Program-made: the position numbers and the translations under genes | Notes under the pieces: generated by a model | Databases searched by the model: none | What the model was told of the DNA's origin: nothing | The model's input: only the letters and a program-made list of their open reading frames with translations | Shown here: piece after piece, positions 1 to 64,000 of the stretch | How the letters are laid out: each line of letters starts with the position of its first letter | Numbering within the stretch: position 1 is the stretch's first letter | Source: Pseudanabaena sp. Chao 1811 | GTDB taxonomy: Bacteria; Cyanobacteriota; Cyanobacteriia; Pseudanabaenales; Pseudanabaenaceae | Assembly (NCBI RefSeq): GCF_027942295.1 | Contig: NZ_CP101416.1 | Coordinates: 2,962,501-3,026,500 of the forward strand | Length of the DNA stretch: 64,000 nucleotides | Reading direction: 5' to 3'

Positions 1-1
1 T

Positions 2-952
2 ACATTGATTAAGCGTGAATATGAAACTGTCACTGGTGCAGAACATGAGGAAGTAACTAAGCTCGGGGGGCTCCATGTGATTGGTACTGAGCGTCATGAA
101 TCGCGTCGTGTGGATAACCAATTGCGTGGTCGTTGCGGTCGCCAAGGTGACCCCGGTTCGACCAGATTTTTCCTCAGCCTCGAAGACAACTTGATGCGGA
201 TTTTTGCAGGCGATCGCGTGGCAGGTTTGATGAATGCCTTCCGAGTCGAAGAAGATATGCCGATTAGTTCAGGAATGCTCACCAGCGCTCTCGAAAATGC
301 TCAGAAGAAGGTGGAAACCTACTATTACGACATTCGGAAGCAAGTGTTTGAGTACGACGAAGTGATGAACAATCAGCGTCGTGCGATTTACGCCGAGCGT
401 CGTCGGGTGCTAGAAGGTGAAAACCTCCGCGATCGCGTCATCGAATATGCCGAGCGCACGATGGATGATATCGTCAATGCCTACGTCAACCCAGAGCTAC
501 CTCCCGAAGAATGGAACCTCACCGCTATGGTGAAAAAGGTCAGAGAATTTGTAAATCTCTTGCAAGACCTTGAGCCAGAGCAACTTGATGATATGTTCTT
601 GCCTGAAATGCAAGCCTTCCTCCGTGAAGAAGTCCGTCGTGCCTACGAAATTAAAGAAGCACAGGTAGAAGCATTACAAGCTGGTTTAATGCGCCAAGCC
701 GAAAGATTCTTTATCTTGCAACGGATTGACTCACTCTGGCGCGATCACCTCCAAGCGATGGAGGCATTGCGTGAGTCCGTTGGTCTCCGTGGCTATGGTC
801 AGAAAGATCCTTTGATCGAATATAAGAGTGAGGGCTACGAAATCTTCCTCGATATGATGACCCAAATCCGCCGCGATGTGGTCTACTCACTCTTTGAGTT
901 TGATCCTCGTCCTAAACAACAACCTGAAGCGATCGAAGCTGAGTTTGTCTAA
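2..952 (+). CDS. secA: Protein translocase ATPase SecA, C-terminal part
   Basis: The reading frame is open from the first bases of the window, so the gene starts upstream; about 316 residues remain. The visible part begins at the end of the second nucleotide-binding domain, with the helicase-like motif [13 protein letters not shown] followed by [13 protein letters not shown], and continues through the helical scaffold ([21 protein letters not shown]) and helical wing regions. SecA is the cytosolic ATPase that drives preproteins through SecYEG. The protein ends in EAIEAEFV and lacks the cysteine-rich zinc-binding tail of many proteobacterial SecA proteins; this seems usual in cyanobacteria. 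The stop codon runs directly into a strong hairpin terminator shared with the convergent tatC gene. Confidence 0.97.
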
Positions 953-985
953 AAAAAGGGGGAGCGCATAGCGCTCCCTTTTTTT
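951..985. terminator. Bidirectional hairpin terminator between secA and tatC
   Basis: An A7 run, a GC-rich stem GGGAGCGC/GCGCTCCC with loop ATA, and a T7 run. The flanking A and T tracts make it a plausible intrinsic terminator on both strands, as expected between convergent genes. Confidence 0.85.
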
Positions 986-1020
986 AGATGGCGAGAAAAA
1001 TCTTCTTGCTACCTAAGATG

Positions 1021-1848
1021 TTATTTTCCCATTGCTTTGACTAAGAAAATACCACCAAAGTACAGGATGCCAACTGCACCTGCAAGTAAACTCTGTGTCA
1101 TTGGATCTGTGGAAGGCGTGAGGACTGCCCCAAGAATGACAGCGCCAAGCACAACATAGCGCCAGCCTGCCAACATCCTTTCTGAGTTAACGATGCCTGT
1201 AAGTGCCAATAACGCCTGAATAACGGGGATTTGAAAGGCGAGCCCTGTGCTAAACAGTAACAGCAACACAAACTCAAAATAGCGATCAATTGACCAAAAC
1301 TGCTCAACTACATCACCGCCATAGCTGATAAAAAAGTTTAGGGCAGCAGGAATTAACAATTGATAAGCAAAAACAATGCCTAGTACAAACAAAATACTAG
1401 AGCCAAATACTATCGGCGCGATCGCTCGTTTTTCCTTGCGGGTCAAGCCAGGTAAGATAAAGCGCACAATTTGATACAAAATGGCAGGGCTAGAAACTAA
1501 TAGCCCGCTATAGCCTGCAACTTTAATCGATACGAAAAAATATTCCCCTGGAGCCAGTTGTAAAAACTTTACCCCCTGCGCAGGGATTTCCAGTAGCGCC
1601 ACGATTTTATTAACAAAGGTAAAACAGACTATCACACCAATAAAAACTGCGATTAAGGCGTAAAAAACCCGCGATCGCAACTCTTCAAGATGATCGAATA
1701 GAGACATCTCTACGTCATCAAGGGCATCAAGATCATCTTCAACGGATGCTGGCTCGGCAATAGCGATCGCTGACTCATTTACATCCTCAATCGCTGCCGC
1801 ATCCGAAAGATCCTTTGGTTGCTCTGCTTCACTTACCGTCTCTAGCAT
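1021..1848 (-). CDS. tatC: Twin-arginine translocase subunit TatC
   Basis: A 275-residue integral membrane protein with the TatC signature FDHLEELRSR at about residues 51-60, followed by six hydrophobic segments. TatC is the receptor that binds twin-arginine signal peptides of folded proteins. About 47 acidic, low-complexity residues precede the conserved Met-Ser-Leu-Phe-Asp-His start. Either the protein has an unusual acidic cytosolic extension or translation really begins at the internal ATG at 1707. The gene is convergent with secA, so the window begins with parts of both main export pathways. Confidence 0.95.
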   Translation of the reverse strand: MLETVSEAEQPKDLSDAAAIEDVNESAIAIAEPASVEDDLDALDDVEMSLFDHLEELRSRVFYALIAVFIGVIVCFTFVNKIVALLEIPAQGVKFLQLAPGEYFFVSIKVAGYSGLLVSSPAILYQIVRFILPGLTRKEKRAIAPIVFGSSILFVLGIVFAYQLLIPAALNFFISYGGDVVEQFWSIDRYFEFVLLLLFSTGLAFQIPVIQALLALTGIVNSERMLAGWRYVVLGAVILGAVLTPSTDPMTQSLLAGAVGILYFGGIFLVKAMGK

Positions 1849-1936
1849 GGTGTCATTACTAAAATCTACTTATCGATTACTGCTTAACAAACTATCAAAT
1901 AATCGAAGTCTTATCGATACTATAGCAATCAAAAGC

Positions 1937-2024
1937 GTTTTACAGCGCTTTGCGCTCAAACCCGAACCAAGAAAATTTTTTGAAAGTGTTGCAAAGCAAC
2001 ACTTTCAAAAAATTTTCTTGTGGT
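1937..2024 (-). repeat. Composite hairpin repeat, family B (reverse orientation)
   Basis: A perfect 24-bp stem (1969-1992 with 1996-2019), loop AAA. On its left is the family's constant tail, TACAGCGCTTTGCGCTCAAA, which is the reverse complement of the tail found right of the copies near 2224, 22279 and 24291. The 567-base gap 1849-2415 holds no convincing gene, only this element, two simple hairpins and a second family-B copy. Confidence 0.8.
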
Positions 2025-2031
2025 TCATTTA

Positions 2032-2115
2032 AAAACTCAAAAATAAAAGCCTTGCGTAGCAAGGCTTTTATTTTTGAGTTTTGAGATAGGGTTTGCTATG
2101 CAAACCCTATCTCAA
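2032..2115. repeat. Two adjacent perfect palindromes with three-base loops
   Basis: First stem 2032-2055 with 2059-2082 (24 bp, loop GTA). Second stem 2082-2096 with 2100-2114 (15 bp, loop TAT). Both are closed by GC...GC. Their translations are open by chance but do not look like protein. Confidence 0.8.
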
Positions 2116-2169
2116 CAACCAGTTTCAAATTATCCCGAACTCGCGTTACAGCCTATTTAGAGTTTGTGT

Positions 2170-2253
2170 AGTACAGATAAATTTTGAAAAAGCTTGCGAA
2201 GCAAGCTTTTTCAAAATTTATCTGGTTTTTGAGAAAGCGCAAAGCGCTGTACT
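2170..2253 (+). repeat. Composite hairpin repeat, family B
   Basis: Outer inverted ends AGTACAG (2170-2176) and CTGTACT (2247-2253). Inside are a perfect 23-bp stem (2175-2197 with 2201-2223, loop GAA) and then the constant small hairpin AGCGCAAAGCGCT. Confidence 0.85.
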
Positions 2254-2415
2254 TATTATGCAGAGCAGCAAATGCAAACCTTGTACTTCTCTAAAATTAT
2301 GTAAACTTTATGACATTTGGCGGTAAATATTTAATACCAATGTTAGTTTTAATAAGAGTGGGCTAAATAAGGTGTCATGTTGCGGTTCACCATGTAAAAG
2401 CTAAGGAAGGTTTAA

Positions 2416-2817
2416 ATGGCTTTATTCAAAATTCTGGGGTTTTTAGCGATCGCAGGTAGTGCTTTTTCTTTAAATGTGGGGCAGAGCGACGCGCAAGTAA
2501 GTATTGGGAGGGCGCAATCTAATGATTTATCGCCTGCTCAGCAAATCCTCTTAGAAATGCAGCAAACCAATGCACCAGCAGTAGGCGGCGGTAGTATGCA
2601 GTTGTTACGGTTCACCGATAAAAACGTATCATTTGCACCTTTAGAGGGTTTAGATCGACTTTTTAATTGGCAGATTTCAGATGACACAGGAATTCCGTCT
2701 GAGAAAACTATGGGCGATCATGTTGAAAAATTTAAACAAGATCAACGTCGGCAAATAATTTCTGATAGCCAGATGCTTGAAGCAATTAATCGCATTTATC
2801 GACCTGTTGATAAATAG
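2416..2817 (+). CDS. Small secreted protein of unknown function
   Basis: 133 residues. An N-terminal signal peptide is visible (LysIleLeuGlyPheLeuAlaIleAlaGly core, probable cleavage near SDAQ/V at about residue 27). The mature part is hydrophilic, with no cysteine pair and no motif I recognise. An AAGGAAGG stretch about 5-12 bases before the ATG is a good ribosome binding site and supports this start. I do not recognise a family. It stands alone between repeat-filled DNA and a membrane protein gene on the other strand. Confidence 0.75.
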   Translation: MALFKILGFLAIAGSAFSLNVGQSDAQVSIGRAQSNDLSPAQQILLEMQQTNAPAVGGGSMQLLRFTDKNVSFAPLEGLDRLFNWQISDDTGIPSEKTMGDHVEKFKQDQRRQIISDSQMLEAINRIYRPVDK

Positions 2818-2958
2818 GTTAATGGTCAGTTAAAGCATGAAGGAATCGTATTGGCATGAACCTGCGATCGCCTTTTATACTTGCATTAGCTCAGAAATTC
2901 TTCTCGATTGGCGCATGTCGGCTTATCTAGTGCAGCATTAGTCCCATTAGCAGAATAG

Positions 2959-3423
2959 TTATTCAGCTACTTTGTGGATACGAAGTGTTGCTAGGAAAAT
3001 GACTATGGCAATCAGATATAGCAATAAAGCGATGGGAAATGATGTTTCTACTATTTCCCAATGAGGGGTCTTATTTGCAAAATCCCTAAGATTCTCATTG
3101 CTTAAAAGCTCTTGAATAAAGGAGTAACAGCTTCTGCCTTGATTCCAGCCATAGCAACTAGCGGGACTGGTCAAGATTTTGATGCCTTGAAATAGCAAAA
3201 TACATCCAAGTAGATATTTGTTATACCTAACCGTGGCATGACGATTTTTTAAATTAGTGCTAACTATGGAAGCAATACAAAGGCTATAGAAAGGTAAAAG
3301 GACAAAGATGACAATAATACCAGCAGGAGAAGTGAAGGAAGTTAGCAGATAAACGAATAGACTCGCAACTGTATAAATACAGAAGTATCTAGTAAATTGC
3401 TTAAGAGCGATCGCCTTAGACAT
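2959..3423 (-). CDS. Small membrane protein of unknown function
   Basis: About 154 residues from the internal MSKAIALKQF start (an ATG four codons upstream is also possible). Hydrophobic segments near residues 16-35, 37-60, 75-90 and 130-150 suggest four membrane helices. The loop between the third and fourth contains two cysteines (SCYGWNQGRSCY) that could form a disulphide in the periplasm. I do not recognise the family and see no operon partner. A family-A repeat lies just upstream, in the promoter region. Confidence 0.65.
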   Translation of the reverse strand: MSKAIALKQFTRYFCIYTVASLFVYLLTSFTSPAGIIVIFVLLPFYSLCIASIVSTNLKNRHATVRYNKYLLGCILLFQGIKILTSPASCYGWNQGRSCYSFIQELLSNENLRDFANKTPHWEIVETSFPIALLLYLIAIVIFLATLRIHKVAE

Positions 3424-3460
3424 GATCAAGATCACAATCTATATCAATTTTCAAATAAGC

Positions 3461-3551
3461 ATATAGCGTATACCAATCTATTGAAGTAGAGGATTGTGTC
3501 CCCGCCTGCGGCGGGGACACAATCCTTTGTAACTCGTGGCTTATTTGAAAA
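3461..3551 (+). repeat. Family-A repeat with CCCCGCC/GGCGGGG core hairpin, copy 1
   Basis: Starts ATATAGCGTATACCAATCTA and contains a perfect 17-bp stem (3490-3506 with 3510-3526, loop TGC). Other copies are at 16081, 45777 and 40568 (reversed), with a shorter derivative at 13743. Confidence 0.85.
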
Positions 3552-3567
3552 CTAAACAATCACACAT

Positions 3568-3622
3568 TAAAATCAAGCCCATAGGAGAGTTGCGCCGCAA
3601 CTCTCCTATGGGCTTGATTTTA
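3568..3622. repeat. Perfect 26-bp palindrome, loop GCC
   Basis: Arms 3568-3593 and 3597-3622, closing core GAGTTGC-GCC-GCAACTC. It lies 9 bases beyond the stop codon of the pentapeptide gene on the minus strand and could end its transcript. The same core recurs in the palindrome at 5563-5605 with different outer arms. Confidence 0.8.
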
Positions 3623-3631
3623 CAAAAAGCT

Positions 3632-4081
3632 TTAACAATCACGATTAGATATGAGTCCATCAGGCAAGACGGTTTTACATAGTTTTGCTTTTGCTAATTG
3701 AACTTCTGATATGGTTGCACTAGTGAGATCGGCTTCTGTCAAATCAGTTTTATCAAAAATTGCATTCGTAAAATCGGTGAGTAACAGTTTAGTATGCTTG
3801 AAATTAACATAGCTAAGATTCGCTCCATTCAGATTAGCGCGACTCAGATTTGAAAAAGTAATATTGGAGCCTACTAAATTAGCTCTACTCAGATCAGAAG
3901 ACAATATAAACGCATAATCTAATTTACTAACGGGTAAATATGCCCCTGTTAAATCGCAAACTTGGCAGGCTTTAGTAGTTTGTAACTTGACAATATGGCT
4001 AGGGTTCGCGGCTATTGCTGGTAAGGGAAACAAAAGCAAAATGATAAGTAGCGCGATCGCCGAATAGATGCGATATTTCAT
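3632..4081 (-). CDS. Secreted pentapeptide-repeat protein
   Basis: 149 residues. A cleavable signal peptide (hydrophobic ALLIILLLFPLPAIA, cleavage after AIAA at about residue 25) is followed by A(D/N)LXX pentapeptide repeats such as ADLTS, ANLNG and ANLVG, which fold as a right-handed beta helix. Cysteine pairs frame the repeat: TKACQVCDL at its start and KLCK/NRDC at its end, as in other exported cyanobacterial pentapeptide proteins. The role is unknown; a structural or binding role in the periplasm or lumen is an inference. It sits downstream of xthA on the same strand with a gap of about 110 bases. Confidence 0.85.
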   Translation of the reverse strand: MKYRIYSAIALLIILLLFPLPAIAANPSHIVKLQTTKACQVCDLTGAYLPVSKLDYAFILSSDLSRANLVGSNITFSNLSRANLNGANLSYVNFKHTKLLLTDFTNAIFDKTDLTEADLTSATISEVQLAKAKLCKTVLPDGLISNRDC

Positions 4082-4192
4082 AGCTAAAGTTCTCTTAGAG
4101 TTAAATTTTAGAGATTTTGGGTGTTGTGGAAGATCGCCCCAAAGGATTACTCTTCCACAAAATATTTTTGATTAAAGCGTAAATCACCATAT

Positions 4193-4984
4193 TTAATCAA
4201 TCGTCACAATGACGGGAGTATGATCGCTCGGTTGCGTTAACTTACGTGGCTCAACATCGATTTCACAAGCAGTTGCCCTTTCGTAGAGAGATTCCGTCAA
4301 AAAATGATAATCAATTCGCCAGCCACGATTACGTGAAAAACCTCCAGAACGATAATCCCACCAGCTATAGTACCCGCCATCCGATTCAAACTTCCGAAAT
4401 ACATCCTTAAATCCCAGATTCAAGACTTCTGCTAGAGCCTCTCGCTCAATATCCGTGGACATCACCTTTTTCTCGCGCCCCTTGGGATCGTAAATGTCGA
4501 TATCAGCGATCGCTACATTAAAATCGCCGCAAATCAGGACATTGGCATTTTTGCTGAGCAAAGTTTGCAAATATTCTGTTAAGAGCTTCAGCCAGCGCAA
4601 CTTGTAGGCATATTTCTCACTATCGACCTCAGAGCCATTGGGGACATACATATTCACAATTTGGACATCACCAAATTTAGCCGCAATCAAACGCTTTTGG
4701 TCATCTAGGCTAGGGTCAGCAATTTCTCCCAATACCGAAACAAAGCCAGTTTGAATATTTTCTAAAGGCGATCGCGAAATTATTGCTACCCCGTTATAGG
4801 ACTTCTGCCCATAAATATAGGTCTGATAGCCCAAATCGGTAAAAGGCTGATGGGGAAAGTCTGCATCAATTACCTTGGTCTCTTGTAAACACAACAGATC
4901 GACATCAGGATTTGCTTGTAACCAATCACAAACATGATTGATCCTTGTGCGAACTGAGTTGACGTTCCAAGTTGCGATTTTCAT
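4193..4984 (-). CDS. xthA: Exodeoxyribonuclease III
   Basis: 263 residues, the usual length for ExoIII/AP endonucleases of the EEP superfamily. Motifs: MKIATWNVNSVRTR at the start, LQETKV (metal-binding Glu), YVPNGS, CGDFNVA (catalytic Asp/Asn), and PSDHTPVI with the C-terminal Asp-His pair. The enzyme cuts DNA at abasic sites and degrades duplex DNA from 3' ends in base excision repair. No partner genes are close by. Confidence 0.95.
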   Translation of the reverse strand: MKIATWNVNSVRTRINHVCDWLQANPDVDLLCLQETKVIDADFPHQPFTDLGYQTYIYGQKSYNGVAIISRSPLENIQTGFVSVLGEIADPSLDDQKRLIAAKFGDVQIVNMYVPNGSEVDSEKYAYKLRWLKLLTEYLQTLLSKNANVLICGDFNVAIADIDIYDPKGREKKVMSTDIEREALAEVLNLGFKDVFRKFESDGGYYSWWDYRSGGFSRNRGWRIDYHFLTESLYERATACEIDVEPRKLTQPSDHTPVIVTID

Positions 4985-5059
4985 TAAATCCCTAAATCTC
5001 TGTTGCTAATCAAAAATTTTCATAAAATTAAGTGTCTGGGCAAAATTAACAATCAGAGT

Positions 5060-5100
5060 TAAAACCTGTGGCGCACGCGCAGCGTGCGCCACAGGTTTTA
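5060..5100. repeat. Perfect 19-bp GC-rich palindrome, loop GCA
   Basis: Arms 5060-5078 and 5082-5100, upstream of both xthA (minus) and bolA (plus), so it is not placed as a terminator for either. Confidence 0.75.
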
Positions 5101-5222
5101 GTTTTTGATAATTATGTCCAGCTATTTAGCAAGGTAGCACAAATGCTAAGTCCCTAATCTGGCAATGTGGCACAATGTGAACAGCCCAATTTAGATTTTG
5201 TAAATATTTGAGTTTGCCCAAC

Positions 5223-5486
5223 ATGATTTCTCACAACTACATTGCCGAATTAATTCGTACTGCTTTACCCAATGCCAAAGTTCAGGTTGAAGATCCTAAT
5301 CATGATGGTCAACACTTTGCTGCGATCGTGGTTGCTGAACAGTTTGAAGGCTTATCGATGATTAAGCAACACAAATTAGTCTACGGTGCAATTCAAGAAC
5401 ATCTCGATACTGGCGCAATCCATGCCCTACAGCTAAAAACCTATAGCCTCTCTCAATGGGAAAAGATGCAAGTTCAAGTTCTCTAA
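5223..5486 (+). CDS. BolA family protein
   Basis: 87 residues from ATG 5223; a TTG five codons upstream is also open, but the BolA family starts close to this ATG. The sequence HNYIAELIRTALPNAKVQVEDPNHDGQHFAAIVV followed by FEGLSMIKQHKLVYGAIQEHL and the C-terminal IHALQLKTYS matches the BolA alpha-beta fold with its helix-turn-helix-like segment and the invariant histidines that help bind Fe-S clusters with monothiol glutaredoxins. No glutaredoxin gene is next to it here. Likely role: iron-sulphur cluster trafficking. Confidence 0.9.
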   Translation: MISHNYIAELIRTALPNAKVQVEDPNHDGQHFAAIVVAEQFEGLSMIKQHKLVYGAIQEHLDTGAIHALQLKTYSLSQWEKMQVQVL

Positions 5487-5491
5487 AAATC

Positions 5492-5605
5492 AAAACCCAA
5501 GCTAAAGGTGCTTTGCGCCGCCACCTTTAGCTTGGGTTTTATGTCCTAAGTAACCTTAGATAAAAATCTAAAATAGAGTTGCGCCGCAACTCTATTTTAG
5601 ATTTT
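5492..5605. repeat. Two consecutive palindromes after bolA
   Basis: First: 19-bp arms 5492-5510 and 5522-5540 with an 11-base loop. Second: perfect 20-bp arms 5563-5582 and 5586-5605, loop GCC. Both lie between the 3' ends of the convergent bolA and 172-codon genes and may end their transcripts. Confidence 0.75.
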
Positions 5606-5612
5606 GATATCT

Positions 5613-6098
5613 TTAGAAATTCCCCAATCTCGCCTTAACGATTAAATCAATATTCTGCCATTCTTCAATAGATTGAGATAAGGATAGATACTTCTGCGAA
5701 CCCAATTTCAACGTGTCTTCAATCTCATAGTACAGGTCATGTTGATTTACAGATGGAGCCGACAAAGAATACTCAACTATGGCAATATTGATTGCAAACC
5801 ACAGGCAATAAATCAAGTAGCAATAACTATCATTTCCCAATTCCCCTAAAGCCTTTTCTATTGTTGATGCAATACTAGCGAACTCTTCTTCTGCTTTTGT
5901 ATTAGCCACTCCCATTTCGCATACCAGATCATAGTTGAGATCAGAATATTTATTTTTTGCCTTAGTCCAGAATCTATTAAAAAGTTCATCGCTATTAGCT
6001 TTTTTGGAGTTTTCTCGTTCATTAACGATTCTACAAATTGAGTTTACAAGATCATCAATTGCAAAATATAAAGTGTAAACTTTGGCTTTATTGTTCAT
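5613..6098 (-). CDS. Hypothetical protein, about 161 residues
   Basis: I prefer the ATG at 6098 (MNNKAKVYTLYF); an upstream in-frame ATG at 6131 lies in a short repeat shared with 16063 and 54962. The protein looks soluble and mostly helical, with many Glu, Asn and Tyr residues and one hydrophobic stretch (YCYLIYCLWFAINIAIVEY, about residues 95-115). No family recognised. It is the first gene of the accessory region and has no clear partner. Confidence 0.6.
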   Translation of the reverse strand: MNNKAKVYTLYFAIDDLVNSICRIVNERENSKKANSDELFNRFWTKAKNKYSDLNYDLVCEMGVANTKAEEEFASIASTIEKALGELGNDSYCYLIYCLWFAINIAIVEYSLSAPSVNQHDLYYEIEDTLKLGSQKYLSLSQSIEEWQNIDLIVKARLGNF

Positions 6099-6114
6099 AT
6101 TTAATCGCGCCCAG

Positions 6115-6260
6115 CTAATTATGAGCCTCATTCAGTTGAACCACATTGCCTGCAATGAGTTGCCATTGACCATTTAACATCGCCCAAGTTCTTCCATATC
6201 GGTAATAGCTATGAAAGTCTTGACCATTCATAGTGCCACTGATTTCCGCTTTAACGGTTA
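6115..6260 (-). pseudogene. C-terminal remnant of an NTF2-like/DUF4440 protein
   Basis: In the minus frame ending at 6115 the translation runs TVKAEISGTMNGQDFHSYYR, then YGRTWAMLNGQWQLIAG, then NVVQLNEAHN and stop. The pattern 'Y.R.W....G.W.LIAG..' is typical of the last beta strands of the nuclear-transport-factor-2/DUF4440 fold. The frame is cut at 6261 by the end of the IS1-family element, and I cannot find the missing 5' part on the other side, where xisH begins instead. About 47 codons remain. Confidence 0.65.
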
Positions 6261-6287
6261 GGTAATGTGTCACAATTGTTGGAGCAT

Positions 6288-6788
6288 TCAAAGGGATTGA
6301 AACGAAAACTCATAGCTGTTGATAAACAGACCAATGACAATATCATGCATCACAATGGATTTAGAAAAGCAAATCGTCTTTCTAGCTAAACGCTTAATCC
6401 GCGTTCGCAAAGTTAGATATTTTCGTTCAATTTTCTGAGTGTTTCTCTTGCCAATTAGGTGAGTGTGAGGCTCAAGAATCCTTTCGTATGCACCCCATGC
6501 ATCGGTGAAAAAATGCTTGATCCCAAAAGGTTTTAGCAGATTCACCAGTTTAATCAAGGCTTCATCTTTATGTGGGGCTAAAACATAAGCTAAAACCCTT
6601 CCAGTCAGATGATCAATAGAGGGCGCATAGCCATCTTTGCTGTTTCTTGCTACCAACAAAACTCCACATTTCATCCATTTCTGCGTCGTCTACTTGATAA
6701 AGGTCAACATCAAGTGTTTCTATATCAAGTTGCTCTAGCAGAGGATAGTTGACGGATTCAATGTCTTCCTCTTTTTTTTAACTCTTTG
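6288..6788 (-). pseudogene. IS1-type transposase, catalytic (InsB-like) part, broken
   Basis: Reading from the interruption, one frame gives EEDIESVNYPLLEQLDIETL and MDEMWSFVGSKKQQRWL, the IS1 DDE-domain start. The continuation SIDHLTGRVLAYVLAPHKDE, then FTDAWGAYERILEP and the C-terminal IERKYLTLRTRIKRLARKT lie in a different frame. The switch occurs just after Arg-Trp-Leu, near 6630, and looks like a one-base loss. A second frame change is needed at an A8 run (6772-6779, T8 on the plus strand) where the InsA part joins. Confidence 0.8.
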
Positions 6789-6793
6789 ATCAC

Positions 6794-8081
6794 CAATACT
6801 TCGGACAAAATTAGAAAGCAATAGCGCCGTAAGAACAAAGGTCTGGGAACCTAGGATGAGATTTAATCAAAGTAGAATCCAAATCTAAGAGGGAAATAAA
6901 GCGTTCCAGTAAATGCCGATTTAGAGCCAGACGTTTGAAACTAGCCATAGAGAAAACAAAAGGTTTAGGTGATTGATGAAGTTGACATGCCTCAAACTTA
7001 GCGAGATTTAGAGCCATGAGACTAGCATTGAAATGGAAATCAAGCTTAGTCAAGTCACGAGCTTGACAATCGGTTAAACCCGTAAACTGTTTAGCGTCAC
7101 GGAATATGAATTCAATCTGAAAACGAGCTTTATAGAAATCTAAAATATCAGTTGCGTCAAGGTGAATATCGGTTGAGAACAAAAGTACCCGACCGATTCG
7201 TTTTGGATCACGACAGTCCAGCAGAAAAGCAAGACGAACTTTACGTTTAAGGCTCAACGACCAGACAACAACATCGTACAAAAATAGGTTAGGTTCAAGC
7301 TCACGGACTAGAGACATGCGACTGACATCAGTCAAATCCACCTTGCCGTCGTATTTGCGATGTCTACCGAGAGGCTTCTGAACACCTGTATAGACATAAC
7401 GTAAATCAGCATCGCATCGTAATTTGCTAATCACAGCCAACTTCAAGGCAGTGACACCATTAACCCATTTAACTTTGCTGTAAAAGCCATCACTGACTAC
7501 ATAACGGGTTGATTTGGGTAGATAAGGATATGTCGCTTGGAGATGCTCCAAATAGTTATCAATCCGCGTCGTCTCGGTCATTGGTTTTGCAGGTGGAGTT
7601 TGCTGTACTGACAAGGTATAGCCTTGCTTTGCATCAACATCCACTATTGCCAATACCGAAATCTCTAGTCCCTTTTCAGCACGTCCAGCACAGCCATTAT
7701 AGAAATGCTCTATCCCATAGGTTGCTTTGCCACTTTTCGGTACAAATGAGCAGTCAGTCGCGATGATCTGACGAGCAGTTGCTGGAATAGCTCGTTCTAT
7801 CAGGTCGGCGTTACCTTTGATAAAGTTGAAGGAACGCTGGAATTGCCGACGATAGCTCCGTTCTGATATTTCACTATACCGACTCAGGTTAGTAAAGTTT
7901 ACTTTTCCGCACACTACAAATATGGTCGAAAACAGCGTTATCAGAAACTTTTGTTGTGGTTTACTCAGTAGACTGGGTAATATGAAATTTAAGCTATTCA
8001 TTCGGTGCTGGTGTTCAATAACCGCACCTTATACGATGAATAGCTTTTTTTCTATATTTTCTAATTCTGTCCGAAGTATTG
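6794..8081 (-). mobile_element. IS4-family insertion sequence, complete, 5-bp target duplication
   Basis: 1288 bp. Terminal inverted repeats at 6794-6817 and 8058-8081 (24 bp, one mismatch) begin CAATACTTCGGACA. The direct duplication ATCAC flanks it exactly (6789-6793 and 8082-8086). Removing the element and one ATCAC restores the IS1 transposase frame (Asn-Thr-Val-Ile-Lys-Glu-Leu). The intact duplication and open transposase suggest a fairly recent insertion. Confidence 0.93.
6811..8001 (-). CDS. IS4-family transposase
   Basis: 396 residues, full length and uninterrupted. Catalytic residues of the DDE fold are visible: Asp in IIATDCSFVPKSG, Asp in YVVSDGFYSK, and the IS4 signature Y-(2)-R-(3)-E-(6)-K in YKARFQIEFIFRDAKQ. 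The stop codon lies inside the left terminal repeat. The enzyme would cut and paste its own element. It is probably still functional, since neither the frame nor the ends are damaged. Confidence 0.9.
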   Translation of the reverse strand: MNSLNFILPSLLSKPQQKFLITLFSTIFVVCGKVNFTNLSRYSEISERSYRRQFQRSFNFIKGNADLIERAIPATARQIIATDCSFVPKSGKATYGIEHFYNGCAGRAEKGLEISVLAIVDVDAKQGYTLSVQQTPPAKPMTETTRIDNYLEHLQATYPYLPKSTRYVVSDGFYSKVKWVNGVTALKLAVISKLRCDADLRYVYTGVQKPLGRHRKYDGKVDLTDVSRMSLVRELEPNLFLYDVVVWSLSLKRKVRLAFLLDCRDPKRIGRVLLFSTDIHLDATDILDFYKARFQIEFIFRDAKQFTGLTDCQARDLTKLDFHFNASLMALNLAKFEACQLHQSPKPFVFSMASFKRLALNRHLLERFISLLDLDSTLIKSHPRFPDLCSYGAIAF

Positions 8082-8329
8082 ATCACAGTATTGGGACTAA
8101 TCTTTAATACTCGACTTGTATCCCTAATGCCACTGCCATTGACTGCCATTTCTGCCACTTGTTGTTTTACTTCTGGACGATACCCTTGATAGCTGTAATC
8201 AAGAATAAATGTCTTTCGCATACAGTTAGTATTTAGACAAATGTATCTTTTCTTGCCTGTGGCGCTTTGTCCATATCGGTGGATATCTACTCCTCCGCAA
8301 GTTGGACATTCGACTGCTTCAAATACCAT
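8082..8329 (-). pseudogene. IS1-type transposase, N-terminal (InsA-like) part
   Basis: Starts MVFEAVECPTCGGVDIHRYG with a zinc-finger pattern (CPTC...YICLNTNC) and continues into a helix-turn-helix (MAVNGSGIRDTSRVLKISPN). This is the DNA-binding half of an IS1 transposase. The reading frame runs on a few codons into the IS4 element, stopping at 8015, so the product is a truncated fusion. In IS1 elements the DDE half is joined by frameshifting; here the junction has been separated by the insertion. Confidence 0.85.
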
Positions 8330-8403
8330 CTTTTCTCTCTTTCCCTAACTTTTTAGGACTTACCTATTGTTATTACACTTTACAACAAATGTGATACACT
8401 ACC

Positions 8404-8576
8404 GTCTACTCATGCAAGAACAATATCCAGAATACAAGTTGTATCTAGCTATTCCTGTAAGTGCCTATGACTCTTTTTTCCAACTTCCATTTGTACAAAC
8501 AACTATTGAGCAGTATCAATTAAGGCTAGCAATTTATGTACCTGAAGAGGAGACGATCTCAAAATGGCTAAACTAA
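8404..8576 (+). pseudogene. xisH: xisH, 5'-truncated remnant
   Basis: About 56 C-terminal codons remain, including YKLYLAIPVSAYDSFFQLPF and the ending AIYVPEEETISKWLN, which match the C-terminus of XisH, the restriction-endonuclease-like partner of XisI first named in the Nostoc fdxN-element excision system. The N-terminal two thirds, with the expected nuclease motif, are replaced by the IS1 end. An ATG inside the IS1 repeat (8367) could still start a 69-codon hybrid. The xisI gene overlaps the end by 13 bases, as in intact xisHI pairs. Confidence 0.88.
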
Positions 8577-8899
8577 CTGAATATCGTGAGAAAGTCCAAA
8601 ATTTACTGACGGAACTGGCAAATTATGGTTCTTCAGATCATGAGGTTGAGTCACAGTTGATTTTTGATACTGAACGCGATCATTATCAATTAGCTCATGT
8701 TGGTTGGCGCAATAAACGACGGATATATGGTTGTGTTGTACATCTCGATATTAAAGATGACAAAATTTGGGTGCAGCATAATGGAACGGAGTTTGATATT
8801 GCGATTAGGCTTGCTGAGATGGGAATTCCTAAGCAAGATATTGTTAATGGTTTTCACTCAAGTTATATGCGGCAATTTACAGAGTTTGCTGTAGGCTAA
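8564..8899 (+). CDS. xisI: XisI family protein
   Basis: 111 residues, the usual length for XisI. Recognisable stretches: LTEYREKVQNLLTELA, IFDTERDHYQLAHVGWR, VVHLDIKDDKIWVQHNGTE, and FHSSYMRQFTEFAVG at the end. XisI is named for its requirement, with XisH, in fdxN-element excision in heterocystous cyanobacteria, but xisHI pairs are common in cyanobacteria without that element and their general role is unclear. Here the gene is intact while xisH is truncated, so XisI has lost its normal partner at this locus. Confidence 0.93.
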   Translation: MAKLTEYREKVQNLLTELANYGSSDHEVESQLIFDTERDHYQLAHVGWRNKRRIYGCVVHLDIKDDKIWVQHNGTEFDIAIRLAEMGIPKQDIVNGFHSSYMRQFTEFAVG

Positions 8900-8977
8900 A
8901 AGATAACTCCTAGCAAGTTTTGCTAGTACTAAGCTCTAAGCTGACTAGATTATCTGTCAATTTAATTTTAGTGAGTT

Positions 8978-9280
8978 ATGGCTCAACGATTACCCATATT
9001 GATACCTAAAGAAGCGATCGCTAGTTTTTGTCAGCGTCATCATATCCGTAAGCTGTCTTTGTTTGGCTCGATTTTGCGGGATGACTTTAGTAGCTCTAGC
9101 GATGTTGATTTTCTGGTGGAGTTTGAGCCAGAACATATTCTGGGGTATTTTCATTTGATAGGAATAGAGATAGAACTATCAGAAATGATTAATCGCAAAG
9201 CTGATTTACGCACCCCAAAAGAATTAAGCCTTTACTTCCGTCAACAGGTTTTACAAGAGGCGATTGTGCAATATGAATAG
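8978..9280 (+). CDS. MNT-type nucleotidyltransferase (HEPN/MNT antitoxin family)
   Basis: 100 residues. The minimal nucleotidyltransferase motif is complete: LFGSILRDDFSSSSDVD fits GS-x10-DVD, and a third acidic residue follows in RKADLRTP. Such proteins usually neutralise a HEPN ribonuclease encoded just downstream by adding AMP to it. Here the expected start (ATG at 9273 overlapping the stop, reading Met-Asn-Arg-Glu) hits a stop after 24 codons and no HEPN domain follows. The gene is an orphan antitoxin or a stand-alone enzyme. Confidence 0.88.
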   Translation: MAQRLPILIPKEAIASFCQRHHIRKLSLFGSILRDDFSSSSDVDFLVEFEPEHILGYFHLIGIEIELSEMINRKADLRTPKELSLYFRQQVLQEAIVQYE

Positions 9281-9410
9281 AGAATCTATTGCGCCCATCT
9301 CTCTGAATTGTTACTCCCATTTTTATTTGCAAAGGCTGAACCCTTGATGCAATTTACCGATAAATGTAGGACTGCGGTTGAGAATTTGTGGTGCGAATGT
9401 TGGAGATTTA

Positions 9411-9475
9411 GGGCAGAGCATTCCCGATGTGAGGTTGTCTGTAAATTGGTGAATTGTGACGGGAATGCTCTGCCC
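9411..9475. repeat. MITE-like inverted repeat where a HEPN gene would be expected
   Basis: Perfect 16-bp arms GGGCAGAGCATTCCCG (9411-9426) and its complement (9460-9475) around a 33-base centre. The 300-base gap 9281-9581 holds no convincing gene; the reading frame at 9308-9514 simply runs through this repeat. I believe similar GGGCAGAGCATTCCC repeats occur in other cyanobacterial genomes (recollection, not checked). Confidence 0.75.
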
Positions 9476-9581
9476 CTACAGGAATCTTTAAACTTTTTGG
9501 TAAAAGAATCCTGATATATTTATTAAACTCTCAATGCTTGCAAATAGAGATCTTTAACTTCAGTCAGTTAACCCAAACTTC

Positions 9582-11510
9582 ATGGCTCTATCCTTTGTCG
9601 GTCAAGACTTGCGTAATCGCTCCTTTCGTGGACGTAAGGACTTAGCAGGTGCAGATTTTACAAATGCAGATATACGAGGCTGCGATTTTCGTGACGCAGA
9701 TTTAACTGGTACAAATTTTACGAACGTCACAACTGGCAAAAGCTACAAACAGGTGATTGTTTTAATTGGAATTTCTGCTGCATTTATTCTTGTTTTCGGA
9801 ACCACATTCTTAGCAATATCTAGGTTTATTTTTATTACTCCAGTTGGCATCCTTTTAGCTGTACTTATTGGCATATTAATGGTTATATATGCTACATCAG
9901 ATGGTTTTACTTCTAGTTTTTCAATTATTTCAGTTTCACTTGCTTTTAAAGTTGCTTTTATCTTTGCAAGGAAATTTGCATTAATTGCTACGAGTCCAAT
10001 TTTGATTATTGCTGTATTTGAACATGCAAAATATGCTTATAGTGCATTTATTGGAGGGAACACTTTTTTAATATTAATAAACACTATAATTACGCTGATA
10101 TGTATTAGTCTTACATTGTATATATGGCGGGGATTAGACACCATGATTCAAAGCGCAACGGGTATAGATTTTGCGCGTGCAGATTTAACTGGTGCTAAGT
10201 TTGTCAATGCAAAACTACAAGTTTCTGACTTCACTGATGCCATCTGTGATTTAGTTAATTGGGAGGGTACAGAGTTTAAGCTTTGCAAGTTACCCGCAAT
10301 TATAGAAGATAGTAAAGTTAGATATCTATGTTGTAATCCTAAAGAAGGCAGAGGTAAAAACTATACATTGACGAACTTTCACAAGGTATTTTTGCAAAAT
10401 GCCGATCTTGTCGATGCTATTCTCCGTAATGCAAATTTTAACGGTGCTGATTTGCGTGGTGCAAAAATTACTAATGCTGACCTCAGCAACTCGCAAGCAT
10501 TAGGAACTGATTTCTCAGGTGCAACTCTCACAGGCGCAAGGATATTTAATTGGGGAATTAATCCTGAAACCAAATTTGAGAATGTTATTTGCACGCACGT
10601 TTATATCGATGAAGCAGGAAAAGAACGCAAACCTGCGAGTGGTGACTTTGCTGAAGGTGACTTTGCGCTTTTAGTTGGAGAGTTTACCAATACACTCGAT
10701 TTTCTATTTAAAAATGAAATCAACTTCAGCGCTTTTCAATATGCTATGCAGCAAATGGCAATCAAAAATCCTGAAGTAGAACTATCCATCAACCAAACTA
10801 AATTTCTCGGTCAAAATAAAGACGCTCTCAAAAGAAGCTACGATGTAAGCCCTGATGCAGACAAAGGCAAACTCCATGCTGACTTTTCGGAATCCTACGA
10901 CATTTACAAACGCCTTCATCCAGAAGACAATCAACTCATCAGGGATTTAAACAGAAAAGTCACATTTTTGGAAGGTGAAGTAAAAACTTTAAAAGTTCTC
11001 AATGCAGAAAAGGATGAACGTATTGCCGATTTGAAAGATGCAAATGCAGGATTCAAAGAAATTGCCAAAACCCAAGCAACCAAATCTAACGATAAAATCA
11101 TTATTGGACAAGTTCAAGGAGATCCCATGTCTGACAAAAATCAAAATATTTCGCTAAAATCCGACGGCAACATGACAGGCATAACCGTCGCAGGTGGCGA
11201 TATTAGCGGCACTGTCACCGTCACGATTCAACAACTCCGTGACAGCGACACCCCCGAAGCGCCAAAACTTGCCGATCTCCTGACTGACTTACAAAAAGTT
11301 ATTAATGAATCTACGGAATTGACAGAAGAAGACAAGGCAAAAGCTTTGCAATACATCGATACGATTGGCAAGTTTGCTAACAACAAAGAAGATCACGACA
11401 TGATTGGCACAGTAATTGACAAAATCATCAAAGTTGTTAGCAAAGCTGCAAAATTACTTACCCCCGTCCAAGCGATCGCCGATGGGTTGCGAAAGATTCT
11501 ACAGCTATGA
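9582..11510 (+). CDS. Pentapeptide-repeat/multi-TM/coiled-coil protein with C-terminal module
   Basis: 642 residues. Order of parts: a first pentapeptide block (about 8-48: DLAGADFTNADIRGCDFRDA), four to five membrane segments (about 58-185), a second pentapeptide block (about 195-330: ADLVDAILRNANFNGADL), a globular stretch (GDFALLVGEFTNTLDF, about 350-440), a coiled coil (about 440-490), and a C-terminal module (about 515-642) that begins with a glycine-rich beta-like segment (SDGNMTGITVAGGDISGTVT) followed by helices. I recall similar C-terminal modules in cyanobacterial signalling or conflict proteins, but cannot verify it. The function is unknown. A membrane-anchored sensor or effector is an inference from the domain order and from its position beside xisI and the MNT gene. 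Confidence 0.85.
   Translation: MALSFVGQDLRNRSFRGRKDLAGADFTNADIRGCDFRDADLTGTNFTNVTTGKSYKQVIVLIGISAAFILVFGTTFLAISRFIFITPVGILLAVLIGILMVIYATSDGFTSSFSIISVSLAFKVAFIFARKFALIATSPILIIAVFEHAKYAYSAFIGGNTFLILINTIITLICISLTLYIWRGLDTMIQSATGIDFARADLTGAKFVNAKLQVSDFTDAICDLVNWEGTEFKLCKLPAIIEDSKVRYLCCNPKEGRGKNYTLTNFHKVFLQNADLVDAILRNANFNGADLRGAKITNADLSNSQALGTDFSGATLTGARIFNWGINPETKFENVICTHVYIDEAGKERKPASGDFAEGDFALLVGEFTNTLDFLFKNEINFSAFQYAMQQMAIKNPEVELSINQTKFLGQNKDALKRSYDVSPDADKGKLHADFSESYDIYKRLHPEDNQLIRDLNRKVTFLEGEVKTLKVLNAEKDERIADLKDANAGFKEIAKTQATKSNDKIIIGQVQGDPMSDKNQNISLKSDGNMTGITVAGGDISGTVTVTIQQLRDSDTPEAPKLADLLTDLQKVINESTELTEEDKAKALQYIDTIGKFANNKEDHDMIGTVIDKIIKVVSKAAKLLTPVQAIADGLRKILQL
11116..11129 (+). promoter_or_regulatory. 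Probable internal ribosome binding site and start codon
   Basis: AAGGAG at 11116-11121, five bases, then ATG at 11127, all inside and in frame with the 642-codon gene. Initiation here would make the C-terminal module alone (127 residues, starting Met-Ser-Asp-Lys-Asn). The position coincides with the domain boundary after the coiled coil. Confidence 0.55.
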
Positions 11511-11545
11511 GGGCGAGAGACTGACAGTGAGTTGTTATAGGATCA

Positions 11546-12169
11546 CTAGCCTCTGCTTTTGATTTCGTTTTTGATCGCCTGTAAAGTATCATTCAACGCA
11601 TCCTTAAAAATGCCATAAAAAGCATCCGCAGGAGTAGAATCACTCGGCTGAGCATTCACAGTATAAGTAATCAAAACCTGATTAGCAGGACGATTGGGGA
11701 TTGCAGAAACAGGTTCTATTTTCCAATAACCTTCCATTTTCGATAGATCACCATCAATGAGACGGAAATCAATCTGTTTGCGATCAGTTTCCTCAATAGC
11801 AAGCTTGGTGCGAGAAACGATGGAAACAATAAAGACTTGGCGCGTATCTACCTGCTCAATCACCTTGCGATTACCATAGCTCTCAAGGACTTTGCTAGAG
11901 GTCATATTCGGGATAAATTTAGAGAGATTGGCATAGTCAGTCAAAACCCGCCAAACCGCATCAGGGGAAGCCGTGACTAATACCCTTGCGACATACTTTC
12001 CTTTTTCCCCTGTAACTACCGTTTGCCCATTACGCAAAGAATCACGCTCGATCGCAGGTAAGCGATCAACTGGCCCATCAAAGAGCGCCGCACGGACGGG
12101 CATAGTCGGTGTGCAACAGGCGATCGCGATCGCCATCACCACCGCCGAACCAGTAGAAAATTTCGTCAT
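11546..12169 (-). CDS. Secreted SRPBCC (START/cyclase-like) protein
   Basis: About 207 residues from the preferred start MTKFSTGSAVVMAIAIACC at 12169, which gives a normal signal peptide (cleavage near VRAA). ATGs further upstream (12205, 12232, 12259) are open but would run into the divergent trpF start. The mature protein has the SRPBCC pattern: VARVLVTASPDAVWRVLTDYANLSKFIPN, then a beta-rich middle and the C-terminal helix FKDALNDTLQAIKNEIK. This fold binds lipids or other hydrophobic ligands; the ligand here is unknown. The start region overlaps trpF on the other strand, so the two promoters must lie close together. Confidence 0.82.
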   Translation of the reverse strand: MTKFSTGSAVVMAIAIACCTPTMPVRAALFDGPVDRLPAIERDSLRNGQTVVTGEKGKYVARVLVTASPDAVWRVLTDYANLSKFIPNMTSSKVLESYGNRKVIEQVDTRQVFIVSIVSRTKLAIEETDRKQIDFRLIDGDLSKMEGYWKIEPVSAIPNRPANQVLITYTVNAQPSDSTPADAFYGIFKDALNDTLQAIKNEIKSRG

Positions 12170-12248
12170 AAACTTTGAGACTAAATTCTGAGAGGACTGC
12201 ATGGAATTTGGATAGGATGAGTACTTTGTCATGAAATATTGTGCTTGT

Positions 12249-12956
12249 ATGTATATCAAAATTTGCGGGCTTACGAAAATCGATCAGGCTCAGGCGATCG
12301 CCCAAATGGGAGTTAACGCAATTGGCTTTATATGTGTCTCGTCCTCACCACGATATATCACTACCTCCGCGATCGCCCAGATTACAACTAGCCTAATACC
12401 TGATTATCCTATGCTTGATTTGATCGGGGTATTTCTCAACGCTAGCGTCGAGGAAATTTGTCAAACCGTAGAGCAAGGGGGACTAAATGGCGTACAACTA
12501 CATGGCGATGAATCACCAGAGTTTTGTCGTGAGGTGCGATCACATCTCGATCAACTGAAGCCAAATATCAAATCAAACCTTAAACTCATCAAAGCCCTCC
12601 GAGTCAAAGATCAAACAGGCTTAGAGGAGGCTCAACGGTATAGTGATGTGGTTGATGTGATTTTACTCGATGCCTACGATCCACAAATGGCGGGAGGCAC
12701 TGGCAAAACTATCGATTGGCAAATGTTGCGCAATTTCCGTCCCCATTGTGACTGGTGGCTAGCGGGAGGGCTATCTCCAGAAAATGTCGAACAAGCGATC
12801 GCGCTGGTATGCCCAAGTGGTTTAGACGTATCAAGTGGGGTAGAACGTTCCGCAGGAGACAAAGATCTATCTAAAGTTCAGGAATTTATGCAGAAGTTGG
12901 TAAGACCCTCACCCCTAGCCCCTCTCCCAAAAGGAGAGAAGGGAACAAAAAATTAG
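12249..12956 (+). CDS. trpF: Phosphoribosylanthranilate isomerase
   Basis: The third step of tryptophan synthesis from anthranilate. Start chosen at ATG 12249 (MYIKICGLTKIDQA), since the family begins at the KICG motif; an ATG six codons upstream is also open. Motifs: KICGLT with catalytic Cys, GVNAIGFI, GVQLHGDE, LLDAYDP with catalytic Asp, GGTGKTIDW, LAGGLSPENV and GLDVSSGVE. The last 16 or so residues (PSPLAPLPKGEKGTKN) are not part of the family. They are translated from a dispersed repeat that has replaced the original stop. No other trp gene is in the window. Confidence 0.95.
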   Translation: MYIKICGLTKIDQAQAIAQMGVNAIGFICVSSSPRYITTSAIAQITTSLIPDYPMLDLIGVFLNASVEEICQTVEQGGLNGVQLHGDESPEFCREVRSHLDQLKPNIKSNLKLIKALRVKDQTGLEEAQRYSDVVDVILLDAYDPQMAGGTGKTIDWQMLRNFRPHCDWWLAGGLSPENVEQAIALVCPSGLDVSSGVERSAGDKDLSKVQEFMQKLVRPSPLAPLPKGEKGTKN

Positions 12957-13008
12957 CTTTACTCCCCTTCTCCCTTAATGGGAGAGGGGGCTGGGGGGTG
13001 AGGGTTCC
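12904..13008. repeat. CCCTCACCCCTAGCCCCTCTC-type repeat, copy 1 (family E)
   Basis: An inverted-repeat element of about 105 bp: CCCTCACCCCTAGCCCCTCT on the left, GGGGGCTGGGGGGTGAGGG on the right, with inner palindromes. It supplies the end of trpF. A second copy is at 29178-29280. Confidence 0.85.
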
Positions 13009-13116
13009 AAACATCAGTTAGAATTAAGATAGATTAAGGAGCTAATTCGCGTTTGTTTGCGTCACATAGTCCCATCGATCGCGGAAACTTAATCAACAGC
13101 GTTGAGGAGCTAAATT

Positions 13117-13719
13117 ATGAAAATGCCAGTTTTAAGTAAAGGTACTTGGTTAGGGCTAGTTGGAGCAGCGCTAGTTGGTGGTTCGGCAACGGCAGTATTG
13201 CTCAATAGTCATTTTAATCAACCTAACCAACCCAATCCTCAGATATCTGCTCCCGCGTCAGTAAATCAAATTAGCCAGTCCCCACCAGCACAGCGAGCCG
13301 TAGATGGTGAATTGGCTGTTTATTGGATTGAATCTAGCAAAAATAAATTAAAGGCTGTCCCGATCGCCATCAAAGCGAAAAGTAATGACGAAGCGATCGC
13401 TTCTGGTTTAAATACTTTGATATCTGAAAAGCCATCGGAATCGAGCCTTTATAGTGCCATTCCCGCCAATACAAAAGTCCTAAAGGTACAGGCTAAGGGC
13501 AAAGAAATTCGGATTGATCTATCCAAGGACTTTACCAAGGGTGGTGGTGCTGCTTCGATGCAGGGCAGGATTATTCAGGTGCTTTACACAGCAACTAGCC
13601 TAGAACCTGAGGCAAAGGTTTATTTATCCGTTGAAGGTAAAGCTTTAAAATATATCGGCGGCGAAGGTTTAGAAGTACCACAACCGATGACACGCAAAGA
13701 TTTTGCGCTAGAGTTTTAG
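13117..13719 (+). CDS. GerMN-domain protein, membrane anchored
   Basis: 200 residues with an N-terminal hydrophobic segment (GLVGAALVGGSATAVLL, about residues 13-29), a Pro/Gln/Ser-rich spacer, and a GerMN domain from about residue 66: GELAVYWIE, then EAIASGLNTLISEKP, SAIPANTKVLKVQAKGKEIRIDLSKDF and QVLYTATSLEPEAKVYLSVEG. GerMN domains are found in sporulation and envelope proteins; in cyanobacteria they occur in secreted proteins of unknown role. GAGGAGC eleven bases upstream of the ATG is a plausible ribosome binding site. It precedes a run of envelope genes. Confidence 0.85.
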   Translation: MKMPVLSKGTWLGLVGAALVGGSATAVLLNSHFNQPNQPNPQISAPASVNQISQSPPAQRAVDGELAVYWIESSKNKLKAVPIAIKAKSNDEAIASGLNTLISEKPSESSLYSAIPANTKVLKVQAKGKEIRIDLSKDFTKGGGAASMQGRIIQVLYTATSLEPEAKVYLSVEGKALKYIGGEGLEVPQPMTRKDFALEF

Positions 13720-13742
13720 GGATGCGCGGTGCTTATTGCCGC

Positions 13743-13801
13743 ATATAGTGTTTTCATGTTTCCCCGCCTTCGGCGGGGAAACAAACCTGAAGCGCTATAT
13801 T
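13743..13801 (+). repeat. Short family-A derivative
   Basis: ATATAG...GCGCTATAT ends and a perfect 12-bp stem (13757-13768 with 13772-13783, loop TTC) with the CCCCGCC core. It lies just upstream of the nagZ-like start. Confidence 0.75.
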
Positions 13802-13822
13802 GTTGTTTATTTTTTAGTGACT

Positions 13823-15385
13823 ATGCCGATCCATTTGCCTGATATTGATACGTTGAGCCTCGTTGAGCAAGTCTCGCAAATGTTGGTTGTTCGCACCTGT
13901 GGAATGCTGTACGACCATCAGATTCAATATCCACAGTGGGAATTAACAAGTAAACAACTACAAATCCTCATTGGTGAATATGGGGTTGGTGGCGTAATTT
14001 TAATGGGTGGTAGTGCGGCGGAAATTGCTCTCAAAACACAGCAAATGCAGTCATGGGCAAAAGTACCTTTGTTGATGGCAGCCGACATCGAAGAAGGCGT
14101 AGGACAGAGGTTTAGTGGCGCGACATGGTTCCCACCACCGATGGCTTTGCAAGATGTCGGGATTGACTATGCCGAAGCAATGGGGCGCGTTACTGCCGAA
14201 GAAGCTTTGGCGATCGGGCTAAATTGGGTACTTGCGCCAATTGTCGATGTCAATAATAATCCGAGCAATCCTGTAATTAATGTGCGTGCCTTTGGCGTTA
14301 CCGTTGGCGAAGTTATGGGGGCAACAAGAGGATTTATTGCAGGGGCAAAGCAATATCCTGTACTGACAACGGCAAAACATTTCCCCGGACATGGTGATAC
14401 TGCCGTGGATTCACATTTACAAACGCCGACCTTGACTCACGATCGCTCAAGATTTGAAAATCTAGAATTTCTGCCTTTCAGCAATGCGATCGCCGCAGGC
14501 GTAGATACGATCATGAGCGCCCATGTCTTCGCCCCAAATTTAGATCCGCAAAACATAGCTACTTTATCGCCGCATATTCTTACAGAAATTTTGCGTGACC
14601 AATTGAGCTTTGAGGGGATTATTACCACCGATGCGCTGATTATGTCGGGCGTTGCTAACTTGAATAGTCCTGAAGCGATCGCGGTACAAGCAGTGAAAGC
14701 AGGCGCAGATATTTTATTGATGCCCGTCGATCCGATCGCTACGATTGAGGCAGTATGTGCAGCCGTGGAGTCTGGGGAAATTAGTCGCGATCGCATTAAG
14801 CAGTCGGTGCAAAGAATCTGGAAAGCGAAACAAAAAGTATGTGGCATTCCTACGGATTTAAGCAAACTAGGCAATCCCGAAAATCTCGAAATTGCTAAGG
14901 TGATCGCGAATAAGTCAATTAGTGTCTACTCTGCAATTCCCCATTTACAATCTGGCGGTACTTCACAACGGCTAAAAGCTAATTACCTCAATCTGATCAT
15001 TGTGGACGATCTGCTTACCTGCGGCGAATTTCTCAACTCGCGATCGCCTGCGGTGCTATTCCCCAAGAATAGTGGCTATCAGAGAATTATTACCGATGGT
15101 CAGACAATAGAACATCTTCAACTGAAGCAATTTACCGATATATTTATCCAAATGTTTAGCCGTGGTAATCCATTTCGCGGAAACACCAATCTGCACGCCA
15201 AAACACAGACCTTAGCCAATGCACTCCTAGCAAGCGAAAAATTAGAAGCAATGGTTGTCTATGGTAGTCCCTATGCCCTCGATCCATTTCTGCAAATTTT
15301 GCCCGCCAATATTCCTTGGGGTTTTGCCTATAGCCAACAGCCAGAGGCACAGGCAGCAGTTTTAGAAAAATTAGGGTTTGGATAA
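13823..15385 (+). CDS. nagZ: Glycoside hydrolase family 3, beta-N-acetylhexosaminidase type
   Basis: About 520 residues from ATG 13823; an upstream in-frame ATG at 13736 would translate the hairpin repeat and is rejected. The TIM barrel carries the NagZ signature KHFPGHGDTAVDSHLQTP at about residues 185-202 (catalytic Asp/His dyad on the flexible loop) and GIITTDALIMSGV with the nucleophile Asp near 270. NagZ removes GlcNAc from muropeptides during cell-wall recycling. The protein is longer than E. coli NagZ, with an extra C-terminal domain of about 150 residues. dacB and a lipoprotein methyltransferase follow on the same strand. Confidence 0.9.
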   Translation: MPIHLPDIDTLSLVEQVSQMLVVRTCGMLYDHQIQYPQWELTSKQLQILIGEYGVGGVILMGGSAAEIALKTQQMQSWAKVPLLMAADIEEGVGQRFSGATWFPPPMALQDVGIDYAEAMGRVTAEEALAIGLNWVLAPIVDVNNNPSNPVINVRAFGVTVGEVMGATRGFIAGAKQYPVLTTAKHFPGHGDTAVDSHLQTPTLTHDRSRFENLEFLPFSNAIAAGVDTIMSAHVFAPNLDPQNIATLSPHILTEILRDQLSFEGIITTDALIMSGVANLNSPEAIAVQAVKAGADILLMPVDPIATIEAVCAAVESGEISRDRIKQSVQRIWKAKQKVCGIPTDLSKLGNPENLEIAKVIANKSISVYSAIPHLQSGGTSQRLKANYLNLIIVDDLLTCGEFLNSRSPAVLFPKNSGYQRIITDGQTIEHLQLKQFTDIFIQMFSRGNPFRGNTNLHAKTQTLANALLASEKLEAMVVYGSPYALDPFLQILPANIPWGFAYSQQPEAQAAVLEKLGFG

Positions 15386-15393
15386 ATCCACTT

Positions 15394-16038
15394 ATGGCAA
15401 ATTTATTTCGGTTGCTTCTGATTGCTGCAATTACTGTCTCCACTTTAGTCGCTTGTAGTCTTTGGGAAGAGCGCAAACCATTGCTAAATAAGTCATTAGA
15501 GAATACGCCACTGCCGTCAGTTCCCAACGTTAACCCTAAAACCATTGATCCAGAAAATCTTCCCGATGCACCTTATCTCCAATCTCCCCGTCAAGTTGTG
15601 ATCAAAATGCTAGAAATGGCAAAGGTGAAGCCCAATGATGTCGTTTACGATCTCGGTAGTGGTGATGGCAGAATTGTGATTACTGCCGCGCAAAAATTTG
15701 GCGCAAAGGCGATCGGGATTGAGATTGATCCTGAATTAATTAGAGAATCTGACAGATCAACAAAGGCAGCACTCAATGAAACACCCCAAATTCGCAATCA
15801 AATTAAATTTATTAAGCAAGATCTGTTCAAAGCTGATTTACGTGATGCTACGGTAGTTACGCTATATCTCAGTGAAAAAGCCAATCTGCGAGTAAGGTCA
15901 GAACTATTACCCAAATTAAAGTCAGGAGTAAGAATTGTATCGTACCAATATGATTTGGGGGATTTACCCGCTACCCGCACCGAAAAGATTAAAGTTGGCG
16001 ATCAAGAACATATGATCTATCTATGGATTTTGGATTAA
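15394..16038 (+). CDS. Class I SAM-dependent methyltransferase with lipoprotein signal
   Basis: 214 residues. The SAM-binding motif I is clear (VVYDLGSGDGRIVITAA at about 80-96, then GIEIDPELI with the acidic ribose ligand). The N-terminus is unexpected: MANLFRLLLIAAITVSTLVAC has a basic and hydrophobic signal with lipobox Leu-Val-Ala-Cys, so the protein looks exported and lipid-anchored, although SAM should be absent outside the cytosol. It starts 8 bases after the nagZ-like stop and is probably cotranscribed with it. The substrate is unknown. The family resembles small protein-lysine-type methyltransferases, but this is not secure. Confidence 0.82.
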   Translation: MANLFRLLLIAAITVSTLVACSLWEERKPLLNKSLENTPLPSVPNVNPKTIDPENLPDAPYLQSPRQVVIKMLEMAKVKPNDVVYDLGSGDGRIVITAAQKFGAKAIGIEIDPELIRESDRSTKAALNETPQIRNQIKFIKQDLFKADLRDATVVTLYLSEKANLRVRSELLPKLKSGVRIVSYQYDLGDLPATRTEKIKVGDQEHMIYLWILD

Positions 16039-16080
16039 ATTAGTGTCGTTAAATTCTGATAAGTAGCTGGGTGCAATTAA

Positions 16081-16174
16081 ATAGCGCATACCAATCTAGT
16101 GAAGTACAGGATTATGTCCCCGCCTTCGGCGGGGACATAATCCTCTTTACCTCGCTTCCTTGAAAAGCGCTATA
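16081..16174 (+). repeat. Family-A repeat, copy 2
   Basis: ATAGCGCATACCAATCTAGT to AGCGCTATAT, with a perfect 17-bp stem (16108-16124 with 16128-16144, loop TTC). It fills most of the gap between the methyltransferase and dacB, together with a TAGCTGGGTGCAATTAAATA motif just to its left. Confidence 0.88.
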
Positions 16175-16247
16175 TATTTGAATTAAGCCTACTTACTGAT
16201 CACCTATCTGAGATTCATCAATACTTTCTAGTGGCTTCATCGATTCA

Positions 16248-17852
16248 ATGCAACTTCTGTCTAGCTCATCTATTTGCTCACGTTTTATTTGTCAGTTTAT
16301 TAGGCGAAATTACCAAGATTCCTTCAATTCATTATTTGTAGCGATCGCCTTAGTTACAATTCCCTTAACAACAACGCTTCCTGCCAATGCCCAGATAAAT
16401 TCTCAATCAGCGCCAAATCGAATTTGTCCTGCTCAATTGCAACAGGAAGTGGAAAAAATTGCCCAAGCGCCCAAATTAAAACCATCTCGCATAGGAGTAT
16501 TTGTCCAAACCAGTGAGGCTAAGCCGCAAGTATTAGCCAATCTTGATGGCGATCGCTATTTTATTCCCGCCTCTAACGCTAAATTATTTACCACTGCGAT
16601 CGCCTTAAAAGTTCTGGGAGCAGACTATCGCTTTGCAACCAAGTTGATGTCCAGTAATTTGCCTAATCCTCAAGGCACGCTAGAACATGGTTTATGGCTA
16701 ATGGGATCGGGCGATCCCAGCTTTAACTCAGAGACAGGCTTAAAATCCCTCGTTACCCAACTCAAAAATAAAGGGGTAAAGCAGATCAATGGTGGAATTT
16801 GGACAAAAACTTCTCGCAAGGGTGACGAACTTGTAGATAGTTGGGAATGGAAAGATCTCCAAGAATATTACGCCGCCAAGGTATCTCCCTTCACGATTAA
16901 TGAAAATGCCTTGAATTGGACAATCCGTCCTAACAAAATTGGTCAACCCGCCATCTTTGAATGGGAAAATCCTGCATTGGCTAACGATTGGATTGTGGAG
17001 AACAAATCCTACACAGCCAGTGATGACTCTACGTTATACATGCTGCCTGATAATGTTTTGAGCGTTGTACGACCCTATGGGCAAAAAACACTGATCATCA
17101 GTGGTGGAATTTCTGACAAGGCGGAACCAGAAGAGGGTAGTGTCGCAATTCCTGATCCTAAAGCTAATTTTTTACGCCTATTGCGTAAAGAACTGGACGC
17201 ACAAGGAATTAAAGTCAACCCATTTACCAATAGCTCCCCAAAGCTTCCACCGACCCAAGACTTAGCGATCGCCTATTCGCCAAAGCTCTCAGAACTCGTC
17301 ACCACAACCAATAAGGACAGCAATAATCTCTATGCCGAATTATTACTTAGAGCCTTAGGTGAAAAATTTTATGCCAACCTGTTACAAAAAACCTTAGGCG
17401 ATCGCTTCCATGAAGCTGTTAACTTGAACGGTGTGAGTGGGGGAATTGCTTCCATCAAGGAATATTTGGCTTCTGTGCATATCGATCCTAGTACGGTGGT
17501 GCTAGCGGATGGATCGGGACTATCACGGCATAATCTGACTACTCCTAGAGCGATCGCCCAGATCTTACAGCTCGTTGCCAGCGATCGTAATTTTCGGAAA
17601 TCCTTACCCATTGCCAATGTCGATGGTACATTGGCAAATCGCTTTAAAAATACTGTAGGGAAGGGGGTGATCCAAGCTAAAACTGGCACATTCACAGGGG
17701 CGATCGCTTTATCAGGATATGCCAATCCGCAAAATTATCCCGAAGTCATTTTCAGTATTATGATCAATAACAGTACCCTTTCTAGCAGAGAATTACAGCA
17801 ATCCACCGATGCGATCGCCCAGTTATTACCACGACTTGAAAATTGTCAATAA
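16248..17852 (+). CDS. dacB: D-alanyl-D-alanine carboxypeptidase/endopeptidase (PBP4, DacB family)
   Basis: 534 residues. A long signal peptide (cleavage near PANAQ, about residue 49) is followed by the three penicillin-binding motifs: SNAK at 109-112 with the catalytic serine, SNN in DSNNLYAE, and KTG in QAKTGTFTG. A large insert domain between the first two is typical of the PBP4 class. The enzyme trims or cleaves peptidoglycan cross-links in the periplasm. It lies downstream of the nagZ-like gene on the same strand and upstream of a small secreted protein gene with a 27-base gap. Confidence 0.93.
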   Translation: MQLLSSSSICSRFICQFIRRNYQDSFNSLFVAIALVTIPLTTTLPANAQINSQSAPNRICPAQLQQEVEKIAQAPKLKPSRIGVFVQTSEAKPQVLANLDGDRYFIPASNAKLFTTAIALKVLGADYRFATKLMSSNLPNPQGTLEHGLWLMGSGDPSFNSETGLKSLVTQLKNKGVKQINGGIWTKTSRKGDELVDSWEWKDLQEYYAAKVSPFTINENALNWTIRPNKIGQPAIFEWENPALANDWIVENKSYTASDDSTLYMLPDNVLSVVRPYGQKTLIISGGISDKAEPEEGSVAIPDPKANFLRLLRKELDAQGIKVNPFTNSSPKLPPTQDLAIAYSPKLSELVTTTNKDSNNLYAELLLRALGEKFYANLLQKTLGDRFHEAVNLNGVSGGIASIKEYLASVHIDPSTVVLADGSGLSRHNLTTPRAIAQILQLVASDRNFRKSLPIANVDGTLANRFKNTVGKGVIQAKTGTFTGAIALSGYANPQNYPEVIFSIMINNSTLSSRELQQSTDAIAQLLPRLENCQ

Positions 17853-17879
17853 TGTAATCAGTCCCAATCAAGAGAGTTA

Positions 17880-18350
17880 ATGAAAAAATGGTCTACTCCT
17901 CATCAAAAATTTCTAATTACAACGATTGGAATTTTGGCATTAATTACTATATTTCTAATTACAACAAGTTCTGTCCCTGATTCGTCAAACAAAACCTTTT
18001 CTCTATGTCCAGCTATGACAGAACCAGCAAGCAATTCCAGTAGTCTCCAGTTTCATCCTATTAAAATTGTGGCTGAACCTTGGCGAGGTGAGCATCATGT
18101 TTACGCCATATTTGCCCTGCCTTTAAAATATAAAGACATTTACTACCGCTCCAAATTGCGCGTTAAAGGTAGTGATGTTGATTGGTATATCACCATCACC
18201 GATGGCAAGAAGTTTGGGGCATCTGCGCCCGAAGGGCATTATTTAGTGATTGGCTTCTTTCGGACTCGTCTCGCCTTGTGGTATTGGCTCCGTGGTAGAT
18301 TTGCCGACCTGCAACAGCCTTGCAACTGGACACTTTATTTTTTCCCATAA
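17880..18350 (+). CDS. Membrane-anchored hypothetical protein
   Basis: 156 residues. One N-terminal hydrophobic segment (FLITTIGILALITIFLITT, about residues 11-29) acts as signal or anchor. The rest is a single globular domain with several aromatic residues (GEHHVYAIFALPLKYKDIYYR; GHYLVIGFFRTRLALWYWLRGRF) and two cysteines. Family not recognised. The gene is close behind dacB, which hints at an envelope role, but nothing in the sequence proves this. A GAGAG sequence lies 6-8 bases before the ATG. Confidence 0.7.
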   Translation: MKKWSTPHQKFLITTIGILALITIFLITTSSVPDSSNKTFSLCPAMTEPASNSSSLQFHPIKIVAEPWRGEHHVYAIFALPLKYKDIYYRSKLRVKGSDVDWYITITDGKKFGASAPEGHYLVIGFFRTRLALWYWLRGRFADLQQPCNWTLYFFP

Positions 18351-18387
18351 ATATTTGGTAGCTCGGCTTCGCCGAGCCACCAAATAT
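18351..18387. repeat. Hairpin with loop TTC after the hypothetical gene
   Basis: 17-bp arms 18351-18367 and 18371-18387 with one mismatch, core CTCGGC-TTC-GCCGAG. It begins right at the stop codon and may end the dacB transcript. Confidence 0.75.
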
Positions 18388-18559
18388 CGGTTTCTTGATT
18401 AAATCGTAGAACCCTAAGCACAATGTCGCAGTTTCTACTAAAGTTACATTAGAGCGGCTATATGCAAGTAGCGACAGCTATAAGAGGAGAAAGCCCAAAT
18501 TTTTCCTCAGGGTTTTCCTCTGACAACTTCCTGCTACAGATTAAATTTTTTGGTAAAAC

Positions 18560-19771
18560 GTGGAAATTTTATGTATTAGTAACGGACATGGTGAAGATAT
18601 CATCGCTGCCCGTATTTGCATTGAACTAGAAAAATTAGGATTTTCAGCGATCGCCTTGCCGCTTGTGGGGGTAGGTCATGCTTATACCAAAAACAATATC
18701 CCAATCATTGATCAAGTCACACAGGCGATGCCTTCGGGGGGATTTGTCCGTATGGATAGTCGCCAACTCGCCCGTGATGTCAAAAGTGGATTAGTGGGAC
18801 TAACTCGCAAACAATTAGGCTTCGTGTGGAAGTGGTCGCGGGAATCACGCAGGGGGAAAAGATTAATTTTGGCAGTGGGTGATATTGTGCCATTGCTATT
18901 TGCATGGTTACCCGCAAAGTTTGGTGGTTGTGATTTTGTGTTTGTTGCCACGGCAAAATCAGAATATTTTTGGCGCGATCGCCGAGGTTATTTACCCCAT
19001 GTCAAAAAGCCCTTTGGGGGATCAAACTTTTTCCCTTGGGAACGAGCCTTGATGAGTAGCAGTCATTGCAAAGCCATCTTTGTCCGCGACTTGCTCACTG
19101 CGGAAATTTTGAATAAGGATTTTAAATTACCTGCCATTTATCTCGGTAATTCGATGATGGATGGACTAGAGCCAAAGGGAATTGATTTTGGTATTGACGA
19201 AAATGATTGGGCAGTGGCGATATTACCTGGTTCGCGATCGCCAGAAGCCTATGACAACTGGATGACTCTAATGCTCTGCGCCCAAGTCGTTGCGCGGACA
19301 ATTCCCCATAATGTCCATTTTTTAGTAGCGATCGCCCCAGATTTAGATCTAGAAGTAATCGGACAGAGCATCATTCAAAAAGGTTGGCTCCGCATCGATG
19401 AAACCACCTTTAAAGTCCAGAATGCAAGGTTGGTTTTATTACAGGACGGATTTAGTGATTGCCTCCATCAATGTCATTTAGGCTTGGCGATGGCAGGTAC
19501 AGCGACGGAGCAACTAGTGGGCTTGGGCAAGCCTGTAATTACGATCGCAGGAAATGGTCCCCAATTTACGCGCAAATTTGCCGAAGAACAAGCAGATTTA
19601 TTAGGCTGTTCTGTAAACTTGATCGATAAACCAGCACAGGTTGCCGATGTCCTCAATCGTATTTTGCAAGATCCTGACTATTTCCAAGAGGTGGGTCGCA
19701 ATGGTGCAGAACGGATGGGGGCAGCAGGTGCATCAGCAAGTATCGCCAAATATATTGCCACCAAGATTTAG
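18560..19771 (+). CDS. Lipid-A-disaccharide-synthase-related glycosyltransferase-like protein
   Basis: 403 residues with a GTG start (GTG GAA ATT TTA TGT). The N-terminus EILCISNGHGEDIIAARI and the C-terminal half (AILPGSRSPEAYDNW; LGLAMAGTATEQLVGLGKPVITIAGNGPQFTRKFAEEQ) identify the GT-B-fold family annotated as LpxB-related, conserved in cyanobacteria and separate from true LpxB. The substrate is not established; a role in glycolipid or envelope sugar transfer is inferred. The stop codon lies inside a perfect hairpin. Confidence 0.88.
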   Translation: MEILCISNGHGEDIIAARICIELEKLGFSAIALPLVGVGHAYTKNNIPIIDQVTQAMPSGGFVRMDSRQLARDVKSGLVGLTRKQLGFVWKWSRESRRGKRLILAVGDIVPLLFAWLPAKFGGCDFVFVATAKSEYFWRDRRGYLPHVKKPFGGSNFFPWERALMSSSHCKAIFVRDLLTAEILNKDFKLPAIYLGNSMMDGLEPKGIDFGIDENDWAVAILPGSRSPEAYDNWMTLMLCAQVVARTIPHNVHFLVAIAPDLDLEVIGQSIIQKGWLRIDETTFKVQNARLVLLQDGFSDCLHQCHLGLAMAGTATEQLVGLGKPVITIAGNGPQFTRKFAEEQADLLGCSVNLIDKPAQVADVLNRILQDPDYFQEVGRNGAERMGAAGASASIAKYIATKI

Positions 19772-19851
19772 CCAAATGTGCGGCACATTTGGCTAAATAC
19801 CTATCGCCAGTCTCGTTAGCAAAGTGGCGGCGCGAAGCGCCGCCACTTTGC
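19767..19851. repeat. Two perfect palindromes between the LpxB-like and cysQ-like genes
   Basis: First: arms 19767-19780 and 19784-19797 (14 bp, loop CGG), containing the upstream stop codon. Second: arms 19819-19833 and 19837-19851 (15 bp, loop GAA, core GGCGGCGC-GAA-GCGCCGCC). Confidence 0.8.
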
Positions 19852-19925
19852 TTTTCGGGTTTGTAACATCACAAAGCGGTGTAGTTACGGTATAGTACAG
19901 ATCATTAGCTTCACCAAAATTCAAG

Positions 19926-20774
19926 ATGCTGAATTTAAACGAAATTATGTCACTGGCTCGTCCGATCGCTTGGGGAGCAGGGGACATTCTGATGAAGTAT
20001 TATCAAGCGCCACAGGATTTAAAGATCACATTTAAGGGTGTTGAAGATGGTAATGTCACATCCGCCGATTTAGCCGCTAATGATTTTATCTTGGGGCAGT
20101 TAAAGCAGACCTTCGGCACAGAAAATTTTGCCTATCTCAGCGAAGAAACCGAAGACAGTACCGATCGCCTCGATCATGAATGGGTATGGATCATTGATCC
20201 GATGGATGGTACGAGCGACTTTATTCGGCGGACTAATGAGTTTGCTGTACATATTGGGCTGAGCTATCGCCAACGTCCTGTACTGGGATTGGTGGCAACT
20301 CCTGCTCAAGATCGCCTGTTTCAAGGGGTTTTGGGCAATGGTGCATATATGGAAACAAGAGATGGCACAAAGCAGCGTATCCATGTCTCTGATAAGGTTA
20401 ATCTTGAAAAAATGGTGGTGGTGGCAAGTCGTAGCCATCGCAATTACCAGTTAGAAAGTATTCTTCAACAATTGCCCAAGGCAGCAGAAATTGCGGTAGG
20501 TAGTATCGGCGGCAAATTTGCCGCGATCGCTTCAGGTAATGCTGATGTTTATATCTCTGTTTCAGGTAAATCTGCTCCCAAGGACTGGGACTATTGCGCT
20601 CCTGAAATCATCTTGACTGAAGCAGGGGGGCAACTTACCCACGCTGACCTATCGCCACTGTCCTACAACAATCTCGAATTGCGGCAATGGGGAACCATCG
20701 TAGCTAGCAATGGTCATTGTCACGATCAGATTTGTCAAATTAGCCAAGATGCGATCGCGCCAATCAAAAAGTGA
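19926..20774 (+). CDS. cysQ: Inositol-monophosphatase-family phosphatase, CysQ-like
   Basis: 282 residues. The metal-dependent phosphatase motifs are present: SEETEDS (metal-binding Glu), WIIDPMDGTSDFI (DPxDGT), and the C-terminal WDYCAPEIILTEAGG. The sequence pattern suggests 3'(2'),5'-bisphosphate nucleotidase activity, which clears PAP formed in sulphate assimilation; inositol monophosphatase activity remains possible. The symbol is therefore provisional. The stop codon TGA is the first part of a 23-bp hairpin that separates it from the DUF4359 gene. Confidence 0.85.
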   Translation: MLNLNEIMSLARPIAWGAGDILMKYYQAPQDLKITFKGVEDGNVTSADLAANDFILGQLKQTFGTENFAYLSEETEDSTDRLDHEWVWIIDPMDGTSDFIRRTNEFAVHIGLSYRQRPVLGLVATPAQDRLFQGVLGNGAYMETRDGTKQRIHVSDKVNLEKMVVVASRSHRNYQLESILQQLPKAAEIAVGSIGGKFAAIASGNADVYISVSGKSAPKDWDYCAPEIILTEAGGQLTHADLSPLSYNNLELRQWGTIVASNGHCHDQICQISQDAIAPIKK

Positions 20775-20820
20775 AAGAATTATTGGTGCGTGGCTTTGCC
20801 GCGCATCAATAATTCTTTCA
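20772..20820. repeat. 23-bp hairpin with two G-T wobble pairs, loop TTT
   Basis: Arms 20772-20794 and 20798-20820. The only two mismatches are G-T pairs, which still pair in RNA. The left arm begins with the stop codon of the cysQ-like gene. Confidence 0.8.
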
Positions 20821-20833
20821 GTGAGAAGGGCGT

Positions 20834-21163
20834 ATGAAATTACAAGCAATTTTAATTGGTGCTGCTGTCGTTGTTGGTGTAATGGCTATCACCAATCCCA
20901 GTAAAGAGCGCTATATCACATATGCCACTGAGCAATTTTCGGAAACAGGGAAAACATCTATTTGTGCTGGTGAGAATATGCCTCTTGCAGCTCAGCAATC
21001 CTGTAAATTTGTGATTGCTCAAGGTAAAGGCGTAATTAAGTCAATTGTTGAGAACTCCACAAAGCAGCAAAATTATGTATTGTTCAGCCTTTACGAAACT
21101 GATCTACCGAATAAAAAAGTAACGACGATCGCTGCCTTTGGTAATTTTCATATGCTCAAATAA
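20834..21163 (+). CDS. DUF4359 family protein
   Basis: 109 residues. An N-terminal hydrophobic segment (ILIGAAVVVGVMAITNP) is followed by a pattern I recognise as DUF4359: TNPSKERYITYATEQF, a cysteine pair (SICAG...QQSCKF), and NYVLFSLYETDLP...TIAAFGNFH at the end. Function unknown; probably anchored in the membrane with the domain outside. GAGAAGG lies 9-15 bases upstream of the ATG. A palindromic terminator follows immediately. Confidence 0.82.
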   Translation: MKLQAILIGAAVVVGVMAITNPSKERYITYATEQFSETGKTSICAGENMPLAAQQSCKFVIAQGKGVIKSIVENSTKQQNYVLFSLYETDLPNKKVTTIAAFGNFHMLK

Positions 21164-21189
21164 AAACAAGGGGCTTAAGCCCCTTGTTT
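21164..21189. terminator. Perfect 26-base palindrome between DUF4359 and obgE genes
   Basis: AAACAAGGGGCTTAAGCCCC followed by TTGTTT. It lies between convergent genes and suits a bidirectional terminator. The same CAAGGGGCTTAAGCCCCTTG core occurs twice near 34.9 kb, and half of it forms the end of livM. Confidence 0.8.
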
Positions 21190-21202
21190 ACTAAGGATTT
21201 TA

Positions 21203-22198
21203 CTAAGGATTGTCTTGATCGAATTGCTCCAACAGTTTCCAGACTGATTGCAAGAGCTTGTCTAGCCCCTTTTTCGAGGCAGCCGAAATCGCGAGGATCG
21301 GGATATCAAACTGTGACGCAATTTCCTCAACATCTTCAGGCAACATTGCATCAATTTTATTGAGAGCCAGAATCTGGGGCTTATCATCTAAGCCATGACC
21401 ATAGGCAGCTAACTCTTCTTGAATCGTATGATAAGCCGCTAAAGGATCATCTTGAGTCACATCTATTAAGTGAATTAAGAGCTTAGTGCGTTCCACATGG
21501 CGCAAAAAGTCATGTCCCAAGCCAATGCCATCGGATGCACCTTCAATAAGGCCAGGAATATCCGCAAAGACAATACCATCACCTGAAGGCTTAGACACTA
21601 CACCTAAATTTGGTACTAGTGTGGTGAAAGGATAATCTGCAATTTTGGGACGGGCTGCCGAAACGACTGAGATCAGCGTTGATTTACCAGCATTTGGTAA
21701 CCCAATAATCCCCACCTCAGCAATAAGTTTTAGTTCTAGATAGAGAGATAGCTCCTCTCCGGGTAATCCAGGTAAGGCATAGTCAGGGGCACGATTTTGA
21801 TTGCTCAAGAAATATTTATTACCTAAGCCGCCTTTACCACCTCTAGCTACTACCAAGGTTTGATCAGTATCAGTGAGATCACCCAAAACTTCTCCTGTTT
21901 CCGCATTCATTACCACCGTACCCAATGGCACTTTGATAATGCGATCGCTGCCACGTTTGCCCGTCATGTTGCTAGGGCCACCACGTTCGCCATCTTCTGC
22001 TTTAAAAATATTCTCGAAGCGAAAGTCTAGCAGGGTTTGCAGATCGGTAGTTGCCTGTAAAATCACTGAACCACCATTGCCGCCATTACCACCCGCAGGC
22101 CCACCCGCAGGAACATATTTCTCACGGCGAAAGGCAACTAGTCCATCTCCACCATTTCCTGACTTTACTTGTATCGTAACGCGATCGATAAAATGCAT
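21203..22198 (-). CDS. obgE: GTPase Obg
   Basis: About 331 residues from ATG 22198 (MHFIDRVTIQVKSGNGGDG), the normal Obg start; the frame is open 11 codons further up but that part is not conserved. The glycine-rich OBG domain (GGDGLVAFRREKYVPAGGPAGGNGG) is followed by the G domain: G1 GLPNAGKSTL, G2 region YPFTTL, G3 DIPGLIEGA, G4 NKID. Obg is an essential GTPase tied to 50S ribosome assembly and stringent control. There is no C-terminal OCT extension. Confidence 0.96.
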   Translation of the reverse strand: MHFIDRVTIQVKSGNGGDGLVAFRREKYVPAGGPAGGNGGNGGSVILQATTDLQTLLDFRFENIFKAEDGERGGPSNMTGKRGSDRIIKVPLGTVVMNAETGEVLGDLTDTDQTLVVARGGKGGLGNKYFLSNQNRAPDYALPGLPGEELSLYLELKLIAEVGIIGLPNAGKSTLISVVSAARPKIADYPFTTLVPNLGVVSKPSGDGIVFADIPGLIEGASDGIGLGHDFLRHVERTKLLIHLIDVTQDDPLAAYHTIQEELAAYGHGLDDKPQILALNKIDAMLPEDVEEIASQFDIPILAISAASKKGLDKLLQSVWKLLEQFDQDNP

Positions 22199-22229
22199 TG
22201 CTAATCCGATTAATTGCTCTGAGGAGTTC

Positions 22230-22310
22230 AAGGAAAGTTTAGAAAGGCTGGCTTTGCCAGCCTTTCTAAACTTTCCTTGGGTTTTTAAGTAAGCGCAAAG
22301 CGCGCTATAT
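22230..22310 (+). repeat. Composite hairpin repeat, family B, copy upstream of obgE
   Basis: A perfect 23-bp stem (22230-22252 with 22256-22278, loop TTT), then the constant tail GGGTTTTTAAGTAAGCGCAA with the small hairpin GCGCAAAGCGC and an end GCTATAT shared with family A. Confidence 0.85.
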
Positions 22311-22385
22311 GGGATAACGCAATTTACTTGCAGCGTTATCTTTAATTTAGTTTTATCTCTATTATGCAGTGCTAAAGGTATTCAT

Positions 22386-22426
22386 AACAATATTTAGGTG
22401 ACGCGAAGAGTCACCTAAATATTGTT
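22386..22426. repeat. 17-bp palindrome with GCGAAGA loop
   Basis: Arms 22386-22402 and 22410-22426. The CDF gene stop codon is immediately next to it (22427), so it may end that transcript. Confidence 0.7.
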
Positions 22427-23392
22427 TTATGGAGCTTGGCATTTGGTTTCTAGAACACAAGGATGATCGCGATCGCCTGTTTCAATTTGCAATGTGGTAT
22501 GGGCGATCGCAAAGTGCTGTTGTAAATCTCGACTAATTTGAGCAAGAAATTCATCACTATTGCCTGTGGGCATCACCAAATGTGCTGTTAGAGCCGTTTC
22601 CACAGTACTCATATTCCAGATATGCAAATCATGGACTCCTGTTACGCCATCTAGTTCTAATAGATAAGTCCGCACTGCTCGCTCATCAATATCATTAGGC
22701 ACGCCATCGATCGCTAAGTTAAATGAGTCCTTTAATAGCTCCCAAGTACTGAAAATAATTAGAGCGCTAATCACTAAGCTAAAAACGGGATCAAGCCAAA
22801 ACCATTTGGTAAATATAATCGCGATCCCCGCAAGGACAACCCCAAGAGAAACTAAGGCATCGGCTGCCATATGTAGAAATACAGCCCTGATATTTAGATC
22901 GCCTTTACTACCAGAGGCAAACAATAGAGCTGTTGCCGTATTAATCACAATGCCGAGCGCCGCCACAGCAATAATTACACCACCTTCAACCTTGCTTGAT
23001 GGTTCCAACAATCGCTGAATTGCCTCCCAGACAATCCCGCCTGTGGTGACTAGTAAAAAAATCGCATTGAGAAAAGTAGCCAAAATCGATGACTTGCGCC
23101 AGCCATAGGTATAGCGGCTAGAGGGTTGGCGACGCGACACTAAAATTGCTACCCATGAAATGACTAGCCCCAAAACATCACTGAGATTGTGAGCAGCATC
23201 GGCAATCAGTGACACAGAGTTAGAGAAAAATCCAAATCCAAACTCCGTAACCACAAACCCCACATTCAGAATAAAGCCGATGATGAAGGCTTGACTATAG
23301 TTAGTTGGAACCGCATGATCATGCCCATGATGGGAGTGACTATGCCCTTTGTGCGAATGGTCATGGTGTTTATGGGAATGCTGATGGGGCAT
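22427..23392 (-). CDS. Cation diffusion facilitator (zinc/cobalt exporter, CzcD type)
   Basis: 321 residues. The N-terminal 30 residues contain about 14 histidines (repeated HSHKGHSHSHHGH-like runs), a cytosolic metal-binding tail. Six membrane helices follow with the paired metal sites LIADAAHNLSDVLG (HxxxD in helix 2) and FLHMAADALVSLG (helix 5), then the C-terminal cytosolic domain DIDERAVRTYLLELDGVTGVHDLHIWNMS. This matches the zinc-exporting ZnT/CzcD branch; the exact metal is inferred. It exports divalent metals in exchange for protons. Confidence 0.93.
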   Translation of the reverse strand: MPHQHSHKHHDHSHKGHSHSHHGHDHAVPTNYSQAFIIGFILNVGFVVTEFGFGFFSNSVSLIADAAHNLSDVLGLVISWVAILVSRRQPSSRYTYGWRKSSILATFLNAIFLLVTTGGIVWEAIQRLLEPSSKVEGGVIIAVAALGIVINTATALLFASGSKGDLNIRAVFLHMAADALVSLGVVLAGIAIIFTKWFWLDPVFSLVISALIIFSTWELLKDSFNLAIDGVPNDIDERAVRTYLLELDGVTGVHDLHIWNMSTVETALTAHLVMPTGNSDEFLAQISRDLQQHFAIAHTTLQIETGDRDHPCVLETKCQAP

Positions 23393-23426
23393 TGTGGCAA
23401 AACCTCAAATATTAACCTTTTATAAC

Positions 23427-23517
23427 AAATCACGAAAGTGTGACAACACTTTTGTGATTTGAAAACCAAACCCAGTGAGGTTTTTCAATGAAGAAATGGC
23501 AAAGCCGTTTCTTCATT
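23427..23517 (+). repeat. Family-C double-hairpin element, copy 1
   Basis: Hairpin 1 (23427-23441 with 23446-23460), conserved linker GAAAACCAAACCCAGTGAGG near 23461-23480, then hairpin 2 (23487-23500 with 23504-23517, loop AAA). The second copy, reversed, is at 55713-55805. Confidence 0.8.
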
Positions 23518-23522
23518 TGATA

Positions 23523-24161
23523 TTAGCTATGACGCGATCGCCCAGCCTGCAGAGTCTTGAGAACTAATGCCATATCATTACTTAAAATTGCGTTGACATC
23601 CAGCCACAAACCTACAAACTCTTGGCTACGGATAATTCCTGATTCGTCAGGTTCTAATTTCTCATATTTGCCATTGTCGAAAATAAACCAATCGATTTGA
23701 CGGTCTAAGGTGCGCCAGACAATGTATTCCTTTACGCCATTACGTTCATAGATACGTTTTTTGCTATGCAGATCGTAGGACACGGTGCTGGCGGCAATTT
23801 CGGCGATGAGTTCTGGTGCGCCTGAAATATAGCCATCGGTATCAATTTTTGCATTGCCATCGACACGGAAAAGTACAGCATCAGGCTGAGGCTCGTTGTC
23901 ATCATCAAGGCGAACGGTTGGCTCAATGCCAACTTCTAGACCAGCGACCATCGATTGATATGTACCAAGCCAAGTGATGATATTGCTATGGGGTTTGCCA
24001 TGAGGAATAAAGCGGAGAGGAGATGCCACGTGTACGATGCCTTCAATGAGTTCTGCTTTCTTGATATTAGATGCTGTATAACGTCGCTCAAATTCGTCTC
24101 GATTGAGGCGATCGCCATTTTCGAGGATGGTTAGTGGTGATGGAGAGTTGGCAATAACCAT
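23523..24161 (-). CDS. Uma2 family (DUF820) endonuclease-like protein
   Basis: About 212 residues from ATG 24161 (MVIANSPSPLTILENGDRL). Uma2 motifs: LNRDEFERRY, KAELIEGIVHVASP (Glu of the nuclease core), PQPDAVLFR (Asp), LIAEIAASTVSYDLHSKKRIYERNGVKEYIVW (Glu...Lys pattern of a PD-(D/E)XK-like fold). These genes are strongly amplified in cyanobacteria and their targets are unknown. The gene stands alone between two repeat clusters, as often seen for this family. Confidence 0.88.
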   Translation of the reverse strand: MVIANSPSPLTILENGDRLNRDEFERRYTASNIKKAELIEGIVHVASPLRFIPHGKPHSNIITWLGTYQSMVAGLEVGIEPTVRLDDDNEPQPDAVLFRVDGNAKIDTDGYISGAPELIAEIAASTVSYDLHSKKRIYERNGVKEYIVWRTLDRQIDWFIFDNGKYEKLEPDESGIIRSQEFVGLWLDVNAILSNDMALVLKTLQAGRSRHS

Positions 24162-24206
24162 AGCTTTTAGAGGTTGCGCTTTTGTTGATCTTAACAGTCT
24201 TGACTT

Positions 24207-24340
24207 TAGATACAGCAACTACCGATCAACCAAAACAAGAAGAATTTTAAAAGCGTTGCTTTGCAACGCTTTTAAAATTCTTCTTGTTTTGGGTTTAAGC
24301 GAAAAGCGCTGTATCTAAAAAATGGCATAGCCATTTTTTT
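24207..24340 (+). repeat. Composite hairpin repeat, family B, best-preserved copy, plus small hairpin
   Basis: Outer perfect 10-bp inverted ends TAGATACAGC (24207-24216) and GCTGTATCTA (24308-24317). A perfect 28-bp stem lies inside (24232-24259 with 24263-24290, loop TTT), followed by the tail with AAGCG-AAA-AGCGCT. A second small hairpin (AAAAATGGC-ATA-GCCATTTTT) follows at about 24318-24340. Confidence 0.88.
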
Positions 24341-24782
24341 ATTCTTTGGTGATATTGCCAGATCTAACCCAACCTTCTTCTTTGGTGTTTTCGTTGCGAA
24401 CATATACCCATTCGCGATCGGGGGCTTCTCGAATTACAGAAACTTTAGTATTAAAGTCCGCACCACCAACACTCTTAGATGATTGGCTTGGATCAGCACG
24501 AAATACTAGACCAATGCTAGCGTTAACCTTACCTTGATACTTAGCATCATTAGTTTTAGGTTTTGCCTTGACCGTAGGTTGAGGCATCGGCGCAACTTTA
24601 ATGGCAGCGATCGGTGGTGCTGGTGCTGGAACCGACTTTAGATCATTGGAAAATACAGGTCTTTGGGGATGTTTCTGAAATGGCAAAATGACGTAATACC
24701 AGCCTGTCGCCACGATCGCCACAATTATCCCTAGGCTAAAAGCTAAACTTGTACTCGATTTTGCAGTTTCGGGAAATCTCAT
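24339..24782 (-). CDS. Membrane-anchored SH3-domain protein
   Basis: 147 residues. One N-terminal transmembrane segment (SLAFSLGIIVAIVATGWYYVILPF, about 11-34), a proline- and lysine-rich linker, and a bacterial SH3 domain at the C-terminus: NASIGLVFRADPSQSSKSVGGADFNTKVSVIREAPDREWVYVRNENTKEEGWVRSGN, here given as a run of family features (RxxPs-like start, EWVYVR, GWVRSGNI). Such domains often bind peptidoglycan or proteins in the periplasm. The last codons overlap the small hairpin downstream. Role unknown. Confidence 0.8.
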   Translation of the reverse strand: MRFPETAKSSTSLAFSLGIIVAIVATGWYYVILPFQKHPQRPVFSNDLKSVPAPAPPIAAIKVAPMPQPTVKAKPKTNDAKYQGKVNASIGLVFRADPSQSSKSVGGADFNTKVSVIREAPDREWVYVRNENTKEEGWVRSGNITKE

Positions 24783-24826
24783 TCAGGCACACCTATCTCT
24801 ATCAAAAATCACTAGCAAAATGGATG

Positions 24827-24879
24827 AGAGATTTACTAAATGAAGATCCAATTATTGGATCTTCATTTAGTAAATCTCT
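24827..24879. repeat. Perfect 25-bp palindrome, loop TTA
   Basis: Arms 24827-24851 and 24855-24879, upstream of the SH3 gene and downstream of hisZ (both minus strand), so it lies between their transcripts. Confidence 0.78.
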
Positions 24880-25000
24880 ATCTACGCAAATTTGATGATT
24901 GGTTGAATAGATTACCTTAAGTTCTCCAAATTTGACACATTTAATTGACATTTTTCCAAGGAACTAACCTGTCACTTGTGGCGGGGTAATTCCTCAGAAT

Positions 25001-26203
25001 TTATACATCTATTGTTTCTGAGACGATCGCCCCGTCACTACTGACCCACGCAATCTGGGGAATGCCACGCGATCGCGCATGGTCACGCACAACATCAGCA
25101 TCACGAAACTCTAGCTCTAGCTCGATCGCCTCTATTTGCGGTTCTTGGCGTAATTTCGCAGCATGGGCAAAGGCGGCTTGCATCGCATCGGGAGTCTTGG
25201 CGACAACTAACCAGCTTGATGTGATGAGAGTTTGGGGTAATTGTTTTTGCAATGCTTGTTGCAGGTCTTCGAGATTAATACAAAAGCCAATACTGGGATA
25301 GCTGACATTTTGGGGATGGTAGACACCGAGCAAGCGATCGTAGCGTCCGCCTTGGGCAACGACATAGTTATTACAGGCGACCTCAAAGACGATCCCTGTG
25401 TAGTAGTCGAAGGTTTGCATAAAGCTAAGATCGAGGATGAGGCGATCACTAGCATTTTGATTGGTACTTTCCCAGAGATCGATTAAGGATTTGAGATAAC
25501 TAATTTCGCCTGTCAGTCCTGATGTCCATTTGCTCGTGGAGAGACGACTCAAGACATCCTTGGGCTTGCCACGCAGGTCAACCAATTCAAGGGCATAGCC
25601 TTTGACATCTTCGGGTAAGTCCATCTCACTAATGGCAATGCGATCGAGCTTCGCAAGACTTTGGCGGACTTTGGCGCGATATTGTTCTGGCAATAGATCG
25701 AGCAATGCGCCTGTGAGTCGAGCATCGCCGAGGATGATTTGCCAATCTGGTAGTTCTACGCGATCGAGGCTTTCGGCTAAAAGCAATAAAATTTCGCCAT
25801 CGGCTAACAAACCTGATGCACCCAGCAATTCCACGCCAGCCTGAAAGGATTCCTCGGAGTTGCTATTGGCACGCCGCCGAAATACATTGGCGTTGTAATA
25901 AAGTCGCTGCGGACAGGTTGCCACATGGCTACCCAAACGGGCGGCATAGGCTCTGGCGATCGAGGCGGTAAATTCGGGACGCAATCCTAAAATATCAATG
26001 CTGTTGCTATGCAGTTGGATCACAGATTTAGGATCGACGGCTCCGCCTGCGGTGAGCGATCGCAAATGTTCAACAGTTGGGGTAATGATGCGTTGATAGC
26101 CCCATGACTGAAAAACTTGTTGAATGCGGCTCTCGATCCAACGCTTTTGAGCAACGTCTAGGGGAAGTAAGTCTTTTGCGCCAGTCGGCAGTTGATGCAC
26201 CAT
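25001..26203 (-). CDS. hisZ: ATP phosphoribosyltransferase regulatory subunit
   Basis: 400 residues, a paralogue of histidyl-tRNA synthetase without the anticodon-binding domain. Start MVHQLPTGAKDLLPLDVAQKRWIE and the class II synthetase motifs (SWGYQRIITPTVEHL; LGLRPEFTASIARAYA; YYNANVFRRR; FDYYTGIVFEV; QGGRYDRLL) are present. HisZ activates the short form of HisG in the first step of histidine synthesis and confers feedback control. hisG is not in the window. The gene is monocistronic as far as can be seen. Confidence 0.93.
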   Translation of the reverse strand: MVHQLPTGAKDLLPLDVAQKRWIESRIQQVFQSWGYQRIITPTVEHLRSLTAGGAVDPKSVIQLHSNSIDILGLRPEFTASIARAYAARLGSHVATCPQRLYYNANVFRRRANSNSEESFQAGVELLGASGLLADGEILLLLAESLDRVELPDWQIILGDARLTGALLDLLPEQYRAKVRQSLAKLDRIAISEMDLPEDVKGYALELVDLRGKPKDVLSRLSTSKWTSGLTGEISYLKSLIDLWESTNQNASDRLILDLSFMQTFDYYTGIVFEVACNNYVVAQGGRYDRLLGVYHPQNVSYPSIGFCINLEDLQQALQKQLPQTLITSSWLVVAKTPDAMQAAFAHAAKLRQEPQIEAIELELEFRDADVVRDHARSRGIPQIAWVSSDGAIVSETIDV

Positions 26204-26252
26204 ACAATTCTCTCAGTCTTCGCCTTTTATCCTATCGCGAATGCTTGCAGAA

Positions 26253-26311
26253 ACAAAAATATAGAGATTTTCATTTTGTCTGCGACAAAATGAAAATCTC
26301 TATATTTTTGT
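26253..26311. repeat. Perfect 28-bp palindrome, loop TGC
   Basis: Arms 26253-26280 and 26284-26311, between the divergent hisZ and the 77-codon gene. The inner arm TTTTCATTTTG recurs in the hairpin at 56368. Confidence 0.82.
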
Positions 26312-26335
26312 CCCTATGTTTTAGTATTTAGTAAT

Positions 26336-26569
26336 ATGGATATTGATCCTGATATACCTATACAAACTCAACTTGCGGGTTTGGGACAGTTACGAGATTT
26401 GCGGGCTAATCCAAATCTCAAAAGTGCCGATATCAATTTTTTGCTTCAACAAACACCTAGAGAGTTAGAGAGATTCCTCCGAATTGGTGAAATTGAGTCA
26501 AAGACTTATAAACAGATTATGAAGGCATTTGAAGGACGTGATCTCGGAAAAAGAGGTAAAAGAAAATGA
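26336..26569 (+). CDS. Small hypothetical protein, upstream member of a coupled pair
   Basis: 77 residues, soluble, predicted helical, with a basic C-terminus (GRDLGKRGKRK). The sequence PRELERFLRIGEIESKTYKQIMKAF is helix-rich. No family recognised. The stop codon overlaps the start of the next gene by four bases (ATGA), so the two are probably translated together. No clear ribosome binding site; the upstream palindrome ends 24 bases before the ATG. Confidence 0.6.
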   Translation: MDIDPDIPIQTQLAGLGQLRDLRANPNLKSADINFLLQQTPRELERFLRIGEIESKTYKQIMKAFEGRDLGKRGKRK

Positions 26570-27081
26570 TTAATTCATCAATTATTCGGATCAATATCAG
26601 CTACAAGTTGCTTGATTCTCAAGAATGGAAATCTATTGATCTTTTACCTGAAAGCTATTTTGATTTGGAGTCAGATGAGATAGCAAGTTTAGACTCAACT
26701 CCTTTCTATAATCACGCGACTGAATATCTTGTAGAAGATTTGCAAATCCAGAAAGAGTCTATTCTGATGACAAAGCTACACCTATGTGATGAGTCAACTC
26801 AACATGAGTGTTTAATTACAGAAAGCTTTTGGAACTACGGTCGTAATCGGCTAATTGAACGTCAAGATATTGGTGATAAACCATATTCAGAAATTATTTT
26901 AGAAATGTTAGTGAGTGAAGTGCCTGAAGTATGGGAGGTGTTACGGTGCGATCGCCTGTCGGGAGTTCTCAGTCCTTCTTATCATGCAAAGATCCAAGAA
27001 CATGAGGATGGTTCACAAACAGAGCATCATATAGGTTTAGCGATTAAGTCGGAGTCTAGCTCTTTCAGTCAAGTTGCGTGA
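26566..27081 (+). CDS. Hypothetical protein, downstream member of a coupled pair
   Basis: 171 residues, acidic, no signal peptide or membrane segment. The stretch ITESFWNYGRNRLIERQDIGDKPYSEIILEML is faintly like chorismate-lyase-type folds, but the similarity is too weak to name a function. It overlaps the 77-codon gene by ATGA, which argues that both are real. Downstream, the frames on the plus strand to 27311 are shadows of the ABC transporter end on the other strand. Confidence 0.6.
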   Translation: MINSSIIRINISYKLLDSQEWKSIDLLPESYFDLESDEIASLDSTPFYNHATEYLVEDLQIQKESILMTKLHLCDESTQHECLITESFWNYGRNRLIERQDIGDKPYSEIILEMLVSEVPEVWEVLRCDRLSGVLSPSYHAKIQEHEDGSQTEHHIGLAIKSESSSFSQVA

Positions 27082-27126
27082 AGGCGATCGCTAAATTTTT
27101 ACATCTAGCGATCGCCGAAAAACATA

Positions 27127-27252
27127 TCAATCCTGTTCTGATGAAGGTAATCGCTGACGTGCTGAAGCGATCGCTTGTTGGAGTTTCGCTGGGAGTAATT
27201 CTGGTGGTAAATAAGGCACTCCATCAATTTTGGCCAATTGCATATTCGTCAT
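27127..27252 (-). CDS. 41-residue ORF translationally coupled to the ABC transporter
   Basis: The ATG (27252-27250) overlaps the TGA of the ABC transporter gene (ATGA). The product begins MTNMQLAKIDGVPYLPPELL and continues with a short helix (KLQQAIASARQR) to a TGA at 27127. The regular sequence and overlap suggest a real small gene, but 41 codons can arise by chance. Family unknown. Confidence 0.42.
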   Translation of the reverse strand: MTNMQLAKIDGVPYLPPELLPAKLQQAIASARQRLPSSEQD

Positions 27253-29093
27253 TTGTAGCCTGCTGCTTGCAGAGAAAAAAGATGGGCATAGCGTCCATCG
27301 GTAGCCAATAACTGCTCATGACTGCCCTGTTCGATAATTCTGCCATCAGCCATCACGATGATTTTATCTGCCATGCGGACAGTGGAAAATCGATGGGAAA
27401 TGAGAACTACCATCTGATCCTTAGTGAGCGAACGGAAATGATTGAAAATATTCATCTCTGCTTCCGCATCCATTGCCGCAGTTGGTTCATCGAGGACGAG
27501 AATATCTGCTTGCGATCGCATAAAAGCTCTAGACAGAGCAATCTTTTGCCATTGACCACCTGATAGTTCTTGACCACCCTTAAACCATTTGCCTAGCTGG
27601 GTACTAAATCCTTTGGGCATATTGTTAATAAAGGGTTTTGCCATCCCTTTTTCTGTGGCAACTTCCCATTCTTGATACTCATTTAAGCGTTCCACATCCC
27701 CAACACCAACATTTTCTCCTACAGTAAATTGATACTGCACAAAGTTCTGAAAAATCACACCAATTCGCTTGCGCAAAACATCAATATCCCAATCATTGAG
27801 ATCAACGCCATCTAGTAAAATCCTGCCGCTTGTAGGAACATATAACCGCGTCAAGAGCTTAATCAGAGTAGTTTTGCCCGAACCGTTTTCGCCGACGATC
27901 GCTAGTTTTTCGCCATGCTTGAGATGTAGGGAAATATCCTTTAAAACTGGCTCTGTACTTTCGGGATAGCAAAATGAAACATTTTCAAATCTAATCCCAT
28001 CAGGCTCAATACCTCTAGTGATATAACCTTCTAATTTAGGAATTGGTTGTTCGAGAAATTCGTAAAGATTCGCTAAATAGAGATTGTCTTCATACATGCC
28101 ACCGATGGAAGTTAGCGCCGCCGCAAAAGTAGCTTGACCTTGACGGAAGACAACGAGATACATCGTCATTTCCCCTAAGCTGATTTTGCCTGCGATCGCT
28201 TCGATGACAATCCATGCGTAGGCAGCATAAAATGCGCCCGTACTCAGCAATCCTAGCAAATAGCCCCAAATCCCTTTTTGAATCGTGAGATTGCGATCTT
28301 CATCATACAAACGATCAAAAATATCTCGATAGCGCCGCAATAACATTCCACCCAATTGATAAAGCTGCACTTCCTTCGCATAATCTTCTCGCGCCAGTAA
28401 AGTCTCTAGATAATGCTGTTGACGTGTTTCAGGCGATCGCCATTTGAAGAGACGGAATGAATGTTCGGAGAACTTGGTTTCTGCAATAAAAGAAGGAATA
28501 GCAGCTAATACCAAAACAATTACTGCCCAAACTGAAAACTGTAATAGCAATCCACTAAAGGTTAAGAGCGTTAGTGCTGACTGACCTAAACCAAAAATGC
28601 GGCTAATTAAGGATAATGGACGGCTAGAAGCTTGCGATCGCGCCTGTGTCATCTTGTCATAAAATTCCGAATCCTCGAAATGGGCTAGTTCTAAAGTAAG
28701 CGCCTTCTCCAAAATTAAGACATTCACCTGCTGTCCCAATAGCACTCTGAGCAAAGATTGCGATACATTCAATCCCTTTTGAGCCGCCGCCAAAATCACA
28801 ATTAATAGCGCCTCAAATCCTACATAACTAAGCGCCAAATTGCGATCGCTAATTAAACCACTCCGTGAAGCTAGCACCACGCCATCCACGATTAGCTTAC
28901 CCACATAGGCGATCGCCGCAGGGAGCAGTCCACTCATCAGCGTAAAAATAGCGATCGCCACAGTTAATACGGCGCTGGTTTGCCACACTAGTCCTAAAGC
29001 TTTAATACCATAGCGGAAGATCGACAAAGACTTTCGCATCGTCTTGCCAATCGATTTCCATCCCTTCAATTCACTTTTTTTCTTTTTTGCCAT
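27249..29093 (-). CDS. ABC transporter, fused permease and ATPase (exporter type)
   Basis: 614 residues. A six-helix transmembrane domain (about residues 35-330) is followed by a nucleotide-binding domain with Walker A GENGSGKTTLIKLL near 400, Q-loop region VIFQNFVQYQFTV, signature LSGGQWQKIALSRAF, Walker B ADILVLDEPTAAMD and H-loop LISHRFSTV. It would work as a homodimer or heterodimer exporting lipids, peptides or small molecules; the substrate cannot be read from the sequence. A basic N-terminus (AKKKKSELK) precedes the first helix. A 41-codon ORF overlaps its stop. Confidence 0.9.
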   Translation of the reverse strand: MAKKKKSELKGWKSIGKTMRKSLSIFRYGIKALGLVWQTSAVLTVAIAIFTLMSGLLPAAIAYVGKLIVDGVVLASRSGLISDRNLALSYVGFEALLIVILAAAQKGLNVSQSLLRVLLGQQVNVLILEKALTLELAHFEDSEFYDKMTQARSQASSRPLSLISRIFGLGQSALTLLTFSGLLLQFSVWAVIVLVLAAIPSFIAETKFSEHSFRLFKWRSPETRQQHYLETLLAREDYAKEVQLYQLGGMLLRRYRDIFDRLYDEDRNLTIQKGIWGYLLGLLSTGAFYAAYAWIVIEAIAGKISLGEMTMYLVVFRQGQATFAAALTSIGGMYEDNLYLANLYEFLEQPIPKLEGYITRGIEPDGIRFENVSFCYPESTEPVLKDISLHLKHGEKLAIVGENGSGKTTLIKLLTRLYVPTSGRILLDGVDLNDWDIDVLRKRIGVIFQNFVQYQFTVGENVGVGDVERLNEYQEWEVATEKGMAKPFINNMPKGFSTQLGKWFKGGQELSGGQWQKIALSRAFMRSQADILVLDEPTAAMDAEAEMNIFNHFRSLTKDQMVVLISHRFSTVRMADKIIVMADGRIIEQGSHEQLLATDGRYAHLFSLQAAGYK

Positions 29094-29153
29094 GCAATCT
29101 ATGTTATCTCAATCATCTTCAACTAAGTGGAGTTAAACTCCACTTAATTTACT

Positions 29154-29290
29154 GATGTTACGTGGAAGTCTATAAAGCCCTCACCCCTAGCCCCTCTCCC
29201 GCAGGAGAGGGGAACGAGAAAACAATATGGGTTCTGCTCTCCTTCTCCTGCGGGAGAAGGGGTTGGGGGATGAGGGTTCCACGTAACATC
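29154..29290. repeat. Family-E MITE-like repeat, copy 2, with 14-bp terminal inverted repeats
   Basis: Perfect ends GATGTTACGTGGAA (29154-29167) and its complement (29277-29290) enclose the CCCTCACCCCTAGCCCCTCT core and a CTCCCGCAGGAG palindrome. A smaller hairpin AAGTGGAGTT/AACTCCACTT lies just upstream (29124-29144). Confidence 0.85.
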
Positions 29291-29334
29291 GTTTAACTTG
29301 ATTAAAGCCCTTGCCCAGTCAGGCTTTTGGATTT

Positions 29335-29805
29335 TTAAAGAAATGGCAAAGCCATTTCTTTAAAAATTGTTGTAATTCTCCGCCAATAGGCTTGAAATGG
29401 AAACTGGACATAATCTTGGGTAATTGATAACAACACAAATAGATGACCAAAAAATGTCGCGATCGCCCAAAACTTGGGCAACCATGCCAAGGGAACATCA
29501 GGCTCGGTTGGGAACAAATAAACAGCAAATGAGGCGATCGCTGTTGGTACTAATACTAATAAAATTCCCACTACAACTAACCAACGACTGGTAAATACCT
29601 GAACTTCATTGGCATTTTCCCAACCCTTACCATTCCAAACCCAGCGCAATGTCGAGATCGTATCCGCCATTCGCAAAATTTGGCGCATGGAGTTTGATTC
29701 TTTTTCAATGACAAAAATGTGATTACAAAAATTGCAGCCCAGTGAGTCCATCATGGGCATTTCCGCGATCGCTCCATACCTACAGATGGGGCAAGGCGCA
29801 GACAT
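29335..29805 (-). CDS. Zinc-ribbon membrane protein of unknown function
   Basis: About 156 residues from ATG 29805 (MSAPCPICRYGAIAEM); the frame is open 12 codons further. An N-terminal zinc ribbon (CPIC...CNFC) is followed by two membrane segments (WLVVVGILLVLVPTAIASFAVYLF and FWAIATFFGHLFVLLSI). The topology puts the zinc ribbon in the cytosol. The last codons (about EMALPFL) are encoded by one arm of a 17-bp perfect hairpin (29331-29347 with 29351-29367, loop AAA), so the C-terminus has been shaped by a repeat. Family not named. Confidence 0.72.
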   Translation of the reverse strand: MSAPCPICRYGAIAEMPMMDSLGCNFCNHIFVIEKESNSMRQILRMADTISTLRWVWNGKGWENANEVQVFTSRWLVVVGILLVLVPTAIASFAVYLFPTEPDVPLAWLPKFWAIATFFGHLFVLLSITQDYVQFPFQAYWRRITTIFKEMALPFL

Positions 29806-30036
29806 AAAAGAAACAGGTGATCGCGAACTAAAGTAATTCATTGTTTAAGTCATCTTACAAAATTGGTATAGGTTATTGGCAGTTAACATGAAAGCGCCTA
29901 TGATCCGACTTAACAGATTATTTATCCTAAGCTCAGGAAATTATGTAAAGATATTTGCCCAAATCTTAAATTGTGGATATAAGCTCTTTCCCTAAATTAC
30001 CTGAGTATTCATAAAATTTGTGGTGTAAAGAATATC

Positions 30037-31869
30037 ATGCTCAATCGAATCACAAGGCTATCATTAACATCTACATTTTTAGCTGCTAATGTTGCTCTAT
30101 TATCTATTACAAGCGGTAGAGATGCTGCTCAGGCAGAAACAGCACCATCTCAAAAAGCTAATGAATTATCTAACGCATCATCTTTAGTAAAAGCGATCAC
30201 TAACGACCCAATATCATCGCGATCGCAAACACAAGTTATCCCTGCTCCTGCATCCGATGAATCCGCCCTAGTTCAGAGACTCAACCAAGAGTTGAATGAA
30301 ACTCTATCCTCGGACAAATCCGCTCAAAATAATGTTACCTCTGTCTCACAACTGCGAGATGTGCGCCCCACTGATTGGGCCTTTACCGCATTGCAGTCCT
30401 TAGTAGAGCGTTATGGTTGTATCGCAGGTTATCCTGACCGCACTTTCCGAGGCAATCAAGCAACTAGTCGCTATGAGTTTGCGGCAGGCTTAAATGCTTG
30501 TCTTGATAAGATTAACGAAATTATTTCTACGGGCTTAGCCGATAAAGTCAGCAAGGATGACCTCACTACTTTACAAAAATTGCAAGAAGAGTTTGCCGCA
30601 GAGCTAGCAACTTTGCGAGGTCGTGTTGATGCTCTAGAGGCAAAAACTGCCAAGCTCGAATCGCAACAGTTTTCGACTACAACAAAGTTGTTTGGACAAG
30701 CGATCTTTGGATTGCAAGGGCGTTTCAATAACTCTCCAAGCGTCTTCGGGGTGAAAACTCCTGACACAGGTACAAATCTTACCTTCGGAGGAAGTGTTCA
30801 ACTCAATTTACTGACTGAATTTACCCCTCGCAGTGTATTGCTTACAGGTATTAGTATTGGCAATATCTCTACAGCCGCAACTGGCAACAGTGGTTTTAAC
30901 AACACTTTCACCCGCTTAGGCTATGAGTCCTTAACAGGAGAAACGGGCAATACCGTTGTGATTAGTGATCTCACCTATCGCGCTCTTGTAGCTAATAATT
31001 TGGCAGTTATTGCAGGACCTGTAGGTGTTAGTCCAGTTTCTGTTTTTCGTGGTCCCGATCGCTATCAGAGTGCGGGGCAAGGTGCAATTTCCCTATTTGC
31101 TCAGCGCAATCCGATTTTAAATCTTGGTAGCACCACAGGTGGCGTGGGCTTTGACTGGCAAATTGCCAAAAGAACCAGTTTACAAGGTGTCTATTCCGCA
31201 GGGACACCACAGACGGCTAATGGTAATGGCGGTTTGTTTGGTGGCAACTATACCCTAGGTGCACAATTTCTCTTTGCCCCCGTCGAGCCTGTAGATGTTG
31301 CTTTGTATTATCTACGCTCTTACACAAACAACTCAACCGTCCCACAATATGGCAGATTACTGACGGGGGTTGGGGATGATATTGTGGCAATTAACGCATT
31401 GGGCGGTCCTCTACCTGTTAACACCGATGCTTTTGGCAGCACAGTTAACTGGCGCATTACACCTAAACTAAATTTGGGTGGATGGGTTGGTTTTACAACT
31501 TCGACTGTTAGTGGCTTGACAGGCAGTGTTCAAACTTTTAACTGGATGTCCTATCTCACTTTCCCAGATTTATTTAAGGATGGTAATTTGGGCGGTATCT
31601 ATGTTGGACAACTTCCTCGGATTACAGGTAGTGACTTGAGTAATAATAGTAATGTCCCTGATTATCTCAACAACCCAGTAGCATTAACATCTGGCGCTGC
31701 TTCAGGTAGCCAGACTGCTGCTACAACCCATGTGGAACTATTCTATCGGCATCGTCTTTCTAACAATATTAGTATCACACCTGGTTTGATTTTCTTATTT
31801 AATACAGGGAATAGAGTTGGTAGTGATACAGTTACGATTGGTGTGCTGAGAACAACTTTTACTTTCTAA
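30037..31869 (+). CDS. SLH-domain outer-membrane porin (OprB/Som type, iron-uptake porin family)
   Basis: 610 residues. Signal peptide at the N-terminus (cleavage near residue 35), then a low-complexity stretch, an S-layer-homology domain (about 108-165: LRDVRPTDWAFTALQSLVERYGCIAGYPD, then FRGNQATSRYEFAAGLNACLDKI), a coiled coil (about 175-220: LQKLQEEFAAELATLRGRVDALEAK) and a carbohydrate-selective-porin-type beta barrel ending in aromatic Phe (TFTF). This is the main cyanobacterial outer-membrane channel type, in which the SLH domain holds on to peptidoglycan-linked polymer. Some members take up iron or inorganic ions. It is followed 23 bases later by the polyproline gene. Confidence 0.92.
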   Translation: MLNRITRLSLTSTFLAANVALLSITSGRDAAQAETAPSQKANELSNASSLVKAITNDPISSRSQTQVIPAPASDESALVQRLNQELNETLSSDKSAQNNVTSVSQLRDVRPTDWAFTALQSLVERYGCIAGYPDRTFRGNQATSRYEFAAGLNACLDKINEIISTGLADKVSKDDLTTLQKLQEEFAAELATLRGRVDALEAKTAKLESQQFSTTTKLFGQAIFGLQGRFNNSPSVFGVKTPDTGTNLTFGGSVQLNLLTEFTPRSVLLTGISIGNISTAATGNSGFNNTFTRLGYESLTGETGNTVVISDLTYRALVANNLAVIAGPVGVSPVSVFRGPDRYQSAGQGAISLFAQRNPILNLGSTTGGVGFDWQIAKRTSLQGVYSAGTPQTANGNGGLFGGNYTLGAQFLFAPVEPVDVALYYLRSYTNNSTVPQYGRLLTGVGDDIVAINALGGPLPVNTDAFGSTVNWRITPKLNLGGWVGFTTSTVSGLTGSVQTFNWMSYLTFPDLFKDGNLGGIYVGQLPRITGSDLSNNSNVPDYLNNPVALTSGAASGSQTAATTHVELFYRHRLSNNISITPGLIFLFNTGNRVGSDTVTIGVLRTTFTF

Positions 31870-31892
31870 ACCTGTCATGGAGCTTCCTAGTC

Positions 31893-32216
31893 ATGTTTAA
31901 AAAATTATTTATAGCTATTCCCATTTGTGGGATTAGCTTTTCCTCTACACTTTTAACGTTAGTCACACCTGCTAAAGCAGATTCATACGCTGTTGTATTT
32001 TCAACTAATATTTATTCCGAAATTAGTTCTCCAATCATTAACATGATCAATAATGAGCAAGGGAATGAAAGTATTGAAGTCTTAACAACAAGTGTTAACT
32101 CTCCTATTAGTTTGCCGGGATTACCACCAGTACCGCCACCACCGCCACCACCGCCACCACCGCCACCGCCTCCACCTCCACCTCCAAAACCAGAGCCTGT
32201 ACAACAGCCAGCCTAG
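31893..32216 (+). CDS. Small secreted polyproline-tailed protein
   Basis: 107 residues. A clear signal peptide (cleavage near AKA/DS at about residue 29), a 45-residue neutral part rich in Ser, Asn and Ile, then a proline run of about 18 or more residues (with one Val) ending KPEPVQQPA. The DNA of the run is a CCACCG/CCTCCA-type tandem repeat, which is prone to slippage, so length may vary between strains. It starts 23 bases after the porin stop with TGGAGCTTCC upstream, and is probably cotranscribed. A role as periplasmic or outer-membrane partner of the porin is only inferred from position. Confidence 0.72.
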   Translation: MFKKLFIAIPICGISFSSTLLTLVTPAKADSYAVVFSTNIYSEISSPIINMINNEQGNESIEVLTTSVNSPISLPGLPPVPPPPPPPPPPPPPPPPPPKPEPVQQPA

Positions 32217-32257
32217 TTAAGGTTTACAAAATAGCTACAGCCTGATTAAGGCTTAAA

Positions 32258-32342
32258 GTAGTACAGAGAAATTTTTAAAAGCGCGGCTTCGCCGCGCTTT
32301 TAAAAATTTCTCTTGTTTTCAAGTCAGCGCAAAGCGTTGTAT
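32258..32342 (+). repeat. Composite hairpin repeat, family B
   Basis: AGTAGTACAG left end, perfect 23-bp stem (32265-32287 with 32291-32313, loop TTC), constant tail CTTGTTTTCAAGTCAGCGCA with the small hairpin GCGCAAAGCG and a TTGTAT end. Confidence 0.87.
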
Positions 32343-32413
32343 GCCCTATTGTGATCGGGGAAGGGACTGTTTAAATTAACAAAAAGAAATCTGTAGCATA
32401 ATCACGCAATAAA

Positions 32414-33148
32414 GTGTTGTCACCAAAGCGAAATCACTCTTTCTCCTTTAAACAGTTTGCGATCAATCAAGATCAATGTGCGATGAAAGTGGGGACGGAT
32501 GGAATTTTATTGGGGGCTTGGGTGAATGTTCCTGAGAATGCCCAAATCTTAGATATTGGCAGTGGTACAGGATTACTCGCCTTGATGCTGGCGCAGCGAT
32601 CGCAAACTTCGGCGATCACCAAAATTGATGCCGTCGAAATTGACTATGCAGCCTATAGGCAGGCTCAGGATAATATTCAAAATTCACCTTGGGGCGATCG
32701 CATCAATATCTATCATGGAAAAATTCAGGACTTTGCGGCTACTTGTCCCCAGCAATACGATCTGATTATTTCTAATCCGCCATTTTTTGAAAAAGCCTAT
32801 AAAGCCTCAGAAACATCGCGAACCTTAGCGAGACATAGCGACAGTCTGTTACAAACGGATATTCTCCACATAGCCAGTCACTTACTCAAACTAGATGGGC
32901 ATTTAGCAGTAATTTATCCAACAGATTTAGCCCATAAGTTTTTGAGTAAGGCTAGAGATTTTGGCTTGTGGTTCGATCGCCAAGTAAATATCAAACCAAT
33001 ACCGCACAGTCCTATCAAACGAATTGCCTTAGAACTAAGCAAAACCCAATTTCCTCCGCAAGAAACTACGCTTACAATTGAGGAAAGTAAACATATTTAT
33101 ACAGAAGATTACATCTCTTTAGTTAAAGACTTCTATCTAAATTTGTAG
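32414..33148 (+). CDS. trmN6: tRNA1(Val) adenine(37)-N6-methyltransferase (TrmN6/YfiC family)
   Basis: About 244 residues with a GTG (32414) or TTG (32417) start. Motifs: FKQFAINQDQCAMKVGTDGILLGAWV at the N-terminus (family signature), SAM motif I ILDIGSGTGLLALMLAQ, and the adenine-N6 catalytic motif NPPFF (NPPY type) near residue 120. The enzyme methylates adenine 37 of tRNA1(Val). No operon partner; family-B repeats lie on both sides. Confidence 0.9.
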   Translation: MLSPKRNHSFSFKQFAINQDQCAMKVGTDGILLGAWVNVPENAQILDIGSGTGLLALMLAQRSQTSAITKIDAVEIDYAAYRQAQDNIQNSPWGDRINIYHGKIQDFAATCPQQYDLIISNPPFFEKAYKASETSRTLARHSDSLLQTDILHIASHLLKLDGHLAVIYPTDLAHKFLSKARDFGLWFDRQVNIKPIPHSPIKRIALELSKTQFPPQETTLTIEESKHIYTEDYISLVKDFYLNL

Positions 33149-33157
33149 GTAAAAACC

Positions 33158-33236
33158 AGAGAAATTTTTGAAAGCGCGGCGAAGCCGCGCTTTCAAAAAT
33201 TTCTCTGTACTACTTCAAGCAGTAACAAGCTGTAAT
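33158..33236 (-). repeat. Composite hairpin repeat, family B (reverse orientation)
   Basis: A perfect 23-bp stem (33158-33180 with 33184-33206, loop GAA), followed by GTACTACTT, the reverse complement of the left end of the copy at 32258. The tail is degraded. Confidence 0.83.
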
Positions 33237-33275
33237 ATCGCTATCTATTGGTCAACCTAGCTAGAGCTAAATCCC

Positions 33276-33746
33276 ATGCCATCTAATAGTCCGACTATGC
33301 CATCTACACAACCTGCGATCGCGAAGGGTACTTTACGACGAGTGCATCATATTGCTTTGAATGTGCGGAATATGCAGGCTTCCTGTGATTTTTATGGCAA
33401 TATTTTGGGACTGCATCAACTTGTTGGGGATGAGGTTCCCAGTACTCTAATCGATTTAGTCGCAGCAGGCAAAGTGGCGAATTTTAGAACTCCCGATGGC
33501 ACGATTCTTGATTTATTTGGGGAACCAGAACTTACGCCGCCCGATCCCGATCCACAGCGACAATTTACTCGTGCTAATCATCTCGCCTTTGATATTGCAC
33601 CTGATTTGTTTGAGCAAGCCGTGGCAGTATTACGATCGCACCAAGTCCAAATCGAGGGTGAACCCGTTACTCGTCCCACTGGTAGAGGCATTTATTTCTA
33701 TGACCCCGATGGATTTCTGATTGAAATACGCTGCGATCCTAGTTGA
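33276..33746 (+). CDS. VOC superfamily (glyoxalase/dioxygenase-like) protein
   Basis: 156 residues. The VOC fold repeat is visible: RRVHHIALNVRNMQASCDFYGNILGLHQL (metal-binding His), FRTPDGTILDLFGEP (Glu/Asp), ANHLAFDIAPDLFEQAVAVLR (second His), and the end GRGIYFYDPDGFLIEIRCDP with the second metal-binding Glu. Such proteins isomerise or dioxygenate small molecules; the substrate is not known. The start could be the second ATG eight codons in. The stop codon lies in the left arm of a hairpin shared with the convergent gene. Confidence 0.87.
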   Translation: MPSNSPTMPSTQPAIAKGTLRRVHHIALNVRNMQASCDFYGNILGLHQLVGDEVPSTLIDLVAAGKVANFRTPDGTILDLFGEPELTPPDPDPQRQFTRANHLAFDIAPDLFEQAVAVLRSHQVQIEGEPVTRPTGRGIYFYDPDGFLIEIRCDPS

Positions 33747-33777
33747 TACAGAACTCACAAAGTGAGTTTTGTATCAA
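33743..33777. terminator. Hairpin containing both stop codons of two convergent genes
   Basis: 16-bp arms 33743-33758 and 33762-33777 (one mismatch, loop AAA). The VOC stop (33744-33746) and the stop of the minus-strand gene (33755-33757) both fall inside the left arm. Confidence 0.7.
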
Positions 33778-34321
33778 TGAAATTTTGCCAAGTCTCATTG
33801 GGTTTCCAGATTTTATGTAAGTCACCGATCGCCTGTTCATGTTCACAATTTAAGTGCAGGCGGCGATAGAGATAGATAAAGGCAGAAACACGCATATTCT
33901 TAGCACAATGGACAAAGATTTTTTGATTTTGGCGTTGTTCCATTGCTTGTAGGAATTCATCTAAATCCGCCATCGTGGGACTTTCCCAATTCACAGGAAT
34001 GGCAATATATTCCATCCCCAAGGATTCCACTAGTTGGTCTTCATTGGCGATCGCGCCGTCAGAAGTCGGTAGCGCCAGATTAATCACGGTTTCGTAACCA
34101 GCATCAGCAATTGCTCGCAACTGCTGGACAGTTGGCTGTCCTGCCGTAGCGAGTTTGTCTGAAATTTGCAGGAAATTGGTGATTTCTGCTAGGCGATCGC
34201 TATCTTGATTCATAAATCGGTTCATAAACAACTTAGTTCCCATTTCTGTCTTAGCTGAGAAGATGAGGTATAGAATCAAAAATGTGATTCCTCCCAAAAG
34301 TTGAAGCCAACCATTATCCAT
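33755..34321 (-). CDS. Phosphatase-like protein of the beta-lactamase-hydrolase-like (DUF442/DSP) family
   Basis: 188 residues. An N-terminal hydrophobic segment (GITFLILYLIFSAKTEM) precedes a phosphatase domain: FLQISDKLATAGQPTVQQLRAIADAGYETVINLAL and the CX5R active site HCAKNMRVSAF. The start ATG shares one base with the purE stop (TAATG), which indicates translational coupling. A later start at Met-Asn-Arg-Phe-Met would remove the membrane anchor. Related domains occur next to sulphide or persulphide enzymes, but no such gene is present here. Confidence 0.85.
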   Translation of the reverse strand: MDNGWLQLLGGITFLILYLIFSAKTEMGTKLFMNRFMNQDSDRLAEITNFLQISDKLATAGQPTVQQLRAIADAGYETVINLALPTSDGAIANEDQLVESLGMEYIAIPVNWESPTMADLDEFLQAMEQRQNQKIFVHCAKNMRVSAFIYLYRRLHLNCEHEQAIGDLHKIWKPNETWQNFIDTKLTL

Positions 34322-34842
34322 TACATTTGCTGTAAATATTTTTCGCTACCCAGCGACTCTAATTTCTCTTGCTTTTCCATCACCATATCTTTGAGGGATG
34401 TGCGATAGGCAATCACCTGTTCGAGCAGTTCAGGATTATGACTAGCTAGGATTTGGACGGCTAGTAGTCCCGCATTATCGGCATTACCGATCGCCACAGT
34501 CGCCACAGGAATTCCCTTGGGCATCTGCACGATCGAATAGAGGGAATCTACGCCACTCAATTGACGAGTAGTAACGGGTACGCCAATTACGGGCAAAGGT
34601 GATAACGCGGCAACCATCCCTGGTAAATGGGCGGCTCCACCTGCACCTGCAATAATTACCCGAATACCGCGAGTATGGGCAGTTTTGGCAAATTCCACCA
34701 TCCGTTCTGGTGTGCGATGGGCGGAGATAATTGCGACTTCGTGGCGAATATTAAACTGTTGGCAAATGGCGATCGCGCCTTGCATAGTGGGTAGGTCGGA
34801 ATCACTACCCATGATGATGCTGACTTGGGGTTGATTGTTCAT
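34321..34842 (-). CDS. purE: N5-carboxyaminoimidazole ribonucleotide mutase
   Basis: 173 residues, class I PurE. Motifs: IIMGSDSDLPTMQGA, VAIISAHRTPERM, VIIAGAGGAAHLPGMVAALSPLPVIGVP and the closing GIPVATVAIGNADNAGLLAVQIL. It moves the carboxyl group from N5-CAIR to CAIR in purine synthesis. No purK is nearby. The phosphatase-like gene overlaps its stop by one base on the same strand. Confidence 0.96.
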   Translation of the reverse strand: MNNQPQVSIIMGSDSDLPTMQGAIAICQQFNIRHEVAIISAHRTPERMVEFAKTAHTRGIRVIIAGAGGAAHLPGMVAALSPLPVIGVPVTTRQLSGVDSLYSIVQMPKGIPVATVAIGNADNAGLLAVQILASHNPELLEQVIAYRTSLKDMVMEKQEKLESLGSEKYLQQM

Positions 34843-34856
34843 TATCGTTATGTGAT

Positions 34857-34947
34857 TAGTGTCGTGAACTGAAGCAAGGGGCTTAAGCCCCTTGTTTTAA
34901 ATGTGATCGGTGTCGTGGACATAGACAAGGGGCTTAAGCCCCTTGTC
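34857..34947. repeat. Tandem pair of CAAGGGGCTTAAGCCCCTTG palindromes
   Basis: The palindrome cores at 34875-34894 and 34924-34947 lie in two imperfect copies of a unit of about 50 bp that begins with GTGTCGTG. The second copy contains the stop codon of the hydrolase gene. Confidence 0.8.
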
Positions 34948-35842
34948 CTAAAAAGTTGAGGATAGCTTGGGAAGTAATATTGGGGCGTTCTAAATGGGGA
35001 ACATGACCGCTATTATCAATCCAAACTAGTTTGTTATTGGGAATGATGGATTGGAACTTGGCTGCGTCTTTTGTGCCGAGAATGCGATCGCGATCGCCCC
35101 AGAGAATCAGCGTTTCTTGCTGTAAATAGGCTAACTGCTCAGCAAAGGAACCATAGCCGCCACTCTTGGTAAAGGAGATTAATGCTTCATTCCAGCGTGG
35201 CATCGCTAAATGGAGTGCGGCACAGACCTCAGCATCACTAGTGACAAAACTAGGATCAGCATAGGCTTTGAGGCTGACTTCTCGCCGAACTTTGGGACTG
35301 CGGAGAAAATCAGTTGCCATCCGATCTAAGGGTGGTACAAGGAATTTACCTGCGGCAGTTCCCTTTCGCATTCCTGCACTACCGATGAGAACTAGCTTCT
35401 TGACGACTTCGGGATAGGTGAGGGCAAAGTCAATGGCGGCGGCTCCACCCATTGATGCGCCCACGAGAATGATCGGTTTAGCGATCGCGGTTTTCCAGAA
35501 ATAATAGAGATGATCTTTGATCGTTTCAGGGCTAACTTGACCATCGACAAGGCGCTCAGTTAAGCCAAAGCCAAATAAATCCATCGCAAAGGTTTGATGT
35601 GTTGGCGCAAGCCTTGGAATGAGGCGGCGAAACTCAAATAGAGAGCTATCAAACCCATGCAATAGCAAAATCGGAGCTTGCTCATCTCTTGGCTGACCAT
35701 CACAAACATAGCTCGTCAAAATTACTTCACTGGTAAAGGAGGTTGAGACTAAGCAAAATTGGATTTGGTCAGCAAGGGCAATCGAAGTCGCTTCTGTAAG
35801 TTGCGATCGCAGTGGGATCACTTCAGGCGGTAAATTGGACAT
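34934..35842 (-). CDS. Alpha/beta hydrolase
   Basis: 302 residues. Catalytic triad visible: nucleophile Ser in VGASMGGAAAIDFAL, Asp in LILWGDRDRILG, His in NSGHVPHLERP; the oxyanion region is LLLHGFDSSLFEFRRL. The N-terminal 60 residues are variable. The substrate is unknown. The last codons (Gly-Gln-Gly-Ala and stop) come from the CAAGGGGCTTAA palindrome, just as the end of livM does. It lies 7 bases after the start-proximal membrane gene's stop on the same strand and is probably cotranscribed with it. Confidence 0.9.
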   Translation of the reverse strand: MSNLPPEVIPLRSQLTEATSIALADQIQFCLVSTSFTSEVILTSYVCDGQPRDEQAPILLLHGFDSSLFEFRRLIPRLAPTHQTFAMDLFGFGLTERLVDGQVSPETIKDHLYYFWKTAIAKPIILVGASMGGAAAIDFALTYPEVVKKLVLIGSAGMRKGTAAGKFLVPPLDRMATDFLRSPKVRREVSLKAYADPSFVTSDAEVCAALHLAMPRWNEALISFTKSGGYGSFAEQLAYLQQETLILWGDRDRILGTKDAAKFQSIIPNNKLVWIDNSGHVPHLERPNITSQAILNFLGQGA

Positions 35843-35849
35843 TAACTAT

Positions 35850-36626
35850 CTACAATGATTCCGAAATCTCATTACTTTCATTATTTAAAGTGAGAGCAGG
35901 TGGGGCTGCCTCTACTTTAGCTTGGCGATGTAAACGCATTTTTGCAAGGGTTGCTCCTGTAATCGTGGCATAAAAAGGGGTAAATCCTAGGAAAAACCAG
36001 AGAATTCCTCTCAAACTACCCATGCCTCGAAAAATTAACATAATGGCGATCGCGCTAAAGAAGACTAAAGCGACATTCACGACAATCCACCAAAATAATC
36101 GCCGCTTAGAAACTGTATTGCCTACACCATTCCAAAGAATCAGCCATTGCAAAATCCCTAATAAAAGCCCTGCTGCAACTAACCATAGGGAATTAGTGAC
36201 TAATACAGGAAGGCGATCAATGATATTACTCTCAGCGAAAGACCCATCGGCACTGATCACAAACCCAAATTGGGCAGTATGGGCTAAACTCGTTGCCGCA
36301 AAGCCAATCCAAGTCCAACCGAAGGTACTTGCCATGATCCACCATGCAGGTGATCGCAGAAAACGGCGCAAAACCAAATATTGCATTAAGCCTACAAATG
36401 CACCTACAACCAGAGAACCACTGACAATGCCAGTGGTGACGGGACAGGTAAGACTACCAAAACCTGTATGACAAATTTTTAAATCGATGAGGCGATCGCT
36501 TAGGTAATAGACTCCTGCAATACAAGCGAGTATCCCTAAAATATTACCGATCGCAGTACCGACAAAGGTTGCAAGTACCCAGCGCCACCATAGACCTACA
36601 GCAGATAAAGGACGTTGTTTTTGCAT
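35850..36626 (-). CDS. Multi-pass membrane protein of unknown function
   Basis: 258 residues with about six hydrophobic helices (WWRWVLATFVGTAIGNILGILACIAGVYYL; VSGSLVVGAFVGLMQYLVL; SLWLVAAGLLLGILQWLILW; FWWIVVNVALVFFSAIAIML; ILWFFLGFTPFYATITGATLA). Repeated GLMQYLVLRR and GILQWLILWN motifs suggest an internal duplication seen in a cyanobacterial membrane family I cannot name. It is immediately upstream of the alpha/beta hydrolase (7-base gap). Confidence 0.75.
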   Translation of the reverse strand: MQKQRPLSAVGLWWRWVLATFVGTAIGNILGILACIAGVYYLSDRLIDLKICHTGFGSLTCPVTTGIVSGSLVVGAFVGLMQYLVLRRFLRSPAWWIMASTFGWTWIGFAATSLAHTAQFGFVISADGSFAESNIIDRLPVLVTNSLWLVAAGLLLGILQWLILWNGVGNTVSKRRLFWWIVVNVALVFFSAIAIMLIFRGMGSLRGILWFFLGFTPFYATITGATLAKMRLHRQAKVEAAPPALTLNNESNEISESL

Positions 36627-36684
36627 TGTGTATTCTCATTCCGCCTTGATTTTGCTTTAGACAAAATTAAACTCACGATGATTC

Positions 36685-38202
36685 CTAGATTAGCTCTTCC
36701 GTTACAATCCTACGCAAAATTTCCGTAACTGTAGCAGCCATGCGGGAATCAATTTCTAAAGCTTCGTGATCGGGATCTTTGAGATCAAGGGCTGCCCTGA
36801 GGGTCATATTCACAGAACGAAACTTCGGTAAGGGCTGATCGTGGGATGTCGCAAGGCGATCCACAAATTGAATACATGCCGTATAGGTCAGTTCCGAGCG
36901 TTTCCGTTGATCGCTATAGCCAAATCCCATTTTCGAGATCACGACGGGATCGCCAATAAAATATTGCAATCCCAAAGCTGCGATCGCTGCATCCACATAT
37001 CTGGCGGTATCTTGCCCCATCGCATTGATTAAATTACTGAGGCTATGCCATTGAGCATAGGGTAAGCGATTGGTCGGTGGAATATGCCGATGCCATGCCA
37101 CTAAAGACATAACTCTAGTTAGATCGTATGCTGAAATTAAATTATCACCCCGATGCGGTTCCTTAGTGGGTGGAATTATACTGTTACCGACAACATCTAG
37201 TAGTACGGGCTGCTCAATATAGGGCTTTTCGCCATAACGACCTTGAAAAGAGAGTTGATTATTGCCTGTAAGGGATATCAACCAATTTTGTAATTCTAGG
37301 GGAGTTGCAAATTGCTTAAACATGGCAGCTAAAGAGTTAGAGGTCATCCCCTCCGAATCAACATAGTTACAAATACGCTGCGCTAGTTCTGAGAAAGAAC
37401 GTGTTTGTTGCTTGCTACTCGGATCAGTGACTGCACAGTTCGAGATCCCCTGATTGGGTTCTGTTTGGTTTGCCTTACAAATGGTGTATAGCAAAGGCAA
37501 GATCTTGGTCGAACTCCAAAACTGGGCATTTCTGAGCGGATTTTTGCCAATCCAACGGGCAAGCATCTGACCATTGACGACACTACCGATGCAGATACAT
37601 GCCTCTTGAATGCTTTCATGGAGAAACTCTAACCCAATATTTTCGATATTCGGGATTTGTCCAAGGTTAGGATAGGGGCGAAAGCGCACTCTGATCTGAG
37701 TTCCCGCCAGCATCGCAATTTCACCATAGGAAACGACATTGACCCCGTCAGGCAAAGTAGAGAGACGGGTGGGATAGGCAGGAATATGACCTAATAAAGG
37801 CGATGGAGCAAAGTTACGATTGGGGAGACTTTGCATCGATCCCGCCGCACAACCCGTCACACCACGATCAAGAAAGCCAAGGTGATGGGAGTCGGATTGC
37901 CCCATATTCACGAAAATGCGCTGGGAGTTAGTAAATTTTTGTAAGAGGCGATCGCCTTGCCCTAAAATTTCTAGCAAATGTCGGACTACCGCAGGAATTT
38001 GCAACAGGCTATTGGTAATTGCTTGGGAATTGGCATCTAAAATGGTGTCGATACTGAGGGCATTGGCAAACTGCACAAATGCAGCTTCGGTTAACTTGCC
38101 ATAGATGCCATCTACTTCGCCATCATATAACCCTAACTGGAGCAAACCTGCTTGAGCCTTGGTTAGTTCATCCAGCGAAAGCTTGATATCTGTCACCGCC
38201 AT
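36685..38202 (-). CDS. Peptidoglycan-binding-like domain fused to a penicillin-binding/beta-lactamase-like domain
   Basis: 505 residues, no signal peptide. Residues about 8-48 (LTKAQAGLLQLGLYDGEVDGIYGKLTEAAFVQF) resemble the PG_binding_1 fold. From about residue 230 a serine-hydrolase-like domain follows: QFWSSTKILPLLYTICKAN fits the SxxK motif (Ser-Ser-Thr-Lys), and KMGFGYS could stand for the KTG motif. An SxN motif is not obvious. The missing signal peptide and imperfect motifs make enzymatic activity uncertain; a cytosolic or non-enzymatic protein is possible. Confidence 0.68.
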   Translation of the reverse strand: MAVTDIKLSLDELTKAQAGLLQLGLYDGEVDGIYGKLTEAAFVQFANALSIDTILDANSQAITNSLLQIPAVVRHLLEILGQGDRLLQKFTNSQRIFVNMGQSDSHHLGFLDRGVTGCAAGSMQSLPNRNFAPSPLLGHIPAYPTRLSTLPDGVNVVSYGEIAMLAGTQIRVRFRPYPNLGQIPNIENIGLEFLHESIQEACICIGSVVNGQMLARWIGKNPLRNAQFWSSTKILPLLYTICKANQTEPNQGISNCAVTDPSSKQQTRSFSELAQRICNYVDSEGMTSNSLAAMFKQFATPLELQNWLISLTGNNQLSFQGRYGEKPYIEQPVLLDVVGNSIIPPTKEPHRGDNLISAYDLTRVMSLVAWHRHIPPTNRLPYAQWHSLSNLINAMGQDTARYVDAAIAALGLQYFIGDPVVISKMGFGYSDQRKRSELTYTACIQFVDRLATSHDQPLPKFRSVNMTLRAALDLKDPDHEALEIDSRMAATVTEILRRIVTEELI

Positions 38203-38324
38203 TAAATTCCTCTACAAAAAAAGCCTCAGTTTGATCGTAATAGTGGGACTTGACACAGCCATTACTATTACTAGTTTATCGAGAAGCTTGACGATTTCAA
38301 TGTGTTCCCAGACTCATTTGAGAA

Positions 38325-39110
38325 TTAGGACTCAGGGGCAGGTTTTCCGAAATTACCCATACCTAAATACAATTCGGCAACTTCAGGATCATTTAGTAAA
38401 TCAGTTCCTTTGCCTGTAAATTCATCTTTGCCCAAGTGCATCACATAACCTCGATCGGCGATCGCTAGAGCCTTACGTGCATTCTGCTCCACTAAAATAA
38501 TCGATGTCCCCGTTTGATTAATCTTTTGAATCAAATTAAAAATGTCCTGCACCAAAATGGGTGATAAAGCTGCCGATGGTTCATCCAAAATCAATAGCTT
38601 TGGTTCTAGCATCATCGCTCGCCCCATCGCCAACATTTGCCTTTCTCCACCTGACAATGTGCCTGCTCTTTGATTGCGCCGCTTCGCTAATACTGGAAAT
38701 GTTTTATAAATTTTGTCCTTGAGATCCTTGATATTGCCATCACGGGTATAAGCCCCCATATCCAAATTGTCGGAAATACTCAGCGACGGAAACACATTGG
38801 CGATTTGTGGTACATAGCTAATCCCTAAGCGCACGATTTGCTCTGGCTTCAGCCCAATTAAGTTACGATCGCCAAATAATATTTCCCCAGAGCGCACTGG
38901 CACTAGCCCAAATATGGCTTTGGCAAAGGTGGATTTCCCTGCACCATTGGAGCCAATCACTGTTACTAGTTCGCCTTCATAGACCGATAGATTTGCCCCT
39001 TGCAAAATATCTACGCCTTCCACATATCCTGCCACAACATTACGGGCTTCAAGGATCAGATTTTGGGAAATTTGGCGATCGCTTAGATCAGCAGATTGAC
39101 TGGCATTCAT
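38325..39110 (-). CDS. livF: Branched-chain/neutral amino acid ABC transporter ATPase, LivF type
   Basis: About 261 residues from ATG 39110 (MNASQSADLSD). Walker A GSNGAGKSTFAKAIFG, Q-loop region SYVPQIANVFPSLS (typical LivF), signature LSGGERQMLAMGRAMM, Walker B LLILDEPSAALSP and switch VEQN. It would pair with LivG (43832-44611) on the LivH/LivM permease; livM is at 46648-47601, while livH and the binding protein are outside the window. In cyanobacteria the equivalent is the N-I neutral amino acid system (NatE). Confidence 0.9.
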   Translation of the reverse strand: MNASQSADLSDRQISQNLILEARNVVAGYVEGVDILQGANLSVYEGELVTVIGSNGAGKSTFAKAIFGLVPVRSGEILFGDRNLIGLKPEQIVRLGISYVPQIANVFPSLSISDNLDMGAYTRDGNIKDLKDKIYKTFPVLAKRRNQRAGTLSGGERQMLAMGRAMMLEPKLLILDEPSAALSPILVQDIFNLIQKINQTGTSIILVEQNARKALAIADRGYVMHLGKDEFTGKGTDLLNDPEVAELYLGMGNFGKPAPES

Positions 39111-39161
39111 AATTGGGATTAAACAATTGGCATTAAACGGCTGCAAGGTTAATATTATCTT

Positions 39162-40520
39162 TTATATTGCCGAAATGACTACACGGAAGCCGATGTCATT
39201 GTAGCGATCGCCTTGCCAATGCCAATCACGACTCGCTGAGCGACATAATTTTGCCTCGTTACTCCATGAGCCGCCCTTCCGCACGCGTCTGCCTGAATTT
39301 CCCTCAATCCAAGCTGAACCATCCGCAGGTGCGCCCTTAAAATTATCGTGCCAAGCATCCTCGCACCATTCCCATACGCCACCATGCATTTCGTAAAGTC
39401 CCCAAGGATTAGGAACTTTCTGTCCAATCGGTTGCGATCGCTTATTGGAATTATCGACAAACCATGCGTAATCTGCGAGTTGAGCAGGGCTATCACCGAA
39501 ATGGTAAGCCGTATTTGTGCCAGCGCGACAGGCATATTCCCATTCCGCCTCGCTGGGTAGACGATAAGCATAGGCATGGGGTGATCGCGCAGTTAACCGA
39601 CGACAAAAATCCTGTGCTTCGATCCAAGAAATATTTTCCATAGGCGCTTGCAAACTTTCACGAAAATTGGCAGAATTGCTACCCATAAGTACTAGCCATT
39701 GCTCCTGTGTGACTATAAATTTGGCGATGTAAAAGGCTGGTATATTGACTTCCACTAGAGGAGATTCATTGTCTCTTCTACCAATCTCGTTTAGTGGCGA
39801 ACCGAGGGTGAATTTCCCCGATGGAATCCTTACCATTTCCATATAGATTCCATTCCCTAAATCGTCTCGAAATGCTTTATCGCCCCTCTTAATTGGATCT
39901 CGGGGAGGTTCTGGCAGTTTTGGAGCTTCAGCTATGACGATTGGTTGAGGCTGAGGTTTGAGTTTTTCTAAAAAAAGAGCTATAGCAAACCCTGCGATCG
40001 CAGTACTTGTATGGGTCAACAATTGGCGGCGATTGAATTTAATAGGTATTTTCTCTAAGGATTTCACCAATGATTGCGCGATCGCCACTGCCTTGATCGT
40101 TGAAACATCTGAACGCTTTGGAGATTTTTCCTCAGTTTTACTGGTTTCACTCAAATTAGGATTATTCTCAATTTGACCAAATTCGTTGCGAAATTCTTCT
40201 AAATAGGCGTAACCTTCCAAATATTCACGTACTAAACAATAATAATCATCTTCATTAAAAAAAGCCTGCACCCTTGGCGCAAGGGTATAGTTCTGTCCAA
40301 TTTCATAAAGCCTATTAGAGATTGACCCATGATCAAAGCCATTCTCGATATGCCCTTGGGCAACAATTTGCCAGCAATAAATTACACATAGCGGCTTAGG
40401 TGTGGTGGGTATCTCTAAATTTTCAGCGAGATAAATTGATATGGCGATCGCGCCAATTTGCGCACTATCAAGACATTGCTGAATGTGGTAACGATTGCTG
40501 AGAATGGTATCTAAATCCAT
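39162..40520 (-). CDS. Degenerate kinase N-lobe fused to a formylglycine-generating-enzyme-like domain
   Basis: 452 residues. Residues about 1-120 follow the start of cyanobacterial Ser/Thr kinases (ILSNRYHIQQCLDSAQIG...; FFNEDDYYCLVREYLEG) but stop at the hinge: no HRD or DFG follows. A single membrane segment (AIAGFAIALFLEKL, about 175-190) leads to an FGE-sulfatase domain (about 215-450: MVRIPSGKFTLGSP; RLPSEAEWEYACRAGTN; NPWGLYEMHGGVWEWCEDAW; RVRKGGSWSNEAKLCRSASR). In the last motif only one of the two catalytic cysteines of true FGE is present (the first position is Asn), so it probably does not make formylglycine. Confidence 0.85.
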   Translation of the reverse strand: MDLDTILSNRYHIQQCLDSAQIGAIAISIYLAENLEIPTTPKPLCVIYCWQIVAQGHIENGFDHGSISNRLYEIGQNYTLAPRVQAFFNEDDYYCLVREYLEGYAYLEEFRNEFGQIENNPNLSETSKTEEKSPKRSDVSTIKAVAIAQSLVKSLEKIPIKFNRRQLLTHTSTAIAGFAIALFLEKLKPQPQPIVIAEAPKLPEPPRDPIKRGDKAFRDDLGNGIYMEMVRIPSGKFTLGSPLNEIGRRDNESPLVEVNIPAFYIAKFIVTQEQWLVLMGSNSANFRESLQAPMENISWIEAQDFCRRLTARSPHAYAYRLPSEAEWEYACRAGTNTAYHFGDSPAQLADYAWFVDNSNKRSQPIGQKVPNPWGLYEMHGGVWEWCEDAWHDNFKGAPADGSAWIEGNSGRRVRKGGSWSNEAKLCRSASRDWHWQGDRYNDIGFRVVISAI

Positions 40521-40567
40521 GATTTAACATTGATCATTTTCCAGACTACTTGTTAGTAATCAAGGTC

Positions 40568-40653
40568 TATAGAGCTTTTCAAGTAAGCGAGGTACAGGGT
40601 TGTATACCCGTTTTCGGCGGGGACGCAACCCTGTACTTTGATATACGCTATAT
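40568..40653 (-). repeat. Family-A repeat, reversed and partly degraded copy
   Basis: TATAGAGCTTTTCAAGTAAG at the left and ATATACGCTATATA at the right; the outer stem ACAGGGTTG/CAACCCTGT is intact while the CCCCGCC core is damaged on one side. It lies just upstream of nadC. Confidence 0.8.
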
Positions 40654-40682
40654 AACTATAATCAGTTAAAAATGGCTAAATA

Positions 40683-41537
40683 ATGCTTCCTCCTTTTATT
40701 GTTTTAGATCCGATCCTTGAAGAATGGCTGCGCGAAGATATTGGACGTGGCGATCGCAGCACTAATGGTTTATTCCCAGATGGTAATGCGCCCATCGGCA
40801 AAGCGGTATGGATTGCCAAGGCTGATGGCGTAATTGCAGGCTTACCGATTGCGGCTAGAGTATTTCAGTTATTAGATCGTTCCGTAAACTTTGTGGCGAT
40901 CGCACAGGATGGCAAGCCCGTAAAATCTGGTGAACTGATTGCTGAGATTACAGGTAGTCTTGCCACATTGTTAATGGGGGAGAGGGTTGCACTTAATCTG
41001 GTCATGCGTTTATCAGGAATTGCTAGTACTACGGCGGAATATGTTAAGGCGATCGCTAGTTCTCAAACCCGTTTAGTCGATACGCGCAAAACGATTCCCG
41101 GAATGCGATTGTTAGAAAAATATGCCACATTTATTGGTGGCGCAATCAATCATCGTTATGGTTTAGATGATGCGGTAATGCTCAAGGATAATCACATTGC
41201 GGCGGTGGGAGGCATTACGGATGCAGTGCAGCGAGTGCGCGGGAATATTCCTTTTACGACATCGATTGAAGTGGAAACGGAGTCAATCGTCCAAGTAAAG
41301 GAAGCGATGCAGCTAAATCTCGATGTGATCATGCTAGACAATATGCCATTATCGATGATGCGCGAGGCGATCGCTCTCATTCGTCAACATAGCCAACATA
41401 CCAAAATCGAAGCTTCAGGGAATATTACTCTGACTACTATCGCTCAAGTTGCAGAACTAGGCGTAGATTATATTTCCACTTCGGCAATGGTGACGCGATC
41501 GCCTTGGCTAGACATTAGTATGCGGATCAAAACATAA
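40683..41537 (+). CDS. nadC: Nicotinate-nucleotide pyrophosphorylase (quinolinate phosphoribosyltransferase)
   Basis: 284 residues. Motifs: LREDIGRGDRSTNGLFP, LMGERVALNLVMRLSGIAS, LVDTRKTIPGMRLLEKYA, GGAINHRYGLDDAVMLKDNH, IEVETES, VIMLDNM, and IEASGNIT near the end. It makes nicotinate mononucleotide from quinolinate and PRPP in NAD synthesis. It stands alone; nadA and nadB are not in the window. Confidence 0.95.
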   Translation: MLPPFIVLDPILEEWLREDIGRGDRSTNGLFPDGNAPIGKAVWIAKADGVIAGLPIAARVFQLLDRSVNFVAIAQDGKPVKSGELIAEITGSLATLLMGERVALNLVMRLSGIASTTAEYVKAIASSQTRLVDTRKTIPGMRLLEKYATFIGGAINHRYGLDDAVMLKDNHIAAVGGITDAVQRVRGNIPFTTSIEVETESIVQVKEAMQLNLDVIMLDNMPLSMMREAIALIRQHSQHTKIEASGNITLTTIAQVAELGVDYISTSAMVTRSPWLDISMRIKT

Positions 41538-41655
41538 AATTTGTCCATTTACGCCAGAACAGGTTTTAGATATAGATTATCTACCTAGTTGAGAGAAGCG
41601 GTGCTTTGCGTCACTAGTTGTTTTCGCATTTTGCTAAAGAGAAAGATTAATAATT

Positions 41656-43257
41656 ATGGAATATGCAATCGATTTTGGAACGAGTAATACTGTTGTTGCG
41701 AGAATAAATGAGAAATTAGAAATAGAAACTGTCAAATTAGCTGATTACAGTAGCCTCATCGCGGATAATCCACCATTAATTCCTAGCTTTGTCTATGTAC
41801 AGGATGCCGTCAAAGAGCAGGTGCTAATCGGTCAAGAAGTTAGCGATCGCGGCTTAGATAACAAAAACACTAAAGGCGAACCGCGATTTTTTAAAGCTTT
41901 TAAACGCGCGATCGGTTCAAATGTGTCGATGTTTGTGCCAGAAATCGATGGGTGCGAAGTAGAATTTGAACTAGTCGGAGAATGGTTTTTAAAGAGAATC
42001 ATTGATCGGCTGCCTGATGTGGACTCGCTGATCTTCACGGTTCCCGTCGATAGCTTTGAGTCCTATCGGAATTGGCTTGGTGGAGTCTGCGAGAAACTAA
42101 CCGTCAATCAAGTGCGAATCATTGACGAACCAACCGCCGCCGCTCTGGGCTATGGTCTTAGTGGCGGTGGTGAAACTCTCTTAGTTGTGGACTTTGGTGG
42201 CGGAACCTTAGATTTATCTTTAGTGAAATTGTCCCTTGCTCCAGCTCAACCAGAATCCAGTCAGGCAAAATCTCCCCTTGGCTTTTTATTAAAATGGGGC
42301 GATCGCACCGTTAAAAATTCCTCCGATGCTAATAGCCAAAACTCACAAACTGCTAAAGTTTTTGCGAAAACAGGTCAAAATCTTGGCGGGATTGATATCG
42401 ATAATTGGATTATTGATTATTTCCATAAAGAATTAGGAGTACCTAAAAATTCTCTCGTAACTCGCTTAGCGGAACGGATTAAAATAGCTCTTTCTAGTAG
42501 TGAATCTGCGACAGAAGTTTACTTTAATGATCAAACCTTTGAGTCCTATGATTTAACTTTGACTCGATCGCAGTTAAATCAAATTCTGGAACAGCAGAAA
42601 TTTTTTACCAATCTCGATAGCGCCCTTGATCGCATTCGCCAGCAAGCAACTCGCCAAAATCTTGACCTAGATCAAATTGATGCAATTCTCTTAGTGGGCG
42701 GAACTTCCCAAATCCCTGCGGTAAAAGACTGGGCATTACTACATTTCCCTAGCGAGAAAGTAAAAGCTGATAAACCCTTTGAAGCGATCGCCCATGGTGC
42801 AATTTCCCAAGGCTGGGAACTCAAAGATTTTCTCTATCACAGCTATGGGATTCGCTATTGGGATAAGCGATATAAAAAGCACAACTGGCACACCATCGTT
42901 AAATCTGGTGCAACCTATCCCTTAGAAAAGCCAGTAGAACTAACTCTTGGCGCATCGATTCCCAATCAACCAAGTATTGAGCTAGTCATCGGTGAGCTAG
43001 GTGAAACCAATGTGGAAGTCTATTTTGAAGATCAACGCCTTGTTACCCGTGTACTAGAGGGCAAGCAAGTTGCAGTCCAAATTCTCAATGAAAATAGCAA
43101 AGTGATTGCCAATCTCGAGCCTCTGGGTCAAACAGGTAGCGATCGCATTAAAGTCTTTTTCCAAGTTGATGAAAAACGTACTTTACGAATTACAGTTCTA
43201 GATTTATTAACAAAGCAGGATTTGCTAAATAATATGCCTGTTGCACAACTAATGTAA
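41656..43257 (+). CDS. Hsp70 family protein (DnaK paralogue without lid)
   Basis: 533 residues. The actin-like ATPase motifs are intact: IDFGTSNTVVARI (phosphate 1), IIDEPTAAALGYGL (connect 1), VVDFGGGTLDLSLV (phosphate 2), ILLVGGTSQIPAV (adenosine). A low-complexity insert of about 40 residues (around 195-240) interrupts the domain. The C-terminal part is short and beta-rich, with no helical lid and no EEVD-type tail, so it is not a housekeeping DnaK. No dnaJ or grpE is adjacent. The exact client is unknown. Confidence 0.88.
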   Translation: MEYAIDFGTSNTVVARINEKLEIETVKLADYSSLIADNPPLIPSFVYVQDAVKEQVLIGQEVSDRGLDNKNTKGEPRFFKAFKRAIGSNVSMFVPEIDGCEVEFELVGEWFLKRIIDRLPDVDSLIFTVPVDSFESYRNWLGGVCEKLTVNQVRIIDEPTAAALGYGLSGGGETLLVVDFGGGTLDLSLVKLSLAPAQPESSQAKSPLGFLLKWGDRTVKNSSDANSQNSQTAKVFAKTGQNLGGIDIDNWIIDYFHKELGVPKNSLVTRLAERIKIALSSSESATEVYFNDQTFESYDLTLTRSQLNQILEQQKFFTNLDSALDRIRQQATRQNLDLDQIDAILLVGGTSQIPAVKDWALLHFPSEKVKADKPFEAIAHGAISQGWELKDFLYHSYGIRYWDKRYKKHNWHTIVKSGATYPLEKPVELTLGASIPNQPSIELVIGELGETNVEVYFEDQRLVTRVLEGKQVAVQILNENSKVIANLEPLGQTGSDRIKVFFQVDEKRTLRITVLDLLTKQDLLNNMPVAQLM

Positions 43258-43263
43258 AAAGTA

Positions 43264-43310
43264 AAACCCATATTTCTATATTGTCCGCTTAGCTGGCAAT
43301 ATAGAAATAT
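43264..43310. repeat. Hairpin with CCGC-TTA-GC core between convergent genes
   Basis: Left part AAACCCATATTTCTATATTG, loop TTA, right arm ending ATAGAAATAT with its GGGTTT lost. The better copy of the same repeat is at 49208-49260. It may serve as terminator for the Hsp70 and DUF29 genes. Confidence 0.7.
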
Positions 43311-43784
43311 TTACTTAATTCCACTTGGAAAGGTAGAGTCAAAGATTTGTTCAATTGAGTAGGGGCATTCCTGCGGCAAATCTTTTTCATCTAGGGGTGT
43401 TTCTTTTAAAACTAGATCAATCCCATCTTGAAATGCTTCTAAAACTGCTTGGTTGAGATATGACTTCAAACTAGGATTTTCGAGCAGGTGTTCCTTGATA
43501 CGACGGCGCTGTTCTCGAATAGTGACTCTCCAACTTTTACTCCGAAAATCTGGTTGATATTCCCATTTTAGCAAATGTCCAATGAGAACTCCCAATCGAT
43601 TTCTGAGTTCCTGTTTTTGCTGCTTTCCCAAAGACCGAATCTCCTCCACTAAATTGGTAATATCTAGGGCATTCAACTTCCCAAGTTGCAATAACTCAGC
43701 TTGCTCCTGTGTCCAAGCATAAAAATCAGTTTCATATAAAACTGACTGGTTATTTATGGGTTCCGTAGCGATCGCTTCTAACAT
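43311..43784 (-). CDS. DUF29 family protein
   Basis: 157 residues, the usual length. Family pattern: YETDFYAWTQEQAELLQLGKLNALDITNLVEEIRSLGKQQKQEL, LLKWEYQPDFRSKSWRVTI, NPSLKSYLNQAVLEAFQDG and the end ECPYSIEQIFDSTFPSG. DUF29 proteins are all-helical, abundant in cyanobacteria and without known function. A paralogue starts at the right edge of the window (63642). The gene is separated from livG by only 47 bases on the same strand. Confidence 0.9.
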   Translation of the reverse strand: MLEAIATEPINNQSVLYETDFYAWTQEQAELLQLGKLNALDITNLVEEIRSLGKQQKQELRNRLGVLIGHLLKWEYQPDFRSKSWRVTIREQRRRIKEHLLENPSLKSYLNQAVLEAFQDGIDLVLKETPLDEKDLPQECPYSIEQIFDSTFPSGIK

Positions 43785-43831
43785 AAATAAAATTTAGAAA
43801 ATGTAAGAGTTAAGGGCAAATTTTATTAATT

Positions 43832-44611
43832 TTAACCTTCATCCCCAAGATATGCTTCAATCACTGCTTGATCATTCTTCACAATTTCAGGCTGACCGAT
43901 CGCAATTAGCTGTCCAAAATCTAACACGGCTATGCGATCGCAAAGTCCCATCACCAAAGGTACATGATGCTCGATTAAGAGAATTGTCAAGGCTAAGCGA
44001 TCGCGCAAGCTCCGAATGAAGTCACTTAATTGTCCCTTTTCATTGGGGTTCATCCCTGCGGCAGGTTCATCTAGTAATAATAATTTGGGCTGCAAAGCAA
44101 GAGCGCGGGCAATCTCAAGACGACGTTGATCGCCATAGGAGAAGTTTTTGGCTTTGACATCAGTGCGATCGCTTAAGCCCACTAGTTCTAATAATTCATA
44201 GGCGCGATCGTAGGTTTGTTTTTCTTCTTTATGGGTGGGTGGTAAACCTAAAATTCCATTCCAAATGCCTGTTGTGGTACTTAAGTGTCTAGCGATCGCC
44301 ACATTCTCTAGTGCCGAAAGTTCACCAAATAAGCGGATATTTTGAAATGTTCTGGCAATTCCAAATTTTGCAATCTGATGAGGACGAAGATTAGTAATTT
44401 CTGTCCCATCGTAGAGAACCTTCCCACTACTAGGTGCAATTAACCCTGTAATCGTATTAAATAGAGTCGTTTTCCCTGCTCCATTGGGTCCAATTACACC
44501 AAAAATCTCATTTTCCTGCACCTCAAAGGACACCTCATTCACTGCCACTAATCCACCAAAGCGACGCGTTACTTGTTGAATGGCTAGGGTTGTTTTACTG
44601 CTCTTGTCCAT
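43832..44611 (-). CDS. livG: Branched-chain/neutral amino acid ABC transporter ATPase, LivG type
   Basis: 259 residues. Walker A GPNGAGKTTLFNTITG, the LivG-specific FGIARTFQNIRLFGELSALENV, signature FSYGDQRRLEIARAL, Walker B LLLLDEPAAGMNP and the switch IEHHVPLVMGLCDRIAVLDFG. It forms the ATPase pair with LivF. In cyanobacterial N-I nomenclature it corresponds to NatA. Confidence 0.93.
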   Translation of the reverse strand: MDKSSKTTLAIQQVTRRFGGLVAVNEVSFEVQENEIFGVIGPNGAGKTTLFNTITGLIAPSSGKVLYDGTEITNLRPHQIAKFGIARTFQNIRLFGELSALENVAIARHLSTTTGIWNGILGLPPTHKEEKQTYDRAYELLELVGLSDRTDVKAKNFSYGDQRRLEIARALALQPKLLLLDEPAAGMNPNEKGQLSDFIRSLRDRLALTILLIEHHVPLVMGLCDRIAVLDFGQLIAIGQPEIVKNDQAVIEAYLGDEG

Positions 44612-44991
44612 AGAAAATTGCTAATGCTCAATCTGGATTGATCTAGTTTGGGGAAACCCCGATTTTTTAGGGATATTAAATTGATTATCTGTTAAGCATA
44701 ACCATAACAGTTAGTCGTCATCTGTACCAGCTTTGAGGGACTAAAACTCTTGAAAATTTCCTTCAAGACAAGGAGGTAAGGATGGACGGCGCAAAGCGCC
44801 GCCCATCCCCTTACCATATAAATTCTTTTCTCTAAAGACAAGTAAAATATAAAAAGTAAGTAGAATATAACTTTTGTATAACTAGTAATTAACTATTAGC
44901 TAACTTTATGGAGACATTGGGCTTCCTCTAGCCTGCGATAATAATGACAATAAAAAAATTCATTCTCATAGACTAAAGGGGGTTTATCAAA
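44612..44991. other. 380-base intergenic region upstream of the PEP-CTERM-like gene
   Basis: Contains an imperfect palindrome at about 44775-44815 (GGTAAGGATGG, core GGCGC-AAA-GCGCC) and A/T-rich DNA that probably holds the promoter of the gene at 44992. An AAAGGGGG stretch ten bases before that ATG is its likely ribosome binding site. No gene seen. Confidence 0.6.
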
Positions 44992-45675
44992 ATGAAAATT
45001 TCTCATCTAATCGGTAGTGCTTTAGTTGCCTCAAGTGTTGCAGCTTTATCTGTAGTTGCATCTCCTCTCACCGCAAATGCTGCCAATTTCAACTTCCAAA
45101 ACATAATTGGAGGAGACACAGGTGGCGATAGTGTTGTTAGTCAGTTCTCTTTTAGCGTGACCGATAATGGTGCTGGCAAAACATTGTGGAAGTTCAAGAA
45201 TGCCGCTACTCCTACAAGTAGTAGTGCATCTGTTATTGCTCAAATCTATTTTGAGTGGGCTAAACCAGTATATGCACTAAGTGTTGCTCAACTTAATTCT
45301 GGTAACGTTGGAACTGTGAATTTCAGCACTTTTTTCAATGCACCAAATGCCCTCCCACAAAAAAACAGCATTAATGATCTCGCAATTGGGGCTACAAATC
45401 CAGCACCTGCTAAGGGTGTGAATTTGGGTGAAACCCTTGGTGTTATCTTTAATAGTGCTAGTGCTAACGATATTGAAACCGCTATTAATAACGGCGATCT
45501 GACTGTTGGTATCCATGTCACAGGGATTGCTGCTTATAGTGGCAAGAGCGATTCCTACATTACTGTTCCTCCTACTACTAAGCCAGTTCCCGTACCAGGA
45601 CTGTTACTTGGTGTAATGGCAGCAGGAGTATTTGGTGGCAAACGTTTACTCAAGAATAAAAAGCAAGTTGCTTAA
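44992..45675 (+). CDS. Secreted protein with PEP-CTERM-like sorting signal
   Basis: 227 residues. Signal peptide (cleavage near ANA, about residue 30), a beta-rich mature domain (FNFQNIIGGDTGGD; FSFSVTDNGAGKTLWKFKN; YFEWAKPVYALSVAQLN), a short Pro/Thr-rich linker, and a C-terminus made of VPVPG, a hydrophobic helix (LLLGVMAAGVFGG) and a basic tail (KRLLKNKKQVA). This tripartite end is that of PEP-CTERM-type proteins handled by an exosortase, with VPVPG in place of the classical VPEP. No exosortase is in the window. Confidence 0.82.
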   Translation: MKISHLIGSALVASSVAALSVVASPLTANAANFNFQNIIGGDTGGDSVVSQFSFSVTDNGAGKTLWKFKNAATPTSSSASVIAQIYFEWAKPVYALSVAQLNSGNVGTVNFSTFFNAPNALPQKNSINDLAIGATNPAPAKGVNLGETLGVIFNSASANDIETAINNGDLTVGIHVTGIAAYSGKSDSYITVPPTTKPVPVPGLLLGVMAAGVFGGKRLLKNKKQVA

Positions 45676-45776
45676 ACTAATTTTCAGTTCAACGAAAGCA
45701 GCCAATGGAAAGAATATTTTAGCGATTTTTTTAATTTGCTGCTATTTGTACTGTGATTTACAAGGCACAAATGGCT

Positions 45777-45871
45777 ATATAGCGTATAGCAATCTAGTGA
45801 AGCACAGGATTATGTCCCCGCCTGCGGCGGGGACATAATCCTGTGTAACGCGCTTGCTTGAAAATAGATAT
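45777..45871 (+). repeat. Family-A repeat, copy 3
   Basis: ATATAGCGTATAGCAATCTA left end, perfect 17-bp stem (45806-45822 with 45826-45842, loop TGC), right end GCTTGCTTGAAAATAGATAT. Confidence 0.87.
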
Positions 45872-45928
45872 AAGGAACCGATTTCTAATGGTGCGGCGAA
45901 GCAGTGCTATTAGAAATCGATTCCTTAT
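45870..45928. repeat. Long hairpin with degraded centre, GAA loop
   Basis: Outer arms ATAAGGAACCGATTTCTAAT and its near-complement match over about 20 bp; the inner GC-rich part has mismatches (GTGCGGC-GAA-GCAGTGC). It directly abuts the family-A copy. Confidence 0.7.
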
Positions 45929-45964
45929 TTTACGCTGAAGTCCTTAGTGCAGATTCTTTTAGAG

Positions 45965-46618
45965 TTAATGCAAAATTTGAATAATTGTGCCACGCTGTAA
46001 TAACGGATAGATTTCATCTACATCTTTATTCTTTAGAGATATACATCCCCAAGTCCAGTTGATTTTGCGATCAATCAGCCAGTCTTGAGCTTTCTCCACA
46101 CCATGAATGCCAATTTCTCCACCAATGTCATCATTTACCTTGACTTCGCCCCTAGCCTTTGCCTGTAAGAATTTGCTCCAAGAATCTTGATTGGGATAAT
46201 CTAGCAAAATAAACTTTGACCATTCCGAATGGTAATAAAGTTCTTTAACTCGAAATATGCCCTCTGGTGTTCGCTTATCACCTTGGCGTAATTTGTCATC
46301 CTTGGGATTTGCGCCCAACACGATCGCATAGGATTTAATCGGCTTTTTTTGATAATAAACCGTAAGCTTATATTTAGATTTTTCGATCACAAGGGAGATT
46401 GCTTTTTTATCAAGCTTTTTGAGATTAATTAAACTCGCGATCGCCTTATCTTGATTGAGTAATTCATTAGCTGCTTTTGCCTCGCAGTTAATTAGGCAAG
46501 GCAGATAGCCATTTAAATCAGGATTGGCGATCGCATAAATTCCTAATAGACTCGCTACCAATGTAAGGGAGCTAAAAATTTTTAGCGATCGGCGGTGGTT
46601 TATGTTGGGTTGTGACAT
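45965..46618 (-). CDS. L,D-transpeptidase (YkuD domain)
   Basis: About 217 residues from ATG 46618 (MSQPNINHRRSLKIF). An N-terminal signal or anchor segment (FSSLTLVASLLGIYAIA) precedes the YkuD domain, with IGIHGVEKAQDWLID (His) and NWTWGCISLKNKDVDEIY (nucleophilic Cys in WGC). Such enzymes make 3-3 cross-links or attach proteins to peptidoglycan in the periplasm. It lies 30 bases behind livM on the same strand and may share its transcript, though the functions are unrelated. Confidence 0.9.
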   Translation of the reverse strand: MSQPNINHRRSLKIFSSLTLVASLLGIYAIANPDLNGYLPCLINCEAKAANELLNQDKAIASLINLKKLDKKAISLVIEKSKYKLTVYYQKKPIKSYAIVLGANPKDDKLRQGDKRTPEGIFRVKELYYHSEWSKFILLDYPNQDSWSKFLQAKARGEVKVNDDIGGEIGIHGVEKAQDWLIDRKINWTWGCISLKNKDVDEIYPLLQRGTIIQILH

Positions 46619-46647
46619 ATTTGCTTCATATCTCAGAGGCAATCAGG

Positions 46648-47601
46648 TTAAGCCCCTTGTTTATGTTTAATAAATATCTTGCGAGTTTTGCGCTTACACC
46701 AATCTAAAAATTCGGGAGTAATAATTCCTTTGGGATAAAAAATCGTGCCAACCACGATCAGCACTCCAAAAATAATTAAACGCCCATCTTTCAGAAATTG
46801 ACCTAACCATGCAGGAACCCCAGTACTCGCAATCCCTCGCAAAGCTTCAGGCAAAGCCGTGAGGAGAATGCCACCAACTACAGGACCCCAAAAAGTACGT
46901 GAGCCACCAATCAAGACAAAGGATAAGAAGATAATACTGGCATCAAAAGTTCCCTGACGCGAATTCCATGTATTCAGGAAATGTGCACTCACGGCTCCAA
47001 CCATACCCGCCAAAATTGCTGCTAGGGTAAAGGCTAATACCTTGTAATAAGTAGGATTGATTCCCATCGAATCAGCCGCTAGTTCATCCTCTCGAATCGC
47101 GATTAATGCTCGTCCAACCCGAATTTTTTCGAGGCGATACATAAATGCCATACTCAAGCCCAAAAGAGGCAAAGCTATCCAAAGGTATTCTAAGGCTGAT
47201 TGAAAGGGTTGAGGAATACCAAAAATCCCGATCGCACCACCAGTGATCTCTAAATTCAGCGCAACCACCCGCAAAATTTCTACAAAGGCAATGGTGGCGA
47301 TCGCGAGATAAATTCCGCGTAGTCGTAATACAGGAATCCCTAGAATGACAGCCAGTAGACCCGATATTACACCCGCTGCCAACATTTCGAGCAATACCCA
47401 CCAGATTGGCAAAGTTCCTGTAGTCGCGGGTAAAATCTTAGTAGAGGCGATCGCCGCGATATATCCACCCAATGCATAAAATCCCGGTGTCGCCAGTGAC
47501 AATTGACCTGCCATCAATGGTAAATAGACGGAAATCCCTAGAATTGCTCCAAAAATTGCCGATACAATTAAAAAGCCATAGGTATTAAAAAATTCAGCCA
47601 T
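46648..47601 (-). CDS. livM: Branched-chain/neutral amino acid ABC transporter permease, LivM type
   Basis: 317 residues with eight or more hydrophobic helices and the family landmarks FYALGGYIAAIAST, VLRLRGIYLAIATIAFVEILR, GRALIAIREDELAADSMGINPTYYKVLAF and FLSFVLIGGSRTFWGPVVGG. It is one of two permease subunits for LivF/LivG. The last residues (Lys-Gln-Gly-Ala and stop) are translated from half of the CAAGGGGCTTAA palindrome, as in the hydrolase gene at 34934. Confidence 0.92.
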   Translation of the reverse strand: MAEFFNTYGFLIVSAIFGAILGISVYLPLMAGQLSLATPGFYALGGYIAAIASTKILPATTGTLPIWWVLLEMLAAGVISGLLAVILGIPVLRLRGIYLAIATIAFVEILRVVALNLEITGGAIGIFGIPQPFQSALEYLWIALPLLGLSMAFMYRLEKIRVGRALIAIREDELAADSMGINPTYYKVLAFTLAAILAGMVGAVSAHFLNTWNSRQGTFDASIIFLSFVLIGGSRTFWGPVVGGILLTALPEALRGIASTGVPAWLGQFLKDGRLIIFGVLIVVGTIFYPKGIITPEFLDWCKRKTRKIFIKHKQGA

Positions 47602-47928
47602 CGGTTAGATTTGTTATTTTTGAAGAGAGGATGATTAGCACTCCTCTTAAAAAATAACCTCCCATCGCACTAATTAGCTATCATTAGTCAATAAGCAACA
47701 GTATCTTAAGAAAGTATTAAGATTTTCTGTAAACCTAAGCACAAATCAAGCAGCAATCATCCTGCGATCGCTGCTTAAAACATCAAACCTTCGCGTAAAT
47801 CTTTCAAGCAAGATTTTTACGTCAACCTTCGCAACTGGTGAATTTATGATTGGGTCGCATTTTGCACCACCTAAATCATAAATAGCACTACCCAAACCTT
47901 AAATTCTAGAGAAGAGAGTATACAAACA
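47602..47928. other. 327-base intergenic region upstream of guaB3
   Basis: A divergent promoter region for livM and guaB3. It is A/T-rich with one HIP1 octamer; I see no gene, no strong palindrome and no recognisable RNA element. GAAGAGAG lies about 10 bases before the guaB3 GTG start. Confidence 0.5.
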
Positions 47929-49092
47929 GTGGACATTCAAATTGGGCGCGGTAAAACTGCACGCAGAGCCTATGGCATCGACGAAATTGCACTAGTACCA
48001 GGGGGAAGAACCCTCGATCCCAACGTTGCCGATACATTTTGGGAAATTGGGGGAATTCGTCGCGAAATTCCGATTATTGCTAGCGCTATGGACGGCGTTG
48101 TCGATGTCGATGCAGCAGTGAGACTGTCGGAGCTAGGTGCATTAGGTGTTATCAACCTCGACGGTATCCAAACCCGCTATGACGATCCCAAGCCAATCTT
48201 AGAAAAAATTGCCTCCGTGGGTGTTACTGAGTTTGTCTCACTTATGCAACAACTCTATGCTGAACCAGTTAAACCTGAGCTAATCAAAAAACGGATCCGC
48301 GAAATCAAAGAAAAAGGTGGTATCGCCTGTGCCAGCAGCATTCCCGTTAATGCTTTTAAATATGGTTTAATCGCTGCTGAAGCGGGTTGTGATTTGTTCT
48401 TCTTGCAATCTACCGTAGTCTCTACTACTCACATTGCTGCTGAAGGACTAGTTTCCCTCGATCTCGCCAAATTCTGCCAAGAAATGCCGATCCCTGTCCT
48501 CATGGGTAACTGTGTCACCTATGATGTCACCTTAGAATTGCTCAGAGCAGGAGCCGCAGGTGTACTTGTTGGTATTGGACCTGGAGCCGCCTGTACATCT
48601 AGAGGTGTACTCGGTGTGGGGATTCCTCAAGCTACAGCCGTTGCAGACTGTGCTGCTGCCCGTGAAGACTTCTTCAAGGAAACTGGTAAATATGTCCCTA
48701 TCATTGCTGATGGTGGATTGATTACAGGTGGTGATATTTGTAAATCGATCGCCTGTGGTGCAGATGCGGTAATGATTGGCTCCCCCTTTGCGAGAGCCGC
48801 CGAAGCCCCCGGACGTGGTTTCCACTGGGGTATGGCAACACCTAGCCCTGTATTGCCACGCGGGACTAGAATCAAGGTTGGTACAACAGGTTCTCTCGAA
48901 CAAATTTTGCGTGGACCAGCAGGACTTGATGATGGTACGCATAATCTCTTAGGCGCACTCAAAACTAGCATGGGAACTCTTGGTGCAGCCAATATCCGCG
49001 AAATGCAGCAGGTAGAAGTGGTAATTGCTCCTTCGCTCTTAACTGAAGGTAAGGTTTACCAAAAGGCACAGCAATTGGGTATGGGTAAATAA
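47929..49092 (+). CDS. guaB3: GuaB3-type IMP dehydrogenase family protein
   Basis: 387 residues with a GTG start. The barrel motifs are those of the IMPDH/GMPR superfamily: IIASAMDGVVD, GNCVTYDVTLELLRAGAAGVLVGIGPGAACTSR (phosphate and catalytic Cys loop), IIADGGLITGGDICKSIACGADAVMIGSPFA. It is shorter than true GuaB and has no CBS domains; the start DIQIGRGKTARRAYGIDEIALVPG is the GuaB3 subfamily form. GuaB3 has been reported to act as a GMP reductase rather than an IMP dehydrogenase; assignment to that reaction here is by family. Confidence 0.92.
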   Translation: MDIQIGRGKTARRAYGIDEIALVPGGRTLDPNVADTFWEIGGIRREIPIIASAMDGVVDVDAAVRLSELGALGVINLDGIQTRYDDPKPILEKIASVGVTEFVSLMQQLYAEPVKPELIKKRIREIKEKGGIACASSIPVNAFKYGLIAAEAGCDLFFLQSTVVSTTHIAAEGLVSLDLAKFCQEMPIPVLMGNCVTYDVTLELLRAGAAGVLVGIGPGAACTSRGVLGVGIPQATAVADCAAAREDFFKETGKYVPIIADGGLITGGDICKSIACGADAVMIGSPFARAAEAPGRGFHWGMATPSPVLPRGTRIKVGTTGSLEQILRGPAGLDDGTHNLLGALKTSMGTLGAANIREMQQVEVVIAPSLLTEGKVYQKAQQLGMGK

Positions 49093-49207
49093 GATAAGCA
49101 GAAAGTCTTTCATTGTGAGCCTTTCTGTTCCCGAAAATGTAAGATGCGGGTACGAAGTTACTGCACTCATATTTTTGACTAAGTAGTCAAGCATAAGTAA
49201 ACTTAAA

Positions 49208-49388
49208 ACCCATATTTCTGTACCGTCCGCGTAGCAGGCAGTACAGAAATATGGGTTTCGTTTATAACTATGCCGAGCTACTTACTAAATAGCTATTTAA
49301 CGTGAGTTAGACATAGCCATATACACCGTGCAAAGCATGGCGTATATGTTGCAACATAGGAAGAATTACTGTGCAATTCTTCCTATGT
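49208..49388. repeat. Cluster of three hairpins between guaB3 and the response-regulator operon
   Basis: 49208-49260 (outer arms AAACCCATATTTCTGTAC, loop GTA; same repeat as at 43264), 49319-49347 (ATATAC...GTATAT, loop AAA) and 49354-49388 (ACATAGGAAGAATT arms). The 425-base gap 49093-49517 contains no gene. A motif related to TAAGTAGCTGGGCATA lies reversed near 49268. Confidence 0.75.
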
Positions 49389-49517
49389 AATTTCGCCATA
49401 CTGGCGTTATATTACTGAAGAGATGAGGGTAATATATAAACTATTGCTAGTGTAGAGAGGCGTAATTTTTAGAGCTGATTTTCTGGGGGCGCACAACTGG
49501 GGATTACCTAAATCAAT

Positions 49518-49895
49518 ATGGCAAAAATTCTGCTAGTTGAAGATAATGAAATGAACCGCGATATGTTATCGCGACGATTGATGCGTAGGGGATTTGAAGT
49601 AATAGTTGCCGTTGATGGGGAATTGGGGGTAATCACTGCTGAATCAGAGCTTCCTGATTTGATCGTGATGGATATGAGTTTGCCAGTTTTAGATGGTTGG
49701 GAAGCGACAAAACGCTTAAAGCAAATACCTGCTACTTGCAATATTCCGATAATTGGTTGCTCGGCTCATGCGATGGTTGGCGATCGCGAAAGGGGGATCG
49801 AAGCGGGCTGTGATGATTACGACACTAAGCCGATTGAATTTGCCCGATTATTAGGAAAAATAGAGAGGCTGTTGGAAAAGTATGCCAGAGATTAG
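49518..49895 (+). CDS. Single-domain response regulator (receiver)
   Basis: 125 residues, only a CheY-like receiver: KILLVEDNEMNRD (acidic pocket), DLIVMDMSLPVLDGWE with the phospho-accepting Asp, and YDTKPIEFARLL with the conserved Lys. It is the first gene of three; the next starts 14 bases before its stop (overlap), so they form an operon. In such cyanobacterial operons a hybrid kinase is usually nearby, but none is present here. Confidence 0.92.
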   Translation: MAKILLVEDNEMNRDMLSRRLMRRGFEVIVAVDGELGVITAESELPDLIVMDMSLPVLDGWEATKRLKQIPATCNIPIIGCSAHAMVGDRERGIEAGCDDYDTKPIEFARLLGKIERLLEKYARD

Positions 49896-50892
49896 TGAAT
49901 CTAGCTTGCTAATTGTTGACGATGATCAGATGAATCGCGAGCTTCTCTATCGCCATTTAAAAAATTTGGGGTATGACAATATAATTCTAGCTGATAGCGG
50001 TAAAAGAGGACTGGAGATAGTTGATTCCCAAGCGATCGATTTGATCTTGCTAGATATGATGATGCCAGTGATGAATGGATTAGAAGTGCTCGATCATCTC
50101 AAATCCCATCAAGAATGGCGAGTTATTCCTGTAATTATCATCTCGGCATTAGATGAAAAAGAGATGATGCTTTCCTGTATTCAAAAGGGGGCTGAGGACT
50201 ATTTAATCAAGCCCTATGATCGGGTTCTTCTCAAAGCGAGGGTCAGAGCTTGTCTAGATAAGAAAATGCTGCACGATCGCGAAATTTTACATAATCAAAA
50301 ACTCGAAGCTGCCTATAAAGAACTGGCGATCGCCTACTATGAGTTAGAAATTGTCAAAAATGAGCTAGAGGCACTATCCCATCGTGATGGTTTGACGGGA
50401 ATCGCCAACCGCCGCTACTTTGATACAGTGTTGGAAAGAGAATGGAATGCGGCGAAAAGAGAACAGAAATTTCTATCGCTAATATTATTTGATGTAGACT
50501 ATTTTAAGAAATATAATGATACCTATGGGCATCTAGCTGGGGACGACTGTCTATGTCAAATTGCGATCGCGGCATCACGAGTGATTAAAAGACCAAGGGA
50601 TACCTTAGCAAGATACGGAGGTGAAGAGTTTGCAGTAATTTTGCCAGACACAGACTCAAGGGGAGCCAGCTTTTGTGCTGAACAAATTCGCTTTGAGATA
50701 GAAAACCTGAATATTATTCACATATCTTCACAGATAAATTCCTATGTTACGGCTAGTTTAGGAATATCGGCAATCAATCCTCATACAGAATTCACAACTT
50801 CTCAGCAATTAATTAAAGAAGCAGATCTTGCGCTCTATCAAGCAAAGCGAGAAGGGAGAAACTGCGTTAAAGTATGGTCTAACAACGGTTAA
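49882..50892 (+). CDS. Response regulator with diguanylate cyclase (GGDEF) output
   Basis: 336 residues. Receiver domain 1-125 (LLIVDDDQMNRE; IDLILLDMMMPVMNGLE; YLIKPYDR), a coiled-coil linker (about 130-175) and a GGDEF domain (about 176-336) with active site GGEEF in ARYGGEEFAVI. The inhibitory I-site RxxD (Arg-Pro-Arg-Asp) is five residues before it, so the enzyme should be active and feedback-inhibited by c-di-GMP. This is the PleD-like layout. Overlaps the preceding receiver gene by 14 bases. Confidence 0.94.
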   Translation: MPEISESSLLIVDDDQMNRELLYRHLKNLGYDNIILADSGKRGLEIVDSQAIDLILLDMMMPVMNGLEVLDHLKSHQEWRVIPVIIISALDEKEMMLSCIQKGAEDYLIKPYDRVLLKARVRACLDKKMLHDREILHNQKLEAAYKELAIAYYELEIVKNELEALSHRDGLTGIANRRYFDTVLEREWNAAKREQKFLSLILFDVDYFKKYNDTYGHLAGDDCLCQIAIAASRVIKRPRDTLARYGGEEFAVILPDTDSRGASFCAEQIRFEIENLNIIHISSQINSYVTASLGISAINPHTEFTTSQQLIKEADLALYQAKREGRNCVKVWSNNG

Positions 50893-50898
50893 GAACGG

Positions 50899-51627
50899 GT
50901 GGTCAATATGGTAATGCCAAACTTCCAAGTATTGATAGTTGACGATAATGAAATCAATCGAGATATGTTAGCCCGCCGCTTACATCGAAAAGATTTTAAT
51001 TTATCGATGGCATCGGATGGTCGGGCTGCCCTATCTATGGTGCAGGTGAATCGCTATGACTTGATTTTGTTGGATATCATGATGCCTGAGGTTGATGGAT
51101 ATGCAGTGTTGCGATATTTAAAACAAGATCCTAGCTTACGGAATATTCCTGTGATCATCATTTCAGCCCTTGAAGAAATGGATAGCGTCATGCAATGTAT
51201 GGAAATTGGTGCAGACGACTATCTGACTAAGCCCTTCGATCCCGAAATGTTGAAATCGGCAATCAATCGATGCTTGCCGAGTCGCATTCAGAATCCACCA
51301 CATAATCTTGGTTCTAAAACTACTGATTTATCTACGTTTGTGCCTGTTGATGTTGGGGAGCAAATCACTGCCTTTAATTTACCTGAAGATACTACCCGTG
51401 GAAAATCCACCAACTCAATTACACTAGATGAAGTAGTATTGCGAATTATGCAGTCGGGCATTATCAATCGCAAAAGTTATCTATATTTTAGTAAAGCGAT
51501 TTATAACAACTTATTTGAGAATGTAGGCTTAAGCGAACAAGAAGTTTATCAAATTCGTTCTGTATTTGATGCGATTCAATCAGGGAGGATTAGGGTAATT
51601 GATGCAAATTATCCTAGTAAGCTCTAG
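50899..51627 (+). CDS. Response regulator with short C-terminal helical domain
   Basis: 242 residues from GTG 50899; ATGs at 50908 and 50914 are alternative starts, and 50914 (MPNFQVLIVDDNE) fits the family best. Receiver: LIVDDNEINRDM, DLILLDIMMPEVDGYAVL, YLTKPFDPEMLK. A linker and a C-terminal part (TLDEVVLRIMQSGIINRKSYLYFSKAIYNNLFEN, then EQEVYQIRSVFDAIQSGRIRV) of about 75 residues that I do not recognise as a known output domain; helical, possibly protein-binding. It begins 6 bases after the GGDEF gene. Confidence 0.85.
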   Translation: MVNMVMPNFQVLIVDDNEINRDMLARRLHRKDFNLSMASDGRAALSMVQVNRYDLILLDIMMPEVDGYAVLRYLKQDPSLRNIPVIIISALEEMDSVMQCMEIGADDYLTKPFDPEMLKSAINRCLPSRIQNPPHNLGSKTTDLSTFVPVDVGEQITAFNLPEDTTRGKSTNSITLDEVVLRIMQSGIINRKSYLYFSKAIYNNLFENVGLSEQEVYQIRSVFDAIQSGRIRVIDANYPSKL

Positions 51628-51727
51628 GAACTTAGAGAGCGAAATTCAAAGCTATTCTAAAAATTTTGGAGGTTATGGCAAAGTGGCGATAAATTGAAGT
51701 CATCAAATCCTTTAGCGCTTGATACCT

Positions 51728-53161
51728 ATGGCAATTCCTCAACATTTAACCAAGATCGTTGCCACAATTGGTCCCGCCAGTCGATCGCCTGAAGTATTTC
51801 GCAAAATGGTAGAGGCGGGTATCACCGTAGCCCGATTGAACTTCTCCCACGGCAGCTATGCTGATCATGCTAAGACAATTGCAATGATTCGAGAAGTATC
51901 GGAAGAACTAGATGTGCCGATTACAATTTTACAGGATTTACAGGGTCCCAAGATCCGCGTTGGTGAGTTGTCTGAAGCTGGGCTTGAGCTAGTTGAGGGT
52001 AGATCGATTACACTCATACCCAAAAATAATCCGCAACAAAGCGATCGCCCTGATCAAAAGTCCATCACAATCGATTATTCCTATGTTGCTGAAGAAGCTA
52101 CTATTGGCACGCAGATCCTCTTAGCTGATGGCATTTTTGAACTCAAAGTAAGTGGTATCGAAGATAATGCAGTTCATTGCGAAGTTGTCAAAGGTGGTAT
52201 TCTCACAAGTCACAAAGGTGTCAACTTTCCCAGTTTAAATTTGCGCTTACCTTCAATGACCGATAAGGATCGGCAGGATTTAGAATTTGGTCTAGCGCAA
52301 GGTGTCGATTGGGTTTCGTTGAGTTTTGTCAGACAAGCCGCCGATGTCAAGTTGCTCAGAGCCTTAATCGCTGAGCAGGGAAAATCGGATGTATCGATCA
52401 TTGCGAAAATAGAAAAACCTCAGGCGATCGCTAATCTTGAAGAAATTCTGGCGGTAGTTGATGGGATTATGGTGGCGAGAGGAGATCTCGGTGTAGAGAT
52501 GCCTCCTGAGCGAGTTCCCATGATTCAGAAACATATCATTCGTCGTTGTAATGAAATTGGTATTCCCGTAATTACGGCAACGCAGATGCTAGAAAGTATG
52601 ATCCAAAATCCGCGCCCAACCCGAGCGGAGGCGAGTGATGTGGCAAATGCGATCATGGATGGTACGGATGCAGTGATGCTCTCAGGAGAATCGGCAGTGG
52701 GTGCATATCCTGTGCAGGCGGTGGAAATGATGACCCGCATTGCTTCTGAAGTGGAAAAGGATGTCCAATTTGCCAATTATCCTGCCTCCAGAACCGATGA
52801 AGTTCATGCGATCAGTGAAGCAATTCATGCCGTTTCCGATGTGATCGATTTTCGTTGTATCGTCGCCTTTACCGCTAGTGGATATACTGCCATCCTTGCA
52901 TCAAAGGAACGACTCACAATTCCCATTATTGCCCTTACGCCTAGTATCAATGTTTACCATCGCCTCAATTTAGTTTGGGGTGTAAAGCCTCTATTGCTAG
53001 ATCAGGAAGTGAATTCCTTTGAGATGGTCATTCAACAGGTAGAAGCTTATTTGCTGGGGCGTAATTTGGCAGCGACGGGAGATCGCGTTTTGATTGTTGG
53101 TGGTATTCCGATGGGTGTAAAAGGAGGCACAAACTTCCTCAAAATCCACATCCTGCCTTAG
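51728..53161 (+). CDS. pyk: Pyruvate kinase
   Basis: About 477 residues from ATG 51728 ([20 protein letters not shown]); an ATG three codons upstream is also open. Motifs: [33 protein letters not shown] with catalytic Lys, [12 protein letters not shown] and [29 protein letters not shown]. It makes ATP and pyruvate from phosphoenolpyruvate. It is the short form without a C-terminal PEP-utiliser domain, which some other cyanobacterial isozymes carry. The stop codon overlaps the left end of a MITE-like repeat. Confidence 0.96.
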
Positions 53162-53298
53162 AGCGTGTTTGAGAAGTTTTAACCCCCTCTAACTCCCCCT
53201 TGCAAAGGGGGAGAATTTAAGTTTCCCCCCTTTGTAAGGAGGGATTAAGGGGGGAAGCAGAAATTCATGCTAAACGGGATACTTTTCAAACACGCTCT
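53160..53298. repeat. MITE-like element with 18-bp terminal inverted repeats (family F)
   Basis: Left end AGAGCGTGTTTGAGAAGT (53160-53177), right end its complement with one mismatch (ending at 53298). In between are CCCCCTCTAACTCCCCCTTG-like blocks facing their complements. 139 bp. A single degraded left end is seen again at 56410 (AGAGCATGTTTGAGAAGT). Confidence 0.83.
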
Positions 53299-53333
53299 TA
53301 AGGATAAGCGGCGCAAAGCGCCGCCATCCTTAA
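53298..53333. terminator. Hairpin between pyk and the ATP-grasp gene
   Basis: TTAAGGAT...ATCCTTAA with core GCGGCGC-AAA-GCGCCGC. The stop codon of the minus-strand gene (53330-53332) lies in the right arm. Confidence 0.7.
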
Positions 53334-54874
53334 ACTCTTGTTTCGCGATCGAGAACTTGTTCTACCTGTTCATAGATAGCCTGCGCTTCTGCGGGACTAT
53401 TGCCGATACTCGTTAATCCTAATTTGCCAAATTCGGATAGGCAACTCATGAGATGGAATACAGTTCCTGTTTCGGTACTGCTATCGAAATGGAGACGATG
53501 ATAGGCGATGATATCCATCAAATCATGGGGTAAAAGTCCTTTGTATTGAGGCTTTTGCAAGTTATCCGTTGCTACATAATATTTTTCTTGGCCTTGACGA
53601 CTGTAAAATTTGCCATCTTCAAGTTGGAATTTGCCATTAGTCAAAAAGCGTAAAGTCATAAAGGGATGGGTCGTTCCCCCTTTACGAAGATTAATCTCGA
53701 TCGCTTGTAAATTCCAAGTCCCATTTGGTTGTTTCACTGCCACAAAATCTACCCCATAGCGTTCTAATACTCCTTTCTTGGCAAGATTCTGACCGATCGC
53801 TAAACCGATTTCTTGTAGCTGAAGGCGATAGGCAGCATCCGCAGGAAAACTACAACCTAGATATACTTGACCATCAAGCCCTCCCAAAATTTGATCGTGG
53901 GTGGAGAGGATTTCGATCTCGCCCGTTGGTGCAATGCGACCTTGGACACTGGGCGATCGCTTTTCTTCCCCTTCAATAAATGCCTCGACGATTGCTCCTA
54001 GTTCAGGAATCTGTCTGGCATAGTTTGCCCATGTTTCGTGGTTCGACTGAAAGCGCATGGTGGCAAAACTTTCCAAAATCGCGGCAATGCGATCAGCGAG
54101 ACTTACTTGCCCAATGGGATGCAATTTTTCTGTGAGTTCCTCTAAACATAAAACCGCATTGCCCTCCCCCGAAAATCCTTCATTGAGCTTGACAACCATT
54201 CGTTGCAGATGGGGCTGTCTTTCCCACAGTTTGGCAGCCGCGATCGCTAAATCCTGAGATGTCCATACGAGTTGACTACCATCAGGGTGAGGAATTCCTG
54301 TTTCCGCAAATACTTGTCGGCTACCGCTTTTGGTTCCTAAATGTAATAAATCGGGATCGACAGCCCATAGAGGAATATCTAACTGGATCGATAACTCACG
54401 CTCTAAAGGAGTGGAGTTAAAGCAAATCATATAAGCTTTATCGATGCGTAAGGATTGACGAATTCGCTCAATTAAACGCGGACGTTCGAGAATCTTTTGA
54501 GTGAGTGGCTTTTCGGCGGCATCATAGGTAGTGAGGGTGACTAAGCGTTCTCTGGCATGGGAGAAGGGAATCCCCGGTAATAATTGCAGATAGTAATCAA
54601 TGATGATCGGTGCTAGCGGTTGGGAAGTGATATAAACAAGACGGTTGCGAGGATTGCGAAGACGGATTAGTGAAAAAAGTAAGCGCTCTTCATAATGGTG
54701 GCTACCTTCAACTTTTTTGAGTTCCGAGGGATCGAGGGTTAAGGAAGGAACTACGAGAATATCGTAATCACTATGATCAAATTCTTCGATATTCAGCCAG
54801 CGATCGCGTAGTTGTGTTTGCAAATCCCGAAATCTAACTGGCGATTCCTGCGAAATGAAGCCATATTTATTCAT
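53330..54874 (-). CDS. ATP-grasp protein, PGM1-related peptide ligase family
   Basis: 514 residues. The middle and C-terminal parts fit an ATP-grasp ligase: RMVVKLNEGFSGEGNAVLCL (ATP-binding Lys and Gly loop) near 230, GRIAPTGEIEILSTHDQILGG, and the metal site LQAIEINLRKGGTTHPFMTL. Family members are annotated as related to PGM1, which joins peptides in pheganomycin synthesis; in cyanobacteria the product is unknown. The first 130 residues form a separate alpha/beta domain (FDHSDYDILVVPSLTLD). No biosynthetic partner genes are adjacent. Confidence 0.85.
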   Translation of the reverse strand: MNKYGFISQESPVRFRDLQTQLRDRWLNIEEFDHSDYDILVVPSLTLDPSELKKVEGSHHYEERLLFSLIRLRNPRNRLVYITSQPLAPIIIDYYLQLLPGIPFSHARERLVTLTTYDAAEKPLTQKILERPRLIERIRQSLRIDKAYMICFNSTPLERELSIQLDIPLWAVDPDLLHLGTKSGSRQVFAETGIPHPDGSQLVWTSQDLAIAAAKLWERQPHLQRMVVKLNEGFSGEGNAVLCLEELTEKLHPIGQVSLADRIAAILESFATMRFQSNHETWANYARQIPELGAIVEAFIEGEEKRSPSVQGRIAPTGEIEILSTHDQILGGLDGQVYLGCSFPADAAYRLQLQEIGLAIGQNLAKKGVLERYGVDFVAVKQPNGTWNLQAIEINLRKGGTTHPFMTLRFLTNGKFQLEDGKFYSRQGQEKYYVATDNLQKPQYKGLLPHDLMDIIAYHRLHFDSSTETGTVFHLMSCLSEFGKLGLTSIGNSPAEAQAIYEQVEQVLDRETRV

Positions 54875-54905
54875 ATGCTAACGACCTCCAGCGATCGCCT
54901 ATCGA

Positions 54906-54940
54906 TATTTTGTCATGTTGCTTGGCAACATAACAAAATA
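54906..54940. repeat. Hairpin, loop TTG, upstream of the ATP-grasp gene
   Basis: 16-bp arms 54906-54921 and 54925-54940 with one mismatch (ATGTTGC-TTG-GCAACAT). To its right, 54962-54981, lies the TAAGTAGCTGGGCATAATTA motif. Confidence 0.7.
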
Positions 54941-55031
54941 ATAATTGTAGATTTTGATTTATAAGTAGCTGGGCATAATTAAAAAATAGAGAAAAGCTCT
55001 ATAGGGCAGGGATAGCTACTTATTCTATTAG

Positions 55032-55673
55032 TTACGAATAGTTAAGAATGGAATTGACCAAGATCGCGATTTGGGTTCTATTTCGCAAATTTAATTGACT
55101 TAAAATATTTGTAATATGATTCTTTACAGTTCTTGTCGATATATAAAGTTGATTAGCAATTTCCTCATTATTTGCTCCCGTAGCAACTAATTTGACGATT
55201 TGTTGCTCTCTGGGGGTGAGCTTATCCCAATCAGTTGTAGAAACCTCCGAGGTTTCTGGAATTCGTGCAATCACCTTTCTCCCTAAGTTCAAATCTAAGT
55301 GCATATAGCCACGATATACAGCTTGAATTGCAAAGGATAATTCCTCTGGTGGGGTATTCTTTAAAATATAGCCAGATGCGCCATATTTCAGAGCTTGCGA
55401 GATATATTCTTCGGTCTCATCCACGGTGAGAATCAATACTTTCGTATCTGGAAAACGCTCCCCAATTTGCTTAGTTGCCTCCACTCCATCCATCAGTGGC
55501 ATTTGGATATCCATCAGCACGACATCGGGCTTGAGAGTCTCCACTTGCGCGATCGCTACCTGCCCATTTTCCGCCTCTCCCACAATTTCTAGAGTTGATT
55601 CATCACCGAGGGAAATCCTCAGGGCGCGACGGATAAAGGAATGATCGTCAACAAGTAAAATACGAATTTTCAT
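55032..55673 (-). CDS. NarL/FixJ-type response regulator with LuxR DNA-binding domain
   Basis: 213 residues. Receiver (RILLVDDHSFIRRALR; KPDVVLMDIQMPLMDGVEATK; YILKNTPPEEL) followed by a LuxR-type helix-turn-helix (DKLTPREQQIVKLVATGANNEEIANQLYISTRTVKNHITNIL). A transcription factor activated by phosphorylation; the cognate kinase is not in the window. It is transcribed away from the receiver gene at 55966, with a family-C repeat between them. Confidence 0.94.
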   Translation of the reverse strand: MKIRILLVDDHSFIRRALRISLGDESTLEIVGEAENGQVAIAQVETLKPDVVLMDIQMPLMDGVEATKQIGERFPDTKVLILTVDETEEYISQALKYGASGYILKNTPPEELSFAIQAVYRGYMHLDLNLGRKVIARIPETSEVSTTDWDKLTPREQQIVKLVATGANNEEIANQLYISTRTVKNHITNILSQLNLRNRTQIAILVNSILNYS

Positions 55674-55712
55674 GGGAATTACCTATTGCAGTTCAGGCGA
55701 TCGCTTAATACC

Positions 55713-55805
55713 AGAACTAAAAATGGCTACGCCATTTTTAGTTCTGAAAAACCTCACTGGGTTTGGTTTTTAATCCACGAAAGTGTAATAACACTTTCGT
55801 GGATT
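55713..55805 (-). repeat. Family-C double-hairpin element, copy 2 (reversed)
   Basis: Perfect 15-bp hairpin (55713-55727 with 55731-55745, loop TAC), conserved linker TGAAAAACCTCACTGGGTTT, then a second perfect hairpin (55772-55786 with 55791-55805, loop AATA). It fills the divergent promoter region between two response regulator genes. Confidence 0.85.
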
Positions 55806-55965
55806 GGTATAAGTTCAGATTAGCTGCTTCAATCATAGTAATCAAGTGGCGATAGTCCCAATTAAGAATAGGACTAAAGTACTAAGCAAATTCAGGACTT
55901 AGTCTTCATGTGGGATTTCTATTTCACCCATAGGATGGAAGAATCGAACTGAGAGGATTACTTCC

Positions 55966-56334
55966 ATGTCCAAAATTCTTGTTGTTGAAGATAGTAAAAC
56001 TCAAAGAGAATTAATTGCAAATCTGCTTAAAAACAATCAATTTGAAGTGATGACAGCTAAAAATGGGGTTGAGGCTCTTTCTCAAGCGGAAGTGCAACAT
56101 CCTGATCTGGCAATTTTGGATATTGTGATGCCTGAAATGAATGGCTATGAGCTTTGTCGCAAACTCAGAGATAATCCTGAAACTTGGAATATCAACATCA
56201 TTATATGTTCGACGAAATCCACAAGTGTCGATCGCCATTGGGGATTTCGCCAAGGGGCAAACGCCTATATCAGTAAGCCTTTTGTGCCAGAAGATTTAGT
56301 TGACACGGTAAAAGAGTTGCTAAAAATAGCATAG
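55966..56334 (+). CDS. Single-domain response regulator (PilH/CheY type)
   Basis: 122 residues: KILVVEDSKTQRELIANLL, HPDLAILDIVMPEMNGYELCRKLR with the phospho-accepting Asp, and ANAYISKPFVPEDLVDTVKEL with the conserved Lys. The pattern is like the twitching or phototaxis receivers (PilH/PixH class) of cyanobacteria, but the associated chemotaxis genes are not here. GAGAGGA lies about 9 bases before the ATG. Confidence 0.92.
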   Translation: MSKILVVEDSKTQRELIANLLKNNQFEVMTAKNGVEALSQAEVQHPDLAILDIVMPEMNGYELCRKLRDNPETWNINIIICSTKSTSVDRHWGFRQGANAYISKPFVPEDLVDTVKELLKIA

Positions 56335-56367
56335 AAGAGCAATGCCTAGACAATTCGTGACTATGGT

Positions 56368-56401
56368 GATTTTCATTTTGCCGTAGACAAAATGAAAACT
56401 C
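56368..56401. repeat. Small hairpin, loop GTA, after the receiver gene
   Basis: 13-bp arms TTTTCATTTTGCC and GACAAAATGAAAA with one mismatch. The arm sequence recurs in the palindrome at 26253. A degraded family-F end follows at 56410. Confidence 0.65.
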
Positions 56402-56516
56402 AAAACCTTTAGAGCATGTTTGAGAAGTGTCCTATGAGGCAATAAATGAGTATGCACGCATTTGCAAAACGCTATAACATAGAAAAATGTTAGACATTAG
56501 CTAGCTTCATTGGCTG

Positions 56517-57890
56517 ATGTCTTGCCCCCAAAATAGCAATCTACGAAAAGTGATAGAGAATCAAGTGTCTGGGAACGTATCTACAAATTTGGCAGAAAAC
56601 CTAGCTGCATCGATCCAACGTACTCGCACCGCCGCGATCGCCCTAGCAAAATTGCCAACTGCCTCCAAAAATGCTGCCCTAGAAGCGATCGCGATCGCCC
56701 TAGAGCAAAATGCAGAAACAATTTTGGCAGCCAATCAAAAGGATGTCATTGCCGCGAATGCAGCCCAGTTACCCAGCGCCTTGATCGCTCGTCTCAAGCT
56801 TGATACCAATAAGCTCAAAAGTATGGTTGCAGGTGTGCGCGATGTCATTCGCCTTGCTGATCCCATTGGCGATCGCCAGATTCATCGCGAGTTAGATGCT
56901 GGATTAGTTTTGGAACGTCGATCCTGCCCCTTGGGTGTAATTGGAGTCATTTTTGAAGCACGTCCCGATGCCGTGACACAAATTGCTGCTCTGGGGATTA
57001 AATCGGGCAATGGGGTCATTCTTAAAGGTGGCAGTGAAGCTGTAAATTCCTGTGAAGCGATCGCGGCGGTGATGCGTGAGGCACTAGAGAAACTATATGC
57101 TGCAACTCAAGGGGTATCGCCTAATGTGGTGCAGCTATTAACCACCCGTGCGGAAACTCTGGCGATTCTGAAAATGGATAAATTAATCGATCTGATTATT
57201 CCTAGAGGTTCTAATCAGTTTGTGCGTTATATCCAAGACAATACGAATATTCCCGTTCTCGGTCATGCCGATGGGATTTGTCATTTGTATGTCGATGCTA
57301 CTGCCGATGTCCACAAAGCCGTAGCGATCGCTGTAGATAGCAAAACCCAATATCCTGCGGCTTGTAATGCGATCGAGACTTTATTGGTACATAGGGCGAT
57401 CGCTTCTCAATATTTACCTTTAGCTTTAGAAGCTTTGCAGAAACACAATGTGAAATTACTCGGATGCGATCGCACTCAGCAAATTATTGATGTGCAACCT
57501 GCAAAGGATTCTGACTGGTCAACGGAATATTCGGATTTGATTCTCTCGATTAAAATTGTCGATTCTTTAGAAGAAGCGATCGCTCACATTACTACCTACG
57601 GCTCTAAACACACTGAGGCGATCGTTACCGAAGATCAAGCCAATGTCGATATCTTTACCAGTGATGTTGATGCTGCGGGTGTGTATCACAACTGCTCTAC
57701 CCGATTTGCCGATGGGTTCCGTTATGGCTTCGGCGCAGAGGTAGGCATCAGCACCCATAAAATGCCTCCAAGGGGGCCTGTGGGATTAGAAGGCTTGGTC
57801 ACTTACAAATATCGCCTTGTGGGGAATGGGCATATCGTCTCTGACTATGCAGGGACAAATGCCAAAGTATTCACTCATAGGGATTTATAA
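56517..57890 (+). CDS. proA: Gamma-glutamyl phosphate reductase
   Basis: 457 residues, slightly longer than usual because of about 25 extra N-terminal residues; the true start may be further in. Motifs of the aldehyde dehydrogenase fold: [66 protein letters not shown] with the catalytic Cys, and the closing [30 protein letters not shown]. Second step of proline synthesis from glutamate. The VIT pseudogene begins two bases after its stop. Confidence 0.95.
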
Positions 57891-57892
57891 AT

Positions 57893-58152
57893 ATGCCAAA
57901 TAAACCCCATTACGAGTACCATTTCGCATCGAGCGAATTCGTCCGCGATATTGTCATTGGCATGTCAGATTGATTAACTGTCCCTTTTACCCTTGCCGCA
58001 GGACTATCTAGCTCATTTACCTCAATGCCTTTGGCTATGTAAAGGATAGATTTACAGGTACAACGCCGATCCGCAGTGTTATTCAGACTGTGTTAATTTG
58101 GGGGATTGCGGCGGCAGCAGCTTTCTTTATTGCTAAAGCAATCTCGCATTAA
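57893..58152 (+). pseudogene. VIT/CCC1-family iron/manganese transporter, internally deleted
   Basis: The start reads MPNKPHYEYHFASSEFVRDI then VIGMSD, the normal N-terminus of VIT/CCC1 proteins. The next codon, expected Gly (GGA), is TGA; the frame then continues LTVPFTLAAGLSS. After a deletion of most of the transporter the C-terminal piece appears in another frame (GYVKDRFTGTTPIRSVIQT, then VLIWGIAAAAAFFIAKAISH and stop at 58152). So both a nonsense change and a large internal deletion are visible. Confidence 0.8.
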
Positions 58153-58172
58153 TTAACGATGGACATGAACCT

Positions 58173-58715
58173 ATGGAAACGGTCTTTCTCTTCCTAGATA
58201 TTGATGGCGTAGTGAATACAAGCGTTAATGCTGCCTCGCAGTTTCTTGGGACATATCAAGGTAGAGATTTGCGGGGTTCCCCATCGCCCTATGTGCAGCC
58301 TTTTCTCCATGCTGTAGATCGAGCAGAACATATCAAGCCGTTTTGGATGTCATCAGGTTGGCGAGAACATTCCAATATTTGGAATCGCTGGGCTGGGATT
58401 GCGCCTTGGACTGTGGGCTATCCGATTGATTTCGCGAAGGCGCGATATGTGATGGGACGCTATGGCAAACAGCTTAATCTTGATGAAATCGATGATAGCA
58501 AGACTATCGCTGTTCTCTATCATTCTGGCAATACTTCAAAAATCGTCTGGATTGAAGATGGCTTTTCTCAATCTGCTATGACTTGGGCAAAACTAGATCC
58601 TAGAGTCACTTTAATTAATACAATCCATTCTGAAGATCCTTCCCTATTAGGGATTCAAAATTGGAATATTGGCTTAATCTCAGAGGTTCTAAATATTACG
58701 CTGGAAATAGTTTAG
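58173..58715 (+). CDS. HAD-like phosphatase domain protein
   Basis: 180 residues. The HAD motif I is clear at the N-terminus (LFLDIDGVVN, with both Asp residues), motif II may be MSSGWREH, and motif IV VWIEDGFSQSAM (Asp). The intermediate part is short. This looks like the small HAD group sometimes linked to nucleic-acid repair, but the function is not known. It lies 21 bases after the VIT remnant and just upstream of the insertion-sequence cluster. Confidence 0.82.
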   Translation: METVFLFLDIDGVVNTSVNAASQFLGTYQGRDLRGSPSPYVQPFLHAVDRAEHIKPFWMSSGWREHSNIWNRWAGIAPWTVGYPIDFAKARYVMGRYGKQLNLDEIDDSKTIAVLYHSGNTSKIVWIEDGFSQSAMTWAKLDPRVTLINTIHSEDPSLLGIQNWNIGLISEVLNITLEIV

Positions 58716-59579
58716 AGAATCTATCTTCTTGGCGATAATGTTTAATTAACTCACCTTACGCAGATAGAAAGCGTCCGAAGAAACGAGTGAGAATGTATAC
58801 TGGAAATAGGTTTGAGAGTAATTGCTTTGCCGAAACCAAGCTAAGACTAAGAAAGAAGATAAAACCATGAAGACGAACATGTTAGATCTTTATAGTGACT
58901 ATCTAATTAGTTCTTTTGGAGCAACAACTGCAACAGGATTAGCCAAACTATTGAAGGGAGACATAAATCATGACGAAGTGACGCAATGGCTGGCGCACAA
59001 AGAAAGAACATCAGCCGAATTTTGGGTAAAAGTAAAACCGTATGTACGGAAAATTGAAAGTGAAGAAGGAGTCCTAATCATAGATGACAGTATCGAGGAG
59101 AAACCCTATACAGACGAAAATGCTCAAATCTGTTGGCACTATGACCACAGTAAAGATCGGCAAGTAAAAGGGCTCAACTTTTTGACAAGCCTGTATAGCA
59201 ATCAAGATATAGCAATACCAGTGGGGTATCAGCTAATTAGCAAGACCGAATATTATGTGAACAAAAAGACAGGAAAACCAAGCCGTAGGAGTGAGAAAGG
59301 GAAAAATGAATATTTTCGAGAATTAGTTGCCCAAGCGGTGCTAAATCAAATCCAGTTTTGTTATGTCCTCAATGATAGTTGGTTTGCTTCAGCCGAAAAT
59401 ATGAGATTCATCCAAGGAGAGCAAAACAAAGACTTCATCATGCCCTTGAAAGGTAATCGGAAGATAGCATTGAGCAAACAAGACAAAGCCCAAGGCAAGT
59501 ATGTGCAATTAGAAGCAGTGAATTTAGAGGACAATATCAAGAAAGAGATTTATCTTGAAGGAGTTAAATTTCCCTTAGC

Positions 59580-60906
59580 GAGACTGTCAAGTAAAATGTG
59601 TAAAGTCTAGAAGCTAGACGTGGAGACGATCCTCGAAGAGGATGGCAAAGCGATTAAGAGCAGGTTTCCAATCACGAATCGGCATCGTCCACTTCTTCGA
59701 GATATTCCGCATTGCTAAATAAACGAGCTTGAAAGCAGCATCATCAGAGGGAAAAATCTGTTGGGATTTAATCACCTTCCGCAAACTACTGTTCATCGAC
59801 TCAATCGCATTGGTGGTATAAATCGCCCTGCGAATCTCGGTCGGGAAAGCAAAGAAGGGGATAATGTTTGCCCAATGACTGCGCCAAGACTTGGAGATTG
59901 ATGGATATTGCTTGTCCCACTTTTCAGCAAAGAGTTCGAGATTAAACTCAGCCTCCGATTCCGTCGCCGCGCTATAAATAGCCTTGAGGTCAGCACAAAC
60001 TTGCTTGCGTTGTTGCCAAGGTACAAAAGCGACCGAGTTTCTGACCATGTGGACAATGCATAACTGCACCTGAGTTTTAGGAAATACCGTCTCAATCGCA
60101 TTAGGGAAACCAGTCAAGCCATCGACACAGGCAATCAAAATATCTTTGACCCCACAGTTGTGAATTTCGGTGAGTACTGACAACCAGAATTTCGCACCTT
60201 CATTCGGAGAAATCCACATACCCAGTAATTCCTTGTACCCGTCCATATTCACGCCCAAGGCAAAGTACAAGGATTTGTTAATCACTCTGCCATTGTCTCG
60301 GACTTTGATGACTAGACAGTCCAGAAAGACGATTGGATAGACTGCTTCAAGGGGACGGTTTTGCCATTGCTTCACCTCGTCAATTACTGCATCTGTAACA
60401 TTGGAAATAAGTGTTGGTGATACTTCAACACCATACATTTCTTGCAACTGGGCTTGAATATCCCTGACACTCATACCTCGTGCGTAGAGAGCAATGATCT
60501 TTTCATCTAGTCCTGACAAGCGACTTTGTCCTTTCTTCACCATCTGCGGTTCAAACTCCCCTTGCCGATCTCGGGGGACTGCGATTTCGGCTACGCCAAA
60601 GTCACCTTGCACTTTTTTCTGGCTATAGCCATTGCGACTGTTGGTTTGTCCTTCTGGTCTTGGTTCGTGCTTACCGTATCCCAGATGGGTTGATAGTTCT
60701 GCTTCCAAGGCTCTCTCCACCAACGCGGTTGTCAGTTGTTTCAGAATGCCTCCTTCTCCGAATAGGTCAGGTGGTGTTTTACATTCTTGCAGCAATTCGT
60801 CGAGCAATTCTTTGCGTATATTCATCAGTTTTAGTGTTGGTAATTGTGTGTCTAGATCATCTCTCTGTATATATCCCAGACTTTACACACTTCACTTTAC
60901 ACTCTC
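59580..60906 (-). mobile_element. IS256-family insertion sequence, complete, 8-bp target duplication
   Basis: 1327 bp. Terminal inverted repeats of about 28 bp with five mismatches: left GAGACTGTCAAGTAAAATGT, right (reversed) GAGAGTGTAAAGTGAAGTGT. Flanked by the direct repeat CCCTTAGC (59572-59579 and 60907-60914). Complete and apparently intact. Confidence 0.94.
59614..60825 (-). CDS. IS256-family transposase
   Basis: 403 residues, full length. Family marks: [35 protein letters not shown], the DDE region with [15 protein letters not shown] (Asp), [15 protein letters not shown] (Asp), and [25 protein letters not shown] with the catalytic Glu. It moves by copy-out, paste-in. The frame is intact and the ends are good, so it may still be active. 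Confidence 0.95.
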
Positions 60907-61279
60907 CCCTTAGCGCTAATTAAGCAAGTCTTCGTAAACGAAGATCACAGTATTGGTATTCTCTATCTAGTCACTAGCGACCTAACAATCACCTACAAGC
61001 AAATTACAACAATCTACCGTAAACGCTGGAAAGTTGAAGAATATCACAAGTCTTTGAAGCAAAACGTTAGTCTATGCAAATCACCGACCAAGACAGTTGA
61101 TAGTCAAGCCAATCACTTCTTTGCTGCTTTGTGGGGATATGTGAAATTGGAGGTTCTCAAACTTAATTCTAAACTCAATCATTTTGCTCTCAAATCCAAG
61201 TTATATATCAAGGCTTTGCAGCAATCTTACTTGGAATGGCACTCCCTGAAACCTTTTTAGACTTCTGCGTAATATGAGT

Positions 61280-61492
61280 AATTAAATTATGCTGATCAAA
61301 TGCTTTTTTGCTAATCTTTTTTTCAAGTTTATTCATGTTCTCCCCAATTGCGACTAACATCATTGCAATTCCATCTAGTCGATCCAGTCCATTATCATCA
61401 CACAGAAAGTCTTCAGGCGAGTTGATGTCTGAAAATCTTCTCTCAATTCTTCTAATTGCTTCCTCAATTTCAAGGAACAACTCTAGAAGCAT
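61280..61492 (-). pseudogene. DUF86 (HEPN-type) protein, truncated by insertion
   Basis: About 71 N-terminal codons: MLLELFLEIEEAIRRIERRF and then SDINSPEDFLCDDNGLDRLDGIAMMLVAIGENMNKLEKK, the typical start of DUF86/HEPN ribonucleases of HEPN/MNT toxin-antitoxin pairs. The catalytic RxxxxH region would come after the break and is absent. The frame runs 23 codons into the insertion sequence before a stop at 61208. The expected MNT partner upstream is missing; IS630 DNA starts there. Confidence 0.82.
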
Positions 61493-61816
61493 TGTCCGGC
61501 TGATTTAGCTGCGGATTTATTCTTGATTAACCGTGTGATTACTGTCATTGGTCAAGACAATAGCTCTACCCATACCTCTAAGGCGGTACAACTCAAAATT
61601 CCTGAGTGGGAACGTAAAGGCTTATTTTTATTTCAATTGCCTACCTATTGCTCTGAGATGAATCCCATTGAATTGGAGTGGTTGCATTTAAAGCGTGACC
61701 ATCTTTCTGGACAAATGTTTGACTCTGAGGATTATTTATTGTGGGGTATCGAAGATACTCTTTTTTCCCGTTACGATTCTCTTGGCTTTGATACTTCTTA
61801 TTTTGAGTTTTCGTAA
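61493..61816 (+). pseudogene. IS630-family transposase, C-terminal fragment
   Basis: The C-terminal DDE part: VITVIGQDNSSTHTSKAVQL (second catalytic Asp) and FQLPTYCSEMNPIELEWLHLKRD (catalytic Glu in NPIE). The N-terminal two thirds are missing; the exact left boundary near 61493 is uncertain. The last codons are cut by the IS66 element: without it the frame would end Glu-Phe-Ser-Tyr-Ala and stop. Beyond IS66, TTATGCCTAGCTACTTAA (63241-63258) may be its terminal repeat. Confidence 0.85.
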
Positions 61817-63232
61817 TTGCTCAACCTAAAGCAAGCAATGATTTGAGAGGATTCAAAGCGATAAGAATCGACTCAAAAGCAGAGAAGCCTTGTCTTTTTC
61901 CAGTATTGACAATCGAGCGAACAGCCGCAAATAAGTCACGTCCCCAATCAGAGCGAAACCCATTCGTAACTTTTCTAAAAATGAGACTCCAACGCAAAGC
62001 CTGTTCGCTAGAGTTATTAGTCGGTGGGATCGTGGGGTCATCCAAAAACAGAAATAAGTTTTCTCGTAACTCCAGATAACGTTTCTGTAATCTCAGTCCA
62101 TCTTCTTGAGTGGGTAACAGAGAGAGAATACTGTCGAGATCTCGAAACAATCGACATCGGTATTGGTAACGGGTAGAGTCAGCTAAATCCGACCATCGCC
62201 TTCGCAGCACCAAAGCTCGTAGCAGCAGTTTTTTCATCCTGCCAGAGAAAATATGGTCTCCTGCATCAATTCCATACTGACAATCTCTGAGTTGATGGGC
62301 AAGACAAACTTGCCATGCTGTCGCTGGATTGGTCTTTTGGGCGCTAAACAAATCTGATACCCATACCTCTGGTTGATGCTCTGCCATTACTTCGGTGATG
62401 ACATCTCCACCTCTAGAAGGTCGGATGATATGAAAACATACTTGCTCATTCTGGAATACCCATTCCCATTGATTTTTGCCATTAACCCTTGCACTGGTTT
62501 CATCACTGCATACTAATCGAGATGTCCTCAGAGCTTGGATTATTCCTGATACTTCAGATTCTAGTTGTCCTTTTACTCTTGTTAAGAGGTTGGAGATTGC
62601 TCCTTCCGATATTTTTAACCCAAATACTTCGCTCAGCATTTGCTGCATTCTTCCATAGCTTATCCCGTGACTGTATCTCATCGTTGTCACTAGCGCGGCG
62701 ATTCGATCTCCAAAGGGACTTCCTACTTCAAGACCTACGGGTACTGCTGCGATTTGTTCCTGTCCGCAATGCTCACACTTGCATCCATACCTTTCGATTC
62801 TAGTCACGATTGGCTTGATTGGTGGTATGTCGATCTTGTCGTATCTTTCCAGTAATACTTGTATTGACTCGCTAATCTCTTTCCCGCATTCTGTACAACT
62901 TTTCACGGTTGCTTTGATTGTTTGGTCTGGATTTTCACTCAGTTGACGACCTCCTCCGTCTCTACCTATGCTTCCTGCTCGTTTGCCTTCTATTTCTTCT
63001 GGATTATTGATTTCGGCTTTAAATCCTTTGGCTGGTGGCAAACTTGAGTTCTTTGCGGTCTTCTTTGGTTTCTTTTCTAGCTGTTTCTGTAGTTTTTGTA
63101 GTTCTTCCCATAACTTCACTATCAAAGCTTCTTTTGCCTCGTCTGTTAGTTCTTTTAGGTTGGGTAGTTCCTTCATTTCTTTAATTTATCAGCTTTTGCC
63201 TTTTTGTCAATTTTCCTATGTTGAGCTATTAC
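61813..63232 (-). mobile_element. IS66-family insertion sequence, 8-bp target duplication
   Basis: 1420 bp. Inverted ends GTAATTGCTCAACCTA (61813-61828) and TATGTTGAGCTATTAC (63217-63232; 14 of 16 match). Flanked by the direct repeat GAGTTTTC (61805-61812 and 63233-63240). Only the transposase gene is present; no tnpA/tnpB accessory genes of larger IS66 elements. Confidence 0.9.
61821..63176 (-). CDS. IS66-family transposase
   Basis: 451 residues. N-terminal leucine-zipper-like helix (LWEELQKLQKQLEKK), low-complexity SSLPPAKGFK, a zinc-binding part (CTECGKEI; YGCKCEHCGQEQIA), and the catalytic region SRLVCSDETSARVNGKNQWEWVF (Asp), EVWVSDLFSAQ (Asp), VCLAHQLRDCQY and TNNSSEQALRW with the catalytic Glu. 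The frame is intact. Confidence 0.93.
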   Translation of the reverse strand: MKELPNLKELTDEAKEALIVKLWEELQKLQKQLEKKPKKTAKNSSLPPAKGFKAEINNPEEIEGKRAGSIGRDGGGRQLSENPDQTIKATVKSCTECGKEISESIQVLLERYDKIDIPPIKPIVTRIERYGCKCEHCGQEQIAAVPVGLEVGSPFGDRIAALVTTMRYSHGISYGRMQQMLSEVFGLKISEGAISNLLTRVKGQLESEVSGIIQALRTSRLVCSDETSARVNGKNQWEWVFQNEQVCFHIIRPSRGGDVITEVMAEHQPEVWVSDLFSAQKTNPATAWQVCLAHQLRDCQYGIDAGDHIFSGRMKKLLLRALVLRRRWSDLADSTRYQYRCRLFRDLDSILSLLPTQEDGLRLQKRYLELRENLFLFLDDPTIPPTNNSSEQALRWSLIFRKVTNGFRSDWGRDLFAAVRSIVNTGKRQGFSAFESILIALNPLKSLLALG

Positions 63233-63641
63233 GAGTTTTCTTATGCCTAGCTACTTAACTGTAGTTAGAAATCGATAATTTAGAAAGATTGAGATTCCGA
63301 CTTTATTCTCTATAAGCCATTTTGTAGACCACAAAAAAATCGGAGATATGAACCTCGACAACTCGCTTTTAATTTAAAAATAGTGAATAAACTCGCTACA
63401 AACGCAGCAAAGTGGAACTTACTGCCCATCTATGCGATTAACTGTCTAAAACTTGGTAAATCTCACCCCTGCTTGAAAACTTATTCTAAACTTTACAGAA
63501 ACAAAAAACGAAAAGCAAGTCCTTAAATCAATACGATTTGTGTCGAGTTTTTAGATGTATGATTTTTAAATAAGAAGGCTATACTTTTAACTCTGTCAAA
63601 AAAATGGTGATCATAATGGTGATCATTATGTAACAGGGGTT
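63233..63641. other. About 400 bases without a gene, between IS66 and DUF29
   Basis: Starts with the IS66 target duplication and the possible IS630 end, then A/T-rich sequence with a direct repeat of ATGGTGATCAT (about 63604-63630) of unknown meaning. No gene or hairpin recognised. Confidence 0.5.
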
Positions 63642-64000
63642 TTAAACATTTTGGATGCCAATAGGAAAGTTCTCATCAAAAATTTGTTCAATAGAATAAG
63701 GACATTCTTTTGGTAAATCCTTGGGTTTAAGACGAGTTTCTTTTTCTGCAAGAACTAAAGCTAACTCAAAGCCATCAGTGATCGCTTCCGATAGATAGGA
63801 CTTTAGGCTAGGATTTTTTCGGATTAGTTTTTTTATTTGAATTCTTTGCTCTTTGATGGTCAGTCGCCAACTTTTACCGCGCAACCTCGGCTGCAAATCC
63901 CACTTAATCAAATGCCCCAACAAAATTGCTAAACTATTTTCCAACTCAGACCTTTTTTGGCTCCCCAAAGCTTCAATTTCCTCAGCTAAATTTTCTATAT
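63642..64000 (-). CDS. DUF29 family protein, N-terminus beyond the window
   Basis: The minus frame is open to the window edge: IENLAEEIEALGSQKRSELENSLAIL, then LIKWDLQPRLRGKSWRLTI, NPSLKSYLSEAITDGFELAL and the C-terminal CPYSIEQIFDENFPIG. This is the same family as the gene at 43311, with which it shares most motifs. About 119 residues are visible, so 30-40 N-terminal residues lie outside. Function unknown. Confidence 0.9.
   Translation of the reverse strand, partial: IENLAEEIEALGSQKRSELENSLAILLGHLIKWDLQPRLRGKSWRLTIKEQRIQIKKLIRKNPSLKSYLSEAITDGFELALVLAEKETRLKPKDLPKECPYSIEQIFDENFPIGIQNV

Follow-up and report, generated by a model that had tools for sequence, protein, structure and literature searches.

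The IS1-family element at positions 6261-8403 of the window, by which we mean the whole 64,000-nucleotide stretch of Pseudanabaena sp. Chao 1811 DNA that was analyzed (NZ_CP101416.1, positions 2,962,501 to 3,026,500), marks a joint created by a large-scale rearrangement of the chromosome, and we favor, with somewhat better than even confidence, intramolecular replicative transposition as the process that formed it. Both flanks are cut inside a gene at the ends of the element, with the 5' parts of the two genes lost, and the former neighbors of these genes, hrcA and ligA, have been retained elsewhere in the same genome. What is more, the same signature is present in most of the other testable copies of related elements, which suggests, as far as comparisons of flanking DNA go, that this lineage often leaves rearrangement joints behind.

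Results

The transposase frames of the element lie on the minus strand, and its ends are formed by 21-base inverted repeats that start with GG and agree at 18 of 21 bases, the left one (GGTAATGTGTCACAATTGTTG) at 6261-6281 on the plus strand and the right one (GGTAGTGTATCACATTTGTTG, read on the minus strand) at 8383-8403. Once a second IS nested within it, together with the extra copy of its target duplication, is subtracted, the IS1 measures approximately 850 bp. Pfam locates DDE_Tnp_IS1 (profile positions 27-130 of 131) in the insB remnant at 6288-6674 and the InsA domains at 8015-8329, the insA remnant at 8082-8329 being split by the nested IS; both remnants are on the minus strand. All three scores (117.1 bits for PF03400, 50.6 for PF12759 and 26.6 for PF03811) are above cut-off, and the genes are broken. 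Namely, insB is disrupted by a frameshift, with its upstream part in a different frame, and by a TGA stop, while the nested IS is the third lesion, and the element is dead. It carries the sole IS1 transposase found in the window genome, which is a single contig of 4.73 Mb, and no other DNA-similar IS1 copy was detected there.

An IS1-type DDE transposase and InsA N-terminal domains, albeit in broken genes, and paired inverted repeats with a GG start (18/21) place the element in the IS1 family, where a target duplication of 8-9 bases is usual. Here no target duplication of any length from 4 to 14 is present at the flanks, in agreement with the earlier note on this DNA, which had seen none, and in this one respect the copy departs from the family. 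We take the missing duplication as a trace of the event, and not as a bar to family membership, because an IS1-family element with 0 direct repeats has been published, according to passages of PMC3196728. Relatives of the element were found in several genomes with Pseudanabaena names, and the copy in G011 is from Phormidium tenue FACHB-1050.

Some relatives are fragments or derivatives. Six fragments in five genomes (L244, L247, L248, L249, L250 and L251; G009, G020, G022, G006 and G004) match just the outer 284-303 bases at the insB end, with nearly identical breakpoints; in all of them except L251 the break falls around AGATTCACCAGTTTAA and is followed by diverging sequence, and the shared breakpoint is read here as a hot spot of breakage or insertion within IS1. 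A 392-base derivative at L243:1862-2253 (G009:C22) has kept both ends, is internally deleted and MITE-like, and has no duplication. At L252:2099-2486 (G004:C31), a left-end fragment of IS1 stops at base 160 and is followed without a gap by the outermost part of an IS1 right end, which looks like the joining of one IS1 into another.

The nested IS, which, like the frameshift in the IS1 transposase gene, was missing from the earlier note, is a 1288-bp IS4/IS701-like element at 6794-8081 on the minus strand (ends CAATACTTCGGACA). It has 14-base perfect ends and a 5-base target duplication, ATCAC, at 6789-6793 and 8082-8086 of the plus strand, and its transposase of 396 aa, with a DDE_Tnp_1 domain, is encoded by an open frame at 6811-8001 on the minus strand. 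G012, G007, G011 and G009 have IS1 copies without an interruption, 841-848 bases long, in which the site of this insertion is empty; in each of these four, the halves of the window IS1 overlap at the site by exactly 5 bases, which confirms the ATCAC duplication. Being located inside the IS1, the nested element is the younger of the two. The best NCBIfam match of its transposase, transpos_IS701_3, scores 90.6 bits and does not reach the curated cut-off of 170 that would assign it to the IS701 family. A flank test of the kind applied to the IS1 copies finds duplications of 5-6 bases in the three complete IS4/IS701-like copies that were recognized.

To the left of the IS1, on the minus strand, lies the 3' part of a DUF4440-domain gene (6115-6260), in which 48 C-terminal residues match and approximately 90 N-terminal residues are missing. 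The stub covers profile positions 72-107 of 107 at 18.8 bits, under the cut-off of 25.2, and its intact relative in G021 (L033:11486-11899), with 138 aa, scores 66.7 bits. Homology of the stub to intact relatives reaches within a few bases of the IS1 end, the blast alignments ending at 6258-6260. The gene order of this flank is xthA-bolA-gene-DUF4440, and the relative most alike here is G021, which is approximately 91-96% identical over the window's initial 6.3 kb and whose collinearity with the window genome extends from 2950.0 kb to window position 6258. Past this point G021 continues with the remainder of DUF4440 and then with hrcA, which the intact gene adjoins at 1.16 Mb. In the window genome, the hrcA block is found inverted at C1:3140981-3149006, approximately 177 kb away. 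The 379 bp of the DUF4440 side that separate the left flank from the hrcA block in G021 were not refound in the window genome, where a protein search also returned the C-terminal part of DUF4440 only. Next to hrcA, bolA is present in G021, G018:C9 and G038, that is, in 3 of the 23 other genomes in which hrcA was located, and in the remaining 20 the stretches examined around hrcA, each of at most 20 kb, do not show it, so the older neighborhood of hrcA rests on three genomes. As the hrcA protein of the window genome is 100% identical to that of G021 and 93% identical to those of G018:C9 and G038, we infer that the bolA-hrcA link is older than the split between the window genome and G021. Relative to G021, the window genome has a second joint at L061:9001-9088 (G000:C1:3149000-3149087), where hrcA now ends next to argZ, the two being separated by a short spacer that contains an inverted repeat, with no IS seen.

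To the right of the IS1, on the plus strand, the 3' part of xisH (8404-8576; XisH profile positions 78-133 of 134) starts at the very end of the element. Its blast homology to intact relatives begins at 8398-8404, a spread that arises because IS1 and xisH resemble each other in the first bases. Pfam identifies a complete xisI at 8564-8899, and the frame list and Pfam an MntA-like nucleotidyltransferase gene at 8978-9280, both on the plus strand; no HepT-like frame is present beside the latter in the frame list. The order on this side is xisH-xisI-MntA-pentapeptide gene-SRPBCC-trpF. In G021, the right flank is found from C1:3305290 onward (3.31 Mb), beside ligA and, among the matches listed, without xisHI; this locus holds a part of the MntA gene (with an internal deletion), the pentapeptide gene and then the equivalent of window position 11187 onward. 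The order in G013 is ligA, xisH remnant, xisI, pentapeptide gene, SRPBCC gene and trpF. In the window genome itself, ligA is at 3196.9 kb, approximately 226 kb off, adjoining an MntA-HepT pair and a cut transposase gene.

Two side observations concern these genes. The MntA-like gene occurs twice in the window genome, at window positions 8908-9275 and at G000:C1:3196471-3196839, with 92% identity; the former copy adjoins xisI, and the latter adjoins ligA and has a HepT partner. Moreover, xisH is 5'-truncated in three genomes at different points: at approximately codon 79 in the window (8404-8576), 111 in G013 (L038:9735-9812) and 70 in G020 (L044:9114-9320). The gene xisI persists beside all three (aligned in two pieces in L044), and at four other loci (L039, L041, L045 and L046) both genes are full length. 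As for the earlier note, its description of an IS1-family element between a DUF4440-like stub on the minus strand and an xisH stub on the plus strand agrees with the Pfam matches and alignments, and its claim that both genes are 5'-truncated is borne out by alignments with intact relatives that end at the IS1 ends.

The homologies of the two flanks thus run out at either end of the IS1, and they point to two separate loci; in G021, to the extent that it has these flanks, the distance between the loci is 2.14 Mb. When the window flanks were fused without the element and searched in 26 genus genomes, its own included, no match crossed the joint in any of the 25 others. Outside the window genome, the search found six DUF4440 places in five genomes and six xisH places in six genomes, none of them joined. 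The left matches (G007, G013, G021, two places in G022, and G011) end at base 158-160 of 160, and the right ones begin at 161-164 (G016, G020, G021, G007 and G014) or, in G013, where xisH is cut further in, at 247. As controls, the fused flanks of the IS4/IS701-like copies L145 and L146 (5-6-base duplications) and of L208 (an IS1 copy with a duplication of nine bases, found in a Gloeocapsa MAG) were included in the same search, and two of the three joints (L145 and L146) were crossed. For L145, matches in 11 genomes (G014, G020, G016, G011, G040, G039, G001, G010, G018, G022 and G004) span the joint with at least 297 of the 320 bases, and shorter matches span it in G013, G012, G021 and G038. 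In several genomes the L145 sequence is present at more than one place; its target is therefore a repeated sequence, which made this crossing easier to obtain. The L146 joint was spanned by a match of 92% in G008 and by weak ones (65-67%) in G001 and G021, and L208 had no match in the genus search.

From the gene orders in G021 and G013 and the positions of hrcA and ligA in the window genome, DUF4440/hrcA and ligA/xisHI look like older gene pairs, and if G021 reflects the older order, the flanks were originally 2.14 Mb apart. A comparison of G000:C1:2950000-3219999 with G021:C1:1110000-1389999 shows many inversions and moves, the matching blocks having mostly around 88-95% DNA identity. With so many rearrangements in the region, several steps may separate the ancestor from the present order.

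How typical is this locus of its lineage? IS1 relatives turned up at 58 loci in one scan of GTDB species genomes. Ends and target duplications were scanned at 31 of these; at the other 27 the match was distant, short or interrupted by the end of a contig. Six of the 31 (L188, L190, L204, L207, L209 and L225) had no end pair, L186 and L187 (repeats of L185) and L191 (poor ends, 14 of 22, and 1034 bp) were dropped, and L214 and L183 are the same copies as L259 and L260, respectively. The final set of 27 copies with both ends comprises 21 scanned copies together with L258, L259, L243 (the 392-bp deleted form), L241 (945 bp, right end by motif), L246 (itself interrupted) and the window copy; L198 (925 bp) and L221 (725 bp) were retained in spite of their odd lengths. 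A target duplication was found in three of the 27 (nine bases in L197 and L208, seven in L210), and 24 had none; 1 of 702 mispaired flank pairs passes the same test. In particular, all ten Pseudanabaena/Limnothrix copies (L183, L184, L185, L189, L258, L259, L243, L241, L246 and the window copy) are without a duplication. As 24 of 27 related copies lack it, the absence of a duplication does not discriminate and is by itself no argument for a deletion.

For the nine further copies without a duplication, the flanks were likewise fused, with 170 bases per side (101 on one side of L184), and searched in 24 genus genomes. Among the matches listed, which may leave out weak ones, none of the nine joints was crossed, the largest overrun being 5 bases. 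Among the same matches, homologues stopping at most 6 bases from the joint were present for both flanks in five cases (L260, L184, L185, L189 and L246) and for one flank in three (L258, L259 and L241), and L243 had no homologue of either flank stopping at the joint. At least L184, L185 and L246 have flanks that are present in multiple copies, in part transposase genes, and an empty site is consequently harder to find for these IS1 copies. In single copies, Pfam finds genes broken in the flanks: DUF5615 from profile position 34 at L189, a cut IS110 transposase at L195 and a cut DDE transposase at L185. Decay of duplications in old copies is unlikely as a general cause, with 15 of the 19 duplication-less copies among the scanned loci keeping 20-22 of 22 matching end bases. 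The transposase tree is weakly resolved, and the copies with a duplication fall on one side of a branch with a support of 51/69 only.

Discussion

Intramolecular replicative transposition is established for IS1, and it explains both the joint in the window and the signature of its sister copies at the least cost. Namely, the IS1 transposase would have attacked the same chromosome on which the element resided, a reaction that is expected to yield deletions or inversions with the IS at the joint and without a matched target duplication. Later rearrangements would then have scattered the displaced pieces while the IS1 decayed, and the IS4/IS701-like element would have entered it with a normal 5-base duplication, either before or after the joint was formed. 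In the window genome no reciprocal joint was recognized and no second IS1 transposase was found. Two simpler histories were rejected. A simple insertion, which the earlier note had ruled out, is indeed very unlikely, with no empty site among the 26 genus genomes and both 5' ends lost at the IS1 ends. One single inversion between the two loci was discarded because the left flank would then meet the ligA side and not the xisH side, and because the window genome and G021 differ by several rearrangements.

The earlier note was right in that the element marks a joint produced by rearrangement, but this joint is not the local adjacent deletion that the note had foremost in mind. In that account, an IS1 between a DUF4440 gene and xisHI that were once neighbors removed both of their 5' ends. 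The cuts at the two IS1 ends would fit, and IS1 is known for deletions adjacent to itself; a 1975 paper reportedly dealt with IS1 deletions in the gal region. However, DUF4440 and xisH are joined in none of the 25 other genus genomes, so that neither the divergent ancestral pair nor the loss of a promoter region shared by two neighbors, both of which the note had proposed, is supported, and the DNA that should be gone is represented by the surviving hrcA block and ligA, although the 379 bp of DUF4440 were not refound. A local deletion is consequently very improbable. An assembly artefact at a repeat is less credible still: misjoins at IS copies are common in draft assemblies, and many of the genomes compared are drafts, but the window genome is one 4.73-Mb contig with a single IS1 transposase and no DNA-similar IS1 copy elsewhere.

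The note's other proposal, homologous recombination between two IS1 copies, deserves more weight, even if we consider it unlikely. Two copies, each with its own duplication, would have exchanged flanks, leaving a hybrid here and losing the other copy, which also accounts for the missing duplication and the unrelated flanks; passages of PMC11708052 name recombination between IS copies as a frequent cause. Against it, no second IS1 transposase is left in the window genome, and with 24 of 27 copies lacking a duplication, most copies in many genomes would have to be hybrids. What is more, no 9-base flank is shared between copies of the same genome in the six pairs compared, in any orientation tested, though most of these genomes are drafts with unseen copies; the lack of matching 9-base flanks also leaves inversion products with no positive support. 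Insertion of the element at a double-strand break, by which two broken ends would be joined with no target being cut, as raised in the same passages of PMC11708052, would likewise explain unrelated flanks and the frequent lack of duplications. We give it a distinctly smaller chance than recombination, and in the present data its products look the same as those of intramolecular transposition.

In our opinion, the window locus is an ordinary IS rearrangement joint, defined nearly to the base, at which two broken genes from distant places now meet, and it is the lineage pattern that deserves a test. Missing duplications are usually explained copy by copy, through decay, recombination or later deletion. 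A bolder claim, which we put forward tentatively and rather doubt, is that this cyanobacterial IS1 lineage transposes almost only by fusing two unrelated DNA ends, without a duplication, in which case nearly every copy would mark a rearrangement. If the pattern is true, these IS1 copies could be used in Pseudanabaena to mark the breakpoints of rearrangements, and the missing duplication would become a testable property of the transposition route.

How do these elements compare with known ones? Like other IS1-family members, they have DDE_Tnp_IS1 and InsA domains, GG-starting ends of approximately 21 bases and a length of approximately 840-850 bp, and the two frames, insA and insB, are seen in relatives of the window copy; they differ in that 24 of the 27 copies examined are without the usual 8-9-base duplication and in that the window copy is dead and carries another IS. 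The nested element resembles the IS4/IS701 families in its DDE_Tnp_1 domain and best NCBIfam match, while its score is below cut-off and copies of its type give duplications of 5-6 bases, as opposed to the 4 bases of IS701.

In the literature, the matches listed (titles and beginnings of abstracts) include no publication on IS1 without a duplication, or on such a lineage, in cyanobacteria, and neither direct repeats nor target site duplications are mentioned in PMC2246112, as far as a word search shows. In passages of Ngan et al. 2024 (PMC11708052), IS copies without a target duplication are described at large rearrangements. Like our case, they concern an IS that has no duplication and lies where a large rearrangement has joined DNA; the difference is that those elements are IS150, IS5 and IS481 in laboratory lines, whereas ours is an IS1 lineage across cyanobacterial genomes, studied by comparison only. 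Copies of IS1-family and other IS elements without direct repeats are already in print: according to passages of PMC3196728, Amoebophilus asiaticus carries the IS1-family elements ISCaa1 and ISCaa4, the former with direct repeats of 0, and 101 of its 122 full-length IS copies have no direct repeats. The abstract of that paper takes the absence of direct repeats as a sign of inactivity, and in the passages the flanks are not compared with relatives, as they are here.
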